64,000 nucleotides of DNA. Origin: Gynuella sp. GTDB taxonomy: Bacteria > Pseudomonadota > Gammaproteobacteria > Pseudomonadales > Natronospirillaceae. This document shows, piece by piece, positions 1 through 64,000 of this stretch. The translations under genes and the position numbers were made by a program. Each line of letters opens with the position of its first letter. Position 1 is the stretch's first letter. The notes beneath the pieces are model-generated. The model saw only the letters and a program-made list of their open reading frames with translations. It made no database searches and was not told where the DNA came from. The stretch covers positions 1 to 64,000 of the forward strand of contig JANQHX010000105.1 in NCBI GenBank assembly GCA_028282465.1, written 5' to 3'.

Positions 1-472
1 GTCGTTGTGGCTGCTGGGCTGCAGGTTGTTGATACCCACCGCCTTGCTGTGGCGCCATTTGTGGTGCTTGCTGCGGAGCTGGCGCTGGTTGTTGGTATCC
101 ACCTTGTTGAGCAAAATCTCCTCCGGCTTCGTTACGACCACCTACCAGTTGCATTTCAAAGCATACAATTTCGGTGCTATACCGGTCTGCACCAGACTGG
201 TCTTGCCACTTACGGGTTTGCAAGCGGCCTTCCAGATAGACCAAGCTGCCTTTCTTCAGGTATTGCGCGGCCACTTCAGCAGTTCTGCCAAACAGAACAC
301 AACGATGCCATTCGGTTTGATCTTGACGCATACCACTCTCATCTTTTGGACCTAGCTCATTAGTCGCTACGTTCAGGTTAACCACTTGAGTGCCAGCGGC
401 AGTAGCTCGAACATCTGGATCCTGTCCAAGACGACCTAAAATTGTCACTCTATTTACCGTACCTTTTGCCAT
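1..472 (-). CDS. ssb: Single-stranded DNA-binding protein SSB (3' part cut by window edge)
   Basis: Reading the minus strand from the ATG at 472 gives MAKGTVNRVTILGRLGQDPD and then a typical OB fold (VNLNVATNEL, EWHRCVLFGRTAEVAAQYLKKGSLVYLEGRL, ending near a YSTEIVCFEMQLVGGR strand). SSB coats single-stranded DNA as a tetramer in replication, recombination and repair. After about 115 residues the sequence becomes rich in Gln, Gly and Pro, as in the flexible SSB tail; the acidic C-terminal tip lies outside the window. It follows the MFS gene on the same strand with a 56-bp gap. The order MFS-ssb next to uvrA is well known in Pseudomonas relatives. The upstream GGAAACTAAA is a modest ribosome-binding site. 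Confidence 0.93.
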   Translation of the reverse strand, partial: MAKGTVNRVTILGRLGQDPDVRATAAGTQVVNLNVATNELGPKDESGMRQDQTEWHRCVLFGRTAEVAAQYLKKGSLVYLEGRLQTRKWQDQSGADRYSTEIVCFEMQLVGGRNEAGGDFAQQGGYQQPAPAPQQAPQMAPQQGGGYQQPAAQQPQR

Positions 473-528
473 TTTAGTTTCCTTAATTCCTGTATTTTTT
501 CTTAGGTCTAATAAGTTTGTCAGCGTAC

Positions 529-1905
529 TTAAACTGTGGCTAACGCAACCAGTTTTTCAAGCTCTTTCTTGTCTACCTTGCTCGGGTTCACTTTCAAATA
601 AGCCGCTTCTTCTTCGGCAACTATTGTCACCTGGTCTACCCCATCTAAATTCAATAGTTGCTCTTTGAGGCTTGCAATCCAGCTATCTTCATCTGATTTA
701 TCTACTACTTTGGGTGTTTTCAGAGTAATAGTCGTTAAAGCCTGAGGCGCCTTAAGGGCTCTGCTGAATATCAGCCAGATTACCAGCACTGCAGTGGTGA
801 GTGAATATGTGCCCACTGATCCAAATTCTTGAAATACCAAACCACCCAATATCCCCCCGAGTGCAGCCCCTATAAATTGCGAAGTGCTGAACACCCCCAT
901 CGCGGTGCCCTTGAGTCCGGCGGGTGCAATTTTACTCAACCAGCTTGGCATGCTGGCTTCCAGATAGTTGAAAGCAGCAAAGAAGCCAATGACAGCTATC
1001 GCTAAACCCCATACCGTAGCTGGCGCAATAAACATTAGCGACAACTGAACCAAAATCATTAGCAGGATTGAAAACTGAAAAGCAGCTATCACCTTGCCTT
1101 TTTTTTCTGCGCTTCTGAGCAACGGCATCATTAATACAAAAGCAATTAACATTACTGGCAGATAAAACCAGCCATGTCGATCAGCGTCTAATTGAGCGTC
1201 AATCAGGGATAAAGGGATAACAATGAAAACAGCCATTAAAACCAAATGCAGGCTAAAAATGCCCAAGTTCAATAACATAAGCTGAGGCTTTCGTAGGAGA
1301 CTGGCAACATCAGTCCCTATAAATCGATTTTCCCTGTTGGATGTTTCGGTGGCTGGAGTGGGAACGAGAAACCATAAAATCCCTAAACCCAACATGGCTA
1401 GTCCTGCGACGCTGTAAAAAAGGCCGGATAAACCAAAGGACGAAGCCAGGGCAGGCCCAATGATCATGGCGAGAGTAAAAGAAAGGCCAATAGACATACC
1501 CACCACAGCCAAAGCTTTGGTGCGATGTTCTTCACGAGTTAAATCAGTGAGCAAGGCCAGAGTGGCGCTGGCAATAGCGCCTGCACCCTGAAGTGCTCGA
1601 CCTGCTATAACCAAGTAAACGTTATCACTTAAGCCCGCGAGAAGGCTTCCTAGGGCAAAGATGAGTAGACCAGCAGAAATAACCTGCTTACGCCCAATTC
1701 GGTCAGATAACCAACCCAAAGGAATTTGGAAAAAAGCCTGTGTTAGGCCATAAATGCCTAACGCGATGCCCAATAAATAGGGGGTAGCGCCAGTAAGGTC
1801 TGCCCCAAAAGACATCATCACTGGCAATACCATAAATAAGCCCAGCATTCTGAAAACATAGAGTAGGGCTAATCCAATTAGGCTTTTTCGTTCGGTGCTA
1901 TTCAT
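529..1905 (-). CDS. MFS transporter of the YajR type with C-terminal soluble domain
   Basis: This 458-residue inner-membrane protein has about 12 hydrophobic segments. The major-facilitator signature is visible in loop 2-3 (GWLSDRIGRKQVI, about residues 63-75), and motif GRALQGAGAIAS follows near residue 102. Beyond the last membrane segment (about residue 385) a soluble tail of roughly 70 residues reads like a small alpha/beta domain (SWIASLKEQLLNLDGVDQVTIVAEEEAAYLKV). That matches the YAM domain of E. coli YajR, a drug/H+ antiporter-like protein of uncertain substrate. It sits directly upstream of ssb and is probably co-transcribed with it. The family assignment is firm; the substrate is unknown. 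Confidence 0.85.
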   Translation of the reverse strand: MNSTERKSLIGLALLYVFRMLGLFMVLPVMMSFGADLTGATPYLLGIALGIYGLTQAFFQIPLGWLSDRIGRKQVISAGLLIFALGSLLAGLSDNVYLVIAGRALQGAGAIASATLALLTDLTREEHRTKALAVVGMSIGLSFTLAMIIGPALASSFGLSGLFYSVAGLAMLGLGILWFLVPTPATETSNRENRFIGTDVASLLRKPQLMLLNLGIFSLHLVLMAVFIVIPLSLIDAQLDADRHGWFYLPVMLIAFVLMMPLLRSAEKKGKVIAAFQFSILLMILVQLSLMFIAPATVWGLAIAVIGFFAAFNYLEASMPSWLSKIAPAGLKGTAMGVFSTSQFIGAALGGILGGLVFQEFGSVGTYSLTTAVLVIWLIFSRALKAPQALTTITLKTPKVVDKSDEDSWIASLKEQLLNLDGVDQVTIVAEEEAAYLKVNPSKVDKKELEKLVALATV

Positions 1906-2079
1906 TCTGTAAAGTTGATTAAAGTCATGTGCAAAAGTCGCGGGAGTTTACCAGAATTCCACCGATGCTGAATATTGCGATTTGTGGGTTTTGAAGTCAC
2001 TTCTCGGTCTGAGCCAGATCATGGTTAATTAGCCCCTTACCCTGTATTTTCTAAATTCCGGAAATTACATGCGGATATT

Positions 2080-2598
2080 ATGATGCCAACAGCCTTAATG
2101 CTTTATTCAACTACTGACGGCCACACTATAAAAATCTGTGACACCATTGCCGCAAGCCTTTCCCAGCGTGGATATGCAGTGGAGCTGAGAAACATATCGT
2201 CTTATTCAGGGGCGCTGGAGAGATTTGATAAAATTTTGATTGGTGCCAGTATTCGGTATGGCAAACATAAGCAGAACGTGGTGGATTTCATTAATCTGCA
2301 CGCGGATGACTTGGCCGACAAAGGGGCCTCCTTTTTCACGGTAAATTTAGTGGCAAGAAAACCTGAAAAACAAACTCCCGAAAACAACCCTTATCTGAGT
2401 AAGTTTTTAAAGCAGTTACAATGGCAACCTCGAAAGGTTGCGGTATTCGCAGGAAAGCTCAATTACCCCATCTATAAATTTTGGGATAAACAAATGATTC
2501 GCTTTATTATGTGGATAACCAAAGGCCCAACGGACCCTTCAACCGTGAAAGAATTTACCGACTGGCAGCAGGTTGAGCGATTTGCCCAGTCAGTTTAA
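2080..2598 (+). CDS. hemG: Menaquinone-dependent protoporphyrinogen IX dehydrogenase HemG
   Basis: A 172-residue flavodoxin-like protein. It begins with an FMN phosphate-binding loop (LYSTTDGHT) and carries the HemG hallmarks IGASIRYGKH (about residues 54-63) and VNLVARKPEKQTPENNPY, followed by a KFL..QWQPRKVAVFAG segment. HemG oxidises protoporphyrinogen IX to protoporphyrin IX at the inner membrane, passing electrons to the quinone pool, which is the penultimate step of haem synthesis. The C-terminal TDWQQVERFA motif is also conserved. Two ATG codons (2080 and 2083) are both possible starts. It is a single gene, divergent from the MFS gene, and its stop codon abuts the stop of the next gene on the other strand. 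Confidence 0.93.
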   Translation: MMPTALMLYSTTDGHTIKICDTIAASLSQRGYAVELRNISSYSGALERFDKILIGASIRYGKHKQNVVDFINLHADDLADKGASFFTVNLVARKPEKQTPENNPYLSKFLKQLQWQPRKVAVFAGKLNYPIYKFWDKQMIRFIMWITKGPTDPSTVKEFTDWQQVERFAQSV

Positions 2599-3078
2599 TT
2601 ACCAGTGGTAATATACCAAAGCCCCTGTCACAAATACTCCCCCTTGGTCAGTTGGCACATACAGCTGATTTAGCCCAGCTGACCAGCTATCACTTATCTG
2701 CCAATTTAGCTCAACGGTAGGCAATAGCACAATCACCCACTGACCAATTCGATTCTGAAAGCCGACATCATCATAACCATTGGCCGTTCCAAACCAGAGA
2801 TCCGTATCTAACCTTAAATTATCACCCAGAGGTTTTTGCCACTCTTTCCATTTATAACCAAAGCCATAAGAGGTTCCAAAATGAGAATTATGATATCGAG
2901 TAAAAAACCAATCGTTGTATAAAAGGCCTAAGACTTCGTTGTCTTCATTAAAGTCCTGTCCTCGATAAAGGTGCCAAGTAAATAAACTGGTATTAAGGGC
3001 TACGCTATTTTTCTTTTCTGCAACACTCAAGCTGGGCATGAGTATCGTGATTACCAGTAACCAGAAAACTTTATTCAT
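2599..3078 (-). CDS. Small outer-membrane beta-barrel candidate, PagP-like
   Basis: A 159-residue protein with a Sec signal peptide (about residues 1-20, MNKVFWLLVITILMPSLSVA). The rest has alternating hydrophobic and polar strands rich in Trp, Tyr and Phe, and it ends in an aromatic residue (VYYHW), as outer-membrane barrels do. The strand FTWHLYR followed by YND.WFFTRYHNSHFGTSYGFGYKW is loosely reminiscent of PagP-type palmitoyltransferases, but I cannot place their catalytic His/Asp/Ser with confidence. The gene lies downstream of the GH31 gene with a hairpin terminator between them, so it is probably transcribed independently. The surface-barrel assignment is inference; the function is open. 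Confidence 0.5.
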   Translation of the reverse strand: MNKVFWLLVITILMPSLSVAEKKNSVALNTSLFTWHLYRGQDFNEDNEVLGLLYNDWFFTRYHNSHFGTSYGFGYKWKEWQKPLGDNLRLDTDLWFGTANGYDDVGFQNRIGQWVIVLLPTVELNWQISDSWSAGLNQLYVPTDQGGVFVTGALVYYHW

Positions 3079-3112
3079 TCTCTGACCTCGGGAACTGATT
3101 TAAAATTCAAAT

Positions 3113-3140
3113 AAAAAGGCAGTATAAACCTGCCTTTTTT
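3113..3140 (-). terminator. Rho-independent terminator after the GH31 gene
   Basis: The 10-bp perfect stem AAAAAGGCAG / CTGCCTTTTT (3113-3122 with 3130-3139) has a 7-nt loop and T/A tracts on both sides. It lies just past the stop of the minus-strand GH31 gene and before the start of the small barrel gene, so it should end GH31 transcription. Confidence 0.8.
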
Positions 3141-3176
3141 ATTGCATTGGGAATTTACAATTTTTCTGCAAATGCG

Positions 3177-6100
3177 TTAAAACTTCCCATAGCTCATACC
3201 TGAGTAACCTCCCCCTGAAGTTTGTATGGTTGAATTGCTTCCTGGTTGCCATAGATAAAAACCATTGTTTAACTTCTTAATGCACTTCCACTGCACCTGA
3301 GTATTCACTGGAAGCCCATGGATCAATTCAGTCCAAACAGGTTCAGAAGGCCCTGGGCCATTGTGGTTTGATGGCGGATTATAAATATATTCTTTATACA
3401 CGCTCGGGCTGAGCTTAATGCCCTGATTAGGATTCCAGCCGCCTAACTCTGGAATATTTCCAGTCACATAAATGTCTTCGCCTAAATTAGTCCAACCATT
3501 ATCACACACAAAATTTATTGATGTTTGAGCCACACCATTGGAAAAACTCACGTCAATAGTTTTGCTCATAGACACCGAAAGGTTTCCGGTTTTTATTTCA
3601 ACTTGGTTATGAGCGGTATTCATCCAACCAGCGTTCGCCGATTCAAAGCTGGCTAAAGTGTAATACTGAACCAGATTGACACCATTCACTTTCACAGTGC
3701 TTGCAACTAGATCATCACTGATTAAGACCAAATGATTATTTCGAGTCACCGGCGCGCCACCATAATTACCGACTGCTGCTGCAATTGTGATTTGGGCATC
3801 TTGTGAGGAAGCATTAAATACTTGGCTAAGTTGCGTAACCTGAGTTTGATAACTTGGCGATTTATCTGTTTGGTATGAGAGCGTTGCGCCATCATCATCA
3901 AACACATTGAATGAAGTAGCAGTCGAAGATAAAAATATCTTAGCTTTAAGCTCTGAAGACTGACCACCCGATTTTAAGTTTCCAAAAATATCTTTGGTTT
4001 CAGGAGTCACTGTCATCATCGGAATAATGGCTCCGGCTTTCGCATAAGCAGGTAACGTGAACTTACCGCCTCGATAAACAGGCACATTTGCAATCCACTG
4101 ACCGGTACTGGTTTTCCATTCATTACTGTGCCAATCCACCCATTCACCTAATGGCAAATAGACATCCCTTTGATATTCGCCATGACTCGCCACTAAGGCC
4201 ACCATTAAATCTTTACCAATTAGTTTTTGATGGCCCATGGTGCGAACAACAGGGTCATTTTGATAATAAAATACCAAAGGAGGAATTAAAGGTTCACCGT
4301 ATAGATAAGCCAAATGAGCAAGAGAATAATAATAAGGCGCCAGCTCATATCGACGCCTTATGTTTTCTAGATTGGAAGCTTTATTACCAACCGCATGGGG
4401 AGAAGTTTCGTAATCTTGCGAGGTTTGAAACGCATTATCTGTATGCGGGCGAACTGGCACATCAAACCAAGCAGCATTGGCAAACCATTGAGTATACAAC
4501 TCGTCTTCATACTGTCGCTCACCAGAATGGTTGCCATTGTAAGGAATACCTTCTCGTCGAAAACCACCCACATCGGCACCGTAATAATCAATGCCTGAGA
4601 AGGACATGTGTAATTGGGAATTAGAATGTGTAGCTAATAAGTCTAAATGTGAACCAATATCTCCTGACCACAAGGAAGCTCCAAACCTTTGAACCCCTGG
4701 AGCACCAGAGCGCGTCATTATGAATGGCCGGTCATCAACTTGAGACCGTTTGTCGTAGTAACCATCATAAATAGACTCCGCCCATAAAAAGCTGTACAGG
4801 TTATGAATATCGCCATGGGTGTTTTTAATGCCAGACGCAGTGGTTTCGACACCATCGTAGCAAGCGAACTCATCGTATTTTTCAGGTTCGCCCAAGTCTG
4901 TCCAATGCCCAGTAATTCCGATGTCCGACAAATTTGGAAAACGACGATTGTCATGAATCCATTTCGCGCCAACGCTGTCACTCCAATCCATCATGGCGGC
5001 ATAGCCGAACCAATCACTCAGCGTAATCGGTTGGTAATTTGCGGGGTTACACACTCCGTTGGCACGGCCATAAGCAAAAAAATCACCGGCAGATTGCATC
5101 TGGCTATAGCTGTCTGTATTTAAATTAAAATAGGACTCTTCAATGGCAACCAAACCGATGTGATCTGCAGCCAGCTGAGAAACCTTTGAAGCTGGGTTAG
5201 GAAAATAATAATCGTTGCCGTCCAGATTATTTTCATCCCAATCTAAACGACCCATGGCGCTGTCCGGATTATTCACCTTAATGCCCCCAAACCAAAACAA
5301 GTCCAGGACAAATCCGTCTAAGGGAAAATCGTCAGCTCGTAAACTGTTTTTCAGATCATCAACCTGATTCCAATCTTTATAACCAAATTCAGATACCCAA
5401 AGACCAAAGCTTTTTTTAGGCGGCACTGGAGGACGACCTGTGAGTTCCATGTAATCTGATCTTAAATCGGGTAAGTCATTACCCGCCATAAAATAAAAAC
5501 GAATTTGATCGCCCCACATTCTGACCTGCCACCAGTTAGCGTTAAAATCCCACTGACGTTTATAAACATTGTCTAGAAATAATGCGTACTGCAAATTATT
5601 AGAGCCCAGCGCATACATAACAGGAAATTGCACATTACCGACCATTCCAGCTTGACCAAAGGGCATAAAGCCATTGCCATGACTCTGAGCTTGCCAATTA
5701 GGCTGAGCTTCACGAACACCATGACTTAACCAATCACCATCGGCACTTCCCAACACTTTGAATTGTTGCCCCAGACCATAAATATTTTCAGTACTGGCAG
5801 GATCGATATTCAAGCCCTTCCAATCCAGATTAAAATCTGCAGGGCACAGCGTCGTTAATAACGCATCTGATTTATTGCGGTCTTTGAAGGTGACACACAG
5901 ACTAGAACCATTCACTTCTAGTCGTAAATCATTTGTGTTGATTTGACTTCCAAGATCCTGAACAAAGGCTGGGCCAGCATAATCCGTTTTGTACACCATG
6001 GGTGATGTATAAATGGCTCCAATATTTTGCTGCTGAGCATATTCCACATGTATCAAATCGTCATCCAACAATTCAACTGTGAGATGCAAACCTCCAGCTG

Positions 6101-6182
6101 AGTATTGTTTGGTAACTACCTGAGCAAATGAGAAATTAAAAGCTATGGATAAAAAAACAAGCAAAGCGAAACGAATGAACAT
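3177..6182 (-). CDS. Secreted glycoside hydrolase family 31 enzyme with C-terminal CBM20
   Basis: A 1001-residue protein with a signal peptide (about 1-20, cleaved after FSFA). The GH31 barrel shows the nucleophile region GHWTDLGEPE (Asp429) and the acid/base region LWSGDIGSH (Asp508), with YYGADVGGF following. The last 115 residues have the features of a CBM20 starch-binding domain (INFVCDNGWTNLGEDIYVTGN, ELGGWNP). Likely role: hydrolysis or transglucosylation of alpha-glucan oligosaccharides outside the cytoplasm. The WTDLGEPE signature is reminiscent of the Cellvibrio Agd31B alpha-transglucosylase group, so a transferase is a real alternative to an alpha-glucosidase. The start is fixed by GGAGGG seven bases upstream of the ATG. 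No transporter or regulator gene adjoins it. Confidence 0.88.
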   Translation of the reverse strand: MFIRFALLVFLSIAFNFSFAQVVTKQYSAGGLHLTVELLDDDLIHVEYAQQQNIGAIYTSPMVYKTDYAGPAFVQDLGSQINTNDLRLEVNGSSLCVTFKDRNKSDALLTTLCPADFNLDWKGLNIDPASTENIYGLGQQFKVLGSADGDWLSHGVREAQPNWQAQSHGNGFMPFGQAGMVGNVQFPVMYALGSNNLQYALFLDNVYKRQWDFNANWWQVRMWGDQIRFYFMAGNDLPDLRSDYMELTGRPPVPPKKSFGLWVSEFGYKDWNQVDDLKNSLRADDFPLDGFVLDLFWFGGIKVNNPDSAMGRLDWDENNLDGNDYYFPNPASKVSQLAADHIGLVAIEESYFNLNTDSYSQMQSAGDFFAYGRANGVCNPANYQPITLSDWFGYAAMMDWSDSVGAKWIHDNRRFPNLSDIGITGHWTDLGEPEKYDEFACYDGVETTASGIKNTHGDIHNLYSFLWAESIYDGYYDKRSQVDDRPFIMTRSGAPGVQRFGASLWSGDIGSHLDLLATHSNSQLHMSFSGIDYYGADVGGFRREGIPYNGNHSGERQYEDELYTQWFANAAWFDVPVRPHTDNAFQTSQDYETSPHAVGNKASNLENIRRRYELAPYYYSLAHLAYLYGEPLIPPLVFYYQNDPVVRTMGHQKLIGKDLMVALVASHGEYQRDVYLPLGEWVDWHSNEWKTSTGQWIANVPVYRGGKFTLPAYAKAGAIIPMMTVTPETKDIFGNLKSGGQSSELKAKIFLSSTATSFNVFDDDGATLSYQTDKSPSYQTQVTQLSQVFNASSQDAQITIAAAVGNYGGAPVTRNNHLVLISDDLVASTVKVNGVNLVQYYTLASFESANAGWMNTAHNQVEIKTGNLSVSMSKTIDVSFSNGVAQTSINFVCDNGWTNLGEDIYVTGNIPELGGWNPNQGIKLSPSVYKEYIYNPPSNHNGPGPSEPVWTELIHGLPVNTQVQWKCIKKLNNGFYLWQPGSNSTIQTSGGGYSGMSYGKF

Positions 6183-6494
6183 AATCCCTCCTAATCAATA
6201 TTGTCCCTACGTCGAGAATCAGGTTAGCAACAACATTTTGAGTCAGTGTCGACTGTTTCTCGTATTACATTGTTTAAAAGAAATTAGAACATTTATGGAC
6301 AACTTAAAAACCGGATTATGAAATGCTAATTCGTATATCTGAGAAATATCGGAATAAGTAGAGCGTAAAGAGCCTGAGCATTAACAGGTATTTTATAAAG
6401 GCGTGATGGGACAGGTTTAGAAGCTATAAATATCGGCGACTAATTAGTCGCCGATACTATAAATTAAATGAATTGAGTAACCATTAAATGATGA
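6183..6494. other. Intergenic region between the GH31 and M48 genes
   Basis: 312 bases with no credible gene. The half near 6183 must hold the promoter of the minus-strand GH31 gene. No clear operator was recognised. The other half contains the long palindrome listed separately. Confidence 0.6.
6431..6456 (-). terminator. 26-bp perfect palindrome, probable terminator of the M48 gene
   Basis: Bases 6431-6456 are fully self-complementary (arms TATCGGCGACTAA / TTAGTCGCCGATA). They lie 39 bases past the stop of the minus-strand M48 gene and are followed on that strand by TTTATAG. The stem is strong but the T-tract is poor, so it could instead be a processing or protein-binding site. Confidence 0.6.
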
Positions 6495-8825
6495 TTAAGC
6501 AAATAACATAATAAACGCACCCGCTAGAGTGCCACCTACTACGGCAATAGAAACAATTAATCGAGCTAGGGTTGGAAATAAACCATGGGCTAGCTGAAAG
6601 CGATTCCAAAGGTCCAATTTGCGTTGCAGTACATGCTCTTTACCTGGCATTAAGACTGGGTAGTTAGAGGGAGTACTAGCCAATTCAGGAGCGGGTTGCA
6701 GCTGCTCTGGGTGACCTGCATTTTGTCGAAGCATTGACTCAGTTTGAATAAGTCTTTCCTTTAATTCAGAGTCTAAAAATGACAACGCATTAATGAAGCC
6801 ATTATTTATGTCAGAAACGACCTTGGCCCAATCTGGCCAGTTTTTGGAATCAACCGCAGCAATTTCAAACTTTGGTCTTTGCTCAACCCAATCGTCCAGA
6901 CCTATCGCTTTCTGGATGTAATCAGGCAGGGTGATTTCTGAAACGGCTGCAGAAACCTCGCGCATTTTCTCTTCAACTTTTTTACACACAGCCAGCATAC
7001 GTTTCTTTTCAAAGTATCCAATCTGACCATCTGCTGTAATGACCATCCATGTATTAACTAATAATGCCTGCTCATTTTCAGTCACAGCTCGCAAATGCTC
7101 AACACAATGCAACAGCTGAATTAAATTTTTTAGGTATTCTGCCCATCCTTGACCCAACTCTTCTGCAAGCTGGATATGCCCCCGACGACAACTGGCATCA
7201 TGCTCCATCAGCTCAAACTCTACAGTTTGTTGTTCTGCTTTGATGCTTTCAATGACGTCCGCAATGTCAGATTTCTTCAATTCTTCACCTCGATGGCGAA
7301 TGACACCACCAGAAGGTTTTAGATCGCCTCGATCCAATGCTTCAAGAGTTCCTATCTCAGAAGCTAGATTTCGAGATCTCTCCAATTGATCTGAAATGGA
7401 TTCAGGATAAAGTGCGGCAATTGACTGCTCCGCAGATTTTTTAATCGTGCCTTTAGTTAACAGCTCATCAACAGATTCAAAATTTCTAATGGGGTTACGA
7501 CTTAAATAAGTACCTCGATATTCCGGCGAATAAGACTCCCGGTTAAATCGTTTAATGACGGCTTCTAGAGGGCTAATAGGCTGCATTGTGTCTTCAGAAC
7601 TTTGTTTATAAAACGCGCCGGATATCGCTTGCCGAATTGCTTGAGGATCTGAAAACACATTCCATGCACTACGCTCGTCGATAGCCATGGCAATATAAGT
7701 TTGCTTAGCGTTTTCTTCTCTGTCTTGATTCTCTGGATGGGTTGACCACATTTGTGGCGGCCTGGCGGTTTGCTCTTCAAAAACCCTGTGGGCTTCTGGT
7801 TCAATACCTTCAGGCGCTGGAGGAACTGCACCATACTCTTGGTCGTTCAGCACCCGACGCATTTCATCAATGGTAATGTTTTGCACCTTGAATAAGTCGT
7901 CAATCCCTTTTCCGGAAGCAGCTTCTGAACCCGCAATATCCAAAGCCGTTTGCCATGCATGATCAGCGGCTTGAAGTTTTGAAAGAGCATTCACCAAAGC
8001 GTCACTACCGGTAACCGACACAGCGACTAAGTCTGCATTGAATTCCATTTCTCGACTTAGGGCTCGCTCTGCCATGACTACTAGGCTGAACAAAGTATCC
8101 ATCAATGAACGAATCGACCAAATAATCAGGGCCAATAGCCAACCAATCCAGGCCACACGGATATCGAAGCGAGATATAAACCGTACAATTTTGTCCAGCC
8201 AATCACGAGTGGCAACCATATGGGCGATAATTTGTTGAGCGATATAAACCCAGCGACCAACAACCATGGTGCCCTGAGCAAAGTGACCAAACTCATGGGC
8301 CAGAACGGCTTTTAGCTCGCCCAAATTCAGAACGTTTACCAGTCCAAGACCAATGATCAGATTTTTGCGAGAAGGGAAGATCAGATTCAACAGAGTCAAA
8401 TCGTAAAACACGGCAGCATTAACTTCCGGAGTAATAAAGATTCGGTGAGGCTTAGGTGCTCCCACTTCATCAGCTAGCTTGTGTAGGAAGCTAACTAGCT
8501 CAGGTTCTTGTTTCGCGTTCACCTCAATACCGCCAGGGTTACCAGCCTTTTTTACGACAAAAAGCGATTTGGCCATAAAAACGCTCAATAATCCGGCGCA
8601 AATAGTGAAAATGAAAATACCCAAACTTCCTCCCTCGGAGGATATTTTCATTATGCCGGTATAAGTGATATATCCGAAAAACCCGGTCAGCGCTAAATAA
8701 ATGATCATAAACAAGCAAAGCCCCATCATGGCTAGCCATGCTTGGCGTTTATAACTGGCTTTAGGTTTCGTGAGTTTATCGGGAATGTTTTTCGGGCTAG
8801 GTGGGTAAAGAGGTCTTGATGTCAT
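6495..8825 (-). CDS. Large membrane-bound M48 family metalloprotease with TerB-like segment
   Basis: A 776-residue protein. Two membrane segments lie near residues 30-55 and 68-90. The zinc-metalloprotease motif HEFGH follows at 177-181, with a third ligand expected at Glu261 in EMEFNAD. More hydrophobic stretches lie at about 222-250 and at the very C-terminus (about 755-775). It is much longer than HtpX (about 285 residues). Around residues 585-640, ITADGQIGYFEKKRML resembles the acidic ADGxIxxxE motif of TerB-like domains. Likely a membrane-anchored protease for quality control or surface maturation; substrate unknown. GGAG before the ATG supports the start. The 270-bp inverted-repeat element begins 19 bases upstream of it. 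Confidence 0.85.
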   Translation of the reverse strand: MTSRPLYPPSPKNIPDKLTKPKASYKRQAWLAMMGLCLFMIIYLALTGFFGYITYTGIMKISSEGGSLGIFIFTICAGLLSVFMAKSLFVVKKAGNPGGIEVNAKQEPELVSFLHKLADEVGAPKPHRIFITPEVNAAVFYDLTLLNLIFPSRKNLIIGLGLVNVLNLGELKAVLAHEFGHFAQGTMVVGRWVYIAQQIIAHMVATRDWLDKIVRFISRFDIRVAWIGWLLALIIWSIRSLMDTLFSLVVMAERALSREMEFNADLVAVSVTGSDALVNALSKLQAADHAWQTALDIAGSEAASGKGIDDLFKVQNITIDEMRRVLNDQEYGAVPPAPEGIEPEAHRVFEEQTARPPQMWSTHPENQDREENAKQTYIAMAIDERSAWNVFSDPQAIRQAISGAFYKQSSEDTMQPISPLEAVIKRFNRESYSPEYRGTYLSRNPIRNFESVDELLTKGTIKKSAEQSIAALYPESISDQLERSRNLASEIGTLEALDRGDLKPSGGVIRHRGEELKKSDIADVIESIKAEQQTVEFELMEHDASCRRGHIQLAEELGQGWAEYLKNLIQLLHCVEHLRAVTENEQALLVNTWMVITADGQIGYFEKKRMLAVCKKVEEKMREVSAAVSEITLPDYIQKAIGLDDWVEQRPKFEIAAVDSKNWPDWAKVVSDINNGFINALSFLDSELKERLIQTESMLRQNAGHPEQLQPAPELASTPSNYPVLMPGKEHVLQRKLDLWNRFQLAHGLFPTLARLIVSIAVVGGTLAGAFIMLFA

Positions 8826-8843
8826 AATTGCTCCGTCAATGAC

Positions 8844-9113
8844 TTAAGGAACCTCTGAACAAGTCCAGTATCGCTCTGGCTTTCAGGCGGGTTCTGAATC
8901 AAGGCGCCTTTTTGCAGTAATGTCTAGACCTTTCAAGAGAAGGCAACACAGAGTCAGGACTCGCCTGAAAGCCCCAAAGGGCGGGTCTAAACGTGTTTTT
9001 CTCTTTGTTGAAACTCTTGAAAAGGTCTAGACATTCCCTACGAGTTTCGCCGCGATAAAAATCACGTTTAGACATCCGCAGAGCAATGATGGACTTGTTC
9101 AGAGGTTCCTTAA
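8844..9113. repeat. 270-bp nested inverted-repeat element (MITE-like), non-coding
   Basis: The ends are a perfect 24-bp inverted repeat (8844-8867 with 9090-9113), beginning TTAAGGAACCTCTG and ending with its complement. Inside are three further complementary pairs: 8878-8889 with 8962-8973 (12 bp); 8919-8939 with 9014-9035 (about 21 bp, one extra base); and 8985-8995 with 9063-9073 (11 bp). These pairs interleave rather than nest simply. No open reading frame fills it. The TTAA at each outer end could be a target duplication or part of the repeat. This architecture fits a miniature inverted-repeat transposable element or a structured intergenic repeat. It occupies most of the space between divergent M48 and uvrA and lies close to both promoters. 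Confidence 0.8.
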
Positions 9114-9249
9114 ATATTCCTAATTTATGTAACTCTCCCAGGCTAGCAGAAAACTAAATCACCCCAACGACGCCGAATCAACTAAAGGCACATTAGTATG
9201 TTTATAAGGACAAATTAATCACCAAACCCGGATTCCATTCTCTCGCCAT

Positions 9250-9265
9250 CTGTAAATACATACAG
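9250..9265 (+). promoter_or_regulatory. LexA (SOS) box of uvrA
   Basis: CTGTAAATACATACAG fits the gammaproteobacterial consensus CTGT-N8-ACAG exactly. It is directly followed by a -10-like TACAAT (9266-9271); a weak -35 (TCGCCA, 9243-9248) sits 17 bases before that. The operator therefore overlaps the promoter 43 bases before the uvrA ATG, the position expected for LexA repression. Confidence 0.88.
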
Positions 9266-9307
9266 TACAATCCCGCGTTCGCATTTACCCACCGAGACAA
9301 AGCATTA

Positions 9308-12133
9308 ATGGATAAGATTATCGTTCAGGGCGCTCGCACCCATAATCTAAAAAATGTCGATATCGAAATACCCAGGGATAAACTAGTCGTCATTACAGGC
9401 CTGTCAGGCTCAGGAAAATCCTCTCTGGCTTTCGATACGCTTTATGCAGAGGGCCAACGCCGTTACGTAGAGTCACTCTCAACTTATGCCCGTCAATTTC
9501 TTTCCATGATGGAAAAGCCAGATGTTGATCATATTGAAGGTCTCTCTCCCGCGATTTCCATTGAACAAAAAACCACGAGCCATAACCCTCGTTCTACTGT
9601 GGGTACCACCACGGAGATTTATGATTATTTGCGCTTGTTGTTTGCGAGAACCGGTGAACCCAGATGCCCAGACCATGGCGAACCTCTGGAAGCTCAAACA
9701 GTAAGCCAAATGGTTGATCAAGTATTGAGCCTGCCTGAAGGCACAAAACTGATGATGCTGGCACCAGTAGTGAGAGAACGTAAAGGTGAGCACTTACATG
9801 TATTCAATGAACTGAAAGCACACGGATTCGTTCGGGTTAGAGTGAATGGCATTGTTACCGATTTAGATGAAGTACCTAAATTAGATAAGAGAAAGAAACA
9901 CAGCATCGAAGCTGTGGTCGACCGTTTTAAAGTTAGGGACGATTTACAGCAACGGCTTGCCGAATCTTTTGAAACCTGTCTTGAGTTAGCCAATGGTACG
10001 GCCGAAGTTGTGTATATGGATGGCGACGGTGAAGACATGCTGTTTTCTTCGAAATTTGCCTGCCCTATCTGTGGCTATGCCATCGCCGAACTAGAGCCGC
10101 GGATGTTTTCATTTAATAACCCTGCGGGCGCTTGCCCCACTTGCGATGGCCTCGGGGTAAAACAGTATTTCGACAAGAGCAAAATTATTTACAGCGACGA
10201 ATTAACACTCGCCGAAGGTGCTGTTATGGGGTGGGATCGTCGCAGCGTTTGGTACTTCACCCAACTGGAATGTCTTGCCGAACACATGGGGGTCGACATT
10301 GAAAAACCCTGGAAGAGACTCCCTAAAAAATTTCAAAAAGCGGTTTTTGAAGGCACCAAAGAAGATGTCGTTTTTAACTACGTAAATAGCAGAGGCGACG
10401 TAGTGCATAGAGCACATCCTTTCGAGGGTGTGTTGCCCAACATGGAAAGACGCTACAGAGAAACGGAATCAGCAGCCGTTCGAGAAGATTTAAGTAAATA
10501 CCTCGCTGAACAACCCTGTCCAGATTGCGGCGGCGCAAGACTTAAAACAGCCAGCCGACACGTATTTGTCGATAATCATCCATTGCCAGAATTAGTAAAG
10601 CTTCCCATAGGTGAAGCTGAAGCCTACTTCAGCCAACTGACATTGGAAGGCCATAAAGGAGAAATTGCCGATAAAATTCTCAAAGAAATTTGTCAGCGCC
10701 TGCAATTTTTGGTGAATGTAGGTCTCGACTATTTAAGCCTAGATCGTTCAGCGGACACGCTATCGGGCGGCGAAACTCAACGTATTCGATTAGCAAGCCA
10801 AATCGGCGCTGGTTTAGTGGGCGTTATGTACATTTTGGATGAACCCTCCATTGGCCTCCATCAACGGGACAATGAACGCTTACTGCAAACTCTGTTTCAC
10901 TTAAGAGACTTAGGGAATACCGTCTTGGTAGTAGAACATGATGAAGACGCCATTAAGAGTGCAGATTTCGTTTTAGATATTGGCCCTGGGGCTGGTGTTC
11001 ATGGTGGACAAGTCATCGCGTCTGGTACACCGAAACAGGTGATGAAAAATCCTAAGTCGGTTACTGGTCAGTACCTGTCAGGTAAAACAAAAATTACCAT
11101 GCCAGAACAACGCACAGCATTTGATAAAGATAGAACTCTGGTGTTGGAAGGTGCGACAGGCAACAATCTCCAGGATGTCACCTTAGAAATTCCGGTTGGG
11201 CTCTTTACCTGCATTACCGGAGTTTCTGGTTCAGGTAAATCGACGTTAATTAATTCAACACTCTATCCACTTGCTGCAACCGAACTGAATGGTGCAACTA
11301 CGTTGACACCATCGCCTTATCAAGCCATTCATGGCATGGATAACTTTGACAAAGTAGTCGACATTGATCAAAGCCCTATTGGAAGAACGCCAAGGTCAAA
11401 CCCTGCAACCTACACTGGCATATTTACAGCCATTCGAGATTTATTTGCTGGCACTCAAGAAGCAAGATCAAGAGGATACAAAGCCGGCCGGTTTAGCTTC
11501 AATGTTAAAGGCGGACGATGTGAAGCTTGCCAAGGCGATGGCCTCATTAAAGTTGAAATGCATTTCCTATCAGACATCTATGTTCCCTGCGACGTTTGTG
11601 GTGGCAAACGCTATAACCGGGAAACCTTAGAAGTAAAATATAAAGGCAAAAATATTCATGAGTGTCTAGAAATGACCGTAGAGGAAGGTCGCGAGTTTTT
11701 TGATGCCATTCCCCAACTCGCAAGACGCCTGCAAACGTTAATGGATGTAGGCCTGAGTTATATTAAACTTGGACAAAGTGCCACAACGCTTTCTGGCGGT
11801 GAGGCCCAACGAGTGAAATTATCAAAAGAATTATCCAAGAGAGATACGGGCAATACTTTATATATTCTAGATGAACCAACCACTGGACTTCATTTTCACG
11901 ACATTGAGCAATTATTACAGGTTCTCCATCGGCTGAGGGATCATGGCAATACCATCGTCGTTATTGAACATAATTTAGATGTAGTAAAAACTGCTGATTG
12001 GATTGTGGACTTAGGCCCTGAAGGTGGTAGCCGCGGCGGGCAAATAATTGCAACCGGTACTCCAGAACAAATTGCTAAATCCAAACAATCTTTAACTGGC
12101 AAATTCTTAAAACCAATATTGGATAAAGCCTAA
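9308..12133 (+). CDS. uvrA: Excinuclease ABC subunit A
   Basis: 941 residues, the full length of the family. UvrA is the DNA-damage-recognising ATPase dimer of nucleotide excision repair and loads UvrB. Visible landmarks are the first Walker [10 protein letters not shown] (about residue 31), CxxC zinc-binding pairs ([15 protein letters not shown]), an ABC signature [14 protein letters not shown] with LDEPSIGLH, the second Walker [10 protein letters not shown], the second zinc module (CEACQGDG...CDVCGG), and the second signature [15 protein letters not shown]. Both ATPase halves are intact. It is a single gene under its own SOS promoter, with a terminator right after it. Confidence 0.98.
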
Positions 12134-12149
12134 ATAAACAGTCCTACCG

Positions 12150-12201
12150 AAACACTCATTGCCTAGGGAAGCTCTAAATAATTTAGGTAATGAGTGTTTT
12201 T
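12150..12201 (+). terminator. Terminator downstream of uvrA
   Basis: AAACACTCATTGCCT (from 12150) pairs with AGGTAATGAGTGTT (12185-12198), with one mismatch or wobble across the stem, and is followed by a run of T. It begins 17 bases after the uvrA stop. Confidence 0.8.
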
Positions 12202-12464
12202 ATATAATGAAAGCTCACTTAATTATTCCAAAATAAAATAAAGAAAATAACAATGATATAGCCTCACTAATTACCTAGCCGAAAATACTGATAACGCCAG
12301 CTGATTTCCTGAATCAATCAAATCAATATCCACCTACAACGATTAAAATGGCATCAATTATCTTCACCAATTAATTGTTGTTTTACTTTCAAACAATGAA
12401 ATTCAATCACATTTTTTAATGAATTTTTTTACGACTCTAAAAATAATTAACCACAGATATCATG

Positions 12465-12478
12465 TTGATTTGAATCAA
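12465..12478 (+). promoter_or_regulatory. FNR/Anr-type site upstream of pckA
   Basis: TTGATTTGAATCAA is a perfect match to the FNR/Anr consensus TTGAT-N4-ATCAA, 325 bases before the pckA ATG. It suggests control by an FNR/CRP-superfamily regulator, perhaps in response to oxygen. The distance means the promoter must be well upstream of the gene or the site must act remotely. Confidence 0.6.
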
Positions 12479-12576
12479 CTGAAAAACTGAAATTTTAGGC
12501 ATACAATGAATTTATTAAGAAATAAAACAGAAGGCGGGGTAAGTAATTGTAGGAAAATTTCAAAACGCTTTATAAC

Positions 12577-12593
12577 TTGTAATTTAATTACAA
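12577..12593. promoter_or_regulatory. 17-bp palindrome upstream of pckA
   Basis: TTGTAATTTAATTACAA is a perfect odd-length palindrome about 210 bases before the pckA ATG. It has the size and symmetry of a dimeric repressor or activator site, but I cannot assign it to a regulator. AT-rich chance palindromes are possible. Confidence 0.4.
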
Positions 12594-12802
12594 ATAAAAC
12601 GAATTAATTTTCAGATTATTCGCCAACAACAGGCAACAATTTTAACCCAGCCTTTCAGGTTTCAAGCCGCAGCTAACCAAGGCTACGACTTTCAAAGGAT
12701 TAGATACTGGCGTTGAACGGAACAAGACTTGTTCAACAGCTATTACTTTTATATCTGCGCTTGCAGACGAAAGATAATCGTTATCCTTTTTGGAGGTATG
12801 AT

Positions 12803-14410
12803 ATGGGTGCAAAACTTGATCTCACCAAATACGGCATTGAAGGCGTCGTTGAAATTGTACACAACCCTTCCTATGACCAACTATTCAAAGAAGAAACCAA
12901 AGATACCCTTGAAGGTTTCGAGCGAGGTGTTGTAACAGAGCTCGGAGCAGTCAACGTAATGACAGGTGAATTTACCGGTCGTTCTCCAAAAGATAAATTC
13001 ATTGTACAAGACGCAGCTACTGAAGAGCACTTCTGGTGGACATCTGAAAAAGCCAAAAACGACAACAAGCCAATCACTCAGGAAACCTGGAACGATTTAA
13101 AAGACTTAGTCACCACACAACTTTCTAATAAAAGACTATTTGTTGTAGACGCTTTCTGTGGCCCTAATAAAGATACTCGTTTGAAAATTCGCTTTATTAT
13201 GGAAGTTGCTTGGCAAGCCCATTTCGTTACCAACATGTTCTTAAGACCCACTCCAGCTGAATTAGAAGAATTTGATGAACCAGACTTTGTAGTGATGAAC
13301 GGTTCAAAAACCTCTAATCCTAAATGGAAAGAACACGGTATGAACTCTGAAGTATTTACCTGTTTCAATATGACCGAAAAAATGCAGGTCATTGGTGGTA
13401 CATGGTACGGTGGCGAAATGAAAAAAGGTATGTTCGCAATGATGAACTATTACCTGCCATTGCGCGGTATTCCATCCATGCATGCTTCCGCTAATGTTGG
13501 CGACGATGGCGATGTAGCGGTATTTTTCGGGTTATCTGGCACAGGTAAGACAACTTTATCTGCTGATCCTAAACGCAAACTCATTGGTGACGACGAGCAC
13601 GGCTGGGATGACAATGGCGTCTTTAATTACGAAGGCGGTTGCTACGCAAAAACCATCGCATTAGACAAAGAAGCTGAACCCGATATCTATAATGCGATTA
13701 AGCGCAACGCGTTACTAGAGAACGTAACCGTAGACGCACAAGGTCGATGCGATTTCGACGATGGTTCCGTCACTGAAAATACAAGAGTGACTTATCCAAT
13801 CTACCACATTGAAAACATTGTTAAGCCTGTTTCTAAAGCGGGTCATGCTAAGAAAATTATTTTCTTAACAGCTGATGCCTTTGGTGTTCTTCCGCCAGTT
13901 TCAAAACTGGATATGGAACAAACCAAGTATCACTTCCTGTCAGGGTTTACTGCAAAACTGGCGGGTACTGAACGAGGCATTACTGAACCTGTGCCTACAT
14001 TCTCTGCTTGTTTTGGTAAAGCGTTTTTGACCTTACACCCAACCAAATATGGTGAAGTGTTAGCTAAAAAGATGGAAGAACATGGCACGGAAGCGTATTT
14101 AGTTAACACAGGCTGGAATGGAACAGGCAAACGAATTTCCATTCAAGATACCCGTGGAATTATTGATGCCATTATGGATGGTAGTGTCAATGAATCTGAA
14201 ACCAAACGACTACCTATTTTCAACCTTGAAATGCCTACGTCATTGCCTGGCGTCGACCCTGCAGTTCTAGACCCAAGAGATACCTATTCAGATGTTGCAG
14301 AATGGGAAGAAAAAGCGAAAGACCTGGCAAGTCGTTTCATAAAGAACTTTGAACAATTCACAGATAACGAAGAAGGTAAAAATTTAGTTAAGGCCGGACC
14401 ACAGCTGTAG
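12803..14410 (+). CDS. pckA: Phosphoenolpyruvate carboxykinase (ATP)
   Basis: 535 residues from the ATG at 12803, which is preceded by TGGAGG at a 6-base spacing. The protein converts oxaloacetate and ATP to phosphoenolpyruvate, the entry step of gluconeogenesis. Diagnostic features are [12 protein letters not shown] (about residues 57-68), the ATP-binding loop GLSGTGKT (243-250), LIGDDEHGW, and C-terminal GWNGTGKRI. All are intact. Its role fits the acetate-utilisation genes about 10-16 kb downstream, since growth on acetate requires gluconeogenesis. It is monocistronic, with a terminator directly downstream. Confidence 0.97.
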
Positions 14411-14463
14411 TTTGCGCGTAAGCAATATCGCATTTAAGCAATTAAATGCCTCTATCTCTCTTG

Positions 14464-14487
14464 ACGGGTCATTTGGCCCGTTTTTTT
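14464..14487 (+). terminator. Terminator downstream of pckA
   Basis: ACGGGTCA (14464-14471) pairs with TGGCCCGT (14474-14481), with one G-T wobble, and runs into seven T residues. It is a classic factor-independent terminator about 50 bases after the stop. Confidence 0.85.
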
Positions 14488-14568
14488 ATGGTTATTCATC
14501 TACTAAATGACCTGTCTGACTTAGCACGGTTTTGATAAACTCCCCTCAAAAGTTACCCCCATCTTTTC

Positions 14569-15519
14569 ATGCCTCGCGAATTCGACATTATCAAAGAGTA
14601 TTTCCAACCTCTTTCAACTATCAAAAGCAATGCTCAGATTCCATTGAATCAGGGTGATGATTGCGCGGTTGTTTTTGAGTCGCAACCTTTGGTTTTTTCC
14701 ATCGACACTCAAATAGCTGAAGTACACTTCCTAGAAGACATGCCTGCCGACCAAATCGCTCACCGAGGCTTGGCTGCTGCCCTATCTGATCTTGCCGCAA
14801 TGGGAGTTAAACCAAGTTTCTTCACATTGGCATTAACCTTAACTGGAGATGAAAGTCCGCAGTGGTTGAGCAATTATGCGTCGGGTTTAGAAAAACTAGC
14901 GCAACAGTTCAGCTGTCCACTGGTTGGAGGTGACACCACACAAGGGAAAACCATCAGCCAGACGTTTCAGGTTCATGGATATTCAGAGAATGGCAGTTGG
15001 GTAACAAGGTCTGGCGCAAAACAAAATCATGGGATTTACGTGACAGGGCCACTAGGGTGGGGGGCTGCAGGTCTAAAAGCGTTTCTGGAAAATGGCAGCG
15101 ACGACTTAAAACAAGGCTATGGCTATCCCATGCCTAAAATTGATACTGGTTTCGCGATCAAAAACAAAGTAAGCGCCATGATAGATATTTCAGACGGGTT
15201 ACTCGCGGATTTAATGCATATTTGTAAGGCAAGCCATCTAGACGCGGAAATTGAATTAAGTCGTCTCCCACTTTTGGATTCGGTCATAAAAAATTGGGGT
15301 TACGACTCGGCGGTTTCGATGGCCCTGTCAGGGGGAGATGACTATCAACTATGTTTTACCGCCGAAGTTTCTGATATCACACCAGAGCTTATGCAGGCAC
15401 ATCAAATCCATCGAATTGGCCGAATGCGCAGCAAGAATTCCCAGAATCCGCGCATCAACTGCCTTCAAGCAGATGGCAGTCTTTTTAATCCAGGTAATCA
15501 TGGCTACCAACATTTTTGA
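14569..15519 (+). CDS. thiL: Thiamine-monophosphate kinase
   Basis: A 316-residue ThiL/PurM-fold protein. It phosphorylates thiamine monophosphate to the coenzyme thiamine diphosphate using ATP. Family motifs seen are QGDDCAVV near residue 28, a Mg-binding FSIDTQIAEVHF strand, HRGLAAALSDLAAMGVKP, VGGDTTQGK, MIDISDGLLADLMHI, and SGGDDYQLCFTA near the C-terminus. pgpA follows after 14 bases, the usual thiL-pgpA pair. The nusB gene that often precedes thiL is absent here; pckA lies upstream instead. Confidence 0.95.
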   Translation: MPREFDIIKEYFQPLSTIKSNAQIPLNQGDDCAVVFESQPLVFSIDTQIAEVHFLEDMPADQIAHRGLAAALSDLAAMGVKPSFFTLALTLTGDESPQWLSNYASGLEKLAQQFSCPLVGGDTTQGKTISQTFQVHGYSENGSWVTRSGAKQNHGIYVTGPLGWGAAGLKAFLENGSDDLKQGYGYPMPKIDTGFAIKNKVSAMIDISDGLLADLMHICKASHLDAEIELSRLPLLDSVIKNWGYDSAVSMALSGGDDYQLCFTAEVSDITPELMQAHQIHRIGRMRSKNSQNPRINCLQADGSLFNPGNHGYQHF

Positions 15520-15533
15520 ATCACGGAATTTTT

Positions 15534-16031
15534 ATGTCTGATGAACCCATAATTTCACCTGTTAAGTTAGCGTTTAAGTCCCCCATTGCTTTCTTTGCTT
15601 TCGGTCTTGGAAGTGGCCTGCCCTCAAAGGCCCCAGGTACTTTTGGTACGATTGGCGCTATTCCATTTCTATTCCTATTAAGCCTCGCGAATTGGCCTAT
15701 TTACTTACTTGCCTTACTCATTAGTTTCGGAATAGGTGTCTACCTCTGTGCTGAGACCAGTAAGAAAATGGGAGTGCATGACCATGGCAGTATTGTCTGG
15801 GATGAATTTGTTGGGCTTTGGATCACTTTTTTTCTAATCCCTTTGAACTGGAAAACTCTGCTATTAGGTTTTGCATTATTCAGGCTGTTCGACATTCTGA
15901 AGCCCTTCCCGATAGGCTGGTTGGATAAGAGAGTGCATGGGGGCTTCGGCATTATGATTGATGATGTGCTGGCAGGCATTTATGCCTGGCTTTTGATGTT
16001 ACTGAGCATCAACTTATTTCCTCTCGTGTAG
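15534..16031 (+). CDS. pgpA: Phosphatidylglycerophosphatase A
   Basis: 165 residues from the ATG at 15534 (CGGA upstream); a TTG 18 bases earlier is a weaker alternative. This inner-membrane enzyme removes phosphate from phosphatidylglycerophosphate to give phosphatidylglycerol. Motifs are GLGSGLPSKAPGTFGT near the N-terminus, VWDEFVGLWIT with the conserved acidic pair, FRLFDILKPFPIGWLDK, and GGFGIMIDDVLAGIYA. Several hydrophobic helices alternate with these. It is co-transcribed with thiL. Confidence 0.95.
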   Translation: MSDEPIISPVKLAFKSPIAFFAFGLGSGLPSKAPGTFGTIGAIPFLFLLSLANWPIYLLALLISFGIGVYLCAETSKKMGVHDHGSIVWDEFVGLWITFFLIPLNWKTLLLGFALFRLFDILKPFPIGWLDKRVHGGFGIMIDDVLAGIYAWLLMLLSINLFPLV

Positions 16032-16208
16032 CAGAAAACTCATACAACTTAAGACAGATTGTTTGAGATTTGTTAAGGCACGTAAGCCAACAACTAAATA
16101 ACCACTAAACTGCCTATCAGCCTGTTTAAAACTGGCCTGATCGCTTGCGCTATTCAGAAGGCCATATTAACAGTACGTTACCACGTTCCATACTTAGGTA
16201 GTACTAGC

Positions 16209-17852
16209 ATGCTGCGTTCTTCTTATAATCCGACCAATTCCAATATGCTCGATTCGGAGTTTCTCCAAGGTCAGCATTCACTGCTGGTTAGGCTTTCAAG
16301 GCAACAGAATCTGTCCGACTTATTTGAGTGCGTTCTAAGAGAAGCTCAACACTTAACAGCGTCTGATGGCGGAACGTTATATTTGATAAAAGGGGAAGGT
16401 AAAACCACCGAGTTAGAGTTCACTGTAATGATCAACGATTCATTGAACATCAACATTAATGGCGCTAGAGGAGACAAAATCGAACTCCATCCACTGCCGT
16501 TGTTTTTACCCAATGGTAATCCGAACACCCACAATGTGGCGTCATTTGTGGCTTTGAATAAACAAACGGTCAACATTCCTGATATTCGATTAGCAACCGA
16601 ATTTGATTTCACCGGTACTAGGCTGTTCGACCGTCACCACAAATATGAATCCAGATCTTTCCTTACCATTCCATTGATTGACCACCAAAATGATGTCATT
16701 GGCGTTATCCAGTTGATCAACGCCCAAGATCCTATTAGCAACGAAATTGTACCTTTTAATCCCAATCTAAATGCTCCCATTGAAGCAATGGCAACTTATG
16801 CTGCAATCGCCTTAGACAATCAAATTCTAATTCAAAACCACAAGGATTTACTCGACAGCTTTATTAAAAGCCTGGCTAAAATAACAGACGTTCGCTCGCC
16901 TCATACATCAGCGCACTGCCAACGCATCCCACTCTTAACTGAAATGATTGCTAAAGCTGCTTGCGAACAGAAAACAGGATATTTTAAAGATTTTCAGCTT
17001 TCAGATGAGGAATGGTATGAACTCAATGTTGCAGCCTGGATGCACGATTGTGGCAAACTAGCGACACCGGATTTTATCGTTGAAAAGTCGACTAAGCTTG
17101 AAACCGTTAGAGATGGCATACATGGCTTTAACGCACGCGTGCAAAGTTATAAACATGAGTTAGAAAATACTTCGTTAAAAAAAGCAATTGAACAGCCTCA
17201 CAGAAAAGACCAACTTGCACAGGTATTAATGATCGAACTAGATCAGTTAGAAGAAGAGCGACTTTTCATCAACACCATTAACAAAGGCGGTGAATTCATG
17301 TCTGATGAACAAATTCAACGTGTGAAAAGAATAGGTCAAAAACAATGGACTAACGCCGCAGGTACTAAGGAAAACCTACTCACTGAAGATGAAATTATGA
17401 ATCTGTGCATTCGCAGAGGCACCATTAATGAATCTGAGCGTAAAACCATTAATAGACACATTGATGTAACTATCGAAATTTTGGAATCTTTACCCTTTCC
17501 CAAAAACCTAAAACGAGTACCTGAATATGCTGGTGGCCATCACGAAAGAATGGATGGTACAGGCTATCCAAAAGGTCTAACCAGAGAGCAAATGTCTATC
17601 CCTGCACGTATGATGGCAGTAGCCGATATATTTGAAGCCCTCACAGCGAAAGAGAGGCCTTACAAAAAGCCTATGCCATTGAGCCAAGCATTCTCTATTT
17701 TAGCTAGAATGCGTGATGACAATCACATAGACCCGGATGTGTTTGAGTTGTTTTTATTATCTAACCAATGGCAAGAATATGGGAAACGTCACATGCTGCC
17801 GGAGCAAATGGACGTAACGGACGTTAGCCCATTTGTTCGCCACGAAAGCTAA
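16209..17852 (+). CDS. GAF domain / HD-GYP domain cyclic-di-GMP phosphodiesterase
   Basis: A 547-residue cytoplasmic protein. A GAF sensor domain occupies about residues 25-205 (LTASDGGTLYLI, SFLTIPLIDHQNDVIGVIQLIN). An HD-GYP domain follows, with HD at 279-280 (WMHDCGK), HHE at 444-446 and GYP at 452-454 (HHERMDGTGYP). All metal-binding motifs are present, so it probably degrades cyclic-di-GMP in response to a GAF ligand. The spacing between HDxxK and HHE is about 165 residues, roughly 100 more than in canonical HD-GYP domains. The extra segment is helical and charged. The 3' end overlaps the convergent SDR gene by 29 bases. Confidence 0.9.
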   Translation: MLRSSYNPTNSNMLDSEFLQGQHSLLVRLSRQQNLSDLFECVLREAQHLTASDGGTLYLIKGEGKTTELEFTVMINDSLNININGARGDKIELHPLPLFLPNGNPNTHNVASFVALNKQTVNIPDIRLATEFDFTGTRLFDRHHKYESRSFLTIPLIDHQNDVIGVIQLINAQDPISNEIVPFNPNLNAPIEAMATYAAIALDNQILIQNHKDLLDSFIKSLAKITDVRSPHTSAHCQRIPLLTEMIAKAACEQKTGYFKDFQLSDEEWYELNVAAWMHDCGKLATPDFIVEKSTKLETVRDGIHGFNARVQSYKHELENTSLKKAIEQPHRKDQLAQVLMIELDQLEEERLFINTINKGGEFMSDEQIQRVKRIGQKQWTNAAGTKENLLTEDEIMNLCIRRGTINESERKTINRHIDVTIEILESLPFPKNLKRVPEYAGGHHERMDGTGYPKGLTREQMSIPARMMAVADIFEALTAKERPYKKPMPLSQAFSILARMRDDNHIDPDVFELFLLSNQWQEYGKRHMLPEQMDVTDVSPFVRHES

Positions 17853-18684
17853 TATCCAATAGTTTCTCCGAGAGTTGCCACAATTTAATAGCTTCCTTTA
17901 TGTTAAAACTTTTTCTTGGTTTCTTAGGTTTATAATTTTGAAAGTACATTCCTTTAAAGCTAGACCAGCTTTCATGGGTAATTAAATAAGTAATCATTTT
18001 ACTGGACTCAGAAGCATTCATTAAAAACGGCCGAATAAGTTCCATAGACCATTTATTAAAACCCTCGGTGTCACCACCGCGGGAAAACTCAGTGGCGACA
18101 ACGCCAGGGTGAAAACTCACACTGAAGACCGACTGAGATCGGAAGCGTCGATCTAGCTCATGGGCAAACAACATGTTGGCTAATTTAGATTGCCCATAAA
18201 CCTTCCAGGCATTGTAATTATTGCTCCAGAAAAAATCGTCAAATCGAATTCCTTTTATTCTTCTATGGGCATCAGATGCAGTATTAATAACCAACCCTTG
18301 AGTATTACGCTTCAACATTGGCATCAGCTGATATGTAAGTAAAAAATGACCTAAATGGTTTGTCGCCATTGTCATTTCTTGGCCTAAACTATTTTCAGTT
18401 CTATGGTCTAACATAAGACCAGCATTGTTCACCAACACATCTAAACTAGAAAACTCTGTGTAAAATTTTTGTACTGCTTCCTTTATTGAATATGGCTCAC
18501 TCAAATCAATGGTGAGCCAATATACTTCCGAATTCTTAGTACTACTTTTTATATTCTCTACAGCCTCTAAGCCTTTTTGTAATTTTCTTCCAGAAAGAAT
18601 TACTTGAAAGCCTTTTTCTGCCAAAGATTTAGCCGCTTCAAAACCAATTCCACTGTTTGCACCGGTGATAAATACAGTTTTCAT
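17824..18684 (-). CDS. Short-chain dehydrogenase/reductase (retinol-dehydrogenase-like)
   Basis: A 286-residue Rossmann-fold oxidoreductase. The cofactor loop is TGANSGIG (residues 7-14), followed by the NNAG motif (VLVNNAGLM), a catalytic Ser in INTASDAHR, and the YxxxK pair in YGQSKLAN. The arrangement NSGIG...NHLGHFLLT...YGQSKLAN...HPGVVATE is typical of the RDH/WWOX-like SDR subfamily, which usually prefers NADP. The substrate cannot be predicted. The last 29 bases overlap the 3' end of the HD-GYP gene in antisense. It is divergent from csp and probably monocistronic. Confidence 0.88.
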   Translation of the reverse strand: MKTVFITGANSGIGFEAAKSLAEKGFQVILSGRKLQKGLEAVENIKSSTKNSEVYWLTIDLSEPYSIKEAVQKFYTEFSSLDVLVNNAGLMLDHRTENSLGQEMTMATNHLGHFLLTYQLMPMLKRNTQGLVINTASDAHRRIKGIRFDDFFWSNNYNAWKVYGQSKLANMLFAHELDRRFRSQSVFSVSFHPGVVATEFSRGGDTEGFNKWSMELIRPFLMNASESSKMITYLITHESWSSFKGMYFQNYKPKKPRKSFNIKEAIKLWQLSEKLLDISFRGEQMG

Positions 18685-18874
18685 TTTTGAGGTTTAACTT
18701 TAATAAAAAAAATTTTTAGGATTTTCATACTCTTAGGGGTTCCTTGCAAAATATCTCCAGCAAATGCGTAGAATCTAATTATCTAGCTGTTTACAATAAA
18801 CATGCTGGCTTTGGTTTTTCAACGTAAATGGAATAACAAGGCTAAGGTTAAATTATTAATTCTCAGGAAGCACT

Positions 18875-19084
18875 ATGTCAGAAAAGCAACGCGGAACCGT
18901 TAAATGGTTCAACGAGTCTAAGGGTTTTGGCTTTATTCAGAAAGAAGACGGTAAAGATGTATTCGTACATTTCAGTCAAATCACTGGAGATGGATTTAAA
19001 ACTCTTAAAGACGGCCAAGCAGTTCTGTTTAAGGAAGGCGAAGGTAGAAAAGGCCCACAAGCAGAAGAAGTTGAGCTGATTTAA
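18875..19084 (+). CDS. CspA-family cold-shock protein
   Basis: A 69-residue single OB-fold RNA chaperone with both RNA-binding motifs intact, KGFGFIQ (RNP1) and VFVHFS (RNP2), and the usual start [21 protein letters not shown] before the ATG is a good ribosome-binding site. The 190-base upstream region leaves room for a long leader, as in cold-shock genes. The stop TAA shares its last A with the ATG of the SlyD-like gene, so the two are translationally coupled. Confidence 0.95.
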
Positions 19085-19578
19085 TGCAAATAGCCAATGA
19101 TCAAGTTGTTAGTATCAGTTTCAAAGTAAGTGACACAGAAGGCAAGGTTTTAGACTCCACAGAAATGAGTGGCCCCCTGACCTACCTCCATGGACATCAA
19201 AATATCATCCCAGGCCTTGAACAAGCTCTTCACGGAAAATCATTATCTGATCAACTGACTGTGGTAATAGAACCTGAAGATGCTTATGGACCAGTCTATG
19301 AAGATATGATTCAAGAAGTACCTGTTAGTGCTTTCCAAGGTATTGATGCCATTGAACCCGGAATGAGCTTCGAAGCTCAGGGAGCAAACGGGGAAACACG
19401 TAGTGTGGTGGTTACTAAGGTTAAGGGAGAGGTTGTGACTGTCGATGGCAATCATCCTCTAGCAGGAGAAACCCTTCACTTTGAATTAACTATTGATGAT
19501 ATACGTGCTGCTAGCGAAGAAGAAATTGCCCACGGCCATGCTGAGGGTGCTGAAGACTATGATCCTGAAGATGTTTAG
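19084..19578 (+). CDS. SlyD-type FKBP peptidyl-prolyl isomerase
   Basis: A 164-residue protein with the SlyD arrangement: an FKBP half (MSGPLTYLHGHQNIIPGLEQALHGKS), an insert-in-flap domain (about residues 72-120, EDAYGPVYEDMIQEVP...FEAQ), and return to the FKBP fold (VDGNHPLAGETLHFELTI). These enzymes isomerise proline bonds and chaperone folding in the cytoplasm. The tail is short (HGHAEGAEDYDPEDV) and has few His/Cys, so nickel binding like that of E. coli SlyD is doubtful. The start codon overlaps the csp stop codon. Confidence 0.93.
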   Translation: MQIANDQVVSISFKVSDTEGKVLDSTEMSGPLTYLHGHQNIIPGLEQALHGKSLSDQLTVVIEPEDAYGPVYEDMIQEVPVSAFQGIDAIEPGMSFEAQGANGETRSVVVTKVKGEVVTVDGNHPLAGETLHFELTIDDIRAASEEEIAHGHAEGAEDYDPEDV

Positions 19579-19587
19579 TCACTGACA

Positions 19588-19620
19588 TAACAAAAGAACC
19601 AAAACTTGGTTCTTTTGTTA
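19588..19620 (+). terminator. Terminator of the csp-slyD operon
   Basis: A perfect 15-bp stem (TAACAAAAGAACCAA at 19588-19602 with its complement at 19606-19620) and a 3-base loop, starting 9 bases after the slyD-type stop. A/T tracts inside the stem make it potentially bidirectional. Confidence 0.85.
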
Positions 19621-19687
19621 TTCGTGTTAGTTGGTTATTTTAGCTTTAGCTAGTTGTCGCGGACGATGTAGTAGATAGTTTAGAAAG

Positions 19688-22060
19688 TTATTCTCGGTCG
19701 AACTCAGCCATGGTTTTCAGTCTTTGCCAAACTAAACCATGAATACTCGATTGAGGGTATCTGCCATATTCATCCACTTCTCCCACTTCTTTTTCGAGAA
19801 GCAATTGCATGGCTTCTTCAACCGTAGCAACAGCGTGAACGTGGAATCGGCTTTCTTCTACTGCTTTGATCACTTCGTCTTTCAGCATCAGATGTTTAAC
19901 ATTGTCTTTAGGAATAATGACACCTTGAGTGCCAGTTAATCCTCGTTCCTGACAGAGCTTAAAATAACCCTCAATTTTTTCGTTAACACCACCAATAGCC
20001 TGCACCTCACCCAACTGACTGATAGACCCGGTGACAGCGAAATGTTGCAACACTGGAATTTCAGCAATGGCAGAGGTCAGTGCAACCAATTCGGCTAATG
20101 AAGCACTGTCGCCGTCCACATGGCCGTAGGATTGCTCCATTGCAATATTAGCTGAAATAACTAAAGGAAATTCTCGAGCATATTTCTGACCCAAATAACC
20201 TGTTAACAACATAACGCCTTTAGAGTGAATGGCCTGGCCTAATTCGACCTCCCTTTCAATATCCAACACACCATTGGAGCCCGCATAAACAGTGGCTGTG
20301 ATTCTCGCGGGTTGACCGAATCGAGTCTCCCCCACTTCCATCACAGTTAAACCATTTATTTGACCCACTTTTGCACCCTGGGTGTCGATTAAAATCGTGC
20401 CCTCGGAAATTTCTTGCATAAGCTGTTCACTAATTCGGCCATTGCGATGTTCTGAAGACTTGAGCGCTGCCAAAATATGACGCTCGCCGATGTAGTCTTC
20501 ATGTTGCCCAGCACGAATATAATCAGCCTCCGCCATTACTTCGAACAAGGACACCATGCGCGGTGACAAACGATATTTATGTTCCTCTTGGCGCAGACTG
20601 TATTCTATTAAGCGCTCTACTGCCTGGCGGGTTAAAGGGGCGTATTCCTTGGACTCGCCGTAGTGTTTTAATCGGCGAATTAAATGATCAATCGTTTCAT
20701 GATTCCGTGGAATATAAGAATCAAAATCCACGGAAACTCTAAACAACTCACTGAATTCAGGATCAAATGCTTGTAATTGATAATAGATTTCCCGAGAGCC
20801 GATCAGAATAATCTTTAGGTTCATAGGAATACTCTGAGGCGACAAGCTAACGGCACTGTATAAACTTGGCTCCACATACGGTGACTCCATTTTTACCTGC
20901 TTGGTTTTTAACGCAAGCTTTAAGGCATCCCAAGCAAAGGGCTCAACCAATAGTTTTTCCGCTTCCACGATCAGATAACCACCATTGGCTCTGTGTAAGC
21001 TGCCTGGGCGAATTAAACGATAATTGGTCACTGGCGTGCCTTGGCTCATGCTGTACTCAATTCTGCCAAACAAGTTTTGATAGGTCGGCAATAATTCATA
21101 TACAACAGGCAAGCCTTCTTCGGGAGAATGCTTAACCAAAATGTTTGGCAGGTATTGATTAATCAGGCTTTGTCGGCGTTCTTGTTCGGTTCTGGAATCC
21201 GCCATCGCTTCTTCTGAGAACAAATCAATCACTGTTCTTGGCAAATGGTCACGAACTTGGCGAATGTACCTCAATACCGCCAAATTAGATTGATAAGTGC
21301 GTTCAAGAGACTTTACCAGAGGCTTTATCGCTTGCTTAACGGTCTCCATATTCAATTGTCGAACTTTTTCTGAAGACTCTCGCTTCCACTGAGGTAGCTC
21401 CAGCAATTGCTCGTTTAAGTAGGCTTCCAGATCGGCGATGCTGGCCATGAACTCGGTTTTCAGTTCTTCTGGTAACTGAGCAAACTCAGTTTCATCCAGA
21501 GCCTTGCCTTCAACCACCGGGGCAAAAACAATGGTAGTAGCCTCCGCGATCACAGCGACATCATGTTGGGCTGCTTTTCGATCCACCTCTGCAATGGCAT
21601 AGTCATATTGCTGATTAAAATCCCTGTCTATCTGCGCTCTTGCTCGTTGGTAGGTTGGGTTTTCAAAAGCAGCTGGAAAGGTGTCTAACAGTTCATCAAC
21701 AAAATTTTCTACGTCTTTTATTAATTGCTCGGAATGACCCGCTGGCAACTCTAGCGCAAATGGCTCGCTATCCTGATCAAAATTGTGAATGTAACACCAC
21801 TCACTGGGCGCAGATTTGCCTTCAGCTTTTTCTTTTACATAACGGCTTACTAAAGACTGACGCCCAGTACCGGGTTCGCCCATAACAAATAAGTTATAGC
21901 CACTGGCTTTCATGTTGATGCCGAACTCCAGGGCAGCTTTAGCTCGCTCGTGACCTAAGAATCCAGTATCTGCATCCAGCTCATCAGTGGTTTGAAAATT
22001 CATGTATTCCAGTGAAATACTGGTTTTTAATGATTCATAAGAAATTCGGGTGGAAGACAT
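19688..22060 (-). CDS. Lon-like ATP-dependent protease (AAA_32/YcbZ type)
   Basis: A 790-residue Lon-related protein lacking the Lon N-terminal substrate domain. An ATPase part starts near residue 57 with GEPGTGRQS, a Walker A in which the usual Lys is Arg. A long helical insertion follows (about 110-310), then ANGGYLIVEAEKLL as Walker B region. The C-terminal S16 protease domain has the Ser-Lys dyad at Ser652 (DGDSAS) and Lys695 (GGVNEKIEGYF). It is likely a cytoplasmic quality-control protease. It lies 47 bases downstream of thyA on the same strand, so co-transcription is plausible. Confidence 0.9.
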   Translation of the reverse strand: MSSTRISYESLKTSISLEYMNFQTTDELDADTGFLGHERAKAALEFGINMKASGYNLFVMGEPGTGRQSLVSRYVKEKAEGKSAPSEWCYIHNFDQDSEPFALELPAGHSEQLIKDVENFVDELLDTFPAAFENPTYQRARAQIDRDFNQQYDYAIAEVDRKAAQHDVAVIAEATTIVFAPVVEGKALDETEFAQLPEELKTEFMASIADLEAYLNEQLLELPQWKRESSEKVRQLNMETVKQAIKPLVKSLERTYQSNLAVLRYIRQVRDHLPRTVIDLFSEEAMADSRTEQERRQSLINQYLPNILVKHSPEEGLPVVYELLPTYQNLFGRIEYSMSQGTPVTNYRLIRPGSLHRANGGYLIVEAEKLLVEPFAWDALKLALKTKQVKMESPYVEPSLYSAVSLSPQSIPMNLKIILIGSREIYYQLQAFDPEFSELFRVSVDFDSYIPRNHETIDHLIRRLKHYGESKEYAPLTRQAVERLIEYSLRQEEHKYRLSPRMVSLFEVMAEADYIRAGQHEDYIGERHILAALKSSEHRNGRISEQLMQEISEGTILIDTQGAKVGQINGLTVMEVGETRFGQPARITATVYAGSNGVLDIEREVELGQAIHSKGVMLLTGYLGQKYAREFPLVISANIAMEQSYGHVDGDSASLAELVALTSAIAEIPVLQHFAVTGSISQLGEVQAIGGVNEKIEGYFKLCQERGLTGTQGVIIPKDNVKHLMLKDEVIKAVEESRFHVHAVATVEEAMQLLLEKEVGEVDEYGRYPQSSIHGLVWQRLKTMAEFDRE

Positions 22061-22107
22061 CTTGAATTAAGTTTCCTTACTCAAAAGAGGTGTAAAGGCT
22101 GCGCAGA

Positions 22108-22902
22108 TTAAACCGCCACAGCACCTTTGATATGAGGGTGACTCTGATAACCTTGGATTTCAAAATCTTCAAATTGATACTCGAACAGAGACGCTGGTTT
22201 ACGGGTAATAACCAGCTTAGGTAATGGATATGGCTCCCGTGTAATTTGCAAATCAGTCTGCTCTTGATGATTGCTGTAGATGTGGGTATCACCACCAGAC
22301 CACACGAAATCTCCTACGTCCAAATCCGCTTGATGAGCCATCATATGAGTCAGTAAGGCATAGCTAGCAATATTAAATGGCAGCCCAAGAAACACATCGC
22401 AACTGCGTTGATAAAGCTGACAACTCAGTTTGCCGTCTGCCACATAAAACTGGAAAAGGCTGTGGCAAGGGGGCAAAGCCATTTTATCCACCACACCTGG
22501 GTTGTAAGCCACTACCAGCATTCTTCTACTGTCTGGGTTGGTTTTGATGGTGTTTAATACCTTGCTTATTTGATCAACTGTTTCACCATCGGCAGTGCGC
22601 CAAGATCGCCATTGCTCACCATAAACAGGGCCTAAGTCGCCATTTTCGTCAGCCCATTCATCCCAAATGGACACCCCATTTTCCTTCAAATACTTAATAT
22701 TAGTATCGCCATTTAGAAACCATAACAGTTCATAAATAATACTTCGAAGATGCAGTTTTTTGGTGGTAACCAGGGGAAAGCCTTCCTGGAGATCAAACCT
22801 CATTTGATACCCAAATACGGACTGAGTACCAGTGCCTGTGCGGTCTTGCTTGTGATTACCATTGGCTTTGATGTGGCGGATAAGATCGTGATACTGCTTC
22901 AT
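22108..22902 (-). CDS. thyA: Thymidylate synthase
   Basis: 264 residues, the standard bacterial ThyA length. It methylates dUMP to dTMP using methylene-tetrahydrofolate. Recognisable blocks are [12 protein letters not shown] (20-31), [20 protein letters not shown], the catalytic Cys146 in [30 protein letters not shown], and [12 protein letters not shown]. All are intact. It is divergent from the CrbS-type kinase gene across a 137-base gap and is followed by the Lon-like gene. Confidence 0.98.
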
Positions 22903-23039
22903 TTATATCTCTATGGCTCTGATAATGGCCCATTTTGCCACGGTTTTTGATACTCGTCTTGCATTGAATAGCCCTCTAGCCCTAAGGTTTTTTGAAGGCC
23001 ATAATGACTGAAAAGCCTTAACCAAAAATAAGAATAAAT

Positions 23040-26000
23040 ATGGACGCTTGGGTAATACTGCTATCAGCGGTCTTGTATATCGGGCTGCTCTTTACCATCG
23101 CTCTGGCAGGCGACAGCCGCTGGGGCAGCACCATTCGATTACCCCCACAAATTATCTACAGCTTGGCCCTGGCTGTATATTGTACATCTTGGACCTATTA
23201 CGGCGCCGTCGGCAGGGCCGCATCGAGTGGCTGGGATTTTCTACCTATTTATCTTGGCCCCGTTCTGATGTTTGTATTGGGAATGCCAGTTATTCGAAAG
23301 ATCCTGCGAGTCGCAAAAAAGCAAAATATTTCTTCCATTGCCGACTTTATCTCTTCGAGGTATGGCAAACGACATGGTATTGCGATCGCAACCACTTTAA
23401 TCGCCACAATGGCCGTGATTCCTTACATAGCGCTTCAACTTAAAGCGGTCACCACCAGCATCAATATTATTAATGGTGTAGACACTGGTGATGCTTGGCT
23501 AAGCGACACAACATTGTTAACTGCAATCTCAATGATTGCTTTTGCGATTTTATTTGGTACTCGGCAAATTGATGTCACAGAGCATCATCGAGGAATGATG
23601 CTGACTATTGCATTCGAGTCTATGGTGAAGCTAGCGGCCTTGGTGGCTGTTGCAATATTTGCCGTTTGGATTGTATTTAGTGGCCCGATAGATTTTATAG
23701 CCCAGTATCAACATAACCAAGCGATTTCAGAAATTTTCCATATTGAACTCAGCGCTAACTTTATTACTCAAACCTTATTGGCGGCGTCAGCTATTCTGTG
23801 TTTACCGCGACAATTCCACATTATGGTTGTTGAAAACACTAGTAATAAACACCTGAAAACTGCGAGGTGGCTTTTCCCATTATATTTGCTCGTCATTAGT
23901 TTAGTGGTACTACCCATATCCAGTGCTGGTGTTTTACTCTTTCCTTCAGGAGAGATGAACGCCGATACTTTCGTACTTAGCATTCCCATCGCTAAAGAAA
24001 ATCATATCCTAACTTTATTTGCTTTTATTGGAGGATTTTCCGCTGCTACCGCCATGATTGTAGTGGCCACACTTAGCTTAAGCACAATGTTGAGTAACGA
24101 CGTTATATTGCCGATATTTCTACGTAAAAATAATTTAGGTAGTTTTAGTCAAAAAGACTTTTCTCCTAAAGTTATTTTAATTCGACGTTTGGCAATTATT
24201 GCGATTATTTTATTAGCCTATGCTTATTATATTTATTTTGCAGGCAATGAAGCGCTAACCACCATTGGCTTACTCTCGTTCAGTTTGGTGGTGCAATTAC
24301 TTCCAGCTTTATTAGGAGGAATTTTTTGGAAAAGAGGGAATGCATATGGTGTGTATATTGGACTTGCTTTGGGGTTTGGCCTTTGGTTTTTAACACTAGG
24401 ATTACCAACGCTTATTCGCGGCCAACTTTTTTCCAGCAACATACTCACCTCTGGTCTGTTCAACATTCATTGGCTAAGGCCAGAAACACTATTTGGTATA
24501 ACTTTATTTGATCCTCTCACCCATAGTGTTGTTTTTAGCCTCGGTGCAAATTTTATTGGATATTACTTTTTTTCAAAATTCACAACCTGTCGGCTTGAAG
24601 ATCGCTTGCAAGCGGCGGCATTTGTTGACATGGATGACAGAGAGCGATCAAGCGGTGAAATTACCAATATTAGAAGACAACAGGTCACTGTATCGGATCT
24701 AACCGCACTTCTAGAAAGATTTGCAGGCGCCCCAAGAGCGGCATCAATTGTTGCTGATTTTGAACATCACCAAGCTACCCAATTGCATCCCACTTCATCA
24801 CCTAAATTGAGTTTCATTCGCTACATTGAACGAGTATTAGCAGGAATTATAGGTTCTTCTTCATCCAGAGCTATGGTTCATTCTGTTTTGTCTGGCCGGC
24901 AGTTAGGCATTGAAGAAGTCGTTAATTTTTTCGATGAAACAACACAGGTTATTCAGTTCAATCAAAGGTTGCTTTCCACTACTTTGGAAAACATAGATCA
25001 GGGCGTGAGTGTGATAGATCGAGACTTACGACTGGTTGCTTGGAATCGCAGCTACATTGAGTTATTTAATTATCCGGAAGGGTTTATTCGAGTAGGTCAA
25101 GCTGTAGAGGAAATTGTGAGGTATAACGCCAGCCGCGGAGAATGTGGCCCAGGAGAAGTTGAAGACCATGTTAAACGCCGAATGGAACATTTAAAACGAG
25201 GTAGCCCACACAGTTTTATTCGAGTAAGACGCAACGGCACGGTGTTGCAAATGAATGGCAACCCATTACCAGGTGGCGGTTTCGTTACAACTTTCTCAGA
25301 TATTACTGAACACGTTAGAGCACAAGAAGCGCTCAGAGAATCAAAAGATTTGCTTGAAGCCAGAGTAGCAGATCGCACAAGAACTATTCAGGAAATTAAC
25401 TCAGAGCTTAGAGCTGAAATTGATCACAGGGAAGATGTAGAACGTGAATTAATTGAAGCCAAAGCGGAAGCAGAGCGAGCTAACACTTCAAAAACCAGAT
25501 TTTTAGCTTTGGCATCCCATGATATTTTACAGCCTTTAAATGCAGCGCGACTTTATACTGCATCGCTAATGGAATCAGATGACAGCCAATCAGAAACACT
25601 GAATAAACTGGACGCAAGCTTACAGTCTTCAGAGGAATTAATTTCTACATTATTAGAGATTGCTCGGTTGGATGACGGTGTACTTAAACCGAAAACCGAA
25701 AGTTTTGCACTTGACGCAATCATGGCTCCACTAATTAGCGAGTTTCAAATGGTCGCTTCTCAAAAAAATCTAATTTTGCGTTGGGTTTCTTCATCTGCTC
25801 AAGTCACTAGTGACCCTGTTTATTTGCGAAGAATTCTTCAAAATCTAATTTCGAATGCAATTAAATACACATCCATGGGAAAAATTTTAGTAGGCGCCCG
25901 TCGTACTAACCAGCAGTTAAAAATACAGGTTTGGGATACCGGGCACGGTATTGAGAGACGAGACAGACAAAGAGTATTCAATGATTTTTATCGCGTAGAG

Positions 26001-26573
26001 AAACACAGCGCTGGGGTTTCTGGTGTTGGCTTGGGTTTAGGAATAGTAGCAAGATTAAGTCAATTGCTAGAACATCCAATGCACCTTGAAAGTTGGCCTG
26101 GGCGGGGTTCACTTTTTCAAATTCAAGTCCCTCTTTCTGCTCATCCAAAAGAACTTGAAACTATCCCACATCAAATTAGCAATGCACCCTTGCAGCCTCT
26201 TGCAGGTACTAGAGTACTGTGCGTGGATAATGAACAGGAAAACTTAGACGCACTAAAAGCCCTACTAGACAGATGGGGATGCCAAGTGATGACCGCAACA
26301 AACCAAAACCATGCAGTGAGCTGCCAAGTCACCCCCGACATTCTCATTGTGGATTATCAACTGGGCACCGAACTGAATGGTGTCAGTCTGGTCAATCAAC
26401 TTAGAAAGCTGTGGCACATCAAACTCCCCGCAATACTGATCACCGCTAATTCCAACCCGGAAATAAGACAATTAGCCACAGAAAATGAGATGAAATTTCT
26501 TAAAAAACCAGTCAAGCCAGCGCCGTTAAGAGCATTGATCAGCAACTCTTTAAAACAGCTTCAGCAGGAGTAA
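23040..26573 (+). CDS. crbS: CrbS/MxtR-type hybrid sensor kinase with sodium:solute symporter-like domain
   Basis: 1177 residues. The N-terminal half (about 1-510) has roughly 13 membrane helices of the sodium:solute symporter family (SWTYYGAVGRAASSGWDFLPIYLGP). A PAS domain follows at about 650-760, then the histidine-kinase core with His827 (ASHDILQPLNAARL), ATP-binding boxes (NLISNAIKYTS, DTGHGI, GVGLGLGI), and a C-terminal receiver with Asp1105 (ILIVDYQLG). This architecture is that of CrbS/MxtR, which with CrbR/ErdR switches on acetyl-CoA synthetase (the acetate switch). A CrbR-like regulator and acs lie just downstream, which supports the assignment strongly. It is divergent from thyA. 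Confidence 0.88.
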   Translation: MDAWVILLSAVLYIGLLFTIALAGDSRWGSTIRLPPQIIYSLALAVYCTSWTYYGAVGRAASSGWDFLPIYLGPVLMFVLGMPVIRKILRVAKKQNISSIADFISSRYGKRHGIAIATTLIATMAVIPYIALQLKAVTTSINIINGVDTGDAWLSDTTLLTAISMIAFAILFGTRQIDVTEHHRGMMLTIAFESMVKLAALVAVAIFAVWIVFSGPIDFIAQYQHNQAISEIFHIELSANFITQTLLAASAILCLPRQFHIMVVENTSNKHLKTARWLFPLYLLVISLVVLPISSAGVLLFPSGEMNADTFVLSIPIAKENHILTLFAFIGGFSAATAMIVVATLSLSTMLSNDVILPIFLRKNNLGSFSQKDFSPKVILIRRLAIIAIILLAYAYYIYFAGNEALTTIGLLSFSLVVQLLPALLGGIFWKRGNAYGVYIGLALGFGLWFLTLGLPTLIRGQLFSSNILTSGLFNIHWLRPETLFGITLFDPLTHSVVFSLGANFIGYYFFSKFTTCRLEDRLQAAAFVDMDDRERSSGEITNIRRQQVTVSDLTALLERFAGAPRAASIVADFEHHQATQLHPTSSPKLSFIRYIERVLAGIIGSSSSRAMVHSVLSGRQLGIEEVVNFFDETTQVIQFNQRLLSTTLENIDQGVSVIDRDLRLVAWNRSYIELFNYPEGFIRVGQAVEEIVRYNASRGECGPGEVEDHVKRRMEHLKRGSPHSFIRVRRNGTVLQMNGNPLPGGGFVTTFSDITEHVRAQEALRESKDLLEARVADRTRTIQEINSELRAEIDHREDVERELIEAKAEAERANTSKTRFLALASHDILQPLNAARLYTASLMESDDSQSETLNKLDASLQSSEELISTLLEIARLDDGVLKPKTESFALDAIMAPLISEFQMVASQKNLILRWVSSSAQVTSDPVYLRRILQNLISNAIKYTSMGKILVGARRTNQQLKIQVWDTGHGIERRDRQRVFNDFYRVEKHSAGVSGVGLGLGIVARLSQLLEHPMHLESWPGRGSLFQIQVPLSAHPKELETIPHQISNAPLQPLAGTRVLCVDNEQENLDALKALLDRWGCQVMTATNQNHAVSCQVTPDILIVDYQLGTELNGVSLVNQLRKLWHIKLPAILITANSNPEIRQLATENEMKFLKKPVKPAPLRALISNSLKQLQQE

Positions 26574-26728
26574 AACAAAACTGCTGCACATATTAGAAAA
26601 AACTAACTCACAAACCGATGTAAATCTAATTAAAGCAAACAGCAAACATGGAAAACATCACAGGCACACCGGCTTGAGACAGGTAAGGTTCGCCCAACAT
26701 TTAGAGCCACCTAATACGAAAATTCGAT

Positions 26729-27142
26729 ATGATTCAACCAAACCACAAAGGCTACCTACTTTCTCAGGTACCAGAGCACATCGTCGCCAATCCAAATCAT
26801 CTGAAACCAGAGCAATTCTATACGTCTCAATATAATGTCGCTGCTTGGATTAAGTTCTTGAAACCAGGCCAAGACAACTTCCGCCTTTGTTTAAAGTATC
26901 GTGATCAGGAAAAAGAGCACCTAACAGAGTTAGATCAGGGATTTCCCAATGCCTCTCAGCAAGTACTAGCGTCAGGAATTGCGACTGTTAAAACGAAAGG
27001 GCCTATTACCAACATGCAGGTGCTGGTCGTAAGCGCTGACAAAAAGCTAGATTTCAAGGTCGAAGAATTGTTTGTTCAAAGAAAAGAAGACATAAAAAAA
27101 GACCAAAAGCGACCTTCTCCTAAGAGAAGTGCTGGCCGCTAA
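26729..27142 (+). CDS. Conserved-looking hypothetical protein in the crb-acs cluster
   Basis: A 137-residue soluble protein with no signal peptide or membrane segment; I do not recognise the family. It is basic at the C-terminus (a Lys/Arg-rich tail, KEDIKKDQKRPSPKRSAGR), which suggests nucleic-acid or membrane contact but proves nothing. The body alternates short strands (YNVAAWIKFLKPGQDNFRLCLKYRD, MQVLVVSADKKLDFKVEELFV). It lies 155 bases after the sensor kinase on the same strand, with no clear terminator between, and converges on the regulator gene. No obvious ribosome-binding site precedes the ATG. Confidence 0.6.
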   Translation: MIQPNHKGYLLSQVPEHIVANPNHLKPEQFYTSQYNVAAWIKFLKPGQDNFRLCLKYRDQEKEHLTELDQGFPNASQQVLASGIATVKTKGPITNMQVLVVSADKKLDFKVEELFVQRKEDIKKDQKRPSPKRSAGR

Positions 27143-27326
27143 TGGCGCAATGAAGTGTGCAATTTAAGTCGCGCTCTTCAACACTGTCGCCTGAACTGCC
27201 TGTTACTAGAGACTCCGGATAATTTCGGAACTCTAGCCCTGTAAGACGGTTCAAGTTTTCAACTGCCTGTTGGGGACGGGCTCCCTCAATAGACACCACG
27301 TTGAAAGACCGTTTATGACTTGTCAC
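27120..27326 (-). CDS. Possible small protein of 68 residues
   Basis: A GTG-started frame whose first 40 residues read like a real protein (FNVVSIEGARPQQAVENLNR, TGLEFRNYPESLVTG), with an amphipathic helix followed by a hydrophobic patch. The last 20 residues are less convincing. It lies about 175 bases downstream of the response-regulator gene on the same strand and overlaps the convergent hypothetical gene by 23 bases. No strong ribosome-binding site is visible. It could equally be chance. Confidence 0.3.
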   Translation of the reverse strand: MTSHKRSFNVVSIEGARPQQAVENLNRLTGLEFRNYPESLVTGSSGDSVEERDLNCTLHCAISGQHFS

Positions 27327-27501
27327 ATTGACACACTCGGGACTATCACGCCTTTAACTTAGCTAATATTAGGCCAACTTTAAAAACCCATATATTTCAA
27401 CAACTTACGAAATTACCCAGTAATTTGATCAGAATTGCAATGACACAATACGTCACAATGCATGATTTAGGTGTCGAGTTGCGTCATTAGTCAGAAAAGT
27501 G
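27143..27501. other. Region between the hypothetical gene and the crbR-type gene
   Basis: 359 bases with, at most, the 68-residue candidate listed above. An imperfect inverted repeat, AATGACACAA (27439-27448) with TTGCGTCATT (27479-27488), lies just past the stop of the regulator gene. A small hairpin with CTAGAG/CTCTAG arms lies near 27210-27235. Neither has a convincing T-tract. Confidence 0.45.
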
Positions 27502-28152
27502 TCAGGAAGTAGAGGTTTCTTCCAATTGCAGCTTGCTGGCCGCGATCACAGCCTGGGTTCGGTTTTGAACCCCGAGCTTTTTAAAGATAGCAGTAATATG
27601 AGCCTTAACAGTAGCTTCTGAAATATTTAAATCATAAGCAATCTGCTTGTTTAGACGGCCTTCGGTCAAGTGCATGAGAACTCTGAATTGTTGATCTGTT
27701 AACGTACCAATTCGCTCAGCAAAGTCTTTTTCTTCGGTCGGCAATCTATCAACCTCCCGCCTTAAATCATCCGGCAACCAAATATCTCCCTGCAGCACTA
27801 CTCTTAAGCCGATTACCATGGTCTGCGATGGACAAGATTTTGGAATAAAACCGCTGGCCCCATAGGATAATGATCGTTGAATGGTGGCGGGATCTTCCAT
27901 TGCTGAAATAACAACAACGGGTACAGATGGATAATGTTCTCGTAAATGAACCAAGCCAAAGAAACCTTCGCTGCCTGGCATTTTTAAATCCAATAACAAC
28001 AAATCTGGTTCAGAATTTGTTTCTAAACAGTTTTTCACTGCATCAATACTATCGGCAGTTTGAACCTGACTATTTGGAAATCCATTTAAAATGGTTGTTG
28101 ATAACGCATCACGAAACAGCGGGTGATCATCTGCGATCAAGAAACGAGTCAT
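27502..28152 (-). CDS. crbR: LuxR-family response regulator, CrbR/ErdR-type
   Basis: A 216-residue two-domain regulator. The receiver has the acidic pair DDH (8-10), phospho-acceptor Asp55 (LLLLDLKMPG) and the switch Lys in FIPKS. The C-terminal LuxR helix-turn-helix reads LTDQQFRVLMHLTEGRLNKQIAYDLNISEATVKAHITAIFKKLGVQNRTQA (positions about 149-199). It should be phosphorylated by the CrbS-type kinase encoded 1 kb away and activate acs, which lies next to it on the same strand. A strong terminator separates acs from this gene, so it likely has its own promoter. Confidence 0.87.
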   Translation of the reverse strand: MTRFLIADDHPLFRDALSTTILNGFPNSQVQTADSIDAVKNCLETNSEPDLLLLDLKMPGSEGFFGLVHLREHYPSVPVVVISAMEDPATIQRSLSYGASGFIPKSCPSQTMVIGLRVVLQGDIWLPDDLRREVDRLPTEEKDFAERIGTLTDQQFRVLMHLTEGRLNKQIAYDLNISEATVKAHITAIFKKLGVQNRTQAVIAASKLQLEETSTS

Positions 28153-28223
28153 ATACCTATATCTTATTTTTATTTTTAGATCGTTTCATGCTACTCCCTG
28201 TTAATAAGATACACAACGGCTTA

Positions 28224-28259
28224 AATAATTGAGGCTCCTCATGGAGAGCCTCAATTATT
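28224..28259 (-). terminator. Terminator between acs and the regulator gene
   Basis: A perfect 14-bp stem (AATAATTGAGGCTC at 28224-28237 with its complement at 28246-28259), 8-base loop, ending in A/T runs. It lies about 36 bases past the acs stop on the minus strand. Confidence 0.85.
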
Positions 28260-28295
28260 TCATTAGATTTAATAACTAGAGCGTTGCTTACATAA

Positions 28296-30242
28296 TTAGA
28301 GATTCTGCCGATTATCGATGAGTTCATCCACCACAGCTGGGTCTGCAAGAGTTGATGTGTCACCTAACTCGCCATAATCATTCGCCGCAATTTTTCTTAA
28401 AATACGACGCATAATTTTTCCTGATCGCGTTTTGGGTAAACCGGGTGTCCACTGAATTAAATCAGGTGTTGCTATAGGGCCAATTTCTTTTCTAACCCAT
28501 GCAATGACTTCTTTAGTTAAATCCTCATCTGGGTAAATACCCGCCATAGGTGTTAGATAAACATAAATGCCCTGACCTTTTAGGTCATGTGGATATCCGA
28601 CAACCGCGGCTTCTGCTACTGATTCGTGAGCCACTAAGGCACTCTCGATTTCTGCAGTGCCCAGCCTGTGACCCGAAACATTTAAAACATCGTCCACTCG
28701 ACCGGTGATCCAGTAATAACCATCTTCATCTCGACGAGCGCCATCGCCGCAAAAATACATATCTTTATAGGTGCTGAAGTAAGTTTGAATGAAGCGCTCA
28801 TGATCACCATAAATTGTCCGCATCTGGCCCGGCCAACTGTCTTTGATAACTAGATTGCCGTCTACGGCACCTTCAAGCTCATTGCCGTCAGAATCTACTA
28901 ATGCAGGCTGAATTCCAAAGAAGGGGTGGGTAGCCGACCCTGGCTTTAGGGGAGTGGCGCCAGGTAGCGGCGTAATCATGTGCCCGCCGGTTTCGGTTTG
29001 CCACCATGTATCCATAATTGGACATTCTTCATTGCCAAATTTTGAGTAGTACCAGTTCCAGGCCTCTGGGTTAATTGGCTCTCCCACAGACCCCAAAATT
29101 CTAAGTGAGTCTCTTTTACTGGATGAAACTGCTGCCTCACCTGCGCCCATTAGTAAGCGAATAGCTGTGGGAGCGGTATACAGAATATTCACTTGGTGCT
29201 TATCAACAATTTGCCCAAAACGACCTAAATCTGGATAGTTTGGCACCCCTTCAAACATCAATGTTGTGGCACCATTGGCCAATGGCCCGTATACAATATA
29301 ACTATGGCCGGTCACCCAGCCTACATCTGCCGCACACCAATAAATGTCTCCGTCTTTATAATCAAAAACATATTCATGGGTGAAAGATGCATACACCAAA
29401 TAGCCGCCCGTGGTGTGCAGAACGCCTTTAGGCTTTCCTGTTGAACCCGAGGTATAAAGAATGAATAACGGATCTTCAGCAGACATTTTTTCGGGCTCGC
29501 AATTCTCTGATTGATTTGGAATCACCTCGTGATACCAGAGATCACGACCCTCTACCCAACCGATGTCACCACCTGTTCGCTGCACCACCAAAACATTGGT
29601 CACCGAACTAATAGAAGGATGCTCTAACGCTTTGTCTACATTTGATTTTAAAGGTACGGACTTAGTGCCTCTTAACCCTTCATCCGCTGTAATAACCACT
29701 TTGGCTTCACAATCAATGATTCGTCCAGACAATGCTTCAGGAGAGAAGCCGCCAAAGACAATAGAGTGCACTGCTCCGATTCGCGCACAGGCGAGCATTG
29801 CATAAGACGCCTCTAGAATCATGGGCATATAAATGGCGACACGATCTCCTTTACCCACACCCATTTCTTTCAGCGCATTTGCGAATTTTGAAACCTCTTT
29901 ATGAAGTTGCCTGTAGGTTACTTTCTGATCTTCATTGGGATCATCGCCTTCCCAAATAATAGCAACCTGATCACCACGCTCCGCAAGATGTCGATCAACG
30001 CAGTTGTAACAAACATTGGTTACACCATCAGCAAACCATCTAATATGCAGATCGCTTTGATTAAAACTTACGTCCTTAACCTGGGTGTAAGGTGTGAACC
30101 AATGAATTCTTTTTCCATGTTTCTCCCAAAACGCCTCATTGTTCTCAATGGACTCCTGGTACATGGATTCATAAGTTTGCTTGGTTGCCAACGTATTTTC
30201 CAAAATAGCTGAAGGCACTGGATAAACTGGAGTGTCAGACAT
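28296..30242 (-). CDS. acs: Acetyl-CoA synthetase
   Basis: 648 residues, full length for AMP-forming Acs. It activates acetate to acetyl-CoA through acetyl-AMP. Motifs are the adenylation loop [19 protein letters not shown], the WWQTETGG block, the hinge [20 protein letters not shown], and the C-terminal [11 protein letters not shown], whose Lys609 is the residue controlled by acetylation in Salmonella Acs. GGGAGA six bases before the ATG supports the start. The adjacent CrbS/CrbR-type genes point to acetate-responsive activation; pckA elsewhere in the window supplies gluconeogenesis. Confidence 0.97.
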
Positions 30243-30544
30243 AATTGTCTCCCGCTTTTATTGTTCTTCTTGGTTCTTATATTGTGACTACTAGACTGCA
30301 ATTTGGTTAATTAGACCATGGTCGACTAATGCCGATTGCTTAGAAAGAATTTTTTTCATTTAACTATCTAAGCTAACTAAGCTAAGGCTTAAAAGACTAC
30401 TATTTCCTTTTGTTATGAATTCATCATCAGTCATTATGCAAGGTATAGCATTCTAGTAGTCGCGACAAACAACTTATTTAGTTTGCAACTATTTGCTAGG
30501 TTTGACGTCCATAAGGGCATTCGTAAATTTATTGGGAGATACAT
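30243..30544. other. Divergent promoter region of acs and the hydroquinone-reductase gene
   Basis: 302 bases without a gene. They contain a 10-bp palindrome GACCATGGTC (30314-30323) and several short AT-rich repeats. CrbR binding sites would be expected here, but I do not know a consensus well enough to mark one. Confidence 0.5.
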
Positions 30545-31546
30545 ATGGGAATGTTGGTTGATGGGGTTTGGCACGATGTCTGGTACAACACAGCAGATAC
30601 AGGCGGTAAGTTTGTAAGATCTAATGCTCAGTTCAGAAATTGGGTTACTGCTGATGGCTCCACTGGCCCTTCTGGCGAGAGCGGATTTAAAGCAGAATCC
30701 GGCCGCTATCACCTGTACGTTTCTTTGGCCTGCCCCTGGGCTCATCGCACTCTGGTTTTCCGCAAACTTAAAAAACTGGAATCACACATTAGTGTATCTG
30801 TTGTACATACCGACATGATGGAAAAAGGGTGGACATTCGAAGGGCCAACAGAAGGCAATTTTGGCGTTGAAGTAAAAGACCACCTTTATGGATTTAAAAA
30901 CTATTATGAGATTTATACCAAAGCTCAGCCTGATTATTCTGGGCGGGTGACGGTGCCAGTCTTATGGGATAAACACCAGCAGACCATAGTGAGTAATGAA
31001 TCATCTGAAATCATTCGCATGTTGAACTCAGCATTCAATGAAATCACTGGCGACACTCAAGACTTTTATCCAGAACCACTTCGGGCACAAATTGACGACA
31101 TTAATGACAGGGTTTATCACACTATAAACAATGGGGTTTATAAGTGTGGTTTTGCTACCAGTCAGGAAGCCTATGAAGAGGCATACGAACAGTTATTTGA
31201 AACTCTGGAATGGTTAGAGACCTTACTGGGTGATCAACGATATTTAGCTGGAGATCAAATAACGGAAGCAGACTGGAGACTTTTTACAACGCTAGTCAGG
31301 TTCGATCCAGTGTATGTTGGGCACTTTAAATGCAATAAGACAACCATTGCTGCTTGTCCTAATTTGCAAAACTATCTTAGAGAGCTTTATCAAATTCCTG
31401 GAATATCTGAAACAGTAAATATAGGCCATATAAAAAGGCATTATTATTTCAGCCACAGATCTATTAACCCTCATGGTGTTATTCCAAAGGGACCAAAGCT
31501 GAGCTTTGATCAGCCCCACAATAGAGATGCTATTCATGGAAGTTAA
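30545..31546 (+). CDS. Glutathionyl-hydroquinone reductase (YqjG/PcpF family)
   Basis: A 333-residue Xi-class glutathione transferase. The N-terminal thioredoxin fold carries the catalytic Cys63 in SLACPWAHRTL, the diagnostic motif of the family. VTVPVLWDK and SNESSEIIRML follow, and then a helical domain with EADWRLFTTLVRFDPVYVGHFKCN. These enzymes reduce glutathionyl-hydroquinones back to hydroquinone with glutathione. GGGAGA precedes the ATG. The next gene overlaps its end by about 11 bases, so the pair is probably co-transcribed. Confidence 0.93.
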   Translation: MGMLVDGVWHDVWYNTADTGGKFVRSNAQFRNWVTADGSTGPSGESGFKAESGRYHLYVSLACPWAHRTLVFRKLKKLESHISVSVVHTDMMEKGWTFEGPTEGNFGVEVKDHLYGFKNYYEIYTKAQPDYSGRVTVPVLWDKHQQTIVSNESSEIIRMLNSAFNEITGDTQDFYPEPLRAQIDDINDRVYHTINNGVYKCGFATSQEAYEEAYEQLFETLEWLETLLGDQRYLAGDQITEADWRLFTTLVRFDPVYVGHFKCNKTTIAACPNLQNYLRELYQIPGISETVNIGHIKRHYYFSHRSINPHGVIPKGPKLSFDQPHNRDAIHGS

Positions 31547-32168
31547 CCAAGAATTCAAACTGCTTTACTCCATGGATCCCATGTGCAGTTGGTGCTATGC
31601 CTTCGAAAAACCTTTAACAGAGCTCGTTCAAAAGCATCAATTAACCATAGAGTGGCACCTGGGTGGTTTGGCAAAAGATACCGACCAACCGATGCCAATG
31701 GAGATGCGAAACAGAATTTCAGGCTATTGGAAGATTATTGAAGACAAAACCGGCTTGTACTTTAACTATGACTTCTGGACCAAAAATACACCTCGCCGCT
31801 CCACCTTCAATGCTTGCCGAGCGGTTTTAGCTGCCAGCGAGTTAAAACCAAATTCTGAAAAAGAAATGGTCACTGCGATACAAAAGGCCTATTACCAAAG
31901 GGCGATGAACCCTTCGGACATAGAAATTCTTGTGCAACTCGCTGAAGAAATTGGTATCGGAAAAGAAGTGTTTGAAAATCTTATTCGATCAGAAAAATTA
32001 GACAAAAAATTCCAAGACCAAATGACATTTGCTCGCGAGTTAGCACGAGAGGGATATCCTTCGCTTTATTTAAACCGTAACGAAAAAATGGCAGTGGTGT
32101 CTTTAGGATATTGTGACGCAGTAGAACTTGAGGATCGTTTCCAGCAAGCAAAAGAAAAAATTCATTAA
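31536..32168 (+). CDS. DsbA-family (FrnE-like) thioredoxin-fold protein
   Basis: 210 residues if translation starts at the ATG at 31536; ATG 31527 is equally possible. The active-site CSWC (Cys17 and Cys20) is followed by the FEKP segment, and the rest is the long helical insertion of the DSBA-like group (PRRSTFNACRAVLAA, then EGYPSLYLN with the cis-Pro). There is no signal peptide, so it is cytoplasmic and more like FrnE or 2-hydroxychromene isomerase-type proteins than periplasmic DsbA. It starts inside the end of the hydroquinone-reductase gene, which suggests a shared thiol-redox role. Confidence 0.85.
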   Translation: MEVNQEFKLLYSMDPMCSWCYAFEKPLTELVQKHQLTIEWHLGGLAKDTDQPMPMEMRNRISGYWKIIEDKTGLYFNYDFWTKNTPRRSTFNACRAVLAASELKPNSEKEMVTAIQKAYYQRAMNPSDIEILVQLAEEIGIGKEVFENLIRSEKLDKKFQDQMTFARELAREGYPSLYLNRNEKMAVVSLGYCDAVELEDRFQQAKEKIH

Positions 32169-32242
32169 CTATCTCTGTCACAAACCCGTATTATCCTATT
32201 CTCGACTGTTTACTACTTTTACTACTTACAAAAGGAGTTGTT

Positions 32243-33058
32243 ATGGAACAACAGGAATACCTAACGCTGGCACAAACTTATGCAGTGGATTGGGGAACCA
32301 AAATTGCTCTAGCCATCATCGTTTTTATCGTAGGTAAATTTCTAGCGGGTCTTGTTCATAAAGCGCTGGTTAAAATGATGAAAACCGCAAAAGTTAATGA
32401 GATCTTAATTGACTTTTTAGGTACGGTTGCTAACACCACATTAACTCTACTAGTAGTTATTGTTGCGCTTTCCCAATTAGGTGTCGACACAACTTCCCTA
32501 GTCGCTTTATTGGGTGCTGCAGGTTTAGCCGTTGGCTTGGCACTGAAAGATACACTGGCTCACTTTGCCGCAGGTGTTATGTTGATTGTGTTTCGTCCAT
32601 TCAAACTGGGCGACTTTGTTGAAGTAGGTGGTCAAGCCGGCTCTGTTGCTAAAATCACGGTATTCAGTACCGAATTAAAAACGCCAGACAATGTGTTGGT
32701 CACTATTCCAAATGGCGAAGTATTTGGAAGCACCATGAAAAACTATTCGGCATCTGATCAACGTCGAATTGATCTGGTCATTGGCGTGTCTTATGACGCC
32801 AATTTGCAGCTTACTAAAAATCTACTGGGAGAGATTTTGGATAGTCACCCTGCGGTTTTAAAAGACCCAGCTTACACAGTGGCAGTTGCAGAACTCGCCG
32901 ATTCATCAGTGAATCTGGTTGTACGCCCTTGGGTTAACGCTTCAGATTACTGGTCAGCTCGCTTCGAGATTATAGAAAACATTAAAACCACGTTGGACGC
33001 AAACGACATTGGTATTCCTTATCCGCAAATGGATGTGTATTTAAATAAGCTGGACTAA
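32243..33058 (+). CDS. mscS: Small-conductance mechanosensitive channel
   Basis: A 271-residue MscS with three membrane helices. The pore helix has the Gly/Ala-rich pattern LLGAAGLAVGLALKDTLAHFAAG, followed by the conserved FRPFKLGDFVEVGG entry to the cytoplasmic beta domain and the PNGEVFGSTMKNYS loop. It opens under membrane tension to release solutes on osmotic downshock. AAAAGGAG before the ATG is a good ribosome-binding site. It is monocistronic, with a terminator after it. Confidence 0.96.
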   Translation: MEQQEYLTLAQTYAVDWGTKIALAIIVFIVGKFLAGLVHKALVKMMKTAKVNEILIDFLGTVANTTLTLLVVIVALSQLGVDTTSLVALLGAAGLAVGLALKDTLAHFAAGVMLIVFRPFKLGDFVEVGGQAGSVAKITVFSTELKTPDNVLVTIPNGEVFGSTMKNYSASDQRRIDLVIGVSYDANLQLTKNLLGEILDSHPAVLKDPAYTVAVAELADSSVNLVVRPWVNASDYWSARFEIIENIKTTLDANDIGIPYPQMDVYLNKLD

Positions 33059-33075
33059 TTCAACTTTGCCACAAC

Positions 33076-33111
33076 TTAGAAGGCTGACTTTATCTCACAT
33101 CAGCCTTCTAA
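33076..33111 (+). terminator. Terminator downstream of mscS
   Basis: A perfect 12-bp stem, TTAGAAGGCTGA (33076-33087) with its complement (33100-33111), 18 bases after the mscS stop. The trailing sequence is AT-rich but lacks a clean T run. Confidence 0.7.
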
Positions 33112-33187
33112 ATTCCTCTCTGTGTTAATTGTTCTGAAACCATCGCACCGGTAGTATCTCTACCTTAAAAACCGATAGAGACATTCA

Positions 33188-34081
33188 ATGCTTACTCACC
33201 CCCAATTTGACCCTGTTGCTTTCTCGCTAGGCCCCTTAGCAGTTCAATGGTATGGCTTGATGTACTTGCTGGGCTTTTTTGCAGGTTTGTATCTGGCGAA
33301 ATATCGAGCAAAAAAACAACCTATTAGGGGCTGGTCTCAAAATGAAGTAGACGACATTCTGTTCTACATAGTCTTAGGTGTTGTGCTTGGTGGCCGAGTT
33401 GGCTATGTATTTTTCTATCACATTGATTTGTTTTTTGAGAACCCACTGTATCTTTTCAAAATCTGGGAAGGAGGCATGTCTTTTCATGGCGGCCTTTTAG
33501 GAGTGATGGTTGCTTACTGGCTATTTTCTGTCAGAAAGAAAAAGCACTTCGTTGCGGTGGCCGACTTTGTTACACCTATGGTGCCCCCTGGAATTGCCTT
33601 TGGCCGATTGGGTAACTTTATAAATGAAGAGCTTTGGGGGCGGGTAACCACCTCTGAGATGCCATGGATTATGATTTTTCCGGGCGCTGAGGATGGCATG
33701 CCTAGACACCCTTCTCAGATTTATCAGTTTCTACTCGAAGGGGTTTTGCTGTTTTGCCTACTCTGGTGGTTCAGCAGTAAACCCAGACCCAGATACGCAG
33801 TGTCAGCATTTTTTCTGATCGGCTACGGCGTATTTAGAACCTTTGCTGAGTTTTATAGAGAACCAGATGAACACCTTGGCTTTCTGTTTTTTGACTCAAT
33901 GACCATGGGAATGTTGCTGTCGATTCCAATGATTATTGGTGGCTCCGCATTAATGTGGTGGGCTTATCGCAAGCCAGTTTTTGATACTGTTGAACTAGAA
34001 ACCCAATCCAGCACGCCAAAAGCCAAGTCGGGTGTTAAGCCTGGTGCTAAACCTGGCAAATCTAAAAAGAAAGCTAAATAG
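33188..34081 (+). CDS. lgt: Prolipoprotein diacylglyceryl transferase
   Basis: 297 residues with about seven membrane helices. Lgt transfers diacylglycerol from phosphatidylglycerol to the lipobox cysteine of prolipoproteins. Key motifs are HGGLLG after EGGMSF, the signature GRLGNFINEELWGR (about residues 139-152), PRHPSQIYQ, and EFYREPDEHLG. The C-terminus has an extra Lys/Pro-rich tail of about 30 residues (PKAKSGVKPGAKPGKSKKK), not part of the core enzyme. The neighbouring iron-binding lipoprotein would be one of many clients. Confidence 0.97.
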   Translation: MLTHPQFDPVAFSLGPLAVQWYGLMYLLGFFAGLYLAKYRAKKQPIRGWSQNEVDDILFYIVLGVVLGGRVGYVFFYHIDLFFENPLYLFKIWEGGMSFHGGLLGVMVAYWLFSVRKKKHFVAVADFVTPMVPPGIAFGRLGNFINEELWGRVTTSEMPWIMIFPGAEDGMPRHPSQIYQFLLEGVLLFCLLWWFSSKPRPRYAVSAFFLIGYGVFRTFAEFYREPDEHLGFLFFDSMTMGMLLSIPMIIGGSALMWWAYRKPVFDTVELETQSSTPKAKSGVKPGAKPGKSKKKAK

Positions 34082-34103
34082 TTCAGAGAAATGACTCCAA
34101 AAA

Positions 34104-34125
34104 GGGGCTTCAGCAGACAAGCCCC
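34104..34125 (+). terminator. Hairpin downstream of lgt
   Basis: GGGGCTT (34104-34110) pairs with AAGCCCC (34119-34125) shortly after the lgt stop. No T-tract follows, so it is only a possible terminator. Confidence 0.4.
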
Positions 34126-34170
34126 AAATCCCTGCCCTTGTTTATCTAATTGATGTTCAACTTTAAATAA

Positions 34171-34184
34171 TTGATTTACATCAA
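34171..34184 (+). promoter_or_regulatory. FNR/Anr-type site upstream of the iron transporter
   Basis: TTGATTTACATCAA matches TTGAT-N4-ATCAA perfectly. It is centred about 51 bases before the transcription start implied by the promoter at 34195-34222. It would let oxygen status act on the iron transport operon together with Fur. Confidence 0.65.
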
Positions 34185-34194
34185 CAAATTAGAC

Positions 34195-34222
34195 TTGTAA
34201 TTCAAATGAGAATCACTATTAT
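34195..34222 (+). promoter_or_regulatory. Putative promoter of the iron ABC transporter
   Basis: TTGTAA (34195-34200) and TATTAT (34217-34222) are 16 bases apart, a plausible sigma-70 promoter. The -10 lies inside the first Fur box, consistent with iron repression. Confidence 0.55.
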
Positions 34223-34254
34223 TCGCGTATTCTTTGACAATGATTCTCATTTAC
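34205..34254 (+). promoter_or_regulatory. Two Fur boxes
   Basis: AATGAGAATCACTATT (34205-34220) and GACAATGATTCTCATTTAC (34236-34254) each match most positions of the Fur consensus GATAATGATAATCATTATC. Their cores, ATGAGAATCA and TGATTCTCAT, form an exact 10-bp inverted repeat. Both lie between the promoter and the start codon of the iron-binding protein gene. Confidence 0.85.
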
Positions 34255-34269
34255 CTTGGAGACCCAATA

Positions 34270-35271
34270 ATGAAGCGCATTGCCCTAACACTGGCAGCCG
34301 TGGCAGCTTTAACTGCCTGTTCTCAACAGGAAGCCTCTAATGAGCTAGTAATTTATAGCGCTCGAAACGAAACCCTAATGAAGCCCATTCTTGATAAATA
34401 CACTGAGAAAACAGGCACTGAGTTTCAACTAATTACCGATAAAGAAGCACCATTATTGGAGCGTTTGAAAGCCGAAGGCGAGAACACGCCAGCGGACATT
34501 TTGATCACGGTTGATGCGGGTAACCTCTGGCATGCCTCTGAAAATGGTGTGCTAGCCAGTGTTGAATCAGACACATTGAACAAAAATATTCCAGCCAATC
34601 TGAAGTCATCAAAAAATGACTGGTTCGGTTTTTCGGTGAGAGCCAGAACCATTGTTTATAACACCGATGCCGTTGACCCTTCTGAACTCAGCACTTATGA
34701 AGATTTAGCGACCGAGAAGTGGAAAGATCGCCTCTGCCTACGTACTTCTAAAAAAGTTTATAACCAGTCTTTAGTTGCTACATTAATTTCCACTTTGGGT
34801 GAAGACCAAACTCAAGAGGTAGTTGAAGGCTGGGTCAGCAACTTAGCCACTGATGTATTTTCAAGCGATACCAAGATGATGGAAGCCGTCAATGCAGGCC
34901 AGTGTGATGTAGGCATAGGCAATACCTATTACTACGGACGCTTACAGGCAAAAGGCGCAGCTGAAAATATCGCCCTATTCTGGCCAAACCAGAACGATCG
35001 TGGTGTGCACGTCAATGTTTCTGGTGCAGGCAAAGTTAAACACGCTAAGCACCCAGAAAATGCCGTTGCGTTCCTTGAATGGCTAAGCAGCCCAGAGGCT
35101 CAAGAAATATTCGCTGGTGTTAACTATGAATTTCCAGCCAACAGTTCCGTGCCTTCCGACCCATTAGTTGCCGGCTGGGGAACCTTTAAGCAAGACATCA
35201 TTGATGTTGAAACCGCAGGTTCGATGCAAGCTGATGCCGTTAAACTAATGGATAGAGCAGGTTATTTATAA
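34270..35271 (+). CDS. Iron(III) ABC transporter substrate-binding lipoprotein (FbpA/FutA type)
   Basis: 333 residues from the ATG at 34270, preceded by TTGGAGA; an upstream in-frame ATG lies inside the Fur box and is unlikely. The signal sequence ends in a lipobox (AALTAC, lipid-anchored Cys17). The mature part opens with LVIYSARNE, typical of ferric-binding proteins, and carries the iron-coordinating tyrosines in GNTYYYGRLQ near residue 215. It captures ferric iron in the periplasm for the permease encoded 25 bases downstream. The Fur boxes directly upstream support an iron substrate. Confidence 0.93.
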   Translation: MKRIALTLAAVAALTACSQQEASNELVIYSARNETLMKPILDKYTEKTGTEFQLITDKEAPLLERLKAEGENTPADILITVDAGNLWHASENGVLASVESDTLNKNIPANLKSSKNDWFGFSVRARTIVYNTDAVDPSELSTYEDLATEKWKDRLCLRTSKKVYNQSLVATLISTLGEDQTQEVVEGWVSNLATDVFSSDTKMMEAVNAGQCDVGIGNTYYYGRLQAKGAAENIALFWPNQNDRGVHVNVSGAGKVKHAKHPENAVAFLEWLSSPEAQEIFAGVNYEFPANSSVPSDPLVAGWGTFKQDIIDVETAGSMQADAVKLMDRAGYL

Positions 35272-35296
35272 TCCATTTATTAGTTGAGCCTCACCT

Positions 35297-36904
35297 TTGA
35301 ATCTCGTCTCTCAACGATGGCTTAATCTGGTTGTTTCTGGCACCACCCTTATGGTGGTGGTGCCTGTGCTTGTTATATTCTTCAGCTGGGGCAAAGGCGA
35401 TAGCTCAATCTGGTCCCATTTCTTTGAAACTCAACTTACCACTTTAATCTACAACACTCTCGTTCTGGTTATCGGTGTTGGCGTATTAGTCAGTTGGCTA
35501 GGCATGAAATTAGCCACCCTGATTGTTCTTTATGAATTTCCATTTCGAAAGCACTTTGAATGGATGCTCATGCTTCCTTTAGCAATGCCAGCTTACGTAA
35601 TTGCCTTTGTTTTTATTGGCGTATTCGATTTTACCGGCCCAATACAAACATTATGGCGATCCACTTTTGGGGATTTACCCTTTCCGCCTGTACGCTCAAC
35701 CGGCGGCGTTATTTTGGTATTTTCTTTGGTGCTATATCCCTATGTTTATCTGCTAGTGCGCAGTGCACTGTTACGCCAAGGCAATTCACTGATCGAAGCT
35801 TCACGGGTGATGGGTTTCAGTAGGCAGCGAGCTATTTCTAAAGTGGTTTTACCAGCTGTAAGACCCGCCATTGCAGCCGGAGTGTCTTTGGCATTGATGG
35901 AAACATTAGCTGACTTCGGAACAGTATCTACTTTCAACTACACCACCTTTACCACGGCTATTTATAAAAGCTGGTACGGCTTACGAGACCTTCACGTGGC
36001 TGCACAATTGGCTTCGTTATTAATGGTTTTTGTATTTATTGCAATCTGGTTAGAACAGCAGGGGCGAAAACGAAACAGCTATCAACAAAGCAGTATAAAA
36101 ACACTTCAAAGGGAAAAAATATCAGGCTTAGCTGCCTTTAAAGCTATTGCCTTTTGTTCAACTGTTTTGTTATTTGCTTTTGTCATTCCTGTTATTCAAT
36201 TAATAGTTTGGGTGCTGGAAATTTGGAAAGACGAACTAACATCGCGCTTCTTCGGTTTTATTTGGCACACCATGGCTTTAGGCCTAATGGCTGGGGTAAT
36301 TACTCTGCTACTGGCACTTGCTGTAAATTATCGATCCAGATTCAGTCATTCCAACTGGCCTAAAAACTTCGCTCGAATTGCTAACCTTGGGTACGCCATT
36401 CCAAGCTCTATTTTAGCCGTCGGCATTATTATGGTTTACGGCTGGTTAGATACTAAGGTCGTCATTCCTGGCGCCTCACTCCTTGGCTTACCAACCAATA
36501 CCACTATTCTCACGGGTAGCCTGGCTGCCTTATTAATGGCTTACACAGTGAGGTTTATGGCCGTGGCATCTGGCCCATTACATTCTGGGCTGCAACAACT
36601 TAAACCAAGCTTGATTGAATCCTCAAGATTACTAGGCGCATCTGGCCCCCTAAGGCTCAAGATGATTCATTGGCCAGCTTTGCGCCCAGGTATTTTAACG
36701 GCGTTTTTGGTTGTGCTTGTGGATGTCATGAAAGAAATGCCAGCAACCTTAATTATGCGCCCGTTTGGTTGGGACACCCTGGCTGTGCGCATCTATGAAA
36801 TGACTTCTGAAGGCATGTGGGAACAAGCGGCATTGCCGTCCTTGGTTCTATTACTCGTCGGCCTACTGCCAGTTGTCTTATTGGTACGTAGTAGCCGCTC
36901 TTAA
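35297..36904 (+). CDS. Iron(III) ABC transporter permease (FbpB type, fused double domain)
   Basis: 535 residues with about 12 membrane helices. It contains two copies of the binding-protein-dependent permease domain, each with the cytoplasmic EAA loop (EASRVMGFSRQRAISKVVLPAVRPAI and ESSRLLGASGPLRLKMIHWPALRPGI). It forms the membrane channel for ferric iron. The only start I can find that keeps the first helix is a TTG at 35297, without a clear ribosome-binding site; translation may be coupled to the binding-protein gene. No ATPase subunit follows: the next gene is htpX. Confidence 0.9.
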   Translation: MNLVSQRWLNLVVSGTTLMVVVPVLVIFFSWGKGDSSIWSHFFETQLTTLIYNTLVLVIGVGVLVSWLGMKLATLIVLYEFPFRKHFEWMLMLPLAMPAYVIAFVFIGVFDFTGPIQTLWRSTFGDLPFPPVRSTGGVILVFSLVLYPYVYLLVRSALLRQGNSLIEASRVMGFSRQRAISKVVLPAVRPAIAAGVSLALMETLADFGTVSTFNYTTFTTAIYKSWYGLRDLHVAAQLASLLMVFVFIAIWLEQQGRKRNSYQQSSIKTLQREKISGLAAFKAIAFCSTVLLFAFVIPVIQLIVWVLEIWKDELTSRFFGFIWHTMALGLMAGVITLLLALAVNYRSRFSHSNWPKNFARIANLGYAIPSSILAVGIIMVYGWLDTKVVIPGASLLGLPTNTTILTGSLAALLMAYTVRFMAVASGPLHSGLQQLKPSLIESSRLLGASGPLRLKMIHWPALRPGILTAFLVVLVDVMKEMPATLIMRPFGWDTLAVRIYEMTSEGMWEQAALPSLVLLLVGLLPVVLLVRSSRS

Positions 36905-37025
36905 AATAGAACAAATGAATTCGTCCTTCACCCATCTTAAAATTTTGTAAATACCCTTGAGTCTAACCCAACCGACACTACATCCTTTACCTATAAATAA
37001 TTTTGATTAATCCATAGGACGATTC

Positions 37026-37877
37026 ATGAGACGCGTACTTTATTTCCTTGCAATGAATATGGCTATTTTAATTATGGCCAGTATTTTCATGCAGGTGGTG
37101 TTGCCACTGTTCGGGATTTACCCCCAAGGCCATACCGCAATGCTCATTTTCTGTTTCTTTTTTGGTATGGGCGGCTCTTTTATTTCGTTGGCGCTCTCCA
37201 AGCGAATGGCAAAAATGGCTACTGGGGCCAAGGTTATTGAAAACCCGCAATACCCAGCGGAAAAGTGGTTGGTTCAAACTGTGGAAAGGCTGGCTAAAGA
37301 CGCCAATATTGGCATGCCGGAAGTAGCTGTGTTTGACTCTCCGCAAGTCAACGCATTTGCTACTGGTGCTGGGAAAAACAGCTCTCTAGTTGCGGTGAGC
37401 ACCGGGTTGATGAATGCTATGGATCAAGGTGAAGCCGAAGCAGTGCTTGCTCATGAAGTTAGTCATATTGCTAATGGCGATATGGTGACCATGGCTCTTT
37501 TGCAAGGGGTATTGAATACATTTGTTATGTTCTTCGCTCGAATCGTGGCGGGTGCCATTGCCAATGCTAGAGGCGAACAAATGGGTTTCTTCGCAAGAAT
37601 GGCCATTATTTTTGTGATGGAAATGATATTCGGCTTCTTCGCAAACTTGATCGCCATGTGGTTTTCCCGTCAACGGGAATTCCGAGCAGATGAAGGCGCC
37701 GCTCGACTAGTCGGCCCTCAAAAAATGATTGCAGCTTTAGAACGTCTTAAAGCTGGCCAACCTGCCGAAATGGAAGGAACACTGGCAGCGTTCGGTATTA
37801 ATGGTAAAAGAGCCAGCTTATTAGCCTCTCACCCTTCGTTAGAAGATCGCATCGCAAGGTTAAAGAACTTCGGATAG
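37026..37877 (+). CDS. htpX: Membrane metalloprotease HtpX
   Basis: A 283-residue inner-membrane zinc protease. Two N-terminal membrane segments, the zinc motif HEVSH (residues 142-146, in AEAVLAHEVSHIANGD), two further hydrophobic segments, and the third zinc ligand in REFRADEGAARLVG. HtpX degrades misfolded membrane proteins together with FtsH. The length and the C-terminal ASHPSLEDRIARL are standard. It is monocistronic, with a terminator behind it. This is the second M48 protease in the window. Confidence 0.97.
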   Translation: MRRVLYFLAMNMAILIMASIFMQVVLPLFGIYPQGHTAMLIFCFFFGMGGSFISLALSKRMAKMATGAKVIENPQYPAEKWLVQTVERLAKDANIGMPEVAVFDSPQVNAFATGAGKNSSLVAVSTGLMNAMDQGEAEAVLAHEVSHIANGDMVTMALLQGVLNTFVMFFARIVAGAIANARGEQMGFFARMAIIFVMEMIFGFFANLIAMWFSRQREFRADEGAARLVGPQKMIAALERLKAGQPAEMEGTLAAFGINGKRASLLASHPSLEDRIARLKNFG

Positions 37878-37910
37878 TTTCTAACCTTTTAGATCAACGA
37901 CTTACTTTAT

Positions 37911-37944
37911 AAACGGTACATGTTTCTCATGTACCGTTTTTTTG
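37911..37944 (+). terminator. Terminator downstream of htpX
   Basis: AAACGGTACATG (37911-37922) pairs perfectly with CATGTACCGTTT (37928-37939), and seven T residues cover 37937-37943. It is a strong factor-independent terminator. Confidence 0.92.
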
Positions 37945-38136
37945 TTTTTAGGCCTGAAGGTTGCTCCGGGTTTTGAAAAGAATGAACCACTAGGCAATCT
38001 TTGAATATTTTTAAATGCCCTATATCAGTTACACTGGGACTTGCTGAGACTAAGGTTCTAAGTTCAGAACGTCAGCTCTGACTGTCGAACTCCAAACAAT
38101 TAGTACAATAAATAGACGAAAGGATTTTGAATTTTT

Positions 38137-40299
38137 ATGACGCTTGCAGAGAATTTAAACAGTGCCACTGAAGCCTGTCCTTTTGACCATCTAGGCTGGT
38201 CCGAAACTCAAGACAAAACTCAGCGTGTGACCGCTTGGTACCCAGAAGCATCAGAGATCACAATAACCAACCTGCAAGATAAGCCTATTGGCCAAATGAC
38301 AAAAGAAGACGACTCAGGCTTGTTTTCTTTTATTTGGCCTAAAGACCAGCCCATTGGTATTTATAAGTTGGCAATTAAGGCTCAAGGACAAGAATTTTCC
38401 ATCGTTGATAGCTATCAGTTCCACGAACGTACATTTGAAGACTTTGACCACAACCCCGAGCACCTCTATCGAAATTTAGGGGCACAGGTTTGCAAGGCAA
38501 ACGCCATAGATGGTACTCACATCAGTGGCGTTAGATTCGCAGTGTATGCCCCTCACGCCAGATCTGTCAGCCTCATTGGTTCTTTTAATAATTGGGACGG
38601 TCGCCGCAACCCGATGCACGCCAACAGCGATGGCATTTGGCGATTATTTGTTCCTGATTTAAAGCCTGGCGACACTTATAAATTTGAAATCAAAGGGCCT
38701 GACGGAAATTTGTTACCACACAAACAAGATCCTTATGGTTTTTTTCATGAGCAATTTCCTTCATTTGCCTCAGTGGTTTTTGATCAGTCTGAATACCAAT
38801 GGCAAGACCAAGCTTGGCAAGAAAGACCACTAGAAGACTGGCGCGAAAAACCAATGTCGGTTTATGAACTTCATGCCGGCAGCTGGAAAAAGAATGGCGG
38901 CAGAGCCCTAACTTGGTCGGAATTAATTGATGAGTTAATCCCTTATGTTAAAGATATGAATTACACTCATATCGAACTATTACCTGTCTCTGAATATCCT
39001 TTTGACGGCTCTTGGGGTTATCAACCCATTGGCCTGTTTGCACCCACTAGCCGCTTTGGCACACCTAATGAATTTAAAGCCTTTGTAGACGCCTGCCACC
39101 AAAATAATATTTCAGTTATTGTCGATTGGGTGCCCGCACATTTTCCATCTGATGAACATGGCTTAGCGCATTTTGATGGCACCGCTCTCTATGAATACGA
39201 AGACCCAAAACGTGGCTGGCACCCAGACTGGAACTCATACGTTTACGATTACGGTAAATGGGTCGTATGCGACTTTTTAATCAGCAGTGCATTAATCTGG
39301 TTAGAACATTACCACATTGACGGCCTGCGAGTGGATGCAGTGGCGTCCATGTTGTACCTGGATTATTCCAGAGAAGAAGGGGAATGGGTTCCAAATGTAG
39401 ACGGTGGTAACCACAATTACGAAGCCATTAAATTTATTAAACGTTTTAACGAATCCGTTTATGGCAACTACCCAAAAGCAATGACCATTGCGGAAGAGTC
39501 CACATCTTTTGACGGTGTGACTCGACCGGTGTTTGCAGGTGGTTTAGGTTTTGGATTTAAATGGAACATGGGTTGGATGCACGACACACTTGAGTACATC
39601 AAGAAAGACCCAATTCACAAACAATACCACCATAATGAAATTTCCTTTCCTATGGTTTATGGCTACTCAGAAAATTACATTCTACCGTTAAGCCACGACG
39701 AGGTTGTTCACGGCAAAGGCTCCATTCTAGATAGAATGCCTGGCGACGAATGGCAAAAAACAGCAAATCATCGAAATTATTTAGGCTTCATGTACGCTCA
39801 CCCAGGGAAGAAATTAAATTTCATGGGCAATGAATTCGCTCAAGGCACAGAGTGGAACCATCAAGACCAACTCGATTGGTATGTTCTAGAGTATGATCGT
39901 CATGAAGGGGTTAGAAGAATGTTTAGAGATCTAAACAGGCTTCATATTCAAGAACCTGCACTTCACCAACTAGACTGTGACCCAAAAGGATTCACTTGGT
40001 TAAATCACAGCGACTACACAGCCAGTGTCATCAGCATGGCTCGTTTCAGTAAAAACCGACAAGACACCATTGTCGCACTGTGTAACTTTACACCTGTTTC
40101 TCATGAATTTTATCGCGTAGGTGTTCCAGAACCCGGCTATTATGAAGTGATCTTTAATTCAGATGCTCCGGAGTATGCTGGCTCAAATTTTGAAACGGGT
40201 TTGGGTTATCACAGCTTTAATGAAGAGCGCGACGGTCAGAATTGCGCCATTGAAGTCAAGCTACCTCCATTAGCGACTATCTATTTAAAGAAGAAATAA
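38137..40299 (+). CDS. glgB: 1,4-alpha-glucan branching enzyme
   Basis: 720 residues. An N-terminal beta module precedes a CBM48 domain (about 125-215, VRFAVYAPHARSVSLIGSFNNWDG). The GH13 barrel follows with nucleophile Asp400 (DGLRVDAVASM), acid/base Glu453 (TIAEEST) and LSHDEVVHGK. It makes the alpha-1,6 branches of glycogen. The motif YELHAGSWKK and a GNEFAQGTEWNH block are diagnostic of GlgB. glgX begins 24 bases later, so the two form an operon. Synthase (glgA) and pyrophosphorylase (glgC) genes are not in the window. Confidence 0.96.
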   Translation: MTLAENLNSATEACPFDHLGWSETQDKTQRVTAWYPEASEITITNLQDKPIGQMTKEDDSGLFSFIWPKDQPIGIYKLAIKAQGQEFSIVDSYQFHERTFEDFDHNPEHLYRNLGAQVCKANAIDGTHISGVRFAVYAPHARSVSLIGSFNNWDGRRNPMHANSDGIWRLFVPDLKPGDTYKFEIKGPDGNLLPHKQDPYGFFHEQFPSFASVVFDQSEYQWQDQAWQERPLEDWREKPMSVYELHAGSWKKNGGRALTWSELIDELIPYVKDMNYTHIELLPVSEYPFDGSWGYQPIGLFAPTSRFGTPNEFKAFVDACHQNNISVIVDWVPAHFPSDEHGLAHFDGTALYEYEDPKRGWHPDWNSYVYDYGKWVVCDFLISSALIWLEHYHIDGLRVDAVASMLYLDYSREEGEWVPNVDGGNHNYEAIKFIKRFNESVYGNYPKAMTIAEESTSFDGVTRPVFAGGLGFGFKWNMGWMHDTLEYIKKDPIHKQYHHNEISFPMVYGYSENYILPLSHDEVVHGKGSILDRMPGDEWQKTANHRNYLGFMYAHPGKKLNFMGNEFAQGTEWNHQDQLDWYVLEYDRHEGVRRMFRDLNRLHIQEPALHQLDCDPKGFTWLNHSDYTASVISMARFSKNRQDTIVALCNFTPVSHEFYRVGVPEPGYYEVIFNSDAPEYAGSNFETGLGYHSFNEERDGQNCAIEVKLPPLATIYLKKK

Positions 40300-40323
40300 A
40301 AAAGCATTTAAGGGACGAGAACA

Positions 40324-42453
40324 ATGAATGCCAGCAATTTCACGCTCGACAAAGGGCGCTCCCATCCTTATGGCGCCACACTCAATCATCAAGGCTGTAA
40401 CTTTGCGGTTTATGCTCCAAGAGCCAGCCGTATTGATGTGTGCCTTTTTGATGAACACGAAACGGAAATTGCACGGCTTTCCCTTCCGAATAGGGACGGT
40501 CCTATATGGTTTGGCTTCATCAATGGTATTCAAGCGGGTCAAAAGTATGGGCTAAGAGCCCACGGAGCATTTTTGCCAGATCAGGGCATGATGTTTAACC
40601 CTGCCAAACTGTTGATCGACCCTTACGCCAATGCATTGAGTCGAGAGGCCATCCCTCATCCTTCTATGCATGGTCATCAACTGGATCAAATGGAAGAACT
40701 GAAAAAAGATACCAGCGACAGCTCACCTCATGTTCCAAAATCTATTGTGGTTGATCACAACTTTGACTGGCATGGAACAGAAAGACTTTTCCACCCTTGG
40801 CATGAACTTATTCTTTATGAAGTACATGTGAAGGGCATGACCATGATTCACCCGGATATACCAGAAGATATTCGGGGCACTTACTTAGGAATGGCGCACC
40901 CGGCCTGTATCGAATATTTAAAAAACCTTGGCATTAGCGCAATACAACTATTACCCATTCATGCCTGTATGCGAGAAACACGCTTGCACGAAATGGGTCT
41001 TACCAATTATTGGGGCTACAACACCGCTAACTTTTTCTCTCCCGACCCCAGATACGCCAAAGAAGATGCGGTTACCGAACTGAAAACATTAGTAAGAGAA
41101 ATGCATAAAGCAGGCATCGAAGTAATCTTAGATGTGGTGTACAACCATACCTGCGAAGGCAATATGTTTGGGGTTACGCTTAGCCAGAGGGGGCTGCAAA
41201 ATAAAAGTTTCTATCGAGCCATGCCTGATAACCCAACCCATTTTGTCGACAATTCTGGATGCGGCAATAGCGTAAATGTTTACCATTCACCTAACTTACA
41301 AATGGTGATGGACAGCCTTAGACATTGGGTAAAGGAATATCATATTGATGGATTCCGATTTGATCTCGCCGTTGCATTAGCAAGAGATGAATGGGACTTC
41401 AACCATCACTCAGCATTCTTCAAATCTATTCACCAAGACCCCATTTTAAAAACAGCAAAAATGATTGCAGAACCTTGGGACATTGGTCGTAATGGTTATC
41501 AACTGGGAGGCTTCCCTGAAGAATGGTACGAGTGTAATGATAAATTTAGAGACAATGTGAGATCCTATTGGAAAGGCGACGAATACAGCATTCAAGAATT
41601 GGCCTCACGTTTAATGGGCTCTCAAGATATTTTTAGAAAAGGCATTAATGAAATATCTACCAGCTTAAATTTCTTAACCTACCATGACGGTTTCACCCTG
41701 CACGACTTGGTTAGCTACAACAATAAGCATAACCAAGCCAACCAAGAACGAAACATGGATGGCCATGGCCATAACCTCAGTTATAACTACGGCGTAGAAG
41801 GCCCTACTACTGAAGCCAATATTATCGAACTTAGACAAAGGCAAAAAAGAAATATGATTGCGACTTTGTTTTTGTCACAAGGCGGTATTCACTTTTTAGG
41901 TGGTGATGAAATTGGCAGAACTCAACAAGGTAATAACAACTCATACTGCCAAGACAATGAAATTAGTTGGTACAACTGGACCTTAAGCGAAAACGACAAG
42001 CAGCTTTATCAATTTGTGAAGCAAATGATTGCCATTCGAAAAACGTCATCGCTATTAGGCAATCTTTGTTTCAGCCCGACAGAATTACAAGACGGCCCGG
42101 CACACAGTAAAGAGGTTCACTGGTATGCACCTGCTGGACACCTAATGCGTATATCAGATTGGCATGACCCAGATATGAAAGCCATTGCATTACTGCTTTC
42201 AACCCAAGTAGAAGACCCGGAACAAGACTTGGCTTATTGCAAAAGCTGTTTCTTAATACTGATGAACTCTCATAAACACCCTGAACAATTCAAACTACCA
42301 GCTAGCCCAGCAAAAGGCTGGAAAAAAGTATTTGATACCAGTTTGAATGATGGATTGCTACTGCCTGAAGCCTGTATGACTGCAAAAAATATTACCGTCG
42401 CCGGAAGGACACTAGTGTTATTAGCGCATCCTGATTGGAGTATTGAGAAATAA
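40324..42453 (+). CDS. glgX: Glycogen debranching enzyme
   Basis: A 709-residue isoamylase-type GH13 enzyme. An N-terminal CBM48-like domain (CNFAVYAPRASRIDVCLFD) leads into the barrel with VVYNHTCEGN, nucleophile Asp347 (DGFRFDLAVAL), acid/base Glu383 (MIAEPWDIG), and the TYHDGFTLHDLVSYNNKHN block typical of GlgX. It hydrolyses alpha-1,6 branches of limit dextrins during glycogen breakdown. GGGACGAG precedes the ATG. It is co-transcribed with glgB, so branching and debranching are coordinated; the secreted GH31/CBM20 enzyme elsewhere in the window may feed the same glucan metabolism. Confidence 0.95.
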   Translation: MNASNFTLDKGRSHPYGATLNHQGCNFAVYAPRASRIDVCLFDEHETEIARLSLPNRDGPIWFGFINGIQAGQKYGLRAHGAFLPDQGMMFNPAKLLIDPYANALSREAIPHPSMHGHQLDQMEELKKDTSDSSPHVPKSIVVDHNFDWHGTERLFHPWHELILYEVHVKGMTMIHPDIPEDIRGTYLGMAHPACIEYLKNLGISAIQLLPIHACMRETRLHEMGLTNYWGYNTANFFSPDPRYAKEDAVTELKTLVREMHKAGIEVILDVVYNHTCEGNMFGVTLSQRGLQNKSFYRAMPDNPTHFVDNSGCGNSVNVYHSPNLQMVMDSLRHWVKEYHIDGFRFDLAVALARDEWDFNHHSAFFKSIHQDPILKTAKMIAEPWDIGRNGYQLGGFPEEWYECNDKFRDNVRSYWKGDEYSIQELASRLMGSQDIFRKGINEISTSLNFLTYHDGFTLHDLVSYNNKHNQANQERNMDGHGHNLSYNYGVEGPTTEANIIELRQRQKRNMIATLFLSQGGIHFLGGDEIGRTQQGNNNSYCQDNEISWYNWTLSENDKQLYQFVKQMIAIRKTSSLLGNLCFSPTELQDGPAHSKEVHWYAPAGHLMRISDWHDPDMKAIALLLSTQVEDPEQDLAYCKSCFLILMNSHKHPEQFKLPASPAKGWKKVFDTSLNDGLLLPEACMTAKNITVAGRTLVLLAHPDWSIEK

Positions 42454-42474
42454 AACTTATTTCTTTATTAAGTT

Positions 42475-42494
42475 AGGCGAGCTATAACTCGCCT
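42475..42494 (+). terminator. Hairpin downstream of glgX
   Basis: AGGCGAG (42475-42481) pairs with CTCGCCT (42488-42494) 22 bases after the glgX stop. The following sequence is TAAATTTCC rather than a clean T-tract. Confidence 0.55.
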
Positions 42495-42676
42495 TAAATT
42501 TCCACTCAAAATAATATTGGTATTTTCTTAATTAAATCTAGAATAGAAAAACTTATAGCAGAACGAAGTACTCTTTTTTAATTAGTCTACTTTCTTCTAA
42601 AATTTTTCTTTACTTCTCATTTTCTTAATGATTTATAACAGTCTCTTCTACCCAATAAATATTTCAAGGTGCGGCC

Positions 42677-44425
42677 ATGACCAAACTTATCTTTACCCTC
42701 TTGTTAAGTCTGCCATTTCTTGTACAAGCCAATCAGGTTACCGATTCAATTGCACCTGAAGACACATTTACTACCGCTATAAAACAATCTGTCAGTGCGA
42801 ATAAATTTATGGTGGTCACAGCAAACCCAAAAGCTACTGAGGCTGGCTACGAAGTATTAAAAGACGGCGGTACAGCAGTGGATGCCATGGTAGCCATTCA
42901 AACAGTTCTAGGTTTAGTGGAGCCCCAATCATCAGGTTTAGGAGGAGGGGCCTTCGCTGTTTATTTTGACGCGACTACCCAACAGATAACTACCTTTGAT
43001 GGACGTGAAACTGCCCCCTTGGCAGCTACGCCAGAACTATTCCAAGATGAAAATGGTAAGAGCTTAAAATTTTTTGAAGCTGTAGTCGGTGGCCGATCCG
43101 TTGGTACCCCAGGCACGGTTAAACTACTGGAGCACATGCATTCAAGGTTTGGAGTGAAAGATTGGGATACATTGTTTAAGCCAGCAATTTCGTTAGCAAA
43201 GAATGGCTTTGAAGTATCTCCCAGAATGGCTAACTCAATTGCAAGAGATAAAGAGAGGCTGTTGAGTCAATCCGATACTGCAGACTACTTTTTCGATGAT
43301 AATAACGAGCCATTAGAAGCAGGTTTTATATTAAAAAATAAGGCTTACGCCCATACTCTAAAAACTCTTGCTAAAAAGGGTGCAGAAGGTTTCTACCAAG
43401 GGAAAATAGCAAAAGATATTATTGATAAGATCACCCAGCATCCAACAAACCCTGGCGTTCTTTCCACTAAAGACTTTGACATTTATGAAGTTAAAGAACG
43501 CGCCGCTGTTTGTGCAGAGTATCTGGTTTATTCCGTTTGTGGCATGGGGCCACCAAGCTCAGGCGCGTTAACGGTTGGGCAAATTTTAGGTATAACCCAA
43601 CAATTTGACTTAAAAACCTTGGGCAATAAAAACCCTATCGCTTGGCAAATTATAGGTGACGCCTCTCGACTGGCGTTTGCAGATAGAGGCCGATACATGG
43701 CCGATACAGATTATGTACCTATGCCTAGTGGACTGCTGGAAGCCAATTATTTGAAACGAAGAGCAAATTTAATTACCAAGGGTAAAGCATTAACCAATGA
43801 CATGGTTACCCCTGGTGAACCCGCATGGAATAATAACAAGCCAGTGGCCTATGCCGACGACCAATCAATTGAGCTTCCTTCCACCAGTCATTTTGTAGTT
43901 GTAGATTCATACGGCAATGTTTTATCAGTTACCAGTACCATTGAAAATGGATTCGGCTCAAGGCTAATGAGTAATGGATTCTTGTTAAACAATGAACTTA
44001 CGGATTTCTCCTTTGCCAGTCACAAAAATGGACATCCCATAGCAAACAGAGTAGAACCGGGAAAGCGACCAAGGTCTTCCATGTCACCAACCATTGTGAT
44101 GAAAGACGACAAACCTTATTTAGCAATTGGTTCACCCGGTGGCTCCAGAATAATTCCCTATGTGGCAAATAACTTGATAAACATTTTGCTTTGGGAAATG
44201 GATATTCAAGAAGCGATTAATTCGCCTCACCTAACCAACCGCTTTGGAACCTTTGATTTAGAAAAAGGTACATCGGCTGAAGAATATAAAATGGATCTGG
44301 AAAAAATGGGTTTTAAAGTAAATATTCGAGACCTGAATTCTGGGTTGCATGGAATATTAATCACCGATGACGGATTGACAGGTGGTGCAGACCCACGCAG
44401 AGAAGGGTTGGTTATGGGGGATTAA
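42677..44425 (+). CDS. ggt: Gamma-glutamyltranspeptidase
   Basis: A 582-residue Ntn-hydrolase precursor with a signal peptide (about 1-18, ending VQA). The autoprocessing site and nucleophile is Thr403 in ELPSTSHFVVVD, which would yield a large and a small subunit. Other conserved parts are VDAMVAIQTVLGLVEPQSSGLGGGAF, GPPSSGALTVGQIL, NGFGSRLMSNGFLLNNEL, and IGSPGGSRIIPYVANNLI. It cleaves gamma-glutamyl bonds of glutathione and related peptides in the periplasm. It is a single gene at the left border of the accessory island. Confidence 0.95.
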   Translation: MTKLIFTLLLSLPFLVQANQVTDSIAPEDTFTTAIKQSVSANKFMVVTANPKATEAGYEVLKDGGTAVDAMVAIQTVLGLVEPQSSGLGGGAFAVYFDATTQQITTFDGRETAPLAATPELFQDENGKSLKFFEAVVGGRSVGTPGTVKLLEHMHSRFGVKDWDTLFKPAISLAKNGFEVSPRMANSIARDKERLLSQSDTADYFFDDNNEPLEAGFILKNKAYAHTLKTLAKKGAEGFYQGKIAKDIIDKITQHPTNPGVLSTKDFDIYEVKERAAVCAEYLVYSVCGMGPPSSGALTVGQILGITQQFDLKTLGNKNPIAWQIIGDASRLAFADRGRYMADTDYVPMPSGLLEANYLKRRANLITKGKALTNDMVTPGEPAWNNNKPVAYADDQSIELPSTSHFVVVDSYGNVLSVTSTIENGFGSRLMSNGFLLNNELTDFSFASHKNGHPIANRVEPGKRPRSSMSPTIVMKDDKPYLAIGSPGGSRIIPYVANNLINILLWEMDIQEAINSPHLTNRFGTFDLEKGTSAEEYKMDLEKMGFKVNIRDLNSGLHGILITDDGLTGGADPRREGLVMGD

Positions 44426-44670
44426 TTAATTAAATCAGCAAGATCAGTCGATTTGAAAGCTCGGTAAATTAGGTATCTGGCTTCTCTTTGAATATTGGGG
44501 TTAATATCAATATATTCCTGTTACTGATAGTGAAACTCTCAAGAATATCTAGCTATCCCCTAAATATCTTTCCTTTAATAGTAGAGCCCTTAATATCGAG
44601 GCCCTACTAGACAGTTATAAAACTATCTTAATTAATTATTATATGATGAGCTAACCACTTTATTTCTCTA

Positions 44671-44991
44671 TTATTCCAATGTGATTGATTCTATGTAATT
44701 GTGATAACTACAGTCAGCTTTTGTTACGACAGTCACCTTAGTTTTAGCTACATATGCTGTCATTAACGCGCTCCAAGCTAACTGAGACTCAGGTTTGTCA
44801 GTAACATTGAGCTTTGCCCAATAGCCGGAATCTTCACAGGGGTTAGCAAAACTCTCGCTAAACCGAACTAAAGCATCATACCTTTCTGATCTAATCATTA
44901 TTCTTTCAACAGTCACACCAGTCAGCTGATCAGCGCTCACCCAGCCCGATAAAACAATAACTAATAAAATAGTTAACCTTTGAATTTGCAT
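44671..44991 (-). CDS. Small secreted protein, island family member 1
   Basis: 106 residues with a Sec signal peptide (about 1-20, cleaved after VSA). The mature part has the island family pattern: VTVERIMIRSERYDALVRF, a first Cys in NPCEDSGYW, then AWSALMTAYVAKTKVTVVTKADC and a final short strand. The two cysteines are probably disulphide-bonded in the periplasm or outside the cell. GGGATGAG precedes the ATG. It is the last gene of five same-strand paralogues. I recognise the general type of small exported protein seen in marine gammaproteobacteria but know no function; an OB-fold like AB5-toxin B subunits is only a thought. Confidence 0.75.
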   Translation of the reverse strand: MQIQRLTILLVIVLSGWVSADQLTGVTVERIMIRSERYDALVRFSESFANPCEDSGYWAKLNVTDKPESQLAWSALMTAYVAKTKVTVVTKADCSYHNYIESITLE

Positions 44992-45008
44992 TCAATCTCA
45001 TCCCTTTT

Positions 45009-45374
45009 TTATTTTCTAAATCCTACTTGAGTGATAACTGCCATGGTTGACCTATCACAGCCTGTTGTTTCGTTTGTACTTGGAGCAGTGCTGGCTTCAT
45101 ACCAAATATTAATCGGCTTATTTCCAACATGTGCAGCTAGAATAATTGAGAACATGTTTCTACCCGCATCTGTTGTTGCATCAAAATGAAATTGACTGCC
45201 CCAATAACTACAGGTAGAACCCGTTGGGGCATTATCTACAGAAACTGTTGCTGTTCCTGCCGAGAAAAAATTAGTAATATTAGACTCTTTTAGGTACTTA
45301 ACTTCTGCCTGAACAAATCCAGATAAGAATATAGTTGATGCTAGTAGCAATCTTTTTATAACAATACTGAACAT
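45009..45374 (-). CDS. Small secreted protein, island family member 2
   Basis: 121 residues with a signal peptide (about 1-23, ending VQA). The mature part is closely related to member 3: CSYWGSQFHFDATTDAGRNM followed by FSIILAAHVGNKPINIWYEA, then STAPSTNETTGCDRSTM and VITQVGF. It has two conserved cysteines and no membrane segment after cleavage. AAGGAAG before the ATG is a good ribosome-binding site. It lies 17 bases upstream of member 1 and is probably co-transcribed with it. Function unknown; the duplication with member 3 points to diversification. Confidence 0.78.
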   Translation of the reverse strand: MFSIVIKRLLLASTIFLSGFVQAEVKYLKESNITNFFSAGTATVSVDNAPTGSTCSYWGSQFHFDATTDAGRNMFSIILAAHVGNKPINIWYEASTAPSTNETTGCDRSTMAVITQVGFRK

Positions 45375-45519
45375 TTTTCTTCCTTTTAGGTTAAGTGAAA
45401 GTTATTAAAAACCTGTAATAACCGACCTTGTAAGTGCCTAAACTTTCAGACACCTAACTAGGTCTTTAGAGCGGAGCGTATTGCACTCGCGGATTGAATC
45501 TGGGCCTGGGAGTTTAATC

Positions 45520-45553
45520 GACAAATGTCTAATGGGCACACCATTGGTCTCAC
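45520..45553. repeat. 34-nt dispersed repeat, copy 1
   Basis: GACAAATGTCTAATGGGCAC and the following bases to 45553 recur with a few changes at 48482-48515. Both copies contain a small hairpin (AATGGG...CCATT). The copies lie in intergenic gaps of the accessory island, here next to the stop of member 3 and in the other case next to the first immunity gene. Confidence 0.7.
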
Positions 45554-45573
45554 CAAACTAAGCTAACACGCTC

Positions 45574-45921
45574 TCAATCAAACGCAACTTGAAAAACAGT
45601 TGACATGGTTTCCCTAGTACATCCGGTACTCTGATTTGTGCCAGGGGCAGTACTAGAGTTATACCAAATAATAACTTTCTTACCTGAAACATAGGCTGCC
45701 ATTAAAAGTGAGAGCATATTTTTTCCTGCTTCAGACTCAGACTCAAAATGAAATCGAGCCCCCCAATAATCGCATGTTTCATTTGGCGCTCCCGTCACAC
45801 TCACGGTTGTAACTGTTCCCGTTGCTAATCGACTGATCGTTAATCCACCTGCCGACAAGCTTGCCGAATTCGAAGTCATCGACATACCAAGGAATAACAA
45901 TAGTGCCGCTATCTTTTTCAT
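45574..45921 (-). CDS. Small secreted protein, island family member 3
   Basis: 115 residues from the ATG at 45921, chosen because AGAGGA lies seven bases upstream; two in-frame starts further upstream are less likely. The signal peptide is MKKIAALLLFLGMSMTSNSA. The mature part matches member 2 over its whole length: CDYWGARFHFESESEAGKNM, LSLLMAAYVSGKKVIIWYNS, STAPGTNQSTGCTRETM, VFQVAF. The shared pattern is an aromatic strand, a helix of MAAYVSGKK type, a hydrophobic strand, then a Cys-containing loop. Function unknown. Confidence 0.8.
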   Translation of the reverse strand: MKKIAALLLFLGMSMTSNSASLSAGGLTISRLATGTVTTVSVTGAPNETCDYWGARFHFESESEAGKNMLSLLMAAYVSGKKVIIWYNSSTAPGTNQSTGCTRETMSTVFQVAFD

Positions 45922-46164
45922 ATACATATCCTCTTTAGACAAAATTTCTTTCAATAAAAAATCAATAGTCTGCTGCAATTACTTTCTGTTTACTATCACG
46001 CAATCAATATGTTATTAGTTCGCACTAACTGCGTATAAATCGCCTTAGTTTTAAATTTTAGAGAGTCAGGACAAGAAATAACCGGTACCTATTGATAGTA
46101 TTCTCTTCGATGGCAAAAAAACTTGTATGACTCGCCTCCACTTTGCAAGCAGATGAATTAAAGA

Positions 46165-46181
46165 AGCAAAAGACAAGACTT
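46165..46181. repeat. 17-nt exact repeat, copy 1
   Basis: AGCAAAAGACAAGACTT is repeated exactly at 48420-48436, and the following bases (TAATCCCAT versus GACCCTAAT) stay similar. This copy borders the stop of the frameshifted small-protein gene; the other sits at the start of the orphan toxin fragment. Confidence 0.65.
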
Positions 46182-46193
46182 AATCCCATGTCT

Positions 46194-46522
46194 TTAATTA
46201 GTCATTCTTAGGTGAGTTAGCCTCGGTACATTTCCTTGATATTCTGCACATCGAAGTTGGTCAACATGTCCAGATACTTTAAATCCAGCAGCAAAAACCA
46301 TTAAGAAAATAGACAAATACTGCTCCCCTTCTTTCGTTGACTTATCAAAACCAACAAAGCTTTTTGCCGGGAAGTTAGCTGGGGCATTCACCAAACAGTT
46401 TAACTGCACATGTCCGTTCTTTTCGCCTGACGCAACAATCTCAACAACACCGCAGCCGGAAAAATCAACCGACGAAAGAGCTACTCCCAGCAGGACAAAC
46501 AAAATTAATAATAGTTTTTCAT
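46194..46522 (-). pseudogene. Small secreted protein, island family member 4, frameshifted in its signal peptide
   Basis: A good start (GGGAG, then ATG at 46522) leads into five A residues and a stop after MKNYY. If one more A were present the frame would read MKKLLLILFVLLGVALSSVD, an excellent signal peptide that continues without interruption to the stop at 46194. The mature part fits the family loosely (VEIVASGEKNGHVQLNCLVN, EGEQYLSIFLMVFAAGFKVSGHVDQLRC). So a single base has been lost in a homopolymer. It may be a true pseudogene, a slippage-controlled (phase-variable) gene, or a sequencing error. Confidence 0.75.
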
Positions 46523-46614
46523 ATTCAACTCCCTTTACTCATTTTATTAGTCTATATTAAAAACACTATTAGGCACACACGAGTTAAACATCTAATAAAT
46601 CACACACTATTGCG

Positions 46615-46698
46615 ATGCTTAGACTCCGACCATGAAAATAATCACTTTGTATTTATGATCAAATAAGACCAGAACAAGATAGGCAAAAAAAAAGATCT
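46615..46698. repeat. 84-nt repeat, copy A
   Basis: The 84 bases to the BglII-like AGATCT at 46698 match 47181-47264 with about a dozen differences. The core CACTTTGTATTTATGATCAA is identical in both, as is TAGGCAAAAAAAAGATCT apart from one extra A. Each copy lies just beyond the stop of a minus-strand gene and upstream of the next small-protein gene. Confidence 0.8.
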
Positions 46699-46710
46699 AC
46701 CTCTTTTTCT

Positions 46711-46727
46711 CTCAGTTTTTGACTGAG
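46711..46727 (-). terminator. Hairpin at the end of family member 5
   Basis: CTCAGT (46711-46716) pairs with ACTGAG (46722-46727) directly after the stop at 46729. On the minus strand it is followed by GAGAAAAAGAGG, which is not a T-tract, so termination is uncertain. Confidence 0.35.
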
Positions 46728-46728
46728 C

Positions 46729-47061
46729 TTACCAGGACTCTAGTCTTCTGAAATCTTCTATATCATGATGCAGATTACAGTAACCATTACCACTAATTTG
46801 AATCTTTGTACCTGAAACCTTGGCTGCCAACAAAGCAGAATAAACATGACTGCCATGATTAGTTGAAATATCTAAAACATATTCCCAAGTAATATTTTGA
46901 TGACACTGCAATAAATCTGGCTGTCTTTTGTCTAAATCAATATATACTTTATTGGGATAATTTAGATCTAACATCAGCCTAACAACTTTGGCATCGCTAA
47001 CCGTTGTAGCTGACACACTAATTGATAACACACCAAATACTAAAGCTAATATATTTTTCAT
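46729..47061 (-). CDS. Small secreted protein, island family member 5
   Basis: 110 residues with a clear signal peptide (about 1-18, ending VSA). The mature part is a good example of the family: AKVVRLMLDLNYPNKVYIDL, a first Cys in LLQCHQNITWEYVLD, YSALLAAKVSGTKIQISGNG, a second Cys in GYCNLHHDIED. GAAGAGA precedes the ATG. It is flanked on both sides by copies of the 84-nt repeat, so the unit looks duplicated or mobile. It is the first gene after the second immunity gene. Function unknown. Confidence 0.8.
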   Translation of the reverse strand: MKNILALVFGVLSISVSATTVSDAKVVRLMLDLNYPNKVYIDLDKRQPDLLQCHQNITWEYVLDISTNHGSHVYSALLAAKVSGTKIQISGNGYCNLHHDIEDFRRLESW

Positions 47062-47180
47062 TCGTTTATCTCTTCAAATATTTAAAAGGTTGATCTTAGC
47101 CCTTTCTTCTTATATCTAACTACTACTCTCAAACCAGATATACAAAAATGCAAACCACTACTAGACTAATAATTACTATG

Positions 47181-47264
47181 ATGTTTAGTCTCCAACCATG
47201 GGAACAAGCACTTTGTATTTATGATCAAATAGAGCCAGAACTAAAATAGGCAAAAAAAAGATCT
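47181..47264. repeat. 84-nt repeat, copy B
   Basis: The counterpart of 46615-46698, lying between the second immunity gene and family member 5. Its beginning (TTTAGTCT, 47184-47191) also pairs with AGACTAA at 47163-47169 to form a small stem absent from copy A. Confidence 0.8.
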
Positions 47265-47288
47265 GGCCCGTTTTCCATTTATCTCTAT

Positions 47289-48110
47289 TTATTCAGGATT
47301 GAATGTGCTATCAACTAAACTCTTAAGCCTTCCACTTTTATAGTTCTCCAAAAATTTCGCCGTCCATTTATGATTACTTACTCCTCCCTTAAGCAATCCC
47401 AAAACAATTTTTTCATCTAGATCAATACGCATTAGAAAATTGTATAGAGATGGACTAGCTGTGGATTTTTCTGATAAATTAATAAAGGCATCGAAAACAC
47501 ACCAACCTAAATTCTTACTACCATTAGCAACGAAATAATCAAAATCTTCTGAAATGGCCTCTACCGATCTTTGCAATTTCATTTCATCGCGATCTTTTTC
47601 CCTAAGATAACGAAGAATATATTGTTCTGGTTCATGCCTCCTTCGATGAATTTTAGCTGCTACCATGCCCTCCAACAAATCGATTAGATAATTAGATAAG
47701 TTTTTACCCACACCATTGCCTTGAGAGTACCCTTCGAAGTAAACAACGGGATCTTCTTTACCATCTAAATAGTAAAACCAAAAATCCTCGTTATCCAAAT
47801 TCCGAAACACAACAATATCTTGTGCAACTGCCTTATTAACAATATATTTACTAATAGCCCTAATATTTTCTTTGTAATCAAGAATTTCTGGAAATTGAAC
47901 TATACCTACATTTTCAAGTAAGGTTTCGTTTTCTGAGTCACCGAACAACTTGAAAAACACCTTATGTACGGCTGGAAGTTCATGACCCAACGCATGAACT
48001 ATCTTCTGATAATCATTATCAGTAATTCCAACAGGCTCAAATGAGCTTTCATCGGTACCTTTCAACTTTGAATAGCTATGAACTAACTGCGAAATCATCT
48101 CCTTCTCCAT
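47289..48110 (-). CDS. SUKH-like (SMI1/KNR4) immunity protein of the orphan toxin
   Basis: A 273-residue soluble protein. The N-terminal half looks like a SUKH domain: ELPAVHKVFFKLFGDSENET, then FPEILDYKENI, IVVFRNLDNEDFWFYYLDGK and EDPVVYFEGY. The C-terminal 110 residues are helical and not part of the core fold. It is paralogous to the other immunity gene (both carry VxxFRxxxNExFW and DPxV). Its ATG shares its A with the stop TAA of the orphan toxin fragment, so the two are coupled, as immunity genes usually are. SUKH proteins are common antidotes to secreted nucleic-acid-attacking toxins. Confidence 0.7.
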   Translation of the reverse strand: MEKEMISQLVHSYSKLKGTDESSFEPVGITDNDYQKIVHALGHELPAVHKVFFKLFGDSENETLLENVGIVQFPEILDYKENIRAISKYIVNKAVAQDIVVFRNLDNEDFWFYYLDGKEDPVVYFEGYSQGNGVGKNLSNYLIDLLEGMVAAKIHRRRHEPEQYILRYLREKDRDEMKLQRSVEAISEDFDYFVANGSKNLGWCVFDAFINLSEKSTASPSLYNFLMRIDLDEKIVLGLLKGGVSNHKWTAKFLENYKSGRLKSLVDSTFNPE

Positions 48111-48409
48111 TAGTCAATATCCGGGTAAGCCGTCTTCGTACCACTTAAGGTTCTAATATTTGGCTTTGGAAATCCTTTGTCCAACATCACATTTTCAAAA
48201 TTTCGAGTCGCTTCATTACAAATATTACATATTTCACGCTCAGAAATAATTTTTATATTTATCGGAGGCTTAGAGGCAGAAAAGTCAGTGTCATTTGTCA
48301 CCCAGTTAGCGATGCCCTCTAAGCCAATTCTCTCGCTATCATTGCCTCTATTTGCCCCATTGTGCCAGTTAGGGTCAGGAAACTTAGATTTATTATCCAT
48401 TATTTCCAT
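48110..48409 (-). CDS. Orphan toxin C-terminal fragment (deaminase-like)
   Basis: About 100 residues from the ATG at 48409; homology to the full toxin already begins a few codons upstream (to about 48424). DSERIGLEGIANWV, INIKIISEREICNICNEATR and TLSGTKTAYPDID correspond block by block to the C-terminus of the 1268-residue toxin. The putative zinc ligands (DxE and CxxC) are kept. There is no secretion domain or signal peptide, so by itself it would not be delivered. It is the layout of an orphan toxin/immunity cassette stored behind a main toxin gene, able to replace the main toxin tip by recombination. Confidence 0.7.
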   Translation of the reverse strand: MEIMDNKSKFPDPNWHNGANRGNDSERIGLEGIANWVTNDTDFSASKPPINIKIISEREICNICNEATRNFENVMLDKGFPKPNIRTLSGTKTAYPDID

Positions 48410-48419
48410 CCCGTCAGTG

Positions 48420-48436
48420 AGCAAAAGACAAGACTT
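48420..48436. repeat. 17-nt exact repeat, copy 2
   Basis: Identical to 46165-46181 and located exactly at the 5' boundary of the orphan toxin fragment, so it may mark a recombination junction. Confidence 0.65.
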
Positions 48437-48481
48437 GACCCTAATCTCTTAACATAGGATACATTTTTATTGTCTGTTATT

Positions 48482-48515
48482 GACAAATGCCTAATGGGTG
48501 ACCCCATTGATTCCA
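48482..48515. repeat. 34-nt dispersed repeat, copy 2
   Basis: Counterpart of 45520-45553, here with the better hairpin AATGGG-TGAC-CCCATT. It lies just past the stop of the first immunity gene. Confidence 0.7.
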
Positions 48516-48533
48516 CGTTTATTGCTGTTGAAT

Positions 48534-49439
48534 TTACATACTTTGACTTCGATGCTTTAAATAAACTTTGTGCCATTCCATCAGTTCCTCCTCAGACAAA
48601 CCAATCCTCGCTATTTTCTTATTAAGGACTACATTCATCTTGTAATTAAAGCCATAAGTTGAAACGAACTGTTTGATCCAATATTTTGACACTATATCGT
48701 AGGAGATCGCGCTTCTAAAATCTAATTCGTCGATTTCAAAGTGCACTAACAACTCAAATAGTAAACGCGTTGATCGATAGTTTTCGGGACTGCGAAAAAT
48801 AGCTGTAAGCAGATGTCTTCTCAAATATGGAAATTCACCTTCCAGATAGTACGAAATGTTTTTTTTGAACTTATTAGCTGCAACAATGATGTCGTCATCA
48901 GAAAACAATGAGATATTGGACTTATAAGCTCTTAGAAGAAGTACCGGAGAGTCCTTTTCTTCTTGTCTTTTAAACTCAATCCAAGACTGAAATAGTGCTT
49001 GAACATGCTCAGATAGCTTTAAACCTTCAAAGTTCTGATCCCATTTAGTGTACCCACAATGATGAACGAAGGGATCATCACCCTCATCTAAATTGAAATA
49101 CCAAAACTCTTCGTTTTGAACACTTCGAAATAGGATAACTTTTTTATCCAAGCATTCATCTAAATTAAGACCTATTCGATGTTTCTGTTTAGCTAACTCA
49201 CTTTGATACTCAAGAACTTCAGGAAACCCACGAAATCCTTTTCCCTGTATAAATGTATTTTCTTGACCAGCACCAAACACTATTAAAAAGCACTTATAAA
49301 CATCAGGTAGTGAATACCCTGTACTCGCCATAACACACTCAATTTCTTGCGACTTAATACCGTCTTCTAGAAGGATATCGAGCCCTGTTAATTCTTTATA
49401 TAAACGGAGCCATTCCTTCTTAGTTTCAGTTAGCATCAT
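48534..49439 (-). CDS. SUKH-like (SMI1/KNR4) immunity protein of the main toxin
   Basis: 301 residues from the ATG at 49439 (the neighbouring ATG at 49436 is equally good). These starts lie inside the end of the toxin gene, whose stop is at 49426-49428. The SUKH-like part has GYSLPDVYKCFLIVFGAGQE, GFPEVLEYQSEL, KKVILFRSVQNEEFWYFNLD and DDPFVHHCGY. A helical tail of about 130 residues follows. It is clearly paralogous to the second immunity gene but diverged, as expected if each protects against its own toxin variant. Cytoplasmic; presumed to bind and block the deaminase domain. Confidence 0.72.
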   Translation of the reverse strand: MMLTETKKEWLRLYKELTGLDILLEDGIKSQEIECVMASTGYSLPDVYKCFLIVFGAGQENTFIQGKGFRGFPEVLEYQSELAKQKHRIGLNLDECLDKKVILFRSVQNEEFWYFNLDEGDDPFVHHCGYTKWDQNFEGLKLSEHVQALFQSWIEFKRQEEKDSPVLLLRAYKSNISLFSDDDIIVAANKFKKNISYYLEGEFPYLRRHLLTAIFRSPENYRSTRLLFELLVHFEIDELDFRSAISYDIVSKYWIKQFVSTYGFNYKMNVVLNKKIARIGLSEEELMEWHKVYLKHRSQSM

Positions 49440-52400
49440 GGTAAACCTGTGTATTCGAAGGCTTAGTACCTGTGACTGGATCATTTAATCTCACATCATA
49501 ATCCGAAAGATGGTCCATTAAGTTATCCCCTGCTCTTGAGCATTGTCCACAAACCTGTATTTCAGAGATTACTTTAATATCTACAGTTGCTCCGATAGGA
49601 ATATCGTCACCTTTAACTAGATCTGCAATAGCCTCATAGCCAATTCGCTCACTGTCTCTGGCTCTGTTATATTCACCATCGGCGTACTTTACATAACCAT
49701 TATTATCATAAGTCAAACCATCCCTTAGAACTCTAGCTTCATCAGGTAGACTGGTACCACTAGGTAAGGAAAAGATTGTAGTTTCACCATCTATCTCAAC
49801 TTTAAATACCGCAACATTGCCCCCCTCACCGAGCCCATGAAGCTCCCGATATTCTTTAATAAATTTGTCAACCTCAACCGGATCGTTAAGATCAAATAGT
49901 TCATTAAATTCCTTGTCAGTAACTCCAGGTAAAGCAGCCCTAGAAATGTTCGGATGAACCTTCCCATCTAAATAGTCAACTGAATGCACTTTAAGATTTG
50001 GACCACTAACACCTGAACCACCGTTAGCGTTCATCCCCAAGCGCCAATTATCTGTAGTTTCCTTTTTAAACAGACCTGATTTTTCCGCGGCTGTTACGAA
50101 AGTCTCGAAAGCAGAACTACCAAGATCACTAATTACCTTCTTTATAGACTCTGGCGTAACAGATTCTAGCGTCTTAAACCCAGGAATGATTAGGCTAAAA
50201 AGTTTTTCGAATGCTTTGTTAGTAGAATATTTAACTAATAATTCTTCTAAAGCTTTGTTTCCGGCCTCCTCACTGTCACCAAATGCATCGATGACGGTTT
50301 GTAGGTCATTATTGAATTCGTAAAGAGTAAAGGCAATGTCAGCAGCTTTGAGCAATAACAAAGCAACCGCAACTAGGGGCAAGGCATTATGCTCAGCGGC
50401 GTTTTCCGCCGTCATATTCGCAATATTGATACCTTCTGCATCAGCCCCGGCAATGAAAGCTCCCAATGCAGCAGAGAACCCTGCTAAATCGACACCCTTT
50501 TGTTGAAGTCCATAGAATTTATTCGTGTAATAACTCTGATTTTCCTGAACGTATTTTTTCAATTCTTCTGGATCAACCCCAAGAGCTAACTGAGATTCTA
50601 CCCAATCTATCTCTTCTTCGACGAACTCTTCAATCTCTGCCTGAGCATCCAAAACTTCTTCACTAGTACGAAATTTCGACCCAACATACTCGCCGACAAC
50701 TGCTCCACCGGCACCGGCAACACATGCTTCGTTAAAAGAGGGGCCGTCAGAGCTGTCATCATGATCAGCATTAGCTGATGCAGAAGCCACGCCTAGCATG
50801 CAGCCTGTGCCAGCATGAGATAAGTATTTTAAAAGATTACTCGTAGCCGTAGCATCGGCTTTGAACGAACCATCTGGATTTCTATCGAACGTTTCCCCAA
50901 TCTTATTGGCCATGTATTCGCCAATACGATTAATCGCCTGCTGCTTCAGAGCCATCATAAACTGCTCTTTGAAGTCAGAGTCTTCATAGACTAAAGAAGA
51001 CATACCTGCTTGTACGGTTGCATGTGTAACTGCTTGTGCAGATTGCTGACCTAAACTTAATTTATCAGCATTGGATACAGCATCACTAAAGAATTGCGCA
51101 TCAATTGCAGAGATGGCACCCGCAGTTAAACCTGCGACCAGCATGGACTTCCAAGTATCATCATTCTCAAATACCTGTTCATATGCCGCATCAAGATCAT
51201 TATTTAGAGCACCGTTGGCGAGTGCCATACTGGCTTGAGTAATCAGTGAGCTTGTTGCTGCGCTCACAGCCGCCCCTGCAACACCACCGCCAACTACACC
51301 AGAAGCTGCGGTAGCTGCCGGCCCGGCTGCGATAGCCACTGCAATTGTAAGCATTGCCGCAGCGGCTGGAGTCAAACTGGTATTCGATACCTTCCAGTCA
51401 TCATATAAATCCTCATAGACAGTTAGATCTACTTCGTTTTGGTCACAATCGGTTTCTTCTGGGCCACAATAGAAATCTTTAAGATATTCCAACCCTGGCA
51501 TTGAGCTAATCAATTCAATTTGTTCGGAAAGCGAAGCGTCAGGATCTCCGGTAAACTCAACAGCTAGCCCTTGAGTGGCTTCAATTGCTAAACCACCTAC
51601 AATAGAGTTGGGTACTCCTGTATCAATATAATGACCGTTTTGCTTAACCGTATTGGTAAACAAGTCACCACTTTTGGAAGAGAAGCTATAATGGTCGATC
51701 TCTCTACTCATTAGCAATTCGACTGCACCATCAAAGGCTTTTATTTCAGTACCGTTCTCGGAAGATATATCTGTCGCCTTTAATTTTATATCGCCGTGCT
51801 CTGAGTGTATAACTACACCTTTACCTGCATCTAATATTGATCTTATTGCAACAGTTTCATAAATAGTTTCTTCTTCTGTTTTACCTGCACCTTTATACTT
51901 TCTTTGGGAATATTCAGATGCTTCCGAATCTTCAATAGTAATTCCAAGCCCTGCTAATATTTCAATATGGCCTTCGTCACTGTGAATAGTTGCAGCATCA
52001 ATTAGTATTTCTCCAGCAGCCAAAATACTAATTGTGTCGCTAGCATCTAGCGTCGATGTTAGATATGAGACTGAAGAAGTATTATTACTGCTATTTCTAT
52101 GTCCTGATCCTTCTTGAATGACTTCCGGGCCAATTGATATAGATCCATCAGCGTCCAATGTAATTGACCCGCCGGAATATAATGATCCGGCACTGAATAA
52201 TATATCGGAAGTTGAATTAACAGTGGCCGACCCATCTGCACTTATTGAAGAGATTTGACCATAACGACTCCCTTGCTCATATCGAGTATCATACCGATAA
52301 ACCAATGTCTGATTGACAACTAAGGCTGCATCTATTTCTAAATCACCTGTGGTGTCAACCATGCTGGAAAGATTATAAAAAGCCCCCCCAGTTGTGATAT

Positions 52401-53232
52401 TTAGTTTTTCTTGATCTGATATTAGAGCACCATCTTTAATAATTAAGTCATTAGCAACATCTATAAAAGCATCTCGCTTAGTTTTTACTGCGACACCATC
52501 AATAAATATAGACGCGCCTTCTATACCACCATTGAATTGAACGTTGTGTCCATTAACTTCGTTATCTATAACTGTATCGTTGGTCAAGTAAACTATTGGT
52601 ACTAAAACCTCTTCCCCCTGGATGGATCGCAATTCAGGCCAGATCATATCGTTAGCTAGCTGACTGTCCAGTTGATCTCTACCTAGATTATCACCCAGCT
52701 TGTATGGACTGTTTTTCATATAATCTGAAGCATTTTTATAGAGCTCAATTAATTGATCTCGCTCTGTCGCATATGCTGCTGCATCAATTTGAGTTTTCCC
52801 TAATAGGGAAACAATTTGTTGCCGAATCAGTCGAGTTTGTACCGAAGGTGTTCCAACATATTTATAGCTGTTATATGTCGGAATAAAGGTAGTTATTCCC
52901 CCGACGAATATTGGTACAAAATTAACGTCTAGCACCTCTGGCTTATCAGTTTTTAAATAGTCAATAAATGACTTGATACTGTATTGAATATCTGAACCCT
53001 GCTCAATATATGGCTGCGCCTGAAATTGGTGATCATTAGAAGACACCATTTCAATAACTGGATCACTATTGAGCATAATCTCAACATCATAATTGCTTAA
53101 TACCGCTCCGATAGCAGGCATAACTGGCTGGAAAGAAACAAAAAAAGCTAATAAGAGCGATAAAACTCTTTTGCCAAGACTAAAATGAGTAGATATCAAT
53201 GACTCATCTTTTCGTGTGTTAATTTTGTTCAT
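49426..53232 (-). CDS. Haemagglutinin-like polymorphic toxin with C-terminal deaminase domain
   Basis: 1268 residues. An extended signal peptide lies at about 20-45 (KRVLSLLLAFFVSFQPVMPA). Beta-helix-type repeats follow (about 230-560, many GSITLDADGSISIG-like turns), then a DUF637-like Ala/Gly-rich segment (about 610-760), helical regions, and a C-terminal toxin tip. The tip (about 1165-1268) has DSERIGYEAIADLV with Asp1193/Glu1195 and VISEIQVCGQC with Cys1228/Cys1231. This is the DxE plus CxxC pattern of bacterial toxin deaminases of the BURPS668_1122 kind, an assignment from memory of motifs. It would damage nucleic acids of competitors. The start codon overlaps the stop of the preceding gene; immunity genes follow. 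Confidence 0.75.
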   Translation of the reverse strand: MNKINTRKDESLISTHFSLGKRVLSLLLAFFVSFQPVMPAIGAVLSNYDVEIMLNSDPVIEMVSSNDHQFQAQPYIEQGSDIQYSIKSFIDYLKTDKPEVLDVNFVPIFVGGITTFIPTYNSYKYVGTPSVQTRLIRQQIVSLLGKTQIDAAAYATERDQLIELYKNASDYMKNSPYKLGDNLGRDQLDSQLANDMIWPELRSIQGEEVLVPIVYLTNDTVIDNEVNGHNVQFNGGIEGASIFIDGVAVKTKRDAFIDVANDLIIKDGALISDQEKLNITTGGAFYNLSSMVDTTGDLEIDAALVVNQTLVYRYDTRYEQGSRYGQISSISADGSATVNSTSDILFSAGSLYSGGSITLDADGSISIGPEVIQEGSGHRNSSNNTSSVSYLTSTLDASDTISILAAGEILIDAATIHSDEGHIEILAGLGITIEDSEASEYSQRKYKGAGKTEEETIYETVAIRSILDAGKGVVIHSEHGDIKLKATDISSENGTEIKAFDGAVELLMSREIDHYSFSSKSGDLFTNTVKQNGHYIDTGVPNSIVGGLAIEATQGLAVEFTGDPDASLSEQIELISSMPGLEYLKDFYCGPEETDCDQNEVDLTVYEDLYDDWKVSNTSLTPAAAAMLTIAVAIAAGPAATAASGVVGGGVAGAAVSAATSSLITQASMALANGALNNDLDAAYEQVFENDDTWKSMLVAGLTAGAISAIDAQFFSDAVSNADKLSLGQQSAQAVTHATVQAGMSSLVYEDSDFKEQFMMALKQQAINRIGEYMANKIGETFDRNPDGSFKADATATSNLLKYLSHAGTGCMLGVASASANADHDDSSDGPSFNEACVAGAGGAVVGEYVGSKFRTSEEVLDAQAEIEEFVEEEIDWVESQLALGVDPEELKKYVQENQSYYTNKFYGLQQKGVDLAGFSAALGAFIAGADAEGINIANMTAENAAEHNALPLVAVALLLLKAADIAFTLYEFNNDLQTVIDAFGDSEEAGNKALEELLVKYSTNKAFEKLFSLIIPGFKTLESVTPESIKKVISDLGSSAFETFVTAAEKSGLFKKETTDNWRLGMNANGGSGVSGPNLKVHSVDYLDGKVHPNISRAALPGVTDKEFNELFDLNDPVEVDKFIKEYRELHGLGEGGNVAVFKVEIDGETTIFSLPSGTSLPDEARVLRDGLTYDNNGYVKYADGEYNRARDSERIGYEAIADLVKGDDIPIGATVDIKVISEIQVCGQCSRAGDNLMDHLSDYDVRLNDPVTGTKPSNTQVYHDAN

Positions 53233-55838
53233 TAGCTATTCCACCAGTCCTTAATGTCTGTAATCATTTCGGAAATAAAATCTTCTAGCTGCAACCAAAG
53301 TCTCTTTACCTCGTCCCAAAGGGAGACCGTTACTTGAGTTTCTCGCGTGTTATCTTCAATATACTTCTTAACTTCTTCGGTATCACCTGACTCATCATCT
53401 TCAATAGTTTCTGTGACATTGTTTATTTTATGTATTGTCTTATTAACTATTAAATTACCATCCACAACGGCATCTAAGTCACTACTTACTTCAGCTGTTG
53501 TCTCTATAATATATTCCTCATCCTTCTTCACGCTTAGATGACTAAACTCACCTGGACTATATGTAGTTCTGGTACCTGTGTCAGTTGAAGAATATTTTTG
53601 CTCTAACTGATCAGTTATCTGTTCTACATAGTGCTCAAGAGTATTGTGAGAAGTGAATAACTGAGCAGAAACATCTTCACCATCCGCATTCACTGCATTA
53701 GTAAAGAAATTACCATTCACATAGAATAATGAATTTAGTTCATTGGGATTAATCAGAGCGTCTGATGAATAAATGTGAGCTTTTCTACGACCTTCACCAT
53801 AGTTATAGTCAGTTACTGTTCGATTCGTTACTGCTTGGTTTTCTAAGCCAATATCATAAAACAAGGCAGTATGTAACTCTGCATCACCATACACTTCAAC
53901 ATACCCTGTATTATTATAAATACCTTGACCCGCAGTCGTAATAAAGTCTCCCATAGAAACAATTCTACCAGGAGGTGAGTATGCAATAACTTTTGTTGAA
54001 ATTATTTCATCCTCAATAACAATATCTTCAATCTCGGTATCATCAATACTTTCAACGATTTTGTGATTCAATACAGATTGTGTCCGATATCGCTCGTTAG
54101 CAAATAGGCTTGTATTACTCGTAAATGATCCACTTGGAGACATGGTATATATGGCAGCAGAAGAATTTAATATGTACCTTGAGGCCTGAATCTCTATACT
54201 GTTTTCTGCCGCAATTAGAACCTGCCCTAATTCTTTGCCCTTTACTAAAATTTCAGGCTCGTCATGCACTGGCACGTAATATGGATTAATATTTTCAAAT
54301 GCTCTAGCAGTAATTTTTAAATCATTTGCCACAATGTGTGCCGTTTGCTCTTCAGGAAGATCAACTCCCGTAACACTATCGACTTCACGTTCTAATGCGT
54401 AATAAGTACCGAGCTGCGTAGAATTGAAATATGAAAGCCCGCCTAAATTCGATGAAGTATCTTGAGTTAATTTTGAAGTTCCGTCATCATTAATTGGATA
54501 CCCCGATTTTGAAAGCTTTAAAAGGCCTGAAGAATCAACATCTTGTGATCTATACGGTGTTCTGGAGCCGTTTCTTACTATACTACTTTCTGATGACAAC
54601 AGAATCTTATCTCCGGATACCAAGCCACCATATTGATTAAATAATTCATTTACCGCGAACACCTCTAATTCAGCTGATGACTCAATCTTTCCTTCATTAA
54701 AAATTTTGTCGCCAGCTATTGAAGTAAATTCAGACTTCATTAAGCCAAAGTTAATTAATTTATTGCCAGCTATAAAATCTGAATAATGGGATTGCAAAGT
54801 CGAACCTGCTGAAACAATTAGGTCGCCGTGAGAGGACAAATTCACAATACCATTAGAATAAATATATCCGCCAACTGTAAGAGAGTTACCTCCAAATATA
54901 TAAACCTCTACACTCTCTTTAGGAGCGAAAACTGAATCGTTGTAGTTTATTGCCGAAAAAACATCCGCTCGAGTATCAAGCATAGATCTTAGATAAAGAT
55001 TTTTTGAGGAAGATATTTTAATAGAAGCAGAGGCTATTTTTCCATCTAAAACCCAATCACCTACACTTTCGTTAACATCAATAAGCCTTTGCTCATCATA
55101 GTTCCAAGTGGCCTCACCAATTATTAAATTAATTTGTCCAGACGCCATTATCAGATTGCCAGCTGGTGTTGCGGTATAACCACCTCTAGCATCTTTCATG
55201 ACAATTGTATTAGAAGAAATTTCCCCATCAACTTGTACGTTATCGGCAAATAAATCAATAGCAATCGCTCCAGGAGCATACAGACTATCAATACTTACCG
55301 ATGTAACTTCATCATCCTGAGTAGATACTTCATCAATAGTTCTTGAGTTACGATTTATTTCATTGCTTGCCTTGGCTGCTATAAAAGAAATACGCAAAAA
55401 ATTGTTAAAAGAACAGCTAACACAAGTAATATTACCATTTTTATTATTCGTTAAAAATACAATATCTGCAGCAGGACCAACCAATGAAACCGAGTTATTA
55501 AAATGGAACTCGTCGGCTATAATTATGGCAACTCTTGCTGCCAATTTTTTCTCTTGCCCCCCTTCAGATTCAACTGTTTTATGTAGATTCAAGAGTTTTA
55601 AGGGGCGATCACCAACAGTGAAGTTTTTAAAATAGTTAACAGAAATTCCATCCTGATTTGGCGTTTCTAACAACAGAAGATCATCTCCACCACCAGATCT
55701 TTTCAGAATATTTCCTGACTCATCATGCAACTCAATATTTGTTGCGAATGCAAACCCGCCCGCCCAAAAAAAAGCAACTAACAGCGCTAGAAATTGGTTA
55801 GACCTTAGTAAAAAGCTGTTTTTTATGCCATCAAGCAT
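53232..55838 (-). CDS. TPS-domain, filamentous-haemagglutinin-like exoprotein
   Basis: 868 residues. A signal peptide lies at about 15-33 (LALLVAFFWAGGFAFA). A TPS-like secretion region follows (about 34-240; DGISVNYFKNFTVGDRPLKLLNL, ADEFHFNNSVSLVGPAADIVFLTN), with FHA-type imperfect repeats after that (GDLIVSAGSTLQSHYSDFIA, SIAGDKIFNEGKIESSAELE). It ends with a Trp-rich helical stretch. It carries no toxin tip of its own. The stop TAA overlaps the ATG of the toxin gene by one base, so the two products are made together and probably act together. No TpsB partner is nearby. GAGAGGAA before the ATG gives a strong start. Confidence 0.75.
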   Translation of the reverse strand: MLDGIKNSFLLRSNQFLALLVAFFWAGGFAFATNIELHDESGNILKRSGGGDDLLLLETPNQDGISVNYFKNFTVGDRPLKLLNLHKTVESEGGQEKKLAARVAIIIADEFHFNNSVSLVGPAADIVFLTNNKNGNITCVSCSFNNFLRISFIAAKASNEINRNSRTIDEVSTQDDEVTSVSIDSLYAPGAIAIDLFADNVQVDGEISSNTIVMKDARGGYTATPAGNLIMASGQINLIIGEATWNYDEQRLIDVNESVGDWVLDGKIASASIKISSSKNLYLRSMLDTRADVFSAINYNDSVFAPKESVEVYIFGGNSLTVGGYIYSNGIVNLSSHGDLIVSAGSTLQSHYSDFIAGNKLINFGLMKSEFTSIAGDKIFNEGKIESSAELEVFAVNELFNQYGGLVSGDKILLSSESSIVRNGSRTPYRSQDVDSSGLLKLSKSGYPINDDGTSKLTQDTSSNLGGLSYFNSTQLGTYYALEREVDSVTGVDLPEEQTAHIVANDLKITARAFENINPYYVPVHDEPEILVKGKELGQVLIAAENSIEIQASRYILNSSAAIYTMSPSGSFTSNTSLFANERYRTQSVLNHKIVESIDDTEIEDIVIEDEIISTKVIAYSPPGRIVSMGDFITTAGQGIYNNTGYVEVYGDAELHTALFYDIGLENQAVTNRTVTDYNYGEGRRKAHIYSSDALINPNELNSLFYVNGNFFTNAVNADGEDVSAQLFTSHNTLEHYVEQITDQLEQKYSSTDTGTRTTYSPGEFSHLSVKKDEEYIIETTAEVSSDLDAVVDGNLIVNKTIHKINNVTETIEDDESGDTEEVKKYIEDNTRETQVTVSLWDEVKRLWLQLEDFISEMITDIKDWWNS

Positions 55839-56665
55839 AATTTCCTCTCAAAAGCCTATATATAGATTAAGAAAAATTTCAAGTATTTAGAATTTCTATA
55901 CCGAGTTCTGCGCTACAGTAATCTTAATGCATTGGCTTAAGCAATTTTGACTATTGCTTTGGACAGGATCTACTCGAAATTTTAGATTCAATTTTATCGT
56001 CTAAATTAAGCTATAATAACTGACTTAAAGCAACTATTTTTTAAGTCATCACTCTCAACTACCCTCAAAATATCCTGTTAAGGTAACCCTTATACTTTCT
56101 AATAGCGATCTTAGAGTAAAACCTCTATACACTATCGACTAGAGTATAGGTTTGCATTCACATATGAGCCCTAAACTACATTTCTTAATTCTGCCTTCAA
56201 CCTTCCAACATCAGACGCAACAATACTCTACATAAAGACTTACTAAATGCCAAAGAGAGATCAACACTAGAACCTACCATTATTTCATTTTCATGACGCG
56301 CAGAATTTATTTTTATAATTTGGCTAATCTAGCTTCGTTATCGTTGCATCAAGTCGTTCAGACTTGGATTTAGACTTAAGGTTATTTGCAGCTACTATTT
56401 TAAGATTATTTTCTAGCTAGAAAATTTATATATCTGAGCATAGCTAGATCAAACGTTATTTCATAATCAGAAATATAATAAATCATTAATTCAAGCAAGT
56501 AACACGCACTGTCGCTAACTCACTATCCTTCTCATACATCAAAGACACCCTCCCCCAATTAAATTCCAGAGCTTAACCATGCCATGTTATTTTTTGTAAA
56601 CCACAAGAATATATCAACAAGCTCATCCTAAACTAAAAATATCGACACTATTTTGAAATAAGATT
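55839..56665. other. Long AT-rich gap between the toxin operon and the chemotaxis gene
   Basis: 827 bases with no convincing gene on either strand. It must hold the divergent promoters of the toxin operon and the chemotaxis gene. An 18-bp perfect palindrome, ATTTTCTAGCTAGAAAAT, lies at 56408-56425, and an imperfect hairpin with CTATAC/GTATAG arms near 56127-56150. Its unusual length for this genome suggests remnant DNA at the island border. Confidence 0.5.
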
Positions 56666-58261
56666 ATGAGCTTAAAACTAAGAACCGTTCTGCAACTAGG
56701 TTTGACCCTGCTATTTATGACAATTATCGTAGCAGTGTTTTCAATTGGTATGCGAACCTATGGTTCTATGTTGGATTATTATTCCAATCGTTTTTTACCC
56801 GCCATTCAGGATACTAAAGATATTCATATTCTGTATTTGGAGTCGGATCTCGCATTAATTGATTTTGCCCATACAGGTAAACAACAGAATAAAGTCGACC
56901 AAAGTATTGATGCGCTATTAACTAAGTTTAATGCTTATGAAAAATATATTCGGGCAGCAATAACACCGGATAATGACCCTGCTAATACACTGGCTGGTTT
57001 AGACATATCAAGGGCAGGTATTAATAGTTTTATTAAGTCTTATGAAGATTTGAAACAAAATGGCTATAGCCCAGGATGGGATAGCCAGCATAAGGCATTC
57101 AATACTCGTTTCAATGAGCATTTAGATTCTATTAACAGCGGTATTTCAAAGATCATTGCATCAGGCGATCTCAAAATAAGTGAAACCAGAAGCGTCATTA
57201 TTAAAGTCATCACAGGCGTTTCGATTGTGCTGATTTTGTTTACTCTGACTTTCGGCTTATTGATGGCTAGGAGCCTGAATAAGTCAGTACAAAAATTTAG
57301 TCAAAATATAGATACAATTACCCAAGGTGACTTAACTATTTCCATGGACGATAAAGCAAAAGATGAGTTTGGAAAAATCGGTGGTTTTATTAATTATATG
57401 TTGGAACATCTCAGAGAGGTGTTTGCTGGCCTGCAAGTGTCGGGTAGAGATCTAATAGATATATCACTTCGTTTTTCTGAATCTGGGAAAAACATGCTGG
57501 AGCGGTCAGAAACACAGACACAGCAAGCAGACTCATTGGCTAGCGCAATGAATGAAATGAGCAGCACGGTAAAAGAAGTGGCAGAGAACGCTCAGCTCAC
57601 CGCTAGTGAAGCTAAGGACGCAGAAAATCAAGCGAAACAAGGTCAATTAGTGGTTGGCAAATCCGTTCAAAAATCCACTGAAGTTAGCCAGGAGATCGAG
57701 TCCATTAATGAAAAGGTTATTAATCTAAAAGAACAAACCACTAACATCAGCACTGTCATAGATGTTATTAAGGGTATTGCCGAACAAACCAACTTACTCG
57801 CGCTTAATGCCGCTATTGAAGCCGCCAGAGCCGGAGAACAAGGTAGAGGCTTTGCCGTGGTGGCCGATGAAGTGAGGGCGTTAGCGTCTAAAACGCAAGA
57901 GTCTGCCGATGAAGTGGTGCAAGTCATCGAACGCCTGCAATCTGGTGCTAATAGTGTGAGCGAAAATGTAAAAACAGCCGTCGACTCTGTCGCTGAAAAT
58001 GAAAAGTCATCGCAGCTTGTGCAGGAGTCATTGAATCAAATTACCAGTTCAGTTAGTAGAATTTCGGATATGAATACTCAAGTGGCATCTAATGCCAGAG
58101 AGCAGGCAATTGTTGCTGAAGACATGAATAAAAGTATTGCTGAAATCAGTGATGCAGCCAGTGACAACTTTAGAAACTTTCAAGATATTACAGCAGACAT
58201 TGAGCGAATTAAGGAGCTGTCCGATTGCTTAAAAGTCAGTGCTCGTAAGTTTAAAACTTAA
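56666..58261 (+). CDS. Methyl-accepting chemotaxis protein
   Basis: 531 residues: membrane helix at about 10-32, a periplasmic four-helix-bundle type sensor (33-180), a second helix at about 181-203, a HAMP domain (204-256), and a cytoplasmic signalling coiled coil. The tip is the invariant [20 protein letters not shown] segment (about residues 374-393), followed by [15 protein letters not shown]. It relays an unknown ligand signal to CheA/CheW. The C-terminus lacks a CheR-docking pentapeptide. It stands alone. Confidence 0.95.
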
Positions 58262-58644
58262 ACATGTTTATAACGAGAATTTGGTTATAGGTTAGCAATC
58301 TATTTTTCAGGATCTTGATTGCTCAGTGTTATTTTTACTATAGCAATCCGGCATCTTTTAAATGAATTCATCTAATCTTCTATTACTCTCACTCTTCTAA
58401 AGAATTTAATAATGCTAATGCTTACTTTGAATTTAATTATTTAAAGTCTCTGGGCAGCATTATTTTCTAAATAGTAAAGGGAAGATGTTTTAGTGAGTAT
58501 AAAGTATTTCCCTAACACCTTAATGTTATCGAATTTAATAACAATTTATGTGTGGTTTACTTCAATCAGGAGTTGCAGAAAATTTAAGTTTTCAACTCTA
58601 GATGACTGGTCTACTATTATTTAACTTTATTTAAGTAATTCGCT
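58262..58644. other. Gap between the chemotaxis and tetR genes
   Basis: 383 bases without a gene. A weak TATAAC/GTTATA hairpin lies soon after the chemotaxis gene stop. The imperfect operator at 58599-58613 is the only regulatory candidate seen. Confidence 0.5.
58599..58613 (+). promoter_or_regulatory. Imperfect TetR-type operator before tetR
   Basis: TAGATGACTGGTCTA keeps the right half (GGTCTA) of the perfect palindrome found before the efflux operon, but the left half is degraded and the spacing is one base shorter. It is a candidate for autoregulation. Confidence 0.4.
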
Positions 58645-59277
58645 ATGACAGAGTCCGCTACACCCAGTGTATTTTTCTTCACGCAGCCAGATAGAAGCGC
58701 TTTAAATACCCGAGAAGCCATCATTGAAGCTGGTCATCAGGCCATTAACGCAAAGAGTTATCACTCATGTGGTTTGAATGAAATTTTGTCTATTGCCGGT
58801 GTTCCCAAGGGTTCTTTTTATCATCACTTCAAATCTAAAGAAGACTTTGGACTTCAGATGATAGAAGTATTAGTGGATGAGCTAAACCAGTACCTTCGAG
58901 AACGATTCACCGACAGAAGCCTATCACCAGTGAATAGGCTGAAACAGTTCTTCAAAGACCGCAGAAGCTTTTACCTCAGACATGATTTAGTTTGCGAATG
59001 CGTTATGAGCAAAATGGCTTTAGAGGTGTCTCAACTAAGTGAAGCCATGAGGGCCGCCATTCGCTATGGGCAAGACTGCCAAATTGCAGCGCTCAATCAG
59101 GTTATTACGGAGGCGCAAGCTGAGAAAGAAATAGCCTATCAGGGATCTGCCGAGGCGATGGCGAAGCTGATTGTGGATGCAGCAGTGGGATACAACATAC
59201 GTATTCAAGTTGAACGCAGCATTCAACCATTAGACGATTTTACTGACCTTTTGTTTAACCATTTGCTAGGCGCCTAG
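58645..59277 (+). CDS. TetR/AcrR-family transcriptional regulator
   Basis: 210 residues. The N-terminal helix-turn-helix spans about 20-66 (TREAIIEAGHQAINAKSYHS, GLNEILSIAGVPKGSFYHHF). The ligand-binding part is all helical and includes a CECVMSKMA segment. It is probably the local repressor of the RND efflux operon that starts 275 bases downstream on the same strand. The TAGACC-N4-GGTCTA operator resembles those described for NemR/AcuR-like TetR proteins, so a reactive-electrophile or disinfectant signal is possible but unproven. Confidence 0.88.
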   Translation: MTESATPSVFFFTQPDRSALNTREAIIEAGHQAINAKSYHSCGLNEILSIAGVPKGSFYHHFKSKEDFGLQMIEVLVDELNQYLRERFTDRSLSPVNRLKQFFKDRRSFYLRHDLVCECVMSKMALEVSQLSEAMRAAIRYGQDCQIAALNQVITEAQAEKEIAYQGSAEAMAKLIVDAAVGYNIRIQVERSIQPLDDFTDLLFNHLLGA

Positions 59278-59484
59278 TTCTTAGCAATTCAGACGATTCT
59301 ACTCAGAAAACTCACAATTGCCAGTTAATCTAAAATTCTAACTGACTCGCATTTTTTATTTTAAAAAGATCTATTTCTAAGTATATCCGTAACGCTCAGC
59401 AGATAAACTTTTACTCGAAAAACTCATTTCATTTTAAAAATGGCAAGTTCAGCCATTGTAATTCCGACCAAATTACTCCACCTT

Positions 59485-59500
59485 TAGACCAATTGGTCTA
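59485..59500 (+). promoter_or_regulatory. Perfect 16-bp palindromic operator of the efflux operon
   Basis: TAGACCAATTGGTCTA is fully self-complementary and lies 52 bases before the adaptor start codon. It is the expected size for a TetR dimer and matches a TAGACC-N4-GGTCTA pattern. Confidence 0.75.
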
Positions 59501-59552
59501 GGCGGATCAGATAGGCCTTTTTTTGTTCAGGTATTGATGTGGGGAGAACATC

Positions 59553-60698
59553 ATGAAAAATTTAAAACCCTTTTTGGTTTTAGCTATTGTTGGCTCTATT
59601 GCATTGCCATCACTGGCTAACGGGCCAGTGGTAAGAACCCAATTAGTTAAAGTAGAGAAATTGCAACAGCACCAAAGGGTTACAGGGAATTTGCACTCTG
59701 CTGCCGATGCGACTCTTGCTGCTAGGGAGTCAGGATTCGTTTCGCAAATTTTGGTTGAAGATGGTCAACTGGTTCAGAAAGGCGAATTACTAGTGCAGTT
59801 TGATGCTCGCCGTTTAGCGGCGGAGTTAGAGTCTGCGCAGGCCGAGCTAGCTGGTAGTAAAAGTCGATTGAACCAAGCAATAGCAGAACAAGAAAACGCA
59901 CAGGCCGATGTTGATGCCTTTAATTTTACCGCAAGCAGTGAAGCGGTTTCTGAAAGACGGTTGCGCCAAGCGGAAACGGCACTACAAATTGCTAAAGCAG
60001 GTGTAAACAGCAACAAGGCAGCTATAAGCGCAGCGCAAGCCAGAGTCGATTTATTAAAAGTGCGCATGAATGACCTCACTATTAAAGCGCCTTTTTCTGG
60101 AGTCGTTACAGATAAGCAAGCAGAGGTGGGTGAATGGTTTAATCCGGGGCAGCCTGTCCTTCGATTAGTATCTAACCAGCGTTTAGAAGCCTGGTTAGAT
60201 GTTCCTGAAAGGCTATCTCAAGAAGTGCTATTAACCTCAGAAGAACCACTAACTCTTCAAGTTGGCGGCCTGCAATTCAGTGCTAATGAAAGAGCTAACG
60301 TTGGGTTGGTAGATACTAGAGCAAGAACCTTTAATGTTATCGCTAAATTTGATAATCAGGACAAAGGCCTAATGCCTGGTATGTCTGTGTCAGCATGGGT
60401 GCCGGTTTCTGAGGTTGCAGACGTTACCACGGTGAGCAAGTCGGCAGTGGTTAGAAGAAATGGTTCGCCTATGGTCTTTCAGGTAACCACTAATGAGGAA
60501 GGTTCCACAGCTCAACCTATGCCAGTAGATATATTGTTTTATACCGGCGACCGAGTAGCCATAGCGGGTTATGGTTTAAATGCTCAAACTCAGGTGGTGA
60601 TCGAAGGTAACGAGCGTTTAATGCCTGGCCCGGTAAGCCCTATCGCTGATCAAGAGCCTGTCGGAACTGCAATGAATACGCTGGAGGCTGCCGAGTGA
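59553..60698 (+). CDS. RND efflux periplasmic adaptor (membrane fusion protein)
   Basis: 381 residues with a signal peptide (about 1-22, ending SLA). The lipoyl/hairpin organisation is clear: RVTGNLHSAADATLAARESG, GQLVQKGELLVQFD, a coiled-coil hairpin of about 85 residues (ELESAQAELAGSKSRLNQAI...), then the second lipoyl half IKAPFSGVVTDKQAEVGEWF and beta-barrel domains. There is no lipobox, so it is probably periplasmic without a lipid anchor. GGGGAGA precedes the ATG. It links the inner-membrane pump to an outer-membrane channel; no channel gene is visible in the window. The permease start overlaps its stop. Confidence 0.93.
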   Translation: MKNLKPFLVLAIVGSIALPSLANGPVVRTQLVKVEKLQQHQRVTGNLHSAADATLAARESGFVSQILVEDGQLVQKGELLVQFDARRLAAELESAQAELAGSKSRLNQAIAEQENAQADVDAFNFTASSEAVSERRLRQAETALQIAKAGVNSNKAAISAAQARVDLLKVRMNDLTIKAPFSGVVTDKQAEVGEWFNPGQPVLRLVSNQRLEAWLDVPERLSQEVLLTSEEPLTLQVGGLQFSANERANVGLVDTRARTFNVIAKFDNQDKGLMPGMSVSAWVPVSEVADVTTVSKSAVVRRNGSPMVFQVTTNEEGSTAQPMPVDILFYTGDRVAIAGYGLNAQTQVVIEGNERLMPGPVSPIADQEPVGTAMNTLEAAE

Positions 60699-63600
60699 AT
60701 TTTATAGAAGCCACAGCTCGTAATCCTATTACCGTTGTTGTTGTTGTAACACTAGCAATGATCGCTGGGGTTCTCGCTTTTACCAGTGTGCCGGTGCAGA
60801 TGACGCCGAATGTCGATTCAGTGGTTATCTCAGTGACCACTCGCTGGGAGAACGCCTCTCCAAAAGAAGTGGAATCTGATATCACCGGTGAACAAGAGAG
60901 GGTGCTGGGTGATGTGTCTGGCTTGGTCGCCATGACCAGCATTAGCAGTGCAGGTCAAAGCCAATTGCGTCTTGAATTTGAAAACGGCATCGACATAGAT
61001 CTGGCGTTGCGTCAGGTGTTGCAAAAACTGGATGAAGTGCCTTTTTATCCCCTTGGTGTTACTCAGCCAGTGGTCGATGCAGTTGATCCAGACTCAGTGG
61101 ATTACATTGCTTGGATTGGTCTAGCCAGCACCGACCCAAACTTTGACGCTACTACCCTCTACGATTTTATGGAAAGACGTTTAAGACCCAGATTCGAAGC
61201 CCTTAAAGGGGTTTCTCAAGTTGGAATTGTAGGTGCTAGAGACCGAGAGCTACAGATACAGGTAGACCCCCATGCAATGGCTGCACTGGGCGTAACCTAC
61301 TCTGATCTCACCAACGCAATTCGAGTGAGTAATCAAAACTTTTCTGGCGGTTTACTGGAAGATGGCAAAAATGATATTCGGGTTCGAGCCGTAGGCCGAT
61401 TTAGCGACCCATCGGTAGTCGAACGGATGGTGATTCGCAGAGATGGTTCGGGCGCACCTACTTATTTGGGTGATGTTGCCAAGGTAGTGATTGGCTACAA
61501 AGAAATGCAAAGCTGGGTTCGTTCCCGCGGAATTACCATGCCGTTCTTTAATTTCCAATTACAGTACGGCGCTAATCTATTGGAAACCATGGATCTCATT
61601 AAAGCCGAGGTACAAACCCTAAATGAGCCCGGTGGATTCCTTCAGCAGGAAGCCAATCGTTTAGGCATTGATGGCACTTTGGAATTGGTGCAGCCCTGGG
61701 ATTCTTCCACCTATGTTGATAGCGCCATTGAACTGGTACGCAGCAATATTCTAATTGGTGGCATTTTAGCAATCGCCGCGTTGTTATTTTTCTTAAGATC
61801 CGTTCGCACCATTGGTGTAGTCGCAATCGCCATTCCTATTTCCGTTGTTTCTTCTGTTGTGGTTTTGGTTGCGTTGGGCAGATCAGTAAATATTGTTTCT
61901 CTCGCTGGAATGGCTTTCGCAATAGGCATGGTGATAGACAATTCCATTGTGGTTATTGAAAACATTTTCCGGCATCTGGAAAAAGGTAAAAAACCACTTC
62001 GCGCTGCAGTGGATGGTACTAAAGAAGTGTCTGGGGCTGTGTTGGCTTCAACCATTACTACACTGGTGGTGTTCTTACCTATTTTATTTATTCAGGATTC
62101 TGCCGGGCAATTATTCAGAGACATTTCTTTAGCCATAATGGCCTCTGTGGGCATCAGTATGCTGGTATCTGTTTTTGTTATTCCTGCGGCAGCGGCAGCA
62201 CTATTAAAACAGAAAAACAAACAATCAATTTCTAAAGAAAACAAAAAGACCTTGGCCGATTACATTGCCAGTTTTGTTGCTTGGATTATTAGAAGTATCA
62301 AAATGCGAATTGCCGTAATCGCATTATTTTCTGTTGGAACCCTGGTTGGCATTGTGATGTTAGTTCCGCCAATGGATTATCTGCCCAAGGGTAACCGCAA
62401 TGGCGTTTTCGCAGTTATGATTCCACCACCGGGTTACAATCTGGATCAAATGTTAGAAATTGGTAAGCGAGCCGAAGACATTGTACGACCTAACTGGGAA
62501 TACACTGGAGATAAATTTGGCGCAGAAGCTCGAATTCGTGGCACAGAATTCCCTGACCCAGAAGATCGCAGACCACCATTAACTTTACCAAGTGGTGAAA
62601 CTATTCAAAGCCCGGCATTGGATCATCATTTTGTGGTGGCCTTTAACGGCATGATGTTCCAAGGCGCTCTGCCGAATGACCCAAACAAAACGGTCGATGC
62701 AGTTGATTTTATTAATATGGCAACCGCTGGAGAAACTGCACCAGATGTAATTAGTTTTGCTTTCCAGTTTCCACTATTTGTTAATGGCGGTACTACAGGT
62801 TCTGCAATCAATATTGATTTAGTGGGTGCAGACCTGGAACAAGTAAGCGGCGCGGCCGCCGGTTTAATGTTTAGCTTGATAGGTGACTTTGGGCCGTATG
62901 CGGTGGTACCGGAACCAGCAAACTTTTTACTGCCGTCCCCTGAACTTAGAATTACTGCAGACGATGAACGATTGCAGCAGTTGGGCATGAGTCGTGGTGA
63001 TCTGGGCATGGCAGTAGCCGTAAATGGCGACGGCATGTTAATTCCAAGAGCTTTTGAAATTGGCGGTGAACTGAAAGATATCAAAATTATCAGTGAAAAT
63101 TCTTTCGGCCTATCGCCAATTGATGCCATGCTTGAAGCTCCATTAGCAACCCGAACTGGCGATGTGGTTGATGTGCGTAATATTGCGACCGTAGAACGTA
63201 TTCGGGATGCAGACCAAATTAAACATGTAAACCGACAACGGGCAGTGACGCTGCAATTTACTCCGCCTCCAGGCATGCCGATGGAAAATGCCATTAATGC
63301 TGTGAATGCTAAGGTTGAAGAACTCAGAAACTTTGGAGCCATTCCACAATCAGTTGAAGTTCAACTGGCGGGCAGTGCCGGCAAACTCAAAGACATTCAA
63401 CAAGCGTTAATGGGCGATGGAACCATTCGCGGCGTAGTGACCAGTTCTTTGTTCCTTGCTTTGGTAGTTGTGTATTTGGTGATGGTTGTGCTATTCCGTA
63501 ATTGGTTCTATCCATTAGTTATTATGGTAACAGTGCCACTGGCAACACTAGGCGGCTTTGCAGGGTTAGCTGGTGTGCACTGGGCCAGCGTGATGGACCG

Positions 63601-64000
63601 CTATATGCCAGTTCAAAACCTGGATGTGCTAACTATTTTAGGTTTTGTGATTCTTGCAGGAGTGGTAGTGAACAATGCTATCTTAATCGTGCATCAGTCT
63701 CTTAATTTCTTAAAAGGTGTTGATGAAAATGGTAATCCACTGCCAGCGAATCGTTTGCTAACACCAGACCAAGCCATTGTGGAATCAGTGCGTTCAAGAG
63801 TTCGTCCAATATTAATGGGCACACTAACCTCAGTAGGCGGCATGTTGCCATTAGTATTAATGCCAGGAGCAGGTAGCGAACTTTATCGAGGCCTAGGCAG
63901 TGTAGTGGTTGGCGGCTTAATGGTTTCTACCATTTTCACTTTGATATTAGTGCCAGTTATTCTTTCGGTAATCTTTAAGTTTTCTAAACCAGAAGTTAAT
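60695..64000 (+). CDS. RND efflux permease (3' end cut by window edge)
   Basis: A GTG start at 60695 (GGAGG seven bases upstream) overlaps the adaptor stop as GTGA. 1102 residues are visible, which already exceeds a typical HAE-1 pump of about 1040. The last segment (TLILVPVILSVIFKF) matches the final membrane helix, so only a short tail is missing. The N-terminus is FIEATARNPITVVVVVTLAM. Helix 4 reads GMVIDNSIVVIEN, with Asp-Asn in place of the Asp-Asp pair of AcrB, as in many RND subgroups. Two large periplasmic loops are present. It is a proton-driven drug or toxicant exporter controlled by the adjacent TetR protein. Confidence 0.93.
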   Translation, partial: MNFIEATARNPITVVVVVTLAMIAGVLAFTSVPVQMTPNVDSVVISVTTRWENASPKEVESDITGEQERVLGDVSGLVAMTSISSAGQSQLRLEFENGIDIDLALRQVLQKLDEVPFYPLGVTQPVVDAVDPDSVDYIAWIGLASTDPNFDATTLYDFMERRLRPRFEALKGVSQVGIVGARDRELQIQVDPHAMAALGVTYSDLTNAIRVSNQNFSGGLLEDGKNDIRVRAVGRFSDPSVVERMVIRRDGSGAPTYLGDVAKVVIGYKEMQSWVRSRGITMPFFNFQLQYGANLLETMDLIKAEVQTLNEPGGFLQQEANRLGIDGTLELVQPWDSSTYVDSAIELVRSNILIGGILAIAALLFFLRSVRTIGVVAIAIPISVVSSVVVLVALGRSVNIVSLAGMAFAIGMVIDNSIVVIENIFRHLEKGKKPLRAAVDGTKEVSGAVLASTITTLVVFLPILFIQDSAGQLFRDISLAIMASVGISMLVSVFVIPAAAAALLKQKNKQSISKENKKTLADYIASFVAWIIRSIKMRIAVIALFSVGTLVGIVMLVPPMDYLPKGNRNGVFAVMIPPPGYNLDQMLEIGKRAEDIVRPNWEYTGDKFGAEARIRGTEFPDPEDRRPPLTLPSGETIQSPALDHHFVVAFNGMMFQGALPNDPNKTVDAVDFINMATAGETAPDVISFAFQFPLFVNGGTTGSAINIDLVGADLEQVSGAAAGLMFSLIGDFGPYAVVPEPANFLLPSPELRITADDERLQQLGMSRGDLGMAVAVNGDGMLIPRAFEIGGELKDIKIISENSFGLSPIDAMLEAPLATRTGDVVDVRNIATVERIRDADQIKHVNRQRAVTLQFTPPPGMPMENAINAVNAKVEELRNFGAIPQSVEVQLAGSAGKLKDIQQALMGDGTIRGVVTSSLFLALVVVYLVMVVLFRNWFYPLVIMVTVPLATLGGFAGLAGVHWASVMDRYMPVQNLDVLTILGFVILAGVVVNNAILIVHQSLNFLKGVDENGNPLPANRLLTPDQAIVESVRSRVRPILMGTLTSVGGMLPLVLMPGAGSELYRGLGSVVVGGLMVSTIFTLILVPVILSVIFKFSKPEVN

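Follow-up and report, generated by a model that had tools for sequence, protein, structure and literature searches.

The closest described systems are the MITEs of the IS5 family (IS5 group, YTAR targets), which resemble the element analysed here in terminal repeats, target-site repeat, length, lack of coding capacity and dependence on a transposase acting in trans. However, this element has a structured core that is common to two bacterial classes, together with terminal repeats that differ, and ordinary MITEs are internal-deletion derivatives or carry arbitrary filler and are confined to a lineage. ERIC, Correia, RUP and similar sequences are likewise small, well-folding and intergenic, some with TA target repeats, but their sequence and anatomy are different and they occupy narrower host groups. 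REPs move as single strands without target duplication. REP/BIME sequences with RAYT transposases, such as the GTAG/CGTC-tagged palindromes (PMC3733652), share inverted hairpin pairs, intergenic location and high copy number with the element. REPs are 20-40 bp long, whereas the element contains two-helix units of about 112 nt enclosed by terminal and target-site repeats; membership in this class was rejected on these grounds, since a REP is a short hairpin with a GTAG/CGTC foot that duplicates no target. The repeats R0, R2, R178 and R200 of Pseudomonas fluorescens are intergenic and have been proposed to be MITEs in Pseudomonadales (PMC2718517), but their published sizes and inverted-repeat structure differ from those of the element. 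Rfam 15 gave only microRNA-type matches far below the gathering scores in the window (E up to 10) and no match to an element copy in eight related loci (E up to 1). No description of the core was found in the literature searched by sequence strings and keywords.

The window is a stretch of 64,000 nucleotides from Gynuella sp. (contig JANQHX010000105.1), and the element is a non-coding segment of 270 bp at 8844-9113, with TTAA on either side (8844-8847 and 9110-9113). It lies between two divergent genes, an M48-like gene on the minus strand (6495-8825), whose start is 18 bp away, and uvrA on the plus strand (9308-12133), at a distance of 195 bp. The terminal arms, 8844-8878 and 9079-9113, are 35 nt long and 91% complementary, with the outer 24 bp unbroken. 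Inside the TTAA repeats they form helix P1, composed of the left terminal inverted repeat (8848-8878, plus strand), beginning GGAACCTCTGAACAAG, and the right one (9079-9109, minus strand). Three internal complementary pairs were also measured: 8878-8900 with 8951-8973 (23 nt, 87%), 8985-9000 with 9058-9073 (16 nt, 94%) and 8919-8933 with 9021-9035 (15 nt, 100%), the last of which interleaves with both others. The sequence-only reading had described this anatomy and the intergenic, non-coding setting, and both agree with the re-measured pairs and the gene coordinates. It had missed two further short helices, 8906-8912 with 8938-8944 and 9010-9016 with 9042-9048. The folding energy of the element strand is -129 kcal/mol, compared with -71.6 +/- 5.2 kcal/mol for dinucleotide shuffles (z -11), and the opposite strand likewise folds far better than its shuffles (z about -11). 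Between the element and uvrA, a LexA-box-like palindrome, CTGTAAATACATACAG, was spotted by eye at 9251-9266, which would place the likely SOS control of uvrA downstream of the insertion; a scan with a stricter LexA-box consensus gave no match.

The core of the element comprises two hairpin units, each about 112 nt long, in inverted orientation: the right half, read on the other strand, repeats the design of the left half. Each unit begins beside a terminal repeat and consists, in order, of an outer stem, CAAGGC, an inner stem, a loop of the form GCAGGGAATGnC...CCTTTTCAAG, the inner stem, AACGC and the outer stem; CAAGGC and AACGC form an internal loop. The motifs are common to both halves and across genera, and the stem sequences are not. 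In the window the left unit (8872-8983, sense on the plus strand) and the right unit (8973-9083, sense on the minus strand) are matched by covariance model R1 with 110.8 bits (E 2e-24) and 89 bits (E 4.4e-19), respectively, the window copy itself being among the sequences from which R1 was built. The left arm comprises the outer helix P2 (8878-8973), which shows compensatory changes, and the inner helix P3 (8906-8944), which covaries and closes the loop GCAGtAATGTCTAGACCTTTCAAG. In the right arm, the outer helix P4 (8985-9073) is seen in the unit alignment A3, and the inner helix P5 (9010-9048) covaries. The units of one element overlap by about 11 nt, and a CCC-nnn-GGG hairpin stands at the centre between them; in the window this is CCC-AAA-GGG at 8973-8981, the symmetry axis, and its two central C-G pairs are present in 96 of the 96 units with letters there.

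Evidence that the pairs are maintained comes from two alignments. RNAalifold, applied to 42 whole copies aligned with MAFFT and not fitted to the covariance model, gives 83 pairs, 69 of which have compensatory double changes. A single-unit covariance model run on about 50 loci found 97 units; two inverted units are present at 44 of the 51 loci with a match, most of the others are cut by a contig end, and no gene is flanked by units in the loci read. In A3, 30 of the 34 pairs show two-sided changes, 90.5% of cells are paired (57.8% after shuffling), and the covariation score is 0.781, compared with 0.185 for shuffled alignments and at most 0.124 for slid registers; A3 was fitted to the covariance model, which raises the pairing and covariation values. 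The stems covary while the loop motifs stay fixed over two classes, and this combination of compensatory stem changes with conserved loops is one of the marks of a structured RNA. The covariation analysis that the sequence-only reading had proposed thus bears out its suggestion of a structured RNA or DNA element, and the core is very probably a structure conserved at the level of the single strand. In some copies, additional hairpins about 15 nt long, which are variants of TCGGAAYGCCGAACC, sit at several fixed core junctions (L003, L010-L012, L015-L018 and L021-L022 in the own genome; L045, L052 and L055 in other genomes). These mini-hairpins occupy different places in different genomes, as if mobile themselves, and none occurs elsewhere in the window. 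The loop was rejected as a CsrA/RsmA binding site, since several copies lack GGA, among them the window copy in its left loop.

The genome to which the window belongs (4.48 Mb) contains about 22 stretches that match the element over most of its length with 73-100% identity, at least 20 of them dispersed copies. The 16 copies whose surroundings were checked are all intergenic, in divergent, convergent and tandem spaces alike. Other genomes of the order also carry related copies, among them Saccharospirillum, Microbulbifer and a Cellvibrionales MAG. Most are flanked by CTAG/CTAG or TTAA/TTAA, CTAA/CTAA also occurs, and some copies have no direct flanking repeats (e.g., TTAG/CTAA in L006). In the one-contig genome G177, each of the 22 pairs of end motifs marks an element of about 255 bp; of the 20 copies fetched, 16, lying at unrelated sites, are equal in length and differ from the reference copy by only 0-2 bases, which shows recent movement. 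No IS-length element with the ends of these copies was found in G177. For the window group a 4-bp target-site repeat is preferred to one of TA alone, given the non-palindromic direct repeats in L050, L174, L183 and L191, although the G177 copies fit TA. A P. aeruginosa plasmid comparison set 303 bp of intergenic space against 88 bp, but the sequences are too diverged to reveal a precise empty site at the insertion junction. The window copy itself had no match among the plasmids and phages searched. With many copies and covarying arms, the element is neither of the things that the sequence-only reading had set against its proposal of a MITE mobilised in trans, namely a single copy and a lack of covariation between the arms. 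The search for further copies that it had suggested, the target-site repeats, the ends described below and the absence of a transposase gene of that type from the own genome all agree with the proposal, and we hold with high confidence that the window element is mobile.

The element holds no transposase gene. Its ends, of the form GGAACCTCTGA-N2-AA, are shared with complete insertion sequences at two loci, L169 and L174. The former starts with GGAACCTCTGAACAAG directly after CTAG and encodes a transposase of 324 aa that belongs to NCBIfam transpos_IS5_4; the latter starts with GGAACCTCTGATTAAT and has TTAG on both sides. Because complete insertion sequences share these ends, the element has IS5-group ends, and its TTAA represents the target-site repeat of IS5-group insertions. 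Neither an IS5-group transposase of matching type nor an IS630-type DDE_3 transposase was found in the own genome. Nor did that genome yield an autonomous element with the ends of the window copy: each of the five end motifs read outside recognised copies proved to be a solo end, a short end-to-end remnant or a decayed fragment. In three relatives, too, the solo end motifs that were read turned out to be fragments. Remnants of about 36 bp running end to end, such as TTAAGGAACCTCTGAATAAGTCCAGAAGTTCCTTAA (L057:1135-1172, L059:2890-2928, L089:953-990), are apparently elements that have lost the entire core. The 4.2-Mb genome G022, in which the end motif was counted 68 times in each orientation, many of these near contig ends, contains no PF01609 or PF05598 transposase. 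On two Azotobacter plasmids (L228:1717-2905, L227:268-1454) an element copy and the end of an IS630-like element meet at a CTAG.

The terminal repeats are near-perfect within each element and quite different between genomes, nearly always beside CTAG or TA. Two kinds of ends were matched to transposases of two IS5 sub-families: ends of the window type to the IS5_4 transposase, and the GGGYCTGTTGACGTTT ends of copies from Pseudomonas, Azotobacter and Halomonas to an 855-bp insertion sequence with an IS5_3 transposase. The core, rather than the ends, is constant across lineages, and the ends are exchanged. The complete IS5 elements with matching ends contain no hairpin unit. Since the core sits between ends of different sub-families and complete IS5 elements lack it, the transposase does not need it.

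Mismatches in the helices indicate which strand is selected. When the helices are read from the end towards the centre, G.U occupies 249 cells and A.C 27, in an alignment (A3) whose fit to an RNA model leans it towards G.U and with about 94 of the G.U cells contributed by two doubtful apical pairs. Leaving out the apical helices still gives about 149 to 19, and helices chosen by Watson-Crick pairs alone, which is blind to strand, give G.U to A.C ratios of 30:7 on the left and 36:11 on the right. This excess implies selection on each half as a single strand, read in the sense direction of that half. The two sense directions lie on opposite strands, and in this inverted arrangement a transcript from either side meets a sense unit first. 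RNA would be the simplest explanation of the selected strand. Single-stranded DNA also tolerates G.T better than A.C, so that the excess marks a strand and not RNA as such; whether the working strand is RNA rather than DNA we judge to be evenly balanced.

These observations are best accommodated, with somewhat better than even confidence, by a non-autonomous, MITE-type transposable element that combines IS5-group ends and a 4-bp YTAR target repeat with an ancient structured core. An IS5-group transposase, now missing from the genome of the window, would have spread it in trans, together with the two inverted hairpin units around the CCC-nnn-GGG centre. Read-through from either neighbouring gene would always produce a sense unit first, and the core would therefore most likely work as a folded RNA in read-through transcripts. 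Such a folded core might bind a conserved host factor, with the effect that the insertion is tolerated, or that the transcript is protected, terminated or antiterminated. The antiterminator put RNAs of HK022, hairpins that act in cis on the passing polymerase, offer an analogy only; we know of no sequence resemblance between them and the element, and the likeness is one of idea.

Alternatively, the core may be a DNA device, whose hairpins in single-stranded or extruded DNA are recognised by the transposase or a host protein during transposition or replication, the 5' strand of each end bearing one functional hairpin. The two-fold symmetry typical of transposon ends, the position of every unit beside a terminal repeat, the strong folding of both strands and the TA/YTAR that is nearly always present in the flanks are consistent with such a device. 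However, one core is common to IS5_4-type and IS5_3-type ends, complete IS5 elements manage without a unit, and extrusion of both strands predicts equal numbers of G.T and A.C, where an asymmetry is observed instead. We consider this explanation unlikely, although it is the most serious competitor of a folded transcript.

The interleaved 15-bp pair (8919-8933 with 9021-9035), from which the sequence-only reading had drawn mutually exclusive folds or pseudoknots, is complete in the window copy (15 of 15 bp) and 98% paired in the own-genome copies, but a functional pseudoknot or two-state switch is highly improbable, because in other genomes pairing drops to 67%, with 5 two-sided changes (95% and 182 for P2), breaks in the pair go uncompensated, and the loops within an element are unlinked, being no more alike (0.53) than loops of different elements (0.55). 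The loops of the window are complementary because both carry the GTCTAGAC form of the shared motif in inverted units; the pairing is not conserved. Equally improbable is the notion that the internal repeats are debris of a palindrome decaying after a single inverted duplication, with covariation arising by gene conversion between the arms: the halves are indeed inverted and have conserved motifs in common, but they are no more alike within elements than between them (0.36 and 0.38 for P2, in addition to the loop values above), which speaks against recent duplication or conversion, and the stems covary across two classes around fixed loop motifs.

We return to the MITE with a structured core and its distribution. 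Of 369 genomes sampled across Gammaproteobacteria, 113 are matched by the unit model (E <=1e-4), as are 73 of 398 sampled across the phylum (E <=1e-6); the latter extend to a second class, in which many genera of a single family are represented. Copies are found on plasmids of Pseudomonas aeruginosa, Azotobacter chroococcum and Halomonas. The E. coli genomes gave no match, and viral contigs gave none with one form of the class-wide loop motif and none with the other kinds of ends. In one locus a molybdenum cofactor riboswitch (RF01055, L041:1873-2030) lies close to a copy, probably by chance. The G+C content of the stems tracks that of the host flanks (slope 0.90, rho 0.67), in loci that come from related genomes and are hence not independent. 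Because stem and surroundings agree in this way, their base composition suggests long residence, during which pairs may have been repaired while the bases drifted.

The element is present in about a third of the sampled gammaproteobacterial genomes and yet has no match in Rfam or in the literature searched, and its core is conserved in structure as tightly as known RNA families. We tentatively propose, at slightly less than even confidence, that it represents an undescribed superfamily of structured mobile elements spanning classes, in which a bidirectional RNA module survives by swapping transposon ends among IS families; the lineage would then be defined by the module rather than by the transposase. 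It offers a system in which to ask by which host factor the hairpin is recognised. Should the core prove to be a bidirectional RNA, it would illustrate how parasitic DNA can be made harmless to the operons of its host and outlive its transposases.
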